IMG/VR virus record: IMGVR_UViG_3300020595_000171 | Coordinates: 1-26,179 of that record | DNA from: a virus | DNA: 26,179 nt | Direction: 5' to 3' (one strand) | In this document: positions 1 to 26,179 of the stretch, piece after piece | How the letters are laid out: each line of letters starts with the position of its first letter | Position numbering within the stretch: the stretch's first letter is position 1 | Position numbers and translations under genes: made by a program | The notes under the pieces: model-generated | What the model was told of the DNA's origin: nothing | What the model saw: only the letters and a program-made list of their open reading frames with translations | Database searches by the model: none

Positions 1-318
1 ATGCACCGAGGCGTTGAGTTATTGTCAGGAACTCTCTACATCAAGAACAACGAGATCATGCTCCAACTTGTTAGAGATTGGTCTAACGTAAAGGATGTCA
101 ATTGGGATCAACGCATCCTCCAAGAATTAATCGAAAACCAATATAAGAACGAAATTGTAATACGGCCACTCCCCGAAGAGTATGTAAAAATCAACCCAAA
201 AAATAGCAGCTTTGATAAACTTGATTGTGTCATTGGGCACAAGCAAATGAGTCGCCAACAACGAGCAAAGATTGGATATGAGCAACCACGAAACTTTAAA
301 AGACTTCATCAAAGGTAA
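1..318 (+). CDS. C-terminal part of a probable GT-A type glycosyltransferase (5' end may lie outside window)
   Basis: The frame is open from base 1, so the ATG at position 1 need not be the true start and the gene is probably cut by the window edge. The visible 105 residues contain SGTLYIKNN, then a WDQR motif (about residue 35), RPLPEEYVKI (about 55-64) and GHKQMSRQQR near the end. This spacing (G-x-LYIKNN, then DQ, then LPxxY, then a basic tail) is what I associate with the C-terminal half of nucleotide-diphospho-sugar transferase proteins, where the conserved D/Q stretch lies near the acceptor site. The next gene starts inside its 3' end (about 41-nt overlap), so they are probably co-translated with the glycan genes that follow. 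Sugar donor and acceptor cannot be read. Assignment as a glycosyltransferase is moderate. Confidence 0.5.
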   Translation: MHRGVELLSGTLYIKNNEIMLQLVRDWSNVKDVNWDQRILQELIENQYKNEIVIRPLPEEYVKINPKNSSFDKLDCVIGHKQMSRQQRAKIGYEQPRNFKRLHQR

Positions 319-868
319 GACAGTTGTAGTCGTTGGCAACAGCGAACGAATGTTAGAACGAGACTATTCAAAATTCATTGACTCGTTTGATGTTGTCGTT
401 CGGTTGAACCACGGCAGACCATTATTAACCACTGGCACCAAGACAACCATCTGGGCGTCGATTTATAAGGTCGAGAATCCGCGAGCACTGCGAGAACACT
501 ACAAGAAATTCAAGTCCCCAATTATCGTAAGATTCGGATCACGTGCAAAAAAACCAATTACTGCAGATCTTGAATCACGAACGTGGTTTGTCAAATCAGA
601 TAGACAGTTGCTTGAAATGTTCCGCAACCGTAAAGCAGAATCACGCGGTGAGCCTAGAGCATACCCTTCAATCGGTTCGCGCGTTGTTGACTGGCTTTAT
701 GGCGAATTAGGTGTTGAAGCAATTGACTTAGTTGGTTTTGACTTTTTCGACACGGGAACTTGGTATAGACCAGGTGAGGAGAATTGTTATAAATGCCATA
801 CGCCGTCAATAGACAAGAAATTTATCGTTAACCATCCAGCAGTCACATTACATGAGTATAGTCAATAA
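278..868 (+). CDS. GT29-like (sialyltransferase-fold) glycosyltransferase
   Basis: A 196-residue protein with two blocks resembling the sialylmotifs of glycosyltransferase family 29. The first is a motif-L-like stretch at about residues 12-58 (VVVVGNS, then SFDVVVRLN, then TGTKTTIW). The second is a motif-S-like stretch at about 128-156 (YPSIGSRVVDWLY, then IDLVGFDFF). A C-terminal NHPAVTLHEY could supply the late His/Glu pair. Family members use CMP-activated acidic sugars, but short microbial members may use other donors, so sialic acid specificity is not claimed. I prefer ATG 278 to a TTG two codons upstream at 272; no strong ribosome-binding site is visible. It overlaps the preceding glycosyltransferase and the following sulfotransferase (17 nt), indicating a translationally coupled glycan operon. 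It is short compared with animal enzymes, which suggests a minimal catalytic domain. Confidence 0.62.
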   Translation: MSNHETLKDFIKGKTVVVVGNSERMLERDYSKFIDSFDVVVRLNHGRPLLTTGTKTTIWASIYKVENPRALREHYKKFKSPIIVRFGSRAKKPITADLESRTWFVKSDRQLLEMFRNRKAESRGEPRAYPSIGSRVVDWLYGELGVEAIDLVGFDFFDTGTWYRPGEENCYKCHTPSIDKKFIVNHPAVTLHEYSQ

Positions 869-1469
869 CAAACATAAACACACTTTCATTCACATCCCAA
901 AGACAGCAGGACATTCAATGCAAGACTTGCCGTGGGTTGGTCGTACTTGCCACACCTCCGCATTAGAATTTCAGCAGGCGGGAATGTGGAGAGATGACTA
1001 CTTCTCGTGGACGTTTGTTCGCAACCCATACGACCGCTTCGTTTCGTCGTATGAATGGGCACGACAGACTTGGAATGCTGTCTGGCAGCTTCGGTTCGGC
1101 ATCACCAAGAATGACCTTGCAACATTTGAAAACTATCTCTCGTGGGTTGAACGTACTGGCGGTCATAAAAACGACAATCGTCAGCAATCAGAATTTATCT
1201 GTGATCAAGACGGCAAGATTATTGTCGACTTCGTTGGTCGGTTTGAAAATCTGGCAGAAGATTGGGATTTCGTCTGTCAAACAGTTTTGGGACATTCTTC
1301 TCCTCTTCCGCACAAAAATAAGACAAATCGCCGCTCAACTGACAGTTATTACACAGAAGAGCAGAAAAAGCGTGTTTACAAGCTTTACAAGACAGATTTC
1401 GACAATTTTGCAGTTTTTTCCAATTTTGGCAGAAATAACTATATACAGAAGAGAAAAAGTATGTTATAA
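852..1469 (+). CDS. Carbohydrate sulfotransferase-like protein
   Basis: A 205-residue protein with the two PAPS-binding signatures of the sulfotransferase superfamily. The 5'-phosphosulfate loop is HIPKTAGHSM (residues 14-23). The 3'-phosphate motif is TFVRNPYDRFVSSY (about 54-67), with the R...S arrangement typical of the carbohydrate sulfotransferase (Sulfotransfer_2-like) branch. It would move sulfate from PAPS to a sugar hydroxyl in the host cytoplasm. It overlaps the GT29-like gene by 17 nt. Its last residues (RNNYIQKRKSML) are encoded by an early promoter, and its TAA stop (1467-1469) lies inside the -10 box, so this gene ends abruptly in a regulatory element shared with another locus (18399-18440). 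That suggests the gene end coincides with a recombination junction. The family call is strong; the acceptor is unknown. Confidence 0.8.
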   Translation: MSIVNNKHKHTFIHIPKTAGHSMQDLPWVGRTCHTSALEFQQAGMWRDDYFSWTFVRNPYDRFVSSYEWARQTWNAVWQLRFGITKNDLATFENYLSWVERTGGHKNDNRQQSEFICDQDGKIIVDFVGRFENLAEDWDFVCQTVLGHSSPLPHKNKTNRRSTDSYYTEEQKKRVYKLYKTDFDNFAVFSNFGRNNYIQKRKSML

Positions 1470-1472
1470 TTG
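1431..1472 (+). promoter_or_regulatory. Early sigma70-like promoter, copy A
   Basis: The -35-like box TATACA (1442-1447) is followed by a 17-nt spacer and a perfect -10 TATAAT (1465-1470), with an extended -10 TG at 1462-1463. The outer 19 bases (1431-1449) and inner 15 bases (1458-1472) are identical to those of the promoter at 18399-18440, separated by the same 8-nt variable spacer. The expected start, 7 nt after the -10, is the A of the ATG at 1477. Confidence 0.8.
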
Positions 1473-1476
1473 ATGT

Positions 1477-1542
1477 ATGCTAACAAAGGAAAAAATCCTC
1501 GCCAATAAGGCCCGTCGTGTCACCAAACAAAAAGCACTTTAA
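1477..1542 (+). CDS. Possible 21-residue basic leader peptide
   Basis: Too short for ordinary gene calling, but placed exactly where transcription from the early promoter should begin (7 nt after the -10 box). It would therefore be read from a leaderless mRNA. It starts MLTKEKILANK and ends VTKQKAL, is Lys/Arg rich, and stops at TAA (1540-1542), four bases before the ATG of the next gene. That geometry suggests translational coupling: ribosomes finishing this peptide could restart at 1547, which has no visible ribosome-binding site. An alternative ATG at 1473 gives only 11 codons. It may have no function beyond delivering ribosomes. Confidence 0.42.
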   Translation: MLTKEKILANKARRVTKQKAL

Positions 1543-1552
1543 TATTATGAAA
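1524..1552 (+). repeat. 29-bp gene-junction repeat, copy 1
   Basis: A 29-bp sequence starting CAAACAAAAAGCAC and ending TATTATGAAA is identical at 1524-1552 and 1940-1968. Both copies end in the start codon and second codon of a gene. A degenerate third version precedes the gene at 2199 (about 2179-2205). None contains an SD sequence. Confidence 0.8.
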
Positions 1553-1912
1553 GAAACTTACGAACAAGCTAAAGCTCGCCTCTCTAAACGTGGTGTCAAG
1601 CGCTCTTCATCCTTTGTAAAGATGTTTGACCCAACTGACGAAACTGCTATCCAAGAAATCGCAGAGCTCCGGAAGTCTGTGAAGATGATCAATAAGACAA
1701 TCCCACGCAATGTGCGTGTTCGTAAGTTATTTCGTGTCGTGACAGAATATCGTTTGCCTCTAGGTTCTAACAGACAAGAAGCTGCTGGGTATTATGGGCC
1801 AAGCATGATGCCTCACTTTAAACGTAAAGACGCAGTTCTGGGCCTTCTTTACATTCAACAATATTACCAATGGCCGAAAAACCAAATGACTATCCGCGAG
1901 GAACTTGGATAG
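1547..1912 (+). CDS. Hypothetical early protein, 121 aa
   Basis: No family recognised. The protein is basic in its first third (AKARLSKRGVKRSSS), has a central stretch IAELRKSVKMINKTIPRN that could be helical, and a hydrophobic/aromatic C-terminal region (GLLYIQQYYQWPKNQ). ATG 1547 is preferred to a GTG at 1517 because it lies four bases after the stop of the preceding leader peptide and because the same junction sequence precedes a second gene at 1963. It has no signal peptide or membrane segment. Its stop (TAG, 1910-1912) lies inside a 40-bp repeat that recurs near the end of the next gene. Position in an early-type run suggests a host-takeover or accessory role, but nothing in the sequence specifies it. 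Confidence 0.68.
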   Translation: MKETYEQAKARLSKRGVKRSSSFVKMFDPTDETAIQEIAELRKSVKMINKTIPRNVRVRKLFRVVTEYRLPLGSNRQEAAGYYGPSMMPHFKRKDAVLGLLYIQQYYQWPKNQMTIREELG

Positions 1913-1943
1913 ACCGCAACCACCCTGCAACATTCGTAACAAA
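1904..1943 (+). repeat. 40-bp gene-end repeat, copy 1
   Basis: CTTGGATAGACCGCAACC opens a 40-bp block that recurs at 2144-2183 with two substitutions. Here it carries the TAG stop of the 121-aa gene. It joins directly to copy 2 of the 29-bp junction repeat. Confidence 0.85.
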
Positions 1944-1968
1944 CAAAAAGCACTTTAATATTATGAAA
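1940..1968 (+). repeat. 29-bp gene-junction repeat, copy 2
   Basis: Identical to 1524-1552. It supplies the start codon (1963) of the 74-aa gene and abuts the 40-bp gene-end repeat, giving a roughly 65-bp composite junction. Confidence 0.85.
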
Positions 1969-2187
1969 ATCACAAAAACAAAACCGCTCTCTGGTCAGTT
2001 CACCGCAACGTGGGAATATAACGGGCTAGTTTGGTCTGACACCTACAAGTACGACGAAACTGACAATCGCCTGTTAGTCCATGATAGCGAAACTGACGTC
2101 TGGAAAGCTGTGGGGCATGAGGATCACGAGGGCGGTGTTGCTCCTTGGATCGACCGCAACCACCCTGCAATATTCGTAACAAATTAA
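1963..2187 (+). CDS. Hypothetical early protein, 74 aa
   Basis: No family recognised. The N-terminal two thirds look like a small beta-rich domain (GQFTATWEYNGLVWSDTYKYD, alternating aromatic and polar residues). The last 14 residues (WIDRNHPAIFVTN region) are encoded by copy 2 of the 40-bp repeat, which in copy 1 is read in another frame and carries a stop. The C-terminal tail was therefore probably acquired by duplication of a junction sequence rather than by selection on the protein. ATG 1963 is chosen because it matches the start position of the 1547 gene relative to the same leader repeat; a longer frame from 1870 would overlap the previous gene. Confidence 0.62.
   Translation: MKITKTKPLSGQFTATWEYNGLVWSDTYKYDETDNRLLVHDSETDVWKAVGHEDHEGGVAPWIDRNHPAIFVTN
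2144..2183 (+). repeat. 40-bp gene-end repeat, copy 2
   Basis: Matches 1904-1943 except at two positions (A to C, which removes the stop of copy 1, and C to T). Here it is translated as the C-terminus of the 74-aa protein. A diverged form of the 29-bp leader follows, ending at the ATG of 2199. Confidence 0.85.
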
Positions 2188-2198
2188 AGCACTGTAAT

Positions 2199-2516
2199 AT
2201 GTCAAAATTTATCCACTCTCCTGAATTGTCAGAAAAGTCCTTTGCTGAATTTGTGCGCCTATTAGGTGAACGTCGGGCAAAAGGTTGGTCCAACTCCTCG
2301 TTTCGCAATGACTCGACTGACAGCCTAACATTCATGGCTCCATGTCCCGAACAGGATGATGAGATGACTGCTGTTGCAGTTCTCCACTTGCCCGACAGTG
2401 AGGATTATCGTGAATTTTATTACTACGAACTTGACTGTAATGTTGAGGGAACCTTCAAGACTATTGAAGAGACTGCCAAATTCATCACATCGCGTGGACT
2501 CCACAAATTACTGTAA
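2199..2516 (+). CDS. Hypothetical early protein, 105 aa
   Basis: No family recognised. The protein is acidic overall, with a helical-looking start (SEKSFAEFVRLLGERRAKGW), a central beta-rich part (DSLTFMAP, then TAVAVLHLPDSEDY, then EFYYYELDCNVEG) and a helical end (KTIEETAKFITSRGL). This looks like a compact alpha/beta domain. The start at ATG 2199 follows the diverged copy of the leader repeat. The stop codon overlaps the start of the next gene (TAATG), showing translational coupling. Function unknown; membership of the early operon is the only contextual clue. Confidence 0.65.
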   Translation: MSKFIHSPELSEKSFAEFVRLLGERRAKGWSNSSFRNDSTDSLTFMAPCPEQDDEMTAVAVLHLPDSEDYREFYYYELDCNVEGTFKTIEETAKFITSRGLHKLL

Positions 2517-2710
2517 TGGCTAAAGGCGACAAGAACTGCGAGTGTAACCGACGGGCATGCAATAATGCTCCCGCCATACACTTCAACCGATCCACAGAGA
2601 AATTTTATTGCACTCCATGTGCTCGTAAAATCAACTCTTATCCTGAAAACGAAAATGTCTGTGCATGGCCAACACGTGCAGATTTGAACCAAGACGGTAC
2701 ATTAAAATGA
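2516..2710 (+). CDS. Small zinc-binding-like phage protein, 64 aa
   Basis: Contains several cysteines in a zinc-site arrangement: CECNRRACNN at the N-terminus and FYCTPCARKIN in the middle (about residues 31-41). I recognise the pattern of a short basic start, then FYC-x2-CA-x2-IN, from small conserved proteins of T4-like and other large marine phages, but no function is known to me. The start overlaps the upstream stop (TAATG), and its own stop overlaps the next start (ATGA at 2707-2710), so it is tightly coupled in the operon. Confidence 0.66.
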   Translation: MAKGDKNCECNRRACNNAPAIHFNRSTEKFYCTPCARKINSYPENENVCAWPTRADLNQDGTLK

Positions 2711-3438
2711 AATTTAATATCCCAGAAATCAAAATGAAGTACCCAACCTACATCGTAGGCGGATGGGTCCGAGACAAAGTTATCGACCCAAGCTCATGCC
2801 CTAAGGACATTGATCTTGCAATGGTCGCTCCCGACTTCAAGTCAATGCGTGAAGCAGTCATTGCGGCAGGTGGAGAAATCTATCTTGAAACGCCACAGTA
2901 CTTGACGATCCGATGCATGATCCCAGAGCTTGGTGCAGTTGATGTTGCACTTACACGTACTGACGGTGAATACACTGACGGACGTCGTCCTGACGAAACT
3001 CACATTACAGACTCGATTGAAGACGATCTGTCTCGTCGTGACTTCACATGTAACGCAATTGCAGTCGACGTTTCTAACGGACACATTGTCGATCCATTCG
3101 GCGGTGTTGCTGATGCACAAGATAAGATTCTTCGTACTGTTCGTAATGCCCGTTCACGGTTTGAAGAAGACTACCTTCGCCTGTTCCGTGCACTTCGGTT
3201 TGCAATCACAAAGGAATTCTCACTTGACTGTGAAATCGTTGCAGCAATGCACGACCGCGAAATTTGCAGCGGTATCAAGAATATCTCGAAGGAACGTATT
3301 CGTGAAGAAATGCTTAAGTGCTTCAACCACAACACGTTCACGACTGTTGGATACTTAAACGAATACTCAAATCTCCTCTATTGGATGTGCCAAAAGGGTG
3401 TATCCTTGAAGCCTACACTCGAAAAACTAAAGGTATAA
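2707..3438 (+). CDS. CCA-adding / poly(A) polymerase head-domain nucleotidyltransferase
   Basis: A 243-residue class II tRNA nucleotidyltransferase-type protein. Visible motifs are GGWVRD (18-23), the metal-binding DID of KDIDLAMV (34-36), RRDFTCNAIAVDV (about 116-128) and DPFGG. The neck motif EDYLRLFRALRFA follows at about 157-170, and SGIKNISKERIREEM after it. Family members repair or add the 3' CCA of tRNA, or add poly(A). It has the full head and neck but is much shorter than the roughly 400-residue bacterial enzymes, so the tRNA-binding body and tail are reduced. ATG 2707 is used because it overlaps the previous stop. No tRNA gene is in this window, so it may act on host or distant phage tRNAs. 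The family call is strong; CCA versus poly(A) activity is not decidable. Confidence 0.88.
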   Translation: MKFNIPEIKMKYPTYIVGGWVRDKVIDPSSCPKDIDLAMVAPDFKSMREAVIAAGGEIYLETPQYLTIRCMIPELGAVDVALTRTDGEYTDGRRPDETHITDSIEDDLSRRDFTCNAIAVDVSNGHIVDPFGGVADAQDKILRTVRNARSRFEEDYLRLFRALRFAITKEFSLDCEIVAAMHDREICSGIKNISKERIREEMLKCFNHNTFTTVGYLNEYSNLLYWMCQKGVSLKPTLEKLKV

Positions 3439-3439
3439 A

Positions 3440-3835
3440 ATGGAACAAGAAAAACGCAAACAAGTCTATACTGTTGATGCTATTGGAGAGATAACAAGAC
3501 CATACGACATCGTCGTAATGACGGAGCCTGGAAATAGTCGAACCGCAGGAATCCAGATTGGGTTGATTGCGAATGGCACTAAGACTGGAGCACAGATCTT
3601 CTCATTGACGGAGATTGCCAATCGTCAGCGGATGGTTGAAGAATGTCGTAAGAACGGACAGGGCGATAATTGGTATGAGAGGTATCTTGAGACAGCATTT
3701 ACGAAACCATCTTGTCGCCCGTCCCATGCATACATCAAGCATGAGTTCAAGCGTCCTGATATGGTCGACCAAGATTTGTTCAATCAAGTTGTGAAGGCTA
3801 TCACAAATTACCTATACACTCAAGGAGAAAAATAA
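3440..3835 (+). CDS. Hypothetical early protein, 131 aa
   Basis: No family recognised. The first half looks beta-rich (YTVDAIGEITRPYDIVVMTEP, then AGIQIGLIANGTKTGAQIFSL). The second half is basic and helical (NRQRMVEECRKNGQGDNWYERYLE) and ends in a helix LFNQVVKAITNYLYTQ. There is no signal or membrane segment. An AAAGG ribosome-binding site lies 6 nt before ATG 3440, and the previous stop is one base away. It lies between the nucleotidyltransferase and the exonuclease, so a nucleic-acid-related role is possible but not shown. Confidence 0.65.
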   Translation: MEQEKRKQVYTVDAIGEITRPYDIVVMTEPGNSRTAGIQIGLIANGTKTGAQIFSLTEIANRQRMVEECRKNGQGDNWYERYLETAFTKPSCRPSHAYIKHEFKRPDMVDQDLFNQVVKAITNYLYTQGEK

Positions 3836-3836
3836 C

Positions 3837-4409
3837 ATGAAGTTTGGATTTATTGATACTGAAACTACAGGAGCAGGTTCTGAAAAGAAATGTTCCATTT
3901 GGCAAATCACTCTAATTATCACTGATGAGTTGCTTAATGAGATTGACCGAATCAATCTGAAGTTCCGTCCGCGTGAAGGTTGTGTCCTTGAAGAAGGCGC
4001 TTTGGAGAAGACAGGCATGTCCATTGAAAAGTTCCGTGCGTTGCCAATGACTTATGATGGTGCCTATACCGCACTTATCTCTTTCTTGGAGAAGCACATC
4101 GACCGATTCAACAAGACTGATAAGCTGCAATTTGTTGCTTACAATGCTCAGTTTGACGCTCGTTTTATGCGTCAGTTTTTCATCGACAACAACGACAATT
4201 ACTACGGCTCGTGGTTCTTCCACCCGCCAATCTGTTTGATGATGCAGGCTGCTTGGATGACTCGAAAGGTTCGTGATAAGTGGGCAAGTAACTTCCGTTT
4301 GGAGTCGTTGTGTAAAGCAGCTGGCATTGAGTTCGACGAAGAGAAAGCACACGATGCTCTCTACGACGTTGAAAAGACGATCGAGCTGTATAAGTACTTC
4401 GACGAATAA
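3837..4409 (+). CDS. DEDDh 3'-5' exonuclease (DnaQ-like)
   Basis: A 190-residue protein with all three exonuclease motifs. Exo I is FIDTETTG (D7, E9). Exo II is in VAYNAQFDARFM (about 100-111). Exo III is AHDALYDVEKTIELY (about 170-184) with the His-x4-Asp pattern of the DEDDh subgroup. Such enzymes remove nucleotides from 3' ends of DNA or RNA, as proofreading subunits or stand-alone RNase T/DNase-like enzymes. Length and lack of other domains point to a stand-alone enzyme. GGAG lies upstream of ATG 3837, so this start is well supported. It is the last gene before a strong terminator (4450-4478). Together with the CCA-adding-type gene it may process RNA 3' ends, but DNA substrates are equally possible. 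Confidence 0.88.
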   Translation: MKFGFIDTETTGAGSEKKCSIWQITLIITDELLNEIDRINLKFRPREGCVLEEGALEKTGMSIEKFRALPMTYDGAYTALISFLEKHIDRFNKTDKLQFVAYNAQFDARFMRQFFIDNNDNYYGSWFFHPPICLMMQAAWMTRKVRDKWASNFRLESLCKAAGIEFDEEKAHDALYDVEKTIELYKYFDE

Positions 4410-4449
4410 TTACAGAAAATTAACCGATACAGGCCGCAATGCCACCTAG

Positions 4450-4478
4450 AAAAACCACATCATTCCGTTGTGGTTTTT
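4450..4478 (+). terminator. Rho-independent terminator
   Basis: AAAAACCACA (4450-4459) pairs with TGTGGTTTTT (4469-4478) around a 9-nt loop, with the T-tract forming the 3' arm. It ends the early operon and lies just before a late promoter. Confidence 0.88.
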
Positions 4479-4486
4479 CTTTGCTT

Positions 4487-4494
4487 TATAAATA
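4487..4494 (+). promoter_or_regulatory. T4-type late promoter TATAAATA
   Basis: A perfect match to the T4 late consensus. The expected start, 6 nt after the last A, is the A of the ATG at 4500, so the mRNA should be leaderless. Confidence 0.85.
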
Positions 4495-4499
4495 GTTAT

Positions 4500-4694
4500 A
4501 TGCTCAACTATATCAAAAGACTACTCAATCCTCCTGTAGCACGGTGGACAACTAACACTGAAAAAGAATTTCCTCATCTGGAAGCCGACAAGTACTTTCT
4601 TGTCAAATCCGAAGCAGAGGGAACTTTGATGTTTACGCCGTCACAAGTTAAAGCTGCTAAAAAGACCGCAGATAAAAACTTGGAAGATCAGTAA
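4500..4694 (+). CDS. Hypothetical late protein, 64 aa
   Basis: No family recognised. The protein reads MLNYIKRLLNPPVARWTT at its N-terminus, then a charged middle (EKEFPHLEADKYFLVKSEAEG) and a Lys-rich helix (SQVKAAKKTADKNLEDQ). ATG 4500 is chosen over an upstream in-frame GTG at 4470 because the GTG lies inside the terminator stem and upstream of the late promoter's start site. It is insulated on both sides by hairpins (4450-4478 and 4709-4743), making it a single-gene late unit. Possibly a minor virion or assembly protein; this is inferred only from late timing. Confidence 0.68.
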   Translation: MLNYIKRLLNPPVARWTTNTEKEFPHLEADKYFLVKSEAEGTLMFTPSQVKAAKKTADKNLEDQ

Positions 4695-4708
4695 AACTTA
4701 AGTCAATC

Positions 4709-4745
4709 ACGAGCCTCTACATCACATTGCAGTAGAGGCTCGTTT
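4709..4745 (+). terminator. Strong hairpin terminator
   Basis: ACGAGCCTCTAC (4709-4720) pairs perfectly with GTAGAGGCTCGT (4732-4743) around an 11-nt loop. The stem is 12 bp, but the following T-tract is very short (about TTT before TAG). It may act as a terminator or an mRNA 3'-end stabiliser. Confidence 0.78.
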
Positions 4746-4755
4746 AGTATAAATT

Positions 4756-5346
4756 ATGATCGCGATAGAAATTATATTAGTAGTAGGAACAATTGCCACC
4801 AACTTTATTGCTTTGGGAATTGCATGGTTTAAGCTAAAGACCGCAGTGCATACAATGTCCAAAGAGGTAAAAGAGCATACTGATGTGGCTGTGCAAAAGC
4901 TGAATGGAATGCTTACGTATTTCATTCATTCTGCAGATCGACCTATGTGGATTAAGGCAGTCAAATTGGAGAACGGCAAACCTGTGTTTAGAATGCTCGA
5001 AGTAAATAACGAGTATGCTAATCTGTTTGGTATTAGGCGTAATGATTATATTGGCAAGACGGACCTTGAAGCAGGTTGGGACCGTGAGACATCTGATATG
5101 TTTTATAAAAACGATCTTGCTGTTTGGGCGTCAGGAAATCCTCATACTTTCACTGAAGTTATAGGAGGCAAGACAATGCGTTTTCGTAAGCTCTTGTTGC
5201 AGACACCAGACGGCACTAAGAAGGGCGTCATGGGATATGCTGTCGACTATAATGATCTGGACGGATGCTGCAAAAAGTGCGTTGACAAACAAATCCATGA
5301 TGACGGCCTCAACGATATTTTATTTGAGCCGAAGAAACTATTTTAA
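4756..5346 (+). CDS. Membrane-anchored PAS-domain protein
   Basis: Residues 3-25 form one hydrophobic segment (IAIEIILVVGTIATNFIALGIAWF), followed by a charged helix. A PAS-like domain spans about residues 63-172: VNNEYANLFGIRRNDYIGKTD, then a W-containing helix and NDLAVWASGNPHTFTEV, then MRFRKLLLQTPDGTKKGVMGYAVDYND. The order N-x3-LFG, IGKTD, D-x-V and the final G-x2-GYAVDYND strand is characteristic of PAS sensor modules. PAS folds bind ligands or cofactors or mediate dimerisation. No kinase, HTH or cyclase output domain follows, only a Cys-rich CCKKCVDKQIH tail. It could act as a decoy or modulator of host membrane signalling, or as a virion membrane protein. TATAAATT abuts the ATG directly, which does not fit the leaderless spacing, so its promoter is unclear. 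Confidence 0.75.
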   Translation: MIAIEIILVVGTIATNFIALGIAWFKLKTAVHTMSKEVKEHTDVAVQKLNGMLTYFIHSADRPMWIKAVKLENGKPVFRMLEVNNEYANLFGIRRNDYIGKTDLEAGWDRETSDMFYKNDLAVWASGNPHTFTEVIGGKTMRFRKLLLQTPDGTKKGVMGYAVDYNDLDGCCKKCVDKQIHDDGLNDILFEPKKLF

Positions 5347-5357
5347 GAATATTCCAG

Positions 5358-5365
5358 TATAAATA
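5358..5365 (+). promoter_or_regulatory. T4-type late promoter TATAAATA
   Basis: A perfect late consensus. Six nucleotides after its last A is the A of ATG 5371, so this also predicts a leaderless mRNA. Confidence 0.87.
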
Positions 5366-5370
5366 ACAGT

Positions 5371-6144
5371 ATGAGCAACATTAATTTAGGACAAGACTTA
5401 GGCCTTGGCGAATTGCCAACTGATGAAGAAGCAGCGCTAATCCGCCACAACATTAAAATTGACGTCGACTTGGGACAAGACCCAACTGAAGGGGCAGGTG
5501 TTGCTGCCCCAATCAATACTGTCGGCTTTTATGATGATGGGTCAAACCCACGTGCTCTACAACACTTTAAGAAGACTGGTGATGGCGATCTTGAATGGTC
5601 AAAGTTGATCTTTAAGACAGAGATTGATACCCTGTTGAGTACTACGTCATCCGTTATTGAATTAGGAGTACCTGATCCTTCAAGCGGAGTGGGTGTTGTT
5701 GCTGATATCGGAACTTATGGATATGAGGAAGGCGACAAGGCGACCTCCACTTGGTGGTTTAAGTTTGGCACAAATGATACTGACTGGAAGCGCATTGCGT
5801 TGTTTTCTGATCTTGCGCAGTTCATTGAAGATTTTAGAACTGAAGGCAACGCTCCTGCTCCTGTTAGTGGAGCTGTAACAATTGATGCTGAAGCTTACAC
5901 TGTTCAAAATCTAACACTAACTGAAGATACTAGTATCAGTTTCGCTGGCTTCACTACAGGAACAACTTCAGTAATAGTGAACATTATATTAGGCGGATTT
6001 GAGTTGAGTTTTGCTGATGCTAATGTTGTCCAGTGGAGCGATGACGAATTCGTTTTAAATTCTAATCGAGCTGTTGTAAGAATCTTTGTTGAAAACTACG
6101 GCACAGACATAAACATTACCTTTATCGGTGAGCAACTTTTATAA
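5371..6144 (+). CDS. Late structural protein with internal duplication (probable fibre/neck-associated)
   Basis: A 257-residue late protein, rich in Gly/Thr/Asp and low in Lys/Cys, typical of phage surface proteins. Residues about 32-88 and 96-152 are a tandem duplication. Both begin DLG/ELG and D-P-x-x-G-x-GV, then a G-aromatic-Y/E stretch, a W-containing strand and a hydrophobic end (EWSKLIF versus DWKRIAL). Residues about 160-257 form a separate beta-rich domain (AVTIDAEAYTVQNLTLTED to VVRIFVENYGTDINITFIGE). No enzyme motif is present. It is probably co-expressed with the 145-aa gene after it. It could be an accessory fibre, whisker or capsid decoration protein; the exact location in the virion cannot be read. 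Confidence 0.62.
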   Translation: MSNINLGQDLGLGELPTDEEAALIRHNIKIDVDLGQDPTEGAGVAAPINTVGFYDDGSNPRALQHFKKTGDGDLEWSKLIFKTEIDTLLSTTSSVIELGVPDPSSGVGVVADIGTYGYEEGDKATSTWWFKFGTNDTDWKRIALFSDLAQFIEDFRTEGNAPAPVSGAVTIDAEAYTVQNLTLTEDTSISFAGFTTGTTSVIVNIILGGFELSFADANVVQWSDDEFVLNSNRAVVRIFVENYGTDINITFIGEQLL

Positions 6145-6149
6145 AGGTA

Positions 6150-6587
6150 ATGGCTGAAGCAAACAGATTTGCGTTATTGGGTGGTACTACTTTTATGCGG
6201 AAGACGCTCGAATACGATTTTGCGGAATTGAACCAATGGATTGTTGACAGTAATATGGGACGCCCAACGCCATGGATGACTGAGTACGAACAATTATTTG
6301 AACCGCTACAAACTCCATTGCTGTATATAAAGTTTGCCGCAAACGACGGACCTAAGGTAAATCTCTGGGAATTAACGGTAACCTATACTGATGGAACTAC
6401 CACATATAATGCAATGAATGGAAGCACAGTGTCGGGGGAGGAGGCTATCACCAACACACCGTTAGAAGACAAAGCAATATCAAAGATTAATTTGCGTATT
6501 AGCAACGTTGAGGAAGGTCAAAACGAATTTTACAGGTTCGGAGTATTCACACCAATTAACGACTCAAATCTTCACCTGATCGAGTAA
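6150..6587 (+). CDS. Probable virion protein, 145 aa
   Basis: No family recognised. The N-terminal 55 residues include FALLGGTTFMRKTLEYDFAELN and a Trp/Pro-rich loop. The remainder is beta-rich with a YTDGTTTYNAMNGS hairpin-like segment and ends in FRYFGVF-like aromatic strands (about residues 125-135). ATG 6150 follows an AAAGG only 3-4 nt upstream and lies 6 nt after the preceding stop, so it is expressed from the late promoter at 5358. Composition and position next to the duplicated structural protein suggest a virion component. Confidence 0.58.
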   Translation: MAEANRFALLGGTTFMRKTLEYDFAELNQWIVDSNMGRPTPWMTEYEQLFEPLQTPLLYIKFAANDGPKVNLWELTVTYTDGTTTYNAMNGSTVSGEEAITNTPLEDKAISKINLRISNVEEGQNEFYRFGVFTPINDSNLHLIE

Positions 6588-6593
6588 TTTCTA

Positions 6594-6622
6594 TTGACAG
6601 AAATCCCATAGTGTGATATAAT
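6594..6622 (+). promoter_or_regulatory. Early sigma70 promoter, copy B
   Basis: Perfect -35 TTGACA (6594-6599), 17-nt spacer, perfect -10 TATAAT (6617-6622) and extended -10 TG (6614-6615). The A of ATG 6629 is 7 nt after the -10, the usual start position. It shares ACAGA, TAGTxTG and ATTATGA with the promoters at 1431 and 18399. Confidence 0.92.
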
Positions 6623-6628
6623 TACATT

Positions 6629-7105
6629 ATGAGAAATAGAATACATAACTCCAGTAACCCTTACCAGGTATACGACAAATATCCACGTGCATTGTGCGTG
6701 TGCTCTGCGGGATTGTTACGCTCCCCAACAACTGCGGTAGTATTAGCAGGTGACGACTACAAGTATAACACTCGTGCAGTTGGCGCAGACAGTGGTCATG
6801 CGTTGGTTCCATTAGACCCAGTGCATTTGGTTTGGGCCGACGTGATTGTCTTCGCCGAACGATGCCACTTTGATTTGGCCAAGGCTGAAGAAAGGATTCA
6901 ATCAAAGAATCCTGAGTTGAAGTGGGAAGATAGTATAATGTCAAATAAGCCAGTGTATATCTTGAATATCCCTGACCAATACGAATATCGACACCCAACT
7001 TTGGTCGCTGAAATTAAGGACCGTTTTAAGCAAGCATTGAAACAAGCTGACGGCGCGACCAGTGGAGTTTTTGAAGTTCCACGGTCGCCGTCGATGTACT
7101 CTTAA
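6629..7105 (+). CDS. Predicted protein tyrosine phosphatase (low-MW/COG4551-like)
   Basis: A 158-residue protein with the phosphatase P-loop C-x5-R-S at residues 25-32 (CSAGLLRS, then PT), preceded by the hydrophobic strand ALCVC. Next come RAVGADSGHALVPLDPVHLVWADVIVFAE, the typical AD-hydrophobic-V/F-E stretch of the COG4551 predicted tyrosine phosphatases, and ILNIPDQYEY, which could supply the general-acid Asp. Such proteins remove phosphate from phosphotyrosine or related residues in the cytosol. It is a single gene between a very strong early promoter and a strong terminator, so it is probably made early and abundantly from a leaderless mRNA. This suggests interference with host phospho-signalling or capsule regulation. 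The C-terminal 25 residues (ATSGVFEVPRSPSMYS) look like an appended tail. Confidence 0.82.
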   Translation: MRNRIHNSSNPYQVYDKYPRALCVCSAGLLRSPTTAVVLAGDDYKYNTRAVGADSGHALVPLDPVHLVWADVIVFAERCHFDLAKAEERIQSKNPELKWEDSIMSNKPVYILNIPDQYEYRHPTLVAEIKDRFKQALKQADGATSGVFEVPRSPSMYS

Positions 7106-7124
7106 GATGACCGTCAAAATCCCC

Positions 7125-7156
7125 CGCCACAATGATTAATTTCATTGTGGCGTTTT
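7125..7156 (+). terminator. Rho-independent terminator
   Basis: CGCCACAATGA (7125-7135) pairs perfectly with TCATTGTGGCG (7142-7152) around TTAATT, followed by TTTT. It closes the phosphatase unit. Confidence 0.9.
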
Positions 7157-7193
7157 AGCATCCAATTATATTGCTAATATCCGCTTATTTGTA

Positions 7194-7222
7194 TTGACAG
7201 GTTAAGATAAACTGTTTAAAAT
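7194..7222 (+). promoter_or_regulatory. Sigma70-like promoter reading into a structured leader
   Basis: Perfect -35 TTGACA (7194-7199), 17-nt spacer, -10 TAAAAT (7217-7222). The expected start is about 7228-7230, which falls inside the inverted repeat AGTTC-TGTAG-GAACT (7223-7237), so the repeat could be an operator. Unlike the other early promoters here, no ATG lies at the start. Confidence 0.75.
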
Positions 7223-7276
7223 AGTTCTGTAGGAACTTCATAAGGAAGCACGCTTCCATCTTTGAGAGGTTTCCTC
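7223..7276 (+). other. Three consecutive inverted repeats after the promoter (possible operator plus structured RNA)
   Basis: The 335-nt gap 7106-7440 holds a terminator, a promoter, these repeats and one doubtful small ORF. The repeats are AGTTC/GAACT (7223-7227/7233-7237), GGAAGC/GCTTCC (7244-7249/7252-7257) and GAGG/CCTC (7266-7269/7273-7276). The first spans the transcription start. The latter two would be RNA hairpins near the 5' end. No tRNA fold and no known riboswitch was recognised. No terminator follows before 7441. Confidence 0.45.
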
Positions 7277-7304
7277 GAAAAAGATTAAACTAAGACCAAT
7301 AACA

Positions 7305-7415
7305 ATGCATCCTGACCTCACTAAATTCAACAAAATCAGAAAATCGCTTCTATTACGACAAAGGTCAAATAGACTTAAAAATATCCGCAATATGTGGTTG
7401 ACAATTTCCAAATAG
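7305..7415 (+). CDS. Doubtful 36-residue basic peptide
   Basis: An ATG at 7305 opens 36 codons encoding a very basic peptide (KFNKIRKSLLLRQRSNRLKN in its middle) ending at TAG 7413-7415. It is the only sizeable frame in the transcribed leader between the promoter at 7194 and the glycan operon. No ribosome-binding site is visible, and composition could reflect A-rich DNA. It is kept because the early operon also opens with a small basic peptide (1477-1542). Confidence 0.25.
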   Translation: MHPDLTKFNKIRKSLLLRQRSNRLKNIRNMWLTISK

Positions 7416-7440
7416 TGGTTCAAAATTGCTAAATACAAAT

Positions 7441-8478
7441 ATGAAAAGAATAGTTATAGATTTCGACGATACCATCTCGTTTACAAAGAATCGGGACTGG
7501 TATAATGCTGAACCCAATCGTCCTCTGATTGACAAAATGCGTCAGCTTCATTTAGACGGTTGGCAGATTGACATTTTCACTGCTCGCGGCAGCATTTCGT
7601 GCAAGACACGCGCTGAAGCTGACAAGAAATATCGAGGTGAAATTGAGGAATGGCTCTTGACTCACAAAGTGTCTTACAATTCACTCTCATTCGACAAACC
7701 GCTTGCAACCTACTACGTTGATGATAAAGCTATGCTCCCATCTGAATTTGTTGCTGCAGATTTGCATGATTTACAAGGTGGGCTTTCAGGTGCTGAAATT
7801 TATACTGATGGCACTCATGTTTTCAAGGATGATCCAAACGTCTTTGCGGTTCAAGAATGGTTTGAGAAAGCTGAAGCTATCGGATTGAAGGTTCCTAAAG
7901 TTGAGACTGTTATCGGCAATACAATGACTCTCAACTACATTGATCACATTCCCAACTATATTGAAGAGCATCCACAACGCGCTCTTGGGTTGATCATTGA
8001 GAAGCTTGATCTGATGGGTCACACTGATAGCTACACAAGTCATTTTATGAGTAATTACACTATCAACATTCAAAGTCACTTAAGTAACGCAGCAGGGATT
8101 TTTCCAGCTGGTCTATACACTGCTCTAATGAGAATTGCACATCAGCTTGAAGTTGGCACTTTCTATCACGGCGACTTCGGTGTGGGCAACATGCTTTTTA
8201 CCGAAGACAATGAATTGTTTCTCATTGATCCAATTCCCCACAAGTTCAGTTGCACAGAAATTGATGCTGCAAAGTTCCTTGCGTCATTGTTGCTTTTCCG
8301 TCGCATGACTGTAACGTCTGACACGTTTATCTTCTACAAGAAAATGCTTAAAGCTTATTTGGGTCTAACTGGTAGCGATGCACTTGAGGTGTTGATCGCC
8401 TGTGAAGTTCTTCGTGTTCACAAATACTCAAACGATAAAGATAAAGTAGAGGAGGTTTTCAAAAGTGTTTTTAAATAA
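7441..8478 (+). CDS. HAD phosphatase-small-molecule kinase fusion
   Basis: A 345-residue two-domain protein. Residues 1-110 are a HAD-type phosphatase: DFDDT (7-11 region), IFTARGS (motif II) and YYVDDKA (motif IV), similar to small capsule-biosynthesis HAD proteins. The rest is a choline/aminoglycoside kinase-like domain: GAEIYTDGTHVFKDD near its start, catalytic HGDFGVGN at about 243-250, and LIDPI at about 262-266 as the metal-binding Asp. The protein could phosphorylate a small alcohol and dephosphorylate another intermediate. The next gene, overlapping by 14 nt, is a cytidylyltransferase, so a CDP-activated product is the natural guess. ATG 7441 is chosen over a TTG at 7426. GCTAAATA sits 6 nt before it, a weak match to a late promoter. 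Confidence 0.78.
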   Translation: MKRIVIDFDDTISFTKNRDWYNAEPNRPLIDKMRQLHLDGWQIDIFTARGSISCKTRAEADKKYRGEIEEWLLTHKVSYNSLSFDKPLATYYVDDKAMLPSEFVAADLHDLQGGLSGAEIYTDGTHVFKDDPNVFAVQEWFEKAEAIGLKVPKVETVIGNTMTLNYIDHIPNYIEEHPQRALGLIIEKLDLMGHTDSYTSHFMSNYTINIQSHLSNAAGIFPAGLYTALMRIAHQLEVGTFYHGDFGVGNMLFTEDNELFLIDPIPHKFSCTEIDAAKFLASLLLFRRMTVTSDTFIFYKKMLKAYLGLTGSDALEVLIACEVLRVHKYSNDKDKVEEVFKSVFK

Positions 8479-8920
8479 GAAAGATATCGCCAAGAAAGTT
8501 GGCAAACCGATTGACGAGGTTGTGGTGGGATTCACGGCATCTTCCTTCGATTTATTTCACTCAGGTCATCTTGTTATGTTGCAAGAAGCAAAGGACTTAT
8601 GTGATTACTTGATCGTTGGTCTACTTGTTGATCCAACAACAGATCGTGCTACAAGCAAGAACAAACCAGTCCAATCTGTATTTGAGCGGTATATCCAATG
8701 TGCTTCATGCCGCTTTGTTGACGAAGTAATTCCCTTTGGGAGTGAGAAAGATTTGGTTGATATGATCCTCACGATCAATCCTGACATTCGCATTGTAGGT
8801 GAAGAATATAAAGACACCGACCACACAGGAAAAGGTCTTTGCCCAATTCACTACAACAAGCGACGTCATTCATTCTCTTCAACCGAACTTCGCGATCGCG
8901 TCGTCAAAGCATCACAATAA
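8465..8920 (+). CDS. TagD/RfaE-type cytidylyltransferase
   Basis: A 151-residue nucleotidyltransferase with the HxGH signature in FDLFHSGHLVMLQEAK (about 30-45) and the C-terminal SSTELR motif (about 139-144), both contacting CTP. Family members make CDP-glycerol, CDP-ethanolamine or related activated heads, or ADP-heptose. GTG 8465 is strongly supported by a perfect AGGAGG 10 nt upstream, one of the few strong ribosome-binding sites in the window. It overlaps the HAD-kinase gene. Substrate is unknown. With the upstream kinase it forms a plausible two-step activation path (phosphorylate, then attach CMP), as in phosphocholine- or phosphoglycerol-decorated surface glycans. Confidence 0.85.
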   Translation: MFLNKKDIAKKVGKPIDEVVVGFTASSFDLFHSGHLVMLQEAKDLCDYLIVGLLVDPTTDRATSKNKPVQSVFERYIQCASCRFVDEVIPFGSEKDLVDMILTINPDIRIVGEEYKDTDHTGKGLCPIHYNKRRHSFSSTELRDRVVKASQ

Positions 8921-8937
8921 CTTATATAACTAATACT

Positions 8938-9039
8938 ATGGCATTCTTATTAGCAGCCTTAGGACTAACAACTAGTCAGCTTGTAAAACTGTTGGCTATT
9001 GGTGCAATCGCATTCGTATGCGTTGTCTTTTCTCTCTAA
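8938..9039 (+). CDS. 33-residue single-pass membrane peptide
   Basis: ATG 8938 opens 33 codons, almost all hydrophobic (AFLLAALGLTTSQLVKLLAI, then GAIAFVCVVF), long enough for one or two tight membrane segments. It lies between the cytidylyltransferase and the epimerase with short gaps and on the same strand, so it is probably translated with them, although no ribosome-binding site is visible. It may be a small membrane-localising or toxic peptide; no family is recognised. Confidence 0.42.
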   Translation: MAFLLAALGLTTSQLVKLLAIGAIAFVCVVFSL

Positions 9040-9047
9040 ACAATACA

Positions 9048-10076
9048 ATGAAAACAAAAATTCTAATCACTGGAGGCTACGGCTTCATCGGCACAAATCT
9101 TATCAACCAACTTGACAGCGACCTGTATGAAATTGCAGTCCTCGACAACTCAAGCCATGGACAGTTCCATGAGGGCATCCATAACAAATGTTCACGCATC
9201 TTTGATGTGGATATTCGCGACCGAGATCATGTCTTCGATGCGGTCAACCACTTCCGACCAGATATCACTTTTCACTTTGCAGGTCTTGTCTCAATTTATG
9301 ATTGCCACAAGAATCCACATGAGGCAGTAGATACGAATATCACAGGATCAATCAATGTCTTCGATGCTTTGCTGCAATATGAATGCCCGCGTGTCATCTT
9401 CTCTGAAACCTCAGCGGTCTATGAAGATTCTGAATTGCTACACAGCGGTTACCACGAAGGTCAGTCTGACCCACGAACGATGTATTCTTCAACTAAGGCA
9501 GCAGTTGCAACTCTTGCTGAATCGTATCGAAAAACACGCGGTCTTGAATATACCGCACTTCGTTACTTCAATGTTGCTGGTCCTATTCAAGATTACAAAC
9601 GGACAGTACCGCCTCTCTTTGCAGGTGTCGCACTTCGATTACTTGGTGGCAACAATCCTATCATCTTTGGTGATGTTACTCGCCGCCGTGATTTCATTCA
9701 CGTTGACGACGTAAACGCATTCCACATGCTTTGCATCTTCAACCCAGAACAGACAACAGGACAGACATTCAATCTTGGGACAGGTACTTCAAATTCACTG
9801 AATGAGATTTGTGAGATTGTTCACACCTACTTGATTGCTGAAGATCTTATTCCATGTCAGGCATTGATCTATGACAAGATGCCCGAGATCAATGGTGAAG
9901 CTCATACCATCTATGCCGACATTCGTAAGGCACAATCATTAGGATGGGAACCTAAGCACCATATTGGGTCACAGATTGCTGATACGATCAATTACCTACT
10001 TGAAGAAGTTAAGAGTGGGAGTGTCGATCCTAAGACATTCATGACCGACCTTAACACCGACGCAGTAAAAATCTAA
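9048..10076 (+). CDS. NAD-dependent epimerase/dehydratase (UDP-glucose 4-epimerase-like)
   Basis: A 342-residue extended SDR enzyme. It has the Rossmann motif GGYGFIGTN (near residues 8-16), HFAGLVSI after the third strand, SETSAVYED, the catalytic YSSTK (Y-x3-K), RYFNVAGP and RRDFIHVDDV. This is the GalE/WbpP-like pattern, so it interconverts or modifies nucleotide sugars in the cytosol. Full family length with no lost catalytic residue. ATG 9048 gives the start closest to the Rossmann motif. It overlaps the next gene by one base (TAATG at 10074-10078). It probably supplies a sugar donor for the two downstream glycosyltransferase-like proteins. Confidence 0.9.
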   Translation: MKTKILITGGYGFIGTNLINQLDSDLYEIAVLDNSSHGQFHEGIHNKCSRIFDVDIRDRDHVFDAVNHFRPDITFHFAGLVSIYDCHKNPHEAVDTNITGSINVFDALLQYECPRVIFSETSAVYEDSELLHSGYHEGQSDPRTMYSSTKAAVATLAESYRKTRGLEYTALRYFNVAGPIQDYKRTVPPLFAGVALRLLGGNNPIIFGDVTRRRDFIHVDDVNAFHMLCIFNPEQTTGQTFNLGTGTSNSLNEICEIVHTYLIAEDLIPCQALIYDKMPEINGEAHTIYADIRKAQSLGWEPKHHIGSQIADTINYLLEEVKSGSVDPKTFMTDLNTDAVKI

Positions 10077-11203
10077 TGCTTGTAAGTGATAATAGACCTG
10101 CTATCCTAGTATATATCAACACGAATATTACTGGAGAATCAAAGCACAACCTACGACAGTCACTTATGTTCTTGAATGAATATAAGGATAAGTATCGCTT
10201 GATTGTGTTCTCTATGAACAAGACAGAGCGCTTTCTGCAGTCGCTGATTGAAGACGCCAACTTGAAGTTTGATGAAGTCATCTGTAAAGGATATGAATAT
10301 TGGGATGACTTTGTGACAAACTACAAGTTCGACACTTGGGCGCAGTTCATGGATGAACGTTATTATCTCGACGAGTTGGAAAATGTTGAGCATGTTGTTT
10401 GCGTTAAAGGCCTGTTATCAAAGCAAGGTAGGATTCAACGTGACCTTCCACACTTCAATGACAAAGTTGTGGAAGGTCACGCGAACATTAAGTTCGTGTC
10501 TAACTCGCGTCAGATCGCTGGGTTCTTATCAATTCTAAAGTTGTGCAAGATTCGTAACTTGCCGCTGCACGAAATGATATACGACACTCAAGAAGCAAGC
10601 GCTGCACAGATTGAGGATGCTGAAATCCGTCCTGATAAAATCTATTCTTACTTTTTGTATGACGTCAAGGATTATGGATACCGTCGTCTTGACTCTTTCA
10701 ACTATGCCCACACGTATTATCCTGACGCAGGTTTATGGAAGAAGGATATTGATATTACGATGGCGTATGTTGCTGTTACTAAAGATCGTTCAAAGATCAA
10801 TGAAAGAGTTCATGAGATGTTTAGCAATCTTGAACAGATCTTTCCAAACAGCAGGTTGTCGCGTGAACACGGAAAGCTTCAAATGTCTCGCCCTGGCTAT
10901 ATGCAACTGATCTGCCGATCAAAGTATACACTGATCATCCCTGCGTATAATCCCAGAGAGATGTCTATCTTCCGCTTCATCGAATCTATCAACCGTGACT
11001 GTCTACCTCTAATCACTGAGGACGTGTTCACCGATGATTTCATCAGAACATACGATTTAGATATTGACAAAGTGAATCGTATTAGTGTAAAATATGACTG
11101 CTCAAACTTTCGAGCATTTACTGAAGAAGAACGTATCGACCTGATCTGTTACTTTAAACACAAAGTGTGCCGCGTCACTAAACTATTAGAAATACCTTTA
11201 TGA
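10076..11203 (+). CDS. Glycosyltransferase-like protein (exostosin-like C-terminus)
   Basis: A 375-residue protein. The N-terminal 120 residues look like a Rossmann-type domain (PAILVYINTNITGESKHN and later strands). About residues 275-325 contain CRSKYTLIIPAYNPREMS followed by FRFIESINRDCLPLI. This resembles the exostosin/GT47-type signature (S-K/R-Y/F-x-L-x-P, then a RF-x-E-x2-x-G/D-C-x-P-V/L-I pattern), which binds the sugar nucleotide. It is coupled to the epimerase by a 1-nt overlap and to the next gene by ATGA (11200-11203). It likely adds one sugar to a fibre or envelope glycan; donor and acceptor unknown. Confidence 0.58.
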   Translation: MLVSDNRPAILVYINTNITGESKHNLRQSLMFLNEYKDKYRLIVFSMNKTERFLQSLIEDANLKFDEVICKGYEYWDDFVTNYKFDTWAQFMDERYYLDELENVEHVVCVKGLLSKQGRIQRDLPHFNDKVVEGHANIKFVSNSRQIAGFLSILKLCKIRNLPLHEMIYDTQEASAAQIEDAEIRPDKIYSYFLYDVKDYGYRRLDSFNYAHTYYPDAGLWKKDIDITMAYVAVTKDRSKINERVHEMFSNLEQIFPNSRLSREHGKLQMSRPGYMQLICRSKYTLIIPAYNPREMSIFRFIESINRDCLPLITEDVFTDDFIRTYDLDIDKVNRISVKYDCSNFRAFTEEERIDLICYFKHKVCRVTKLLEIPL

Positions 11204-12399
11204 ATATCGCAATTGCTAAAATGGGAAAGTCTGTACTTTTTAACAAGAAAAAGTGGGGACCAATCGGTGGGGATGGAGAAGCACCAATTTATTTTGAAAA
11301 TTTGATTCGTAAGAATCCGCAGCACACATTCTTCTTAATCGGTCGCTCTGATTTCCAACGTCTTAATCCTGACGACCAAGACCGTATTAATGAGCACGGC
11401 AACCTCGTCGATTGCTTTGCTGACTTCAGCATTAAGACGTCAACAGCTGTTGAGTTCATTGACAAACAGTGCGCCAATATCAAGTTTGATTGTGGTATTA
11501 TGATGGCAGGACCACTTGGAACAAACACTGTCCAGGGCAAGAGTCGTTTGATGAAAGATCCAACCAAACTTGCATCTCCTATCATGATGCTTGCAAATTA
11601 TGCAGGTCCGACGTTGTCAGTTATTAATGACCACAAGTTTCCATACCTCATGGTAGTTAACGACCCGCGATTCTTTCCTACGCAATGCCGTGATCTTATG
11701 CACTTGCCCGCTAAGGTTCTATCACAGTTCAATGAGTCAATCATCCAAAAGACACGAACAGCGTATGACAATGCAACAATCCTCGAATATCCACTTGAAG
11801 GTGAATATGGCGCAGTTGAAACGATCCGATTAATTGATCTGCCAAAACCTGTAACAGGTCTTGGTGCGTTCATGGTTGAAGAAAAGAAGCGTGTCGCTGA
11901 AAAGGATATCAAGTTTCTTGTTGTTCTCAACGAAGGTTTGCCATCTCGTTATAAGGTACTCAAATCAGCGATCCTTGATCATGTTGACGACGTCGACATT
12001 TATGGCAAGTGGAATCCTGAGACGATTGGTGATGATCCACGATTCAAGGGATCAATCAAATACGAGGAGCTGCAATCAATCTTGCCACGAGTGAAGTATT
12101 CGTACTGCATTCCTATCAAAGACGGTTGGGTTACTTCTAAATTCTGGGAGATGATTGAGCACGGCATTATTCCTTTTCTACACAAAACATATGACGAACA
12201 AGACAACTTGAAGGTGCCATCGTTTTTGCGTATTCGTGACAGTAAAGATCTTGCTCAAAAGATTGAGGTATTAGAGAGCGATCCTAATAAATACAATCAA
12301 CTGCTCTCACATTTGAAAGCAATGATTCAACCTGAATTCGTCACAGGCGATTACCTCAATAAGGTAACAATGTCTGCACTTGATGAGATTCTCTCATAA
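11200..12399 (+). CDS. Glycosyltransferase-like protein (GT-B type, tentative)
   Basis: A 399-residue protein starting NIAIAKMGKSVLFNKKKWGP. The middle contains IKFLVVLNEGLPSRYKVLKS (about 232-251), and the last third has the GT-B-like flow: VDIYGKW, then KGSIKYEELQSILPRVKYSY, then GWVTSKFWEMIEHGIIPFL. The end (IRDSKDLAQKIEVLESDP, then a helix) is typical of GT-B C-termini. No DNA- or virion-type feature is present. Overlap ATGA with the preceding gene shows coupling. Its stop TAA lies inside the CATAAATA late promoter of the tail-fibre gene, so the glycan operon abuts the adhesin operon with no gap. The family call is based on fold-like flow and context only. Confidence 0.5.
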   Translation: MNIAIAKMGKSVLFNKKKWGPIGGDGEAPIYFENLIRKNPQHTFFLIGRSDFQRLNPDDQDRINEHGNLVDCFADFSIKTSTAVEFIDKQCANIKFDCGIMMAGPLGTNTVQGKSRLMKDPTKLASPIMMLANYAGPTLSVINDHKFPYLMVVNDPRFFPTQCRDLMHLPAKVLSQFNESIIQKTRTAYDNATILEYPLEGEYGAVETIRLIDLPKPVTGLGAFMVEEKKRVAEKDIKFLVVLNEGLPSRYKVLKSAILDHVDDVDIYGKWNPETIGDDPRFKGSIKYEELQSILPRVKYSYCIPIKDGWVTSKFWEMIEHGIIPFLHKTYDEQDNLKVPSFLRIRDSKDLAQKIEVLESDPNKYNQLLSHLKAMIQPEFVTGDYLNKVTMSALDEILS

Positions 12400-12402
12400 A
12401 TA
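12395..12402 (+). promoter_or_regulatory. T4-type late promoter CATAAATA
   Basis: One mismatch from TATAAATA. It contains the TAA stop of the preceding gene (12397-12399). Six nucleotides after its last A is the A of ATG 12408, again predicting a leaderless mRNA. Confidence 0.8.
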
Positions 12403-12407
12403 AACAT

Positions 12408-14960
12408 ATGCCTGATCTACAACCTTTTAACTCTGGAGAAACCGCAACTTCAATCCGCACCAAAATTAATGCAGCTATTGCGCGTATTAATACTTTAGAT
12501 GACGCAAACGAAATCATCGCGAAGCTTGATGCTGAATTGGGATCAACTGCGTGGAAGAATTCAATCATCACACTAAATACTATTGCTGAACTCAAGGCGT
12601 TTGACGTTGGAACAGTTGTAGACAAGACAGTTGCAGTTGTTTATGGATCAAGTGCTGCTGGCGATGGTGAAGGCGGAACATTCTATTGGGATCAATCGTC
12701 TGCACAGTCTGCAGACGGTGTCACAACAATCGCGCCCAACTCTGGGGATAGCGGTCGTTGGATCAAAGTTCAAGTTGCATTGAGCGGAGTAGACATTCAG
12801 GCAACAATTGTTGAAGAAGATAGTTACGATGGGTCTCTAGCTGATATTGGTGCAATTAAGGATTGGGTTGAATCGAACTCAACGACTTCAGACCTTGAGT
12901 ATGTTGGAATTGCAGAATACGACGGCAGTCCGACAATTGTTAATACTACTGGCTCAATGACTAAGATTAGCGACCTTGAGTTTGAAAGTAAAGCAGCTGC
13001 ACTAGATACTGAGATTACATACGACGTAAGTAAGTTTATCACTGCGTCTGCTAGCGCAGTGCAGAACATCCGATTCGTTCACATTACTTGCAGTCTTACA
13101 AGTGAAGGCACAGCGCCATCTGGGAATGTGCAACGTATCACCGTTACTTACCCAGATGGTACGGTCGTCGACCTTGCTAATACGGCGCCAAGATATAATA
13201 CCTACATCGGAACGACAATTACAAGCACGTATGTTATTCCTGTAAATTCTGATACTACAGAATTTACTATTAATGCGGCTACGTCATTCTTTGTCAACGA
13301 AGGCGTGGCGTTTAAAATTGTTGGTGCAACCGTTGTCCGTAATGCATCTGGTTTTTTAGGTGATCAAGTTTACGGCGGCTCAGGAATGCTTTATAGCGGC
13401 ACTGAAGTTTATAATGCCACTCCTACTGGCAACACGTGGATTCCGTTGAACATCAAACCTCTAACATCCAAAGGTGGTCGAACACTGTGTTACTTTAAGG
13501 TAGCAGGTGCAGGTGGATTTTCATTTAAAACTGGCGGTGAGTCAGAGAATGTTGCGTCTACTATTGCAGAATCTGCGTTTGGCGGTGGTACGTCAGCCGC
13601 GCAAAATCAAGGCACGAATATTTCCTATGTCGCGGTTATCAGCGATTCTGACACGGTTGTTGAGTTTGCGTCTCTAACAGAAGTTCCTGTAGTTATTACT
13701 CTTGAGGCATATCAGCCGCTTGACGATTCTCCAGTTGTTACTCGTCACTATCTTGGTGATATTGAATTTATCGACGCGGTTACGATCGTTAATAAATCTG
13801 ATGATATTAGAACTGACACTGGATGGAGAACGGTCCAGCCGAATATGGCATGGGCAGGGGCATCAACTTTGATTATAGAATATATGATCCAAGATAATGA
13901 CATAAACGCGGATTACACATCGGTCTCCTTTAGAGCAAATGCTACTTCAGTCGAAATAAAAAGTGGTAACGGAACTGGAGCTTATGGTCCAAAAACTTCA
14001 CAGATGCTGATCCCAGTTAGTACTGGCGGATCATGGCAGTGGAATTACACAGGCGGCGACAGTTATCTTGCGGACCTGAGAGTTGTTGGTTATGTTAAGT
14101 CAAATCCAATACGCGAATCATACCCTTACTTCAATGTAATGATTGATCAGCGACCAGGTTTGACAACTCCTGCAGAGTTTACTGATGCGTCACAAGATAC
14201 TCTTACAGAATATAAATTACCTTCATACGGAAGCATTACTACAGGATTTCAGAATCATTACCACCAATCTGAAAATTCGCTCCTATATGAAATGTCGGTA
14301 AACGCTTTAAGTGACACAGACATTGTTCAAAAGTTATTTGCAGTAGACGACGTGTTTAGCATCTATGTTGACGGTGTGCTTAAAGCGACGGCTGACAGTG
14401 TAAATTCTACCAGCGCTCCAATGTTGGTTACGTATACTTTAACAGCGGGACTTCATACAATTAGCATTGTTAAGAATGATGTTGGTGGTGTCCAAGAGGC
14501 CCTTGACCTAGTCGGCGATATTATTTCTGACACCGTTCAGTTCGTTGGCTTCTCTGGAGTAACAGGTATCCTTGACGATATTAAAGGCACAGTTGATCAC
14601 GAAACAGTACCAACCTCACTTGCGGTTCAAGAATATGTTGCCAATGTTAGCGGTGTCAACCAAACATGGAAATTATCTCCATCAAATGGAGATATTCAAC
14701 AGTCACCAAATTGGGGCGGTTTTCACACAAACACTTCTGATGCGCCGATACAACTATCAATTCGTGCGTGGAGAGATGCCCAAGATAATGTTGAAGTAAA
14801 TATAGAGGTAGACGGATATGAATGGGCGGTACTATCCGCCACTAACTCGGGCGGTGGTGTTTCGGGTGTTGCAACTGTTACTATTCCACCTAAAGCAGAA
14901 TATCGTTTCAAGTCTACTGGAGAGACTCTCGGATCTTTCTCTGTTAGCGAATTAAGCTAA
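12408..14960 (+). CDS. Large tail fibre / adhesin, 850 aa
   Basis: The N-terminus (NSGETATSIRTKINAAIARI, about 8-27) resembles the starts of the next two genes and is probably the virion-attachment module. About residues 65-125 form a domain known from tail fibres and spikes (GDGEGGTFYWDQSS, then GVTTIAPNSGDSGRWIKV). The rest is beta-rich, Gly/Thr/Ser-rich and almost free of cysteine, with internal linkers such as AIKDWVESNSTTSDLEYVG (about 155) and VPTSLAVQEYV (about 733). No catalytic depolymerase motif was recognised. It is the longest gene here and expressed late, so it is the best candidate for the main receptor-binding fibre. The glycan operon directly upstream may decorate it. Confidence 0.82.
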   Translation: MPDLQPFNSGETATSIRTKINAAIARINTLDDANEIIAKLDAELGSTAWKNSIITLNTIAELKAFDVGTVVDKTVAVVYGSSAAGDGEGGTFYWDQSSAQSADGVTTIAPNSGDSGRWIKVQVALSGVDIQATIVEEDSYDGSLADIGAIKDWVESNSTTSDLEYVGIAEYDGSPTIVNTTGSMTKISDLEFESKAAALDTEITYDVSKFITASASAVQNIRFVHITCSLTSEGTAPSGNVQRITVTYPDGTVVDLANTAPRYNTYIGTTITSTYVIPVNSDTTEFTINAATSFFVNEGVAFKIVGATVVRNASGFLGDQVYGGSGMLYSGTEVYNATPTGNTWIPLNIKPLTSKGGRTLCYFKVAGAGGFSFKTGGESENVASTIAESAFGGGTSAAQNQGTNISYVAVISDSDTVVEFASLTEVPVVITLEAYQPLDDSPVVTRHYLGDIEFIDAVTIVNKSDDIRTDTGWRTVQPNMAWAGASTLIIEYMIQDNDINADYTSVSFRANATSVEIKSGNGTGAYGPKTSQMLIPVSTGGSWQWNYTGGDSYLADLRVVGYVKSNPIRESYPYFNVMIDQRPGLTTPAEFTDASQDTLTEYKLPSYGSITTGFQNHYHQSENSLLYEMSVNALSDTDIVQKLFAVDDVFSIYVDGVLKATADSVNSTSAPMLVTYTLTAGLHTISIVKNDVGGVQEALDLVGDIISDTVQFVGFSGVTGILDDIKGTVDHETVPTSLAVQEYVANVSGVNQTWKLSPSNGDIQQSPNWGGFHTNTSDAPIQLSIRAWRDAQDNVEVNIEVDGYEWAVLSATNSGGGVSGVATVTIPPKAEYRFKSTGETLGSFSVSELS

Positions 14961-14970
14961 GCACTAACGA

Positions 14971-14978
14971 TATAAATA
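14971..14978 (+). promoter_or_regulatory. T4-type late promoter TATAAATA
   Basis: A perfect consensus. ATG 14985 is 7 nt after its last A, so the mRNA should be leaderless to within one base. Confidence 0.87.
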
Positions 14979-14984
14979 ATTAAC

Positions 14985-15767
14985 ATGGCAGACATTGAAG
15001 ACATTCAAAACGGCGAAGTAGGTTCATCAGTAAAAGATAAACTTAATGATACTATCGCTGAAGCAAATAAATTAAGAGACTTAAGTGCAAAAACATTGGT
15101 CGGTAATAAGTCCTCTGACGCAGCGGATGCAACCAACGATATTGAACTTAAGGAAGTGGTGGAACTTGCAACCGCAACTCACGAGAATGTTCCGACAACT
15201 AAAGCAGTCCATGATTTGTTTGGTTCAATCGAGATTCCTGATGTAGGAACAGATTTAACTCTCGTTGATGACGATAACTTTGTCAATTCGCGAAGTGATA
15301 CTGCATCGTCATCACAAGCAATCAAAGCATACGTCGATGCTCAAGAGCACGTCATTGATATTTTTACTCATCCTGATATCAGCGCTAACAAATATTCATC
15401 AAAACACATTCCGTTCACGTTTTGGAAGAGCACAGGAACTCAACAATTTACGTCAGTAAACTCTGGCACCATTACTTATCCTGCTGGGATTTATCGAATT
15501 AGTATGACTGGTCGTTTCTGGGAGAACGATAATGATGTCGGCGATTATTATAGAATCCGTCCTAATATTAACGGTAAGATATGCTCTGAGTTTAACACCA
15601 ACGGCCTTTACGGCGACGACCGACGATTCGTATTTGATACCACAATAGTTGAGTCTGCGCCATGGACATGCTCACTATATTCAAAACTTAATTTGGATAG
15701 ATCAAACATTACCTTGCAAGCAAGAGATCTTAAAATCATCGTAGAGAAAATCTCATCTTCAATCTAA
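14985..15767 (+). CDS. Second tail fibre / adhesin, 260 aa
   Basis: The N-terminus (QNGEVGSSVKDKLNDTIAEA) matches the attachment-type start of the 850-aa fibre. Two linker repeats follow: VPTTKAVHDLF (about 71-81), and SRSDTASSSQAIKAYVDAQE (about 102-121), the SSQ-x-IKAYVD motif common in phage fibres. The C-terminal 130 residues (HIPFTFWKSTGTQQFTSV, then GIYRISMTGRFW, then SSKLNLDRSN-like strands) look like a compact C1q/TNF-like or fibre-tip beta sandwich. Expressed from its own late promoter, so probably present at a different level from the large fibre. A receptor-binding role is inferred. Confidence 0.75.
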   Translation: MADIEDIQNGEVGSSVKDKLNDTIAEANKLRDLSAKTLVGNKSSDAADATNDIELKEVVELATATHENVPTTKAVHDLFGSIEIPDVGTDLTLVDDDNFVNSRSDTASSSQAIKAYVDAQEHVIDIFTHPDISANKYSSKHIPFTFWKSTGTQQFTSVNSGTITYPAGIYRISMTGRFWENDNDVGDYYRIRPNINGKICSEFNTNGLYGDDRRFVFDTTIVESAPWTCSLYSKLNLDRSNITLQARDLKIIVEKISSSI

Positions 15768-15773
15768 TTCATT

Positions 15774-16565
15774 ATGGCTATTACACAAATTGCAAATTTA
15801 GAGTCAGCGAGCACAGTTCGCACTAAGCTTAACGAAATGATTGAGCAGTTGAACACTGTTCCTGCGCTGAACCCAGAAGCCGTAACACCAATTGCAAGTG
15901 GCGGTACGGGTGGAGCAACTATCGCTGAGGCACAGACCGCGCTTGAAATTCAACCGCGCTCAGCTGAACTTGATGAGATTGCAGCACTAACTGGAGCAAC
16001 GGTTGACCAACTGATAGTACATGACGGCACGCAATGGATAGCTCGCGATCGTAATGCTGTAACGGGAACAGGTTGGGGTAATTATGCAGATGATGAATTT
16101 GATGCATCAAATTCAGTGCCAGTAACATTAACTTCATTAAATGCACTCACACAAATCACGAATGATGGACTTGCCTCAGCCACAGTTTTAACACACCTAC
16201 CGCAGAATTTAGATAATAGCCCGCCTACAGTTAACCTGCTGGTTGGTGATGCTATTCAAGCAGTTGAAGGCGACGCGTTTGATCTTCGTATATCGTTTGA
16301 CGCATTACCTGCAGCAATAGACTCATGGTTTGACATTGTTTTAGATATTGGCGACCCTGGTAACACTTCAATAGTGATCGCGTCTCAAACGATTGTCCTA
16401 CCTAAAGGTATTACGACGACTCGTGTGGTTGCAACGTTTCCAATATTCGCTGGAGCTACGTTTGAAGCAAATGGGTGCAGAGTCTATATTGATACAAGTC
16501 TATCGGGTGATACTGTTGATGTATCAAACGTTGCGTTCTTTATTAAGCAAGATTTTAGAGCTTAA
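15774..16565 (+). CDS. Third tail fibre / adhesin, 263 aa
   Basis: The N-terminus (NLESASTVRTKLNEMIEQLN) again shows the R-x-KLN-x2-I-x3-N pattern shared with its two upstream neighbours. Residues about 35-60 have the classic fibre motif PIASGGTGGATIAEAQTAL. An AELDEIAALTGATVDQLIVH repeat-type linker follows, then a C-terminal beta-rich domain of about 160 residues. ATG 15774 follows the preceding stop by 6 nt without a promoter or SD, so it is expressed with the second fibre. Its stop overlaps the stop of the convergent PAAR gene (shared TTAA, 16562-16565). It could be an alternative or accessory receptor-binding protein. Confidence 0.75.
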   Translation: MAITQIANLESASTVRTKLNEMIEQLNTVPALNPEAVTPIASGGTGGATIAEAQTALEIQPRSAELDEIAALTGATVDQLIVHDGTQWIARDRNAVTGTGWGNYADDEFDASNSVPVTLTSLNALTQITNDGLASATVLTHLPQNLDNSPPTVNLLVGDAIQAVEGDAFDLRISFDALPAAIDSWFDIVLDIGDPGNTSIVIASQTIVLPKGITTTRVVATFPIFAGATFEANGCRVYIDTSLSGDTVDVSNVAFFIKQDFRA

Positions 16566-16852
16566 CCTGCAAAGACGTTTCCTGATCCTGCGGCAATAGT
16601 TGATCCACAAGATACAGTATCACCTATTCGAGCACAGCCGCGCCCATTAACAAAAACTGAGCCTGACGCTGCTGAGGTGACTCCACTATGAGGAGTGCAA
16701 TTACTGCACCCGTGAACAACCCAACCATCACCTAAGCGGTGGGTGCCGATACCGTTTGTAAAGACATTGCCTGAAGCAGCAACATTTGGTCTGGACGGAA
16801 AGCATCCGTGTCCAGTGCAGAGATCACCTAATCTTGTTACAGGTTGTCCCAT
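16562..16852 (-). CDS. PAAR-repeat spike tip protein (T4 gp5.4-like)
   Basis: A 96-residue protein made almost wholly of PAAR-type repeats: PVTRLGDLCTGHGCFPSRPN, then ASGNVFTNGIGTHRLGDGW, VHGCSNCTPHSG, ASGSVFVNGRGCARIGDTVSCGS and a GSGNVFAG end. The repeated xVFxNG and R-x-GD with paired His/Cys are the hallmarks of PAAR proteins, which fold as a cone, bind a metal ion (commonly zinc) at the tip and sharpen the contractile-tail spike. T4 gp5.4 has the same size and role. It overlaps its upstream gene by one base, so they are translated together. The identification is very secure. Confidence 0.93.
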   Translation of the reverse strand: MGQPVTRLGDLCTGHGCFPSRPNVAASGNVFTNGIGTHRLGDGWVVHGCSNCTPHSGVTSAASGSVFVNGRGCARIGDTVSCGSTIAAGSGNVFAG

Positions 16853-17370
16853 TATGCGGAAATATTTTGAAGGAAGTCATCCAAACTGTTGGTATAGTTT
16901 GGAGATACCACTTGTGTGAATGTTACAATAACGTCTCCGTGAAATGATGAGTTATAAGCGACCGTGATGCTTACACTCTGCGAAGACTGGTCGGGTACCC
17001 ACTTAAACACTTGTCGGTTCTTCCCAATAACATCTGCAAACGATTTTGATACAATCGGAGTCTCCCAGAGATTGCTTTTACCTTTAGTAAAGTGATGAAC
17101 CTCACTATCAAATAGAGCAAGTTCGTGCGCGCCATTGAATGCTACTGATATATCATCACCAGAGAGCTCAGCAGTAACAGTGATCCCAAGTACAGGGTTG
17201 TCTGCGCCATCAGTCCGTGCAATAGTGATCAACGGTGGACTATCCAACGTCAAGACCTCATCTGGTAATGCTGGGGAGCCAAGGTACAACTCATGTTCAA
17301 TTGTTCTTACCGCAGAAAACTGTTGATTGTTTTCAACTGAAGGAAGTGTGGTGTTGGATATCGTTGCCAT
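16852..17370 (-). CDS. Probable baseplate/tail-associated protein, 172 aa
   Basis: No family recognised. It is a beta-rich protein with no cysteine, including PLITIARTDGAD, GITVTAELSGDDISVAFNG, QSVSITVAYNSSFHGDVIVT and a C-terminal LDDFLQN helix. ATG 17370 is preferred to a TTG eight codons upstream because the late promoter on this strand (17381-17388) predicts transcription from about 17375. Its stop overlaps the ATG of the PAAR gene, so it is part of a two-gene late unit and probably travels with the spike tip, for example as a spike- or hub-associated protein. This is inference from context. Confidence 0.6.
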   Translation of the reverse strand: MATISNTTLPSVENNQQFSAVRTIEHELYLGSPALPDEVLTLDSPPLITIARTDGADNPVLGITVTAELSGDDISVAFNGAHELALFDSEVHHFTKGKSNLWETPIVSKSFADVIGKNRQVFKWVPDQSSQSVSITVAYNSSFHGDVIVTFTQVVSPNYTNSLDDFLQNISA

Positions 17371-17378
17371 TATAAATA
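17371..17378 (+). promoter_or_regulatory. T4-type late promoter TATAAATA (rightward, holin unit)
   Basis: A perfect consensus with the predicted start at about 17384, giving a 23-nt leader with AAGGA 5 nt before ATG 17407. It is one of the few conventional leaders here. Confidence 0.78.
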
Positions 17379-17380
17379 CA

Positions 17381-17388
17381 TATTTATA
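17381..17388 (-). promoter_or_regulatory. T4-type late promoter TATAAATA (leftward, PAAR unit)
   Basis: A perfect consensus on the - strand, 2 bp from the rightward late promoter. The predicted start at about 17375 gives a leader of only 5 nt before ATG 17370. Confidence 0.78.
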
Positions 17389-17406
17389 ACTCAACCAAGG
17401 AATATT

Positions 17407-17892
17407 ATGTTTGGCCTTATTACAATGATCATTACCACCCTAGGCGCTGCAGGTATGGCATCTGCAGCAAAGATGCTCGCAGGCATCATCGACCGCATCG
17501 GCGCAGCAAAAGAAAAGGCACAAGATCGAGAGCTCGTTCGTGACCTTGAAAGAACACAGCTTGATCTTGAAGTTCAGAAGATGATCTTTGGTGGAAATGG
17601 CGAGAATGCTAAGTTCTCGCGCGGGACACGTCGATTCATGGCACTGATTACAGGCTTCACATTCTCGGTAGTCACCATCCTTTGCACAATTTGGCCATCA
17701 GTTCCTTTAGTTACATTTGCTAACTTTGCGGCACAAGGTTCAAGTTGGTCACTCCTATGGGGACTAATCACAATCCCAACCGCGTTAGCAGGAACTACAG
17801 TTGTGATAACTACTGGACACGTTGTTCTTCTCTCTATTGCAATCATGGGAGCAGTATTCGGGTGGTACTTTACGCCAAGCGGCCGTTATTAA
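17407..17892 (+). CDS. Putative three-TM holin
   Basis: A 161-residue membrane protein. Hydrophobic segments are at about residues 3-25 (LITMIITTLGAAGMASAAKM), 76-102 (MALITGFTFSVVTILCTIWP) and 113-157 (two adjacent stretches). Between the first two lies a charged helix (KEKAQDRELVRDLERTQLDL). This shape, with an N-terminal membrane helix, a charged helix, RGTRRFMA and two or three C-terminal helices, resembles the 3TM holin family first described in gene transfer agents. Holins time lysis by opening the inner membrane. SD AAGGA is 5 nt before the ATG. A lipoprotein gene follows immediately, which fits a lysis cassette, but no endolysin is in the window. Confidence 0.6.
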   Translation: MFGLITMIITTLGAAGMASAAKMLAGIIDRIGAAKEKAQDRELVRDLERTQLDLEVQKMIFGGNGENAKFSRGTRRFMALITGFTFSVVTILCTIWPSVPLVTFANFAAQGSSWSLLWGLITIPTALAGTTVVITTGHVVLLSIAIMGAVFGWYFTPSGRY

Positions 17893-18158
17893 TGAAAAAG
17901 TTTTTCACAGTATTATTCTTGGTATTTGCATGTTTCAGCTTCGTTGGCTGTCAATCAATGCAAGGTCTCCCTAACGGCGACAAAAACGACGTCCATACTC
18001 GTATGCAAGAAATGCATATGTCCATCGACGAAAGTTCCCAAATGCTCTATATTGACGAACCAGCTGGAGTTAGCAGAAATCCGAATTCGTCAGTATTTGC
18101 TCGACCAGCACTTTGGCAGCGAAAGAGCGCATTTGTCGAAACTGCGCAAAGTGACTAA
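17892..18158 (+). CDS. Small lipoprotein, 88 aa
   Basis: Starts MKKFFTVLFLVFACFSFVGC, a signal peptide ending in a lipobox-like FVGC with Cys20 as the expected lipidated residue. The mature part of 68 residues is hydrophilic, with a Met-rich stretch (RMQEMHMSIDESSQM). The start overlaps the holin stop (TAATG at 17890-17894). An outer-membrane lipoprotein directly after a holin suggests a spanin-like lysis role or a superinfection-exclusion lipoprotein. No partner inner-membrane spanin was seen, so the role is unresolved. The signal implies a Gram-negative type host. Confidence 0.7.
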   Translation: MKKFFTVLFLVFACFSFVGCQSMQGLPNGDKNDVHTRMQEMHMSIDESSQMLYIDEPAGVSRNPNSSVFARPALWQRKSAFVETAQSD

Positions 18159-18396
18159 AACACGAATACGTCAACTCCTATCCGAAGGAGTCTGCACAGT
18201 TAGGCACATCAAAGCAAATGGAAGCATGGAACTGTTGCATTGCACCACAGATTCTTCTCTTGTCTCCGTTAAAGGTGATAAAATGGCTCCTAAATCTCCT
18301 TTTTCTGACCGAATTCGCGTATATAATACCGAGACGGGTAGACATTCGGCATTTTTAGCAAAAAATGTGCTTAAAATAAGAAAAAAAGAGAAATAG
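18151..18396 (+). CDS. WYL_2/DUF2693-like small protein
   Basis: The C-terminal 70 residues match my memory of the WYL_2 (formerly DUF2693) family of small Sm-like beta-barrel proteins common in T4-like phages. They run from a basic start (TKTRIRQLLSEG) through VRHIKANGSMELLHCTTD, the usual F/I-x-K-x-G-x3-x2-CT core, to RIRVYNTETGRHSAFLAKNV, the usual V-x-D/N-x-E-x-G-x-W/H-x-S/AF end. The start is uncertain: GTG 18151 gives 81 residues and overlaps the lipoprotein stop, while a longer frame from 18052 (TTG) would overlap the lipoprotein by about 107 nt. Function unknown; possibly binds RNA or modulates host regulators. Confidence 0.55.
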   Translation: MTKTRIRQLLSEGVCTVRHIKANGSMELLHCTTDSSLVSVKGDKMAPKSPFSDRIRVYNTETGRHSAFLAKNVLKIRKKEK

Positions 18397-18398
18397 CC

Positions 18399-18440
18399 AG
18401 AAATAACTATATACAGATCGGATTTAGTATGTTATAATTG
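18399..18440 (+). promoter_or_regulatory. Early sigma70-like promoter, copy C
   Basis: Identical to 1431-1472 in the outer 19 and inner 15 bases. -35-like TATACA and perfect extended -10 TATAAT (18433-18438). The A of ATG 18445 is 7 nt after the -10 box, predicting a leaderless mRNA. It drives the early block leading to gp33-gp59-gp32. Confidence 0.85.
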
Positions 18441-18444
18441 TATT

Positions 18445-18714
18445 ATGACAATGACTAATCCAAATCAACTGAGAAATGCCAAGGAGCTTAATGCTGCTCG
18501 GATGATCGTATATCAGTCGACATTATGCCATCCTGATTGGGATGCATTTAGTCACGCGTCATATCTTGAATCGGAGCACATGTTTGATCTTGACAAGGAA
18601 TACTTGTTCTGCGTATGGCCTGTCGGTCCCAAACTTTATCCTCTGCGTCAGTACGTCGAAAATTGGGTCAAGTTCCCAAATCGCCTTGCTGACGCAATTC
18701 GTAAACAGAAATAA
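18445..18714 (+). CDS. Hypothetical early protein, 89 aa
   Basis: No family recognised. An Asn/Ala-rich N-terminus (NPNQLRNAKELNAARMIVYQ) is followed by a compact aromatic domain (WDAFSHASYLESEHMFDLDK, then YLFCVWPVGPKLYPLRQYVENW) and a basic C-terminus. It is the first gene of the early operon driven by promoter copy C, read from an mRNA expected to start at its ATG. It is soluble-looking, with no signal or membrane segment. First position in a strong early operon suggests host takeover, but no motif supports a specific role. Confidence 0.68.
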   Translation: MTMTNPNQLRNAKELNAARMIVYQSTLCHPDWDAFSHASYLESEHMFDLDKEYLFCVWPVGPKLYPLRQYVENWVKFPNRLADAIRKQK

Positions 18715-18716
18715 CT

Positions 18717-19001
18717 ATGAGTCTAGACCAAGCAATTAAAAGCGGACAAGATCACCGCAAAGAATACCGAGGCGGTAAAAACGTCTGTAAGTCATGCCGC
18801 AACCACGGCGGATGTCCTGTCTGTGAAGGCAATCGTGCATATAGCACAATCAAAGGCCAACAGGCTGCTGATGCTGAACTTGATCAATCTGATCAACCGT
18901 ATTACATTGACGATTCTGCAGAAGAGATCCGCGAAGAAATTTGCCCTGATCCTACTGATCCGTGGAATATGAAAGAAGCTGACTTTAACTCAAACTGCTA
19001 A
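18717..19001 (+). CDS. Small Cys-rich, zinc-binding-like phage protein, 94 aa
   Basis: Contains EYRGGKNVCKSCRNHGGCPVCEGNR (about residues 18-42; four cysteines and a His that could hold one zinc). I recognise this RNHG-x-CP-x-C pattern from small conserved proteins of many large phages, where the function is unknown. The C-terminal half is acidic (YYIDDSAEEIREEICPDPTD). It follows the previous stop by 2 nt without an SD, consistent with reinitiation. It may bind nucleic acid or a protein partner. Confidence 0.68.
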   Translation: MSLDQAIKSGQDHRKEYRGGKNVCKSCRNHGGCPVCEGNRAYSTIKGQQAADAELDQSDQPYYIDDSAEEIREEICPDPTDPWNMKEADFNSNC

Positions 19002-19014
19002 CCAAAATATTATT

Positions 19015-19275
19015 ATGTGCAAAGTGAAACAAATCTCTCGCAAGAAACTCAATTCAACTCAAGACGAGTTCATTACTCGTGACCGTTCGATTACCGTCGA
19101 CGAAGACAACAAGACTGGAGATATCACCATTGAGGTGACTCTATTCGGAACTGTTGCTGAACGTTGCTTCGACCGTCTCGCTGAAGATGACCGCCGCAAG
19201 TGGGTTGAAGGATTCTTTAACGGAGCCAATGCTCCTCGCATCCGCGAATTTACTCTCATCAAAAAAGGACACTAA
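19015..19275 (+). CDS. Hypothetical early protein, 86 aa
   Basis: No family recognised. It has a basic start (MCKVKQISRKKLNS), a beta-hairpin-like middle (RSITVDEDNKTGDITIEVTLFG) and a helix with an RxxEDDRRKW pattern, ending in FTLIKKGH. The size and flow suggest a small alpha+beta domain. It lies 13 nt after the previous gene and 2 nt before the next, which has a good SD (AAGGA) inside the end of this gene. Confidence 0.63.
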   Translation: MCKVKQISRKKLNSTQDEFITRDRSITVDEDNKTGDITIEVTLFGTVAERCFDRLAEDDRRKWVEGFFNGANAPRIREFTLIKKGH

Positions 19276-19277
19276 TC

Positions 19278-20411
19278 ATGGCTAAACAATTCGATCGTCG
19301 AGGCAACGTTGTTGCTCACGACACTAAATATACTGGTGAAGAGTCAGTCTGGACAGGCGAGCTGACTCAAGAAGATTTCATGAGTCGTCGTTCAGTGATG
19401 CTCGGTTTTTACAATTACTACCTCGACAAGAAGGCTCTCCTGCCCGATGCTGATGAGTGGATCAAGCGCTGCATGTCTGCAGTAAAACTCCCTCAAAGCA
19501 TCATGCAGAATGAGTTGTCGTTCACCGTATTGAAGCTTATGCGGGCAAATAACCGAGGAATGGCTTTGGTCACTGAAGATACCAACGACTTCGAGATGAT
19601 TGAAACTGCAGTCGCTCGTGCTCAAGTTATTGCAAAGAAGGCTGCTGAAGATGCAAAGCAGAAAGCAAAGGAAAAGGATGCTGCTGTTGCGGTAACACCT
19701 TTGACGTCAGCAGCTGATGCTCAGGTCAATGAAGTCCTTTGTGACTTGGAGGAAATGTATGACAAGTGGGTTGTTGAAAAGACCAACAAACCTGTCGGCG
19801 TCAACCTCGGCGATATCTGCAAGAACCTCAAGATCAAGAAGACTGGTCAGTTTGTCGATTGGCTTGACAAGAACATTGATGAGCTCACTCGTGCTCTCAA
19901 CAAAGAAGATGAATTTGCTATTGAGGGCTACTCGTTTCTCAACAAGCCGTCACTTCGCAAATGGATCAAGGCACTCGAGGATATGAAAGCGTCCTTGAAG
20001 ATCACTCGAAAGGCTAAGAAAGGCGGCAAGCCTCGTGCAAAGAAGGTGAAGACGCCAGGCGAACAAACCAAACACCTCAAGTCCGCTGAAAAGGATGAAG
20101 ACACTGGAGTTGAAGCATTGCCTGTCTCGTCTATCATCGGCGCTCAAACGGTTGTCCTATATAACACCAAATACCGTGACGTCAACGTGCTGAAGTGTAA
20201 GTCAGGTGAAGGATTCACTGTGAAGGGTCAGGCCGTCCAAGGTGTGGCGGAGAAAGCATCGTATGGAGTGAAGCTCCGTAAGCCAGAAGAAGATCTGCAG
20301 CCACTGAAGGATGCAAAGAATCCCGACAAATACATTAAAGTGTTGACAGCGAAGCCAAAAGGGTTCAATATTAGATTCAATGACAACGTAATGGTCATCT
20401 ACGCAAAATAA
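19278..20411 (+). CDS. Hypothetical early protein, 377 aa
   Basis: No family recognised with certainty, although the N-terminal region (DRRGNVVAHDTKYTGEESVW, then MSRRSVMLGFYNYYLDKKAL) resembles conserved proteins of T4-like phages that I cannot name. The layout is as follows. A helical N-terminal domain covers residues 1-115, and a Lys/Ala coiled segment lies near 120-135 (AKKAAEDAKQKAKEK). A second helical domain (about 145-250) precedes a very basic linker (KAKKGGKPRAKKVKTPGEQ, near 255-275). A C-terminal beta-rich domain (about 285-377) begins VVLYNTKYRDVNVLK. Strong SD AAAGGA. The basic linker suggests nucleic-acid binding. It is upstream of gp33-gp59-gp32, so a replication or transcription role is possible. 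Confidence 0.66.
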   Translation: MAKQFDRRGNVVAHDTKYTGEESVWTGELTQEDFMSRRSVMLGFYNYYLDKKALLPDADEWIKRCMSAVKLPQSIMQNELSFTVLKLMRANNRGMALVTEDTNDFEMIETAVARAQVIAKKAAEDAKQKAKEKDAAVAVTPLTSAADAQVNEVLCDLEEMYDKWVVEKTNKPVGVNLGDICKNLKIKKTGQFVDWLDKNIDELTRALNKEDEFAIEGYSFLNKPSLRKWIKALEDMKASLKITRKAKKGGKPRAKKVKTPGEQTKHLKSAEKDEDTGVEALPVSSIIGAQTVVLYNTKYRDVNVLKCKSGEGFTVKGQAVQGVAEKASYGVKLRKPEEDLQPLKDAKNPDKYIKVLTAKPKGFNIRFNDNVMVIYAK

Positions 20412-20412
20412 A

Positions 20413-20814
20413 ATGGAAACTCCTGAAAAACTACTAAGTCTCATTGATGAGACTATCACTAAAGCCTCACGGCTTCATCCTAAAGTGTCAGCAGATGCCA
20501 AAGGGATGATTAATAACCTGTTGGACATGCGTAACCTCATTGTTGCTGATGAACACGAAAAGGCAAAACCTAAGGTTGAGAATGCTCTTGAAAAGAAGTT
20601 GACTGCGTTCAATGTCAACGATAAGGTGACCGTTCATCTCACTGAAGCAGGTGTCAGATACGTTAAGGCGAATATCACTGGATGGCAACGGAAGCTTAAG
20701 CGTGACGGCCTTTGGACTGATCAGATGTGGTGCGTCATGCAGGACTTCGGTCCAAGGATCGTTTTCGGGGGTGAGCAACTATTCAATTCTAACGTCATAC
20801 TACAAACAAAATAA
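20413..20814 (+). CDS. Hypothetical early protein, 133 aa
   Basis: No family recognised. Residues 1-60 look helical (EKLLSLIDETITKASRLHP, MINNLLDMRNLIVADEHEK). From about residue 70 a beta-rich SH3-like domain begins (NVNDKVTVHLTEAGVRYVKA, then QMWCVMQDFGPRIVFGGEQLF). Such small barrel domains often bind RNA or peptides. It starts one base after the previous stop without an SD, so coupling is likely. Confidence 0.64.
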   Translation: METPEKLLSLIDETITKASRLHPKVSADAKGMINNLLDMRNLIVADEHEKAKPKVENALEKKLTAFNVNDKVTVHLTEAGVRYVKANITGWQRKLKRDGLWTDQMWCVMQDFGPRIVFGGEQLFNSNVILQTK

Positions 20815-20817
20815 ATC

Positions 20818-21057
20818 ATGGGCTCATTAAACGCTATTCCTATCCTTGGCTGGATTATCTCAATTCTCTGTGCAATGTCACTTGCAGTTCCCTTTTGGAT
20901 CTGCTGGACAGTCTGTGCTATCGGTGCAACTCTATTCCCCTTCTTGCCTGCCGCATGGGTTGCATTAGGGTTCTGGCAAACCGTTGGGCTGTTCACCTGT
21001 TTATCAATTGCAAAGTTGATGGTCTTCCCACGATTTGCATCAGTCAATAACGGCTAA
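20818..21057 (+). CDS. Small membrane protein, 79 aa
   Basis: Very hydrophobic: about residues 6-22 (AIPILGWIISILCAMSL), 23-45 (AVPFWICWTVCAIGATLF) and 46-70 (a third hydrophobic stretch containing WVALGFWQTVGLFT) could form three membrane passes. There is little else apart from a short polar tail. It is embedded in the early operon just upstream of gp33, so it may alter the host membrane, for example in superinfection exclusion. No family recognised. Confidence 0.62.
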   Translation: MGSLNAIPILGWIISILCAMSLAVPFWICWTVCAIGATLFPFLPAAWVALGFWQTVGLFTCLSIAKLMVFPRFASVNNG

Positions 21058-21077
21058 TCAATCACTCATTCTCACTA

Positions 21078-21323
21078 ATGATAATTCAACGATTTACTAA
21101 AGAAAGCTTTACGCATCAAGTTGAGCGGATCGTCAGAAAAGACAAACTCACTTACATTGAAGCTATCATTGATATCTGCAGTGAGAATGAGATTGATCCT
21201 CGTGACGCCCCTCAGCTTTTCGAAGACATCCTACGTCAACGTATTAAAGATGAGGCAGCACGTCGCGGTTCTACAAAGAAGACTCGTGAAGACCGCGTGA
21301 CACAGCATCGAGCATTATTCTAA
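21078..21323 (+). CDS. 33: Late-transcription coactivator gp33
   Basis: An 81-residue protein whose core (VERIVRKDKLTYIEAIIDIC, then SENEIDPRDAPQLFEDIL) matches the gp33 pattern of T4-like phages: an amphipathic helix, then the SYxEAI-x2-YC-type stretch. gp33 binds the host RNA polymerase beta flap and, with gp55 and the sliding clamp gp45, activates TATAAATA late promoters. Those promoters are present throughout this window. The C-terminus QHRALF resembles a clamp-binding peptide (Q-x3-LF), fitting its contact with gp45. T4 gp33 is about 112 residues, so this is shorter. Position directly before gp59 and gp32 is as in T4 and makes the assignment secure. Confidence 0.82.
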   Translation: MIIQRFTKESFTHQVERIVRKDKLTYIEAIIDICSENEIDPRDAPQLFEDILRQRIKDEAARRGSTKKTREDRVTQHRALF

Positions 21324-21326
21324 CGA

Positions 21327-21929
21327 ATGGCAAAGTACTATCCGAAAGATCTCTATTACATTGATACAGCGATCAAGTTACACTTCAAAGATGAGAAGTT
21401 CGACGCGTTCAAGTATCGTATGCGAGTGCGTAAAGTATCCGACGCGACATTCGAGCGCAATCGCTTCTTTACACAGTACGTCCGATGGACAGAGAAGCTC
21501 AATGGGCGAAACATTCATCCTATTGAGTTTGTGCTATCCAACGTTCTTGCAGGTGAGACCGTCTTGTTTAACTATACTCTTGAGAACTATGAAGAGTGGC
21601 GTGGCAAGATGGAGAGTCTCAATTACAAACTCATCGCGCAGTTAAATGAGGTGATGGCAGACAATAACATTGACAAGTTCGCAGAACTGTTTACAATTGA
21701 TACTTCACAGTCGGACTATCCAATCATCGTAGAAGCGTACTTGGATAAAAAGATTTCATTAGAAGCAATTACTGTTATAAATATGTTTGTCAAGCTTACC
21801 ACGAAGCTCAAGATTACAAACCTTGGGTGGGAAGACATACGACTAAACATAAAGAAATACGAACCATTTTTAAGTAGGATGATTAACGTCGATAAGATGA
21901 AAGTCAAACTGCTTAAGACATACAAATAA
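21327..21929 (+). CDS. 59: Helicase loader gp59
   Basis: A 200-residue, Lys/Arg-rich, helical protein matching gp59 of T4-like phages (217 aa in T4). gp59 loads the gp41 helicase on gp32-coated forked DNA and holds the polymerase in check. Conserved-looking blocks are the start (YYIDTAIKLHFKDEKFDAFKY), RNRFFTQYVRWTEKL, and the C-terminal DNA-binding-type segment (LSRMINVDKMKVKLLKTYK). The order gp33-gp59-gp32 is diagnostic. The start follows the gp33 stop by 3 nt without an SD. A perfect TATAAATA lies inside it at 21776-21783. Confidence 0.85.
   Translation: MAKYYPKDLYYIDTAIKLHFKDEKFDAFKYRMRVRKVSDATFERNRFFTQYVRWTEKLNGRNIHPIEFVLSNVLAGETVLFNYTLENYEEWRGKMESLNYKLIAQLNEVMADNNIDKFAELFTIDTSQSDYPIIVEAYLDKKISLEAITVINMFVKLTTKLKITNLGWEDIRLNIKKYEPFLSRMINVDKMKVKLLKTYK
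21776..21783 (+). promoter_or_regulatory. Possible internal late promoter for gene 32
   Basis: A perfect TATAAATA on the coding strand inside gene 59, about 173 nt before the gene 32 ATG. T4 gene 32 is known to have several upstream promoters, including late ones. Codon context (an Ile-Asn-Met-type stretch) could also explain it. Confidence 0.4.
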
Positions 21930-21955
21930 ACACAACTAAACACAAAGGAAATACT

Positions 21956-22885
21956 ATGGCATCATTCGCCGATCTAAAGAAAACAAGCACAGTTAACATC
22001 AGCGATCTCGTAAAGAAAGCTGAAGCAGAAACAAGTTCAAAGAAGTCATATACTGACGACCGTTTCTGGAAACCAACTCGTGATAAGTCAGGAAACGGAT
22101 ACGCAGTTATTCGATTCCTTCCAACCGCTGACCAACCTACACCGTGGGTTAAATACTTTGACCACTTTTTCAAGGGTCCTACTGGTCGTTGGTATGTCGA
22201 AAAGTCATTGACCACTATCGGTCAAGCTGACCCTCTCGCTGAAATCAACACTGAGCTTTGGAATCGTGAGACTTCAAGCAAGGCTGAAGAGGAAGCAAAT
22301 CACGAAATCGTTCGCAGCCGTAAGCGTAAGCTTCACTATGTTGCTAATGTTCTTGTTATTAGCGACCCAGCAAATCCTGAGAACGACGGTAAGGTGTTCC
22401 TCTACGACTTCGGTGCAAAGATCTTCCAGAAGGCGATCAATGCTATGCAGCCAGAGTTCCCTGACCAGAAACCATTCAACCCGTTTGATCTCTGGGGTGG
22501 TGCTAACTTCAGCATCCGTATCCGTAAGGTTTCAGGATATCCGAACTATGACGAGTCATCATTCGCCGCACCTGAAGAGTTGTTTGGTGGAGATGAAGAT
22601 AAGCTTAAGGCAACGTATGAAGTTACCCACGAAATTGGCGAGTTCATCGACCCTAAGAACTTCAAGTCATACGACGAGCTCAAGTTGAAGCTTGATCAAG
22701 TGTTGGGAACCGCCAAGACAGCTGATGCTGTGATTGAGCCTGCTGCTTCGGCAACAAGTGCACCGTCACAAGACTCACGTCCTACGTTCACAAGCGCGGA
22801 GACAGCAACTGAAGTGCCTGAATCATCTGGTGATCTGGATGAGGATATGGCGTTCTTCGATAAAGCCATCGACGACGAAGACTAA
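21956..22885 (+). CDS. 32: Single-stranded DNA-binding protein gp32
   Basis: A 309-residue SSB (301 in T4). The OB-fold core is recognisable: NGYAVIRFLPTADQPTPWVK, GPTGRWYVEKSLTT, LHYVANVLVISDPANPENDG, KVFLYDFGAKIFQKAINAM, FDLWGGANFSIRIRKVSGYP and FKSYDELKLKLDQVLGTA. A Ser/Ala/Thr-rich linker and an acidic tail (DLDEDMAFFDKAIDDED) bind partner proteins. The segment aligned with the T4 zinc site (SLTTIGQADPLAEINTELWN) has no cysteine, so this is a zinc-less gp32. SD AGGA precedes ATG 21956, and a terminator follows. The N-terminus carries a modified basic cooperativity region. Confidence 0.95.
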   Translation: MASFADLKKTSTVNISDLVKKAEAETSSKKSYTDDRFWKPTRDKSGNGYAVIRFLPTADQPTPWVKYFDHFFKGPTGRWYVEKSLTTIGQADPLAEINTELWNRETSSKAEEEANHEIVRSRKRKLHYVANVLVISDPANPENDGKVFLYDFGAKIFQKAINAMQPEFPDQKPFNPFDLWGGANFSIRIRKVSGYPNYDESSFAAPEELFGGDEDKLKATYEVTHEIGEFIDPKNFKSYDELKLKLDQVLGTAKTADAVIEPAASATSAPSQDSRPTFTSAETATEVPESSGDLDEDMAFFDKAIDDED

Positions 22886-22904
22886 GATAAAGTCAAAACC
22901 TTTC

Positions 22905-22937
22905 AAAGTGCATTCAGTAATGGGTGCACTTTTTTTT
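22905..22937 (+). terminator. Terminator after gene 32
   Basis: AAAGTGCA (22905-22912) pairs perfectly with TGCACTTT (22925-22932) around a 12-nt loop, and a T-tract runs to 22937. It lies between convergent genes. On the other strand the hairpin lacks a T-run. Confidence 0.9.
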
Positions 22938-22944
22938 GGGTCAC

Positions 22945-24381
22945 TTAAAAGTCATGAACCACGCTCTGCTGTGGGAATCCGTTGTTATTGACCACAGTCA
23001 TGTTTGAGTTCTTCGTTGAGTTATCACTCACATTACTGATAGGAACAACTGTTGCCTGAGAACCAGCATTGCTTTGTCGTTGTGCAGTGTCATTAACGTA
23101 TGCTTGCGCCAACTGTGACTGTTGAGTTGATTTGTTTTTACCAATTTGTGGTATAGCTTGCTCAGCTGGAGTTTTAGATCTAACTGTAATTGGTGATTCA
23201 ATGTCTTCACCAGTCTTCTTATTAATACCTGCGTACTTGTAGATAGATTCAGGAATAGCCTTTGCGGTTAGACCAGCAATACTTGTATACCACTTCTTCC
23301 CACTCTTAGGGCGAGGTAAAATGCTTTTAAGCAATGCCTTCATAACGTCATTGATCTTATCACTAAAGTCAGACACGTTAAGCATGTTTCCAATTCCATC
23401 CGCAGCACTTGATAGCATTGATTTGAGTGTGTCAATAGGACTGCTGATTGCCTCATAGATCTTGAATCCAATGTCTCCCAACCATTCACCTGCTGTTCCT
23501 AGCCAGTTGAGTAATGTCATGAAGCCATCTTTGAAATTCATTTCAGCAAGCATCGACTCAAGTAAATCGAATCCAAGCATGCCCGCAATCTTTTTGCTTA
23601 GCCATAGGATAATATCGACAGGCCATCCAAACATTGTTGACACGAAATCAGTGAAACCTAATTTGAATGCTTCAAAGGGCCCAACCATGTCCTTCTCCTT
23701 CATAAATGTAAGTATGCCGCGAAAAATTCCAGCGACTACAGTTAGTGGGAATATCACACCTTTGGTAAAAGCTTTCATTGTTGATAAGAATCCCATCAGA
23801 CCACCGCCGCCAGTAAGTAATGGGACGATGGTGCCACTAAAGAATGTGACTGTTGCTGCAACAGCACCCCATGCCTTTTTAAGATGTCCAGCGAGATCCG
23901 CAATCATGCCGCCAATCTGAGTTTTCTTGCCAAATTCTAACAACTTCTTACCGCCTCTCTTTGCTGCGTCCTTCAGTCTGGCCTTCGCTGCCTCACGAGC
24001 ATCTTCTCCTTCTTGCAAATCATCTCCAGCTTCATCTCGCTCACGTTGCTTGAATATACCAAGGATACCACCAAGGCGGTCACCAAGTAAAGCCAGACCA
24101 GTCTTCAAGATCTCTTGAGTCTCTTCCTCAGCAGCAACAACGTCATCGTTTGAGTTAATGACTGCTTCAGCAGAATCATTTGTCACGTCTTCAACCAACG
24201 CAGTCATTGGTTGGATAGAGTTCGACAAAGACAGCTTCAGTTCTTCAATCAGTTCGCCAAGGAACAGGAAACCTTCTTCAAAGATCGGTTTAATATCGAG
24301 CGCGACATTCAATGCCTCGTTCTCTATCATATTTGATTCCTGAAGTTCTTCAACAACTGATGTAAATGCACCTTTAGTCAT
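22945..24381 (-). CDS. Tape-measure / gp29-like tail length protein
   Basis: A 478-residue, largely helical protein. Residues 1-100 are helical with acidic repeats, and 105-145 are a charged coiled segment (QRERDEAGDDLQEGEDAREA). About 160-310 is hydrophobic with glycine-rich segments (FFSGTIVPLLTGGGGLMGFL, PLTVVAGIFRGILTFM, WPVDIILWLSKKIAGMLGFD). After about 395 a Gln/Asn/Ser-rich tail ends VVNNNGFPQQSVVHDF. This helical-hydrophobic-Gly profile is typical of tape measures. The upstream frameshifting chaperone pair supports it, since those genes directly precede the tape measure in tailed phages. T4 gp29 (590 aa) is the functional counterpart. At about 1.5 angstrom per residue it would set a tail of roughly 72 nm. 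It starts on a leaderless late mRNA. Confidence 0.68.
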   Translation of the reverse strand: MTKGAFTSVVEELQESNMIENEALNVALDIKPIFEEGFLFLGELIEELKLSLSNSIQPMTALVEDVTNDSAEAVINSNDDVVAAEEETQEILKTGLALLGDRLGGILGIFKQRERDEAGDDLQEGEDAREAAKARLKDAAKRGGKKLLEFGKKTQIGGMIADLAGHLKKAWGAVAATVTFFSGTIVPLLTGGGGLMGFLSTMKAFTKGVIFPLTVVAGIFRGILTFMKEKDMVGPFEAFKLGFTDFVSTMFGWPVDIILWLSKKIAGMLGFDLLESMLAEMNFKDGFMTLLNWLGTAGEWLGDIGFKIYEAISSPIDTLKSMLSSAADGIGNMLNVSDFSDKINDVMKALLKSILPRPKSGKKWYTSIAGLTAKAIPESIYKYAGINKKTGEDIESPITVRSKTPAEQAIPQIGKNKSTQQSQLAQAYVNDTAQRQSNAGSQATVVPISNVSDNSTKNSNMTVVNNNGFPQQSVVHDF

Positions 24382-24386
24382 GCAAT

Positions 24387-24394
24387 TATTTATG
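24387..24394 (-). promoter_or_regulatory. T4-type late promoter CATAAATA for the tape-measure gene
   Basis: On the - strand, CATAAATA-ATTGC-ATG puts the predicted start (6 nt after the last A) exactly on the A of ATG 24381. It contains the TAA stop of the upstream -1 frame, as the 12395 promoter contains its upstream stop. Confidence 0.82.
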
Positions 24395-25294
24395 AAGACT
24401 TCTGGTTTTTAATTCGATCGTTCTCTTCCTTTACGTGCTGAATAAGCAACGAAACATAAATTTCGCGTTCAAAAGGTAACATATCGTCCAGCTCTGACAA
24501 AGAGTAGCCATGATGTTGCATCATTACGAAGTTCATTCGGTAATGATTCTCCAGACTCTCATGACAAAGCGCTACCCTAAAAAAGATTCGAGCCCTTTCA
24601 AGACGATCTTATTTTCATATCCACACTTTGAACATTTCCAAGTATGAGTATACTCCATAGATGGTTGGTTGGACACGTATTCTTGAATCTTCTTTAGCTG
24701 CCCTGCAGTCATAGAACCAATAAACTCATCAAGTTCAGCCTTTGGCACATCCTTAACATCCCACACATCTTCAGCATCAAAGATGTTGACAATGGCTGAA
24801 CGGATGAGTCGTTGAATAGTATCAGGCGAAAGTTTTTTCATGTCCTGCTCATTCATTGTCTGAAGGATAGTAGCAGGAATGTGCTTCAATGTAACACCTA
24901 GCTTGTCGTTGAGACGAACGACAGGATCACTCTTCTCGCCTGCTGGATATACAAACTCAATATCCTCAATAGAGATATCAATTGTCTCCTCTTGATCACA
25001 GCCTTCACGCCCACACTTAAGTGTTACTTCAATGTTCTCACCCATCGACTTTGAACGCAACTGTAGGAAGATGAACTCGAAATCATATAGCGTTAGATCA
25101 TTTGAATCAAAGTCACCAATAATACAGTTCTCAATCAACTGCATGATATTTTTGGTGATGACTTTAATATCACCTGTCTCCATTGCGATAAGCAAAGCCT
25201 TCTCCTCTTTAACAAGGTAAGGACGGAATGTAATTGACTTGCCAGTAGATGGCAATGTTGTTGTGTAGTGGGTTGTTTCTAATTTTGGGAGCAT
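24390..25294 (-). CDS. Predicted -1 frameshift fusion of gp26-type protein with small C-terminal domain (about 301 aa)
   Basis: Translation of the gp26-type gene reaches the zero-frame codons TCT TTT TTA (24586-24578), which contain the heptamer T TTT TTA. A -1 slip would bypass the TAG at 24572 and continue FFRVALCHESLENHYRMN, then FVMMQHHGYSLSELDDMLPF, then EREIYVSLLIQHVKEEN and end at TAA (24392-24390). The added 62 codons resemble the short T-type domain of frameshifted tail chaperones (HGYSLSELDDMLPFERE pattern, then a charged helix). An internal ATG at 24536 with GGAG 12 nt upstream could also give the last 48 residues alone. This gene pair precedes the tape measure, as lambda G and GT do. 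The frame arrangement is read directly; the slippage itself is inference. T4 has gene 51 after 26, and whether this domain is its counterpart is open. Confidence 0.68.
24572..25294 (-). CDS. 26: Baseplate hub / tail chaperone gp26-type protein (unshifted, 240 aa)
   Basis: Matches the T4 gp26-type baseplate family: the start MLPKLETTHYTTTLPSTGKS, the helical ALLIAMETGDIKVITKNIMQ, and an internal zinc-type pair CGREGC. A C-terminal zinc ribbon (WKCSKCGYEN, about 225-234) pairs with the earlier cysteines. T4 gp26 (208 aa) is needed for assembly of the central hub. The zero-frame product ends KGLESFLG. TATAAAAT directly abuts the ATG, which fits no standard spacing, so its promoter is uncertain. 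In this position it probably acts with the tape measure as an assembly chaperone rather than as a permanent structural part. Confidence 0.8.
   Translation of the reverse strand: MLPKLETTHYTTTLPSTGKSITFRPYLVKEEKALLIAMETGDIKVITKNIMQLIENCIIGDFDSNDLTLYDFEFIFLQLRSKSMGENIEVTLKCGREGCDQEETIDISIEDIEFVYPAGEKSDPVVRLNDKLGVTLKHIPATILQTMNEQDMKKLSPDTIQRLIRSAIVNIFDAEDVWDVKDVPKAELDEFIGSMTAGQLKKIQEYVSNQPSMEYTHTWKCSKCGYENKIVLKGLESFLG
24578..24584 (-). promoter_or_regulatory. Slippery heptamer T TTT TTA (-1 frameshift site)
   Basis: The heptamer fits the X XXY YYZ rule in the correct register, 3 codons before the zero-frame stop. An AAAGGG lies 8 nt upstream (possible internal SD stimulator). The nearest strong downstream stem (8 bp, 24540-24547 with 24520-24527) begins about 30 nt after the site, further than usual. 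Confidence 0.7.
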
Positions 25295-25312
25295 ATTTTA
25301 TATATGCAAGAC

Positions 25313-25921
25313 CTACTGGCTATTCTGTACCTCAGCAGGGACACTTGTATTACTATTACCTGTTGATGAATCCTTGAACTTCTCATAAGTAAATGTTACA
25401 GCAATCTTCGACACAACGTCTGAACCTGCAGCATCAAGGTCAAGCGAGTTGACACCAACCGGCCATGCATTCTCTAAAGTAACATCAAAGACAACATTGT
25501 CGTTACGGTCCAACTGCTCAATTAATAAATCAACTGCATAGTCATCACGATATGCCACAGTCCAATCATCTTTTGACACAATTTGGTCATGCCATTGCTT
25601 GAAGAACTTAACAATCGAGAACTTGCGTGTGATAGGGAATACCATGCTCACATCTTCATAGGTTCGAATGTTTGGATACTTGGTTGGGTTGCGGAATGTC
25701 TGGTTCTCAAACGAACCGATCTGGGAACCAGGGATTTGGACAGTCTCAGGCTGAAGCACAAGGTGATTGCCTCCAGTTGGTCGCTCATCGAGATCATTTA
25801 GCTTAATGCCCTCAACACCAGTGAATGAGATCTTAGGTGCGAATGTGACTCTAAAGCGATTAGGATTGATCGGTCCCAATTCGTTTGCAATCTGTGCTTT
25901 GAAGTTGTCTATGCTTGACAT
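25313..25921 (-). CDS. Tail-tube-fold protein (gp54/gp19-type baseplate tail tube)
   Basis: A 202-residue protein with the flow of T4 gp19-like tail tube proteins. It runs from NPNRFRVTFAPK through VQIPGSQIGSFENQTFRNPT (the attachment-type strand before the loop) and FPITRKFSIVKFFKQWHDQI to the end strands VTLENAWPVGVNSLDLDAAG and VSKIAVTFTYEKF, a characteristic tube-family C-terminus. It is longer than T4 gp19 (163) and shorter than gp54 (320). Its place among baseplate genes, rather than next to the sheath, suggests a gp54-type tube initiator rather than the main tube. It lies 18 nt upstream of the gp26-type gene. Confidence 0.7.
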   Translation of the reverse strand: MSSIDNFKAQIANELGPINPNRFRVTFAPKISFTGVEGIKLNDLDERPTGGNHLVLQPETVQIPGSQIGSFENQTFRNPTKYPNIRTYEDVSMVFPITRKFSIVKFFKQWHDQIVSKDDWTVAYRDDYAVDLLIEQLDRNDNVVFDVTLENAWPVGVNSLDLDAAGSDVVSKIAVTFTYEKFKDSSTGNSNTSVPAEVQNSQ

Positions 25922-25927
25922 GGTAAA

Positions 25928-26179
25928 TTATATTTGACGGAGCGAGTCTTTCCAGACTGCTGCCTTTGATGATCCAACAAATGATTCTGTTGGTAGGAAT
26001 AGAACCTTTTGCCAATCTTCGTATGGTATTTCCTTTGGCGGGGTTACTAAATGTTTGTTCAAGTAATGCTTTAAGCACGGTTTGAATGCTGCTAACTTCG
26101 ATGAGCCTTGTAGAATCTGATATGTCAACTGCAATCGTTTCGTTTTGCCTATCGTCTTTGTCTTAGCAACCTTTGCAAT
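25928..26179 (-). CDS. C-terminal fragment of a tail/baseplate-region protein
   Basis: An open frame runs off the right window edge, giving 83 residues before the stop at 25928. The visible part is basic (AKVAKTKTIGKTKRLQLTYQ) and contains two related segments, QGSSKLAAFK and VGSSKAAVWK, about 45 residues apart. A gap of 6 nt separates it from the tube-like gene. No family is recognised; position suggests a baseplate or tail role. A TTG at 26134 could be mistaken for its start. Confidence 0.55.
   Translation of the reverse strand: MAKVAKTKTIGKTKRLQLTYQILQGSSKLAAFKPCLKHYLNKHLVTPPKEIPYEDWQKVLFLPTESFVGSSKAAVWKDSLRQI

Follow-up and report, generated by a model that had tools for sequence, protein, structure and literature searches.

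The window, a stretch of 26,179 bases read directly from IMG/VR virus record IMGVR_UViG_3300020595_000171, carries on its minus strand, in order, genes for a tail-tube-type protein and a gp26-type protein, an extension of the latter in the −1 frame, and an open reading frame (ORF) of 478 aa. The following features were assigned at this locus:

25313–25921, minus strand: tail-tube-type protein (gp19/gp54 family), adjoining gp26 on its upstream side; PF06841 at E 3.1e-8, phrog_45 (tail tube) at E 8e-32
24572–25294, minus strand: gp26-type protein of 240 aa, putative short chaperone form (TAC-N, G-like); PF12322 and phrog_150
24593–24599, minus strand: Shine–Dalgarno (SD)-like GAAAGGG, candidate frameshift stimulator, 8 nt upstream of the heptamer; read directly
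24578–24584, minus strand: slippery heptamer T TTT TTA in the zero-frame register, its final codon one codon ahead of the gp26 stop
24393–24578, minus strand: −1 frame extension of 62 aa, a gp51-type C-terminal domain (putative TAC-C, T-like); phrog_634, phrog_150 and hhalign
24520–24547, minus strand: predicted RNA hairpin, its loop containing the ATG at 24536 of a 48-aa ORF
22945–24381, minus strand: tape-measure homologue of 478 aa, by homology to ORFs of relatives

The 240-aa product matches PF12322 at E 1.5e-52 (178.8 bits; cut-off 24.5) and the baseplate hub family phrog_150 at E 3.3e-55. Its gene ends AAA GGG CTC GAA TCT TTT TTA GGG TAG. The initial annotation had described an in-register T TTT TTA at this 3′ end and a −1 frame that stays open for 62 codons beyond it, and direct reading (24578 to 24393) bears out both. 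The extension begins RVALCHESLENHYRMNFVMMQHHGYSLSELDDMLPFERE... and stops at a TAA at 24390–24392. It had also been placed 9 nt ahead of the tape-measure-like ATG; the proximity stands, with the spacing corrected to 8 nt and the ATG at 24381.

To place this junction among relatives, 160 distinct junctions were collected from IMG/VR contigs and cultured phages, the latter sampled from Kyanoviridae, Schizotequatrovirus, Pootjesviridae, Emdodecavirus, Chakrabartyvirus, Otagovirus, Menderavirus and DLP6. The initial annotation had asked whether the heptamer, its register and the −1 frame are conserved: T TTT TTN occurs in the same register, 0–2 codons ahead of the gp26 stop, in 157 of the 160, and a first set of 80 IMG/VR relatives retains, without exception, the T run, the stop and the open −1 frame. 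None of the 16 T4-type comparison loci, which include a few weak or duplicate matches, has the motif in register, and because this register is shared by 157/160 relatives against 0/16 T4-type loci we judge the heptamer to be more than a product of chance. Elsewhere within gp26 the same in-frame motif is found at 6 of 16,625 codon positions. In the unambiguous T4-type gp26 genes the Phe residues are for the most part written TTC TTT or just TTC, following a codon that lacks a final T; T4 gp26 itself retains the FF residues as GAG TTC TTT, which is not slippery. After clustering at 50% identity, the first Phe codon is TTT in 33 of 33 lineages (background 54%; log10 P −8.8) and the codon preceding it ends in T in every one (log10 P −9.1). 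Given the protein and codon usage, the combined probability of the heptamer's conservation is about 10^-18 over the 33 lineages, which are not fully independent, the P values being conditional on amino acids and usage.

Three of the 160 relatives lack the in-register heptamer: IME-SM1 and the Ackermannviridae phages VAP7 and YC. The junction reads GTT TTT CGC TAATG in VAP7 and GCT TTC ATG TAATG in Vibrio phage YC, both with a stop–start overlap; with these two Ackermannviridae lacking the heptamer, the frameshift arrangement is not universal. VAP7 retains GTT TTT CGC, and VAP7 and YC may reach the long form by another route. In IME-SM1 (3456–4298) the slip site is one T shorter than in Yut2 (3456–4217), a phage of the same genus, and the gp26 ORF continues in another frame. 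IME-SM1 was considered as a +1 case and rejected, since Yut2 has one extra T and the standard layout; the missing T is probably a sequencing error or a recent deletion.

Turning to the relation with T4, the extension matches phrog_634 (baseplate hub assembly catalyst, gp51) at E 9.7e-27, and also the final columns, 238–281, of phrog_150. T4 gp26 (208 aa) spans columns 14–235 of phrog_150 and T4 gp51 (249 aa) columns 13–280, the extension part included. As T4 gp51 covers this family past the end of T4 gp26, it corresponds to a gp26-like domain followed by an in-frame extension. Profile comparisons agree at both ends: hhalign aligns the extension with the C-terminus of T4-type gp51 (probability 96.1, E 3.6e-9), and gp26 aligns with the N-terminal part of T4-type gp51 (97.2%, E 4e-11). 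The initial annotation had named T4 gp51 as a protein with which the C-terminal domain might be compared; the relation proves closer, the extension being homologous to the C-terminal part of gp51. In T4-type phages the gp51 C-terminal domain occurs only as a fusion with a gp26-like domain, and the T4 genes for gp26 and gp51 are divergently arranged paralogues. We propose that T4 gp26 and gp51 are the short form and the long form, each with a gene of its own, and that a single gene would yield both forms here and in most relatives.

The 478-aa ORF has no direct match in PHROG or Pfam and none in cultured phages. Homologues of it, 560–730 aa long, follow gp26/gp51 in relatives (BLASTP E as low as 4e-18); one of these homologues matches tape-measure PHROGs at 8e-11, and several cultured equivalents of the downstream ORF match tape-measure profiles. 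Complete downstream ORFs of this long class measure 410–1039 aa in relatives, and in roughly half of the complete loci the best neighbour of the extension is instead a 104–148 aa ORF. A conserved ORF of about 104–148 aa often separates the gp51 extension from the tape measure gene, as at four of the loci collected, and is absent in the window. Judged by these homologies, the gene order of tube-like protein, TAC-N, TAC-C and tape measure is that of lambda V-G-T-H. An AlphaFold model of gp26 (pLDDT 93) was used in a fold search, in which the HK97 tail assembly chaperone 2ob9 had the top probability, 0.66, with the others listed at 0.15 or below; by E value (1.1–1.4) the 2ob9 match falls short of significance. 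The TM score of 0.52 is normalised to 2ob9 chain A, with less than half of gp26 covered and E about 1. PDB sequence searches returned nothing relevant, and a fold search with a model of T4-type gp51 gave no match.

The locus is thus very probably a frameshifting tail assembly chaperone gene. The initial annotation had proposed that a −1 frameshift like that of lambda G/GT extends gp26 ahead of the tape-measure gene, and on the comparative evidence this is the best reading. The motif with its register and conservation, translation of the −1 frame, the homology to T4 gp51 and the gene order are all shown directly; that ribosomes slip here, how often they do so, and that the products act as chaperones is inferred. 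Most ribosomes would stop at the gp26 UAG to give the 240-aa short form (TAC-N), with a minority slipping −1 on U UUU UUA, bypassing the stop and reading 62 more codons to give a predicted fusion (TAC-NC) of 239 + 62 = 301 aa with the gp51 domain at its C-terminus. On the model of lambda gpG/gpGT, the tape measure protein encoded by the neighbouring gene would be coated with many copies of the short form and few of the long one. The C-terminal domain would recruit to it subunits of the tube or of hub initiation, and the two forms would depart before the tail is completed.

Frameshifting at lambda G/GT is textbook knowledge. Lambda gpG/gpGT and P2 E/E′ likewise comprise a short and a −1 extended form encoded between tube-type and tape measure genes, and in lambda, too, the slip comes late in the short gene. 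In contrast to lambda gpG/gpGT, with which it shares no sequence similarity, the system described here uses T TTT TTN instead of the lambda motif, has a gp26 with a zinc-ribbon-like C-terminus and serves a contractile tail. Vladimirov and colleagues reportedly found in 2022 that frameshifting is retained in several T4-like groups and that the T4 group uses the separate genes 26 and 51.

A 2016 review described the tail chaperone frameshift as widely conserved except in T4 (PMC5009743). T4-like TAC genes were identified by Vladimirov, Gautam and Davidson (2022, Virology 566:9–15), as cited in PMC10885494 and PMC12846349; according to these citing papers, some T4-like phages have separate short and long TAC genes (PMC10885494), and TAC-N genes of T4-like phages are known to carry poly-T slippery sequences (PMC12846349). 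As far as the citing papers convey it, the gene pair and the reading are the same as ours, with gp26 as TAC-N and gp51 as TAC-NC, and, compared through those papers, the phage in the window is an uncultivated, divergent member of that set. In phage Adele (Vandenendeviridae/Andersonviridae), TAC-N likewise ends in poly-T (GTTTTT) with the −1 frame open, and the downstream ORF is likewise misannotated as a separate gene (PMC12846349), a likeness in arrangement. The T4-like TAC frameshift is therefore correct and, having been published in 2022, not new in kind. What is new here is an uncultivated member, a quantified constraint, possible stimulators and two exceptions; the gain over the published idea lies in extent, quantification and annotation. 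The T4 literature already records that gp51 is no component of the mature particle and counts gp26 as a hub assembly chaperone (PMC3004832), and the present finding offers a simple way to test the role, long unclear, of these two proteins.

A variant of the frameshifting reading is that some phages make both products, the fusion and a free gp51-domain fragment, the latter by coupling at an overlapping start in groups that have the overlap. Schizotequatrovirus Va3, Pootjesviridae phiM9, RHph_I1_9 and Menderavirus Yut2 combine such an overlap with an intact heptamer; the window, however, has no stop–start overlap, its nearest in-frame ATG lying 12 codons past the stop. We consider this variant unlikely, and it adds to the frameshifting chaperone gene without replacing it.

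Alternatively, the extension could be a small cistron in its own right, translated from an internal ATG (24536, 48 aa) or through reinitiation past the gp26 stop. This would match the GenBank annotation of gp51, the ATG at 24536 has GGAG 12 nt upstream, and TAATG or TGATG stop–start overlaps occur in Va3, phiM9, RHph_I1_9, Yut2, VAP7 and YC. The ATG in the window, however, sits in the loop of the predicted hairpin, and starts across relatives are scattered: the first ATG of the extension falls at residues 3, 9, 14, 18, 19, 32 and others (counted from 0), and in 74 of 157 neither the upstream region nor the opening 12 codons of the extension contain an ATG, GTG or TTG. The stretch is conserved all the same. 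The extension measures 56–70 codons in every complete case, its homology reaches back to the first codons after the slip site, and within the start-free stretch pairwise substitutions number 1461, 705 and 2722 at positions 1, 2 and 3 of the −1 frame codons. By this pattern the −1 frame is open, translated and under selection from the slip site onward, with no conserved start of its own. The codons that follow the slip site and precede any possible start are therefore selected for the protein they encode, and a separate cistron cannot account for them. It would also leave the conserved in-register heptamer unaccounted for and sit poorly with the constant fusion of the gp51 domain to a gp26-like domain in T4-type phages, and we regard it as very improbable.

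Efficient RNA polymerase slippage usually needs a run of about nine. A frame change by the polymerase instead of the ribosome is hardly credible here: the run of 6–8 T in all relatives would serve either mechanism, but about half of the lineages have only six T, short for polymerase, the register and the T ahead of the initial TTT are both maintained, as expected of tandem tRNA slippage, and the SD-like element stands at a typical upstream distance.

With the frameshifting chaperone gene as the preferred reading, the SD-like element and the hairpin are leads as possible stimulators. Mean anti-SD duplex energy over 72 lineages peaks at the SD-like site, some 15 nt ahead of where the heptamer starts; the element is mostly set by conserved R/K/E-Gly-Leu residues, and its synonymous excess is modest (z −0.55 ± 0.14). 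The 91-nt stretch containing the predicted hairpin has a folding z of −2.14. Across relatives, RNA just downstream of the slip site exceeds protein-preserving codon shuffles in stability (z about −1.5 ± 0.18), an excess that fades at greater distance from the site. RNAalifold detected no structure shared by 71 ungapped downstream stretches, and an Rfam search gave no match. A conserved downstream hairpin is not claimed, as the commonest stem is only partly paired across relatives. Tentatively, there may be a composite recoding signal under selection, made up of an SD-like element about 8–10 nt upstream and a downstream hairpin that varies by lineage, with a third product (the free gp51 domain) in groups with the stop–start overlap and the Ackermannviridae possibly switched to that route.

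The extension is present in 558 cultured phage records. In the GenBank records of cyanophages and their relatives, five of which serve as examples, gp51 is entered as a separate CDS with inconsistent starts, and the S-WAM1 record misses it altogether; gp51 is joined to gp26 in none of the GenBank records inspected. Cyanophage gp51 has been reported at only about 20% of the usual length, without the first ~200 residues (PMC3037559). We propose that it appears short because the missing ~200 residues come from gp26, and that hundreds of marine T4-like phage records wrongly enter the C-terminus of a frameshifted gp26 as a 'short gp51'.

Elsewhere in the window, a strong terminator-like hairpin at 22905–22940, with a plus-strand T run after a gp32-like gene and A residues on its other side, lies between the convergent gp32 and tape-measure genes and possibly serves both. 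The run of genes at 7426–12399 resembles a sugar-metabolism cassette, with phosphoheptose isomerase-like and nucleotide-sugar epimerase-like genes beside proteins that have no PHROG matches. A tRNA nucleotidyltransferase-like gene (phrog_2244, 9.9e-48) occupies 2665–3438.
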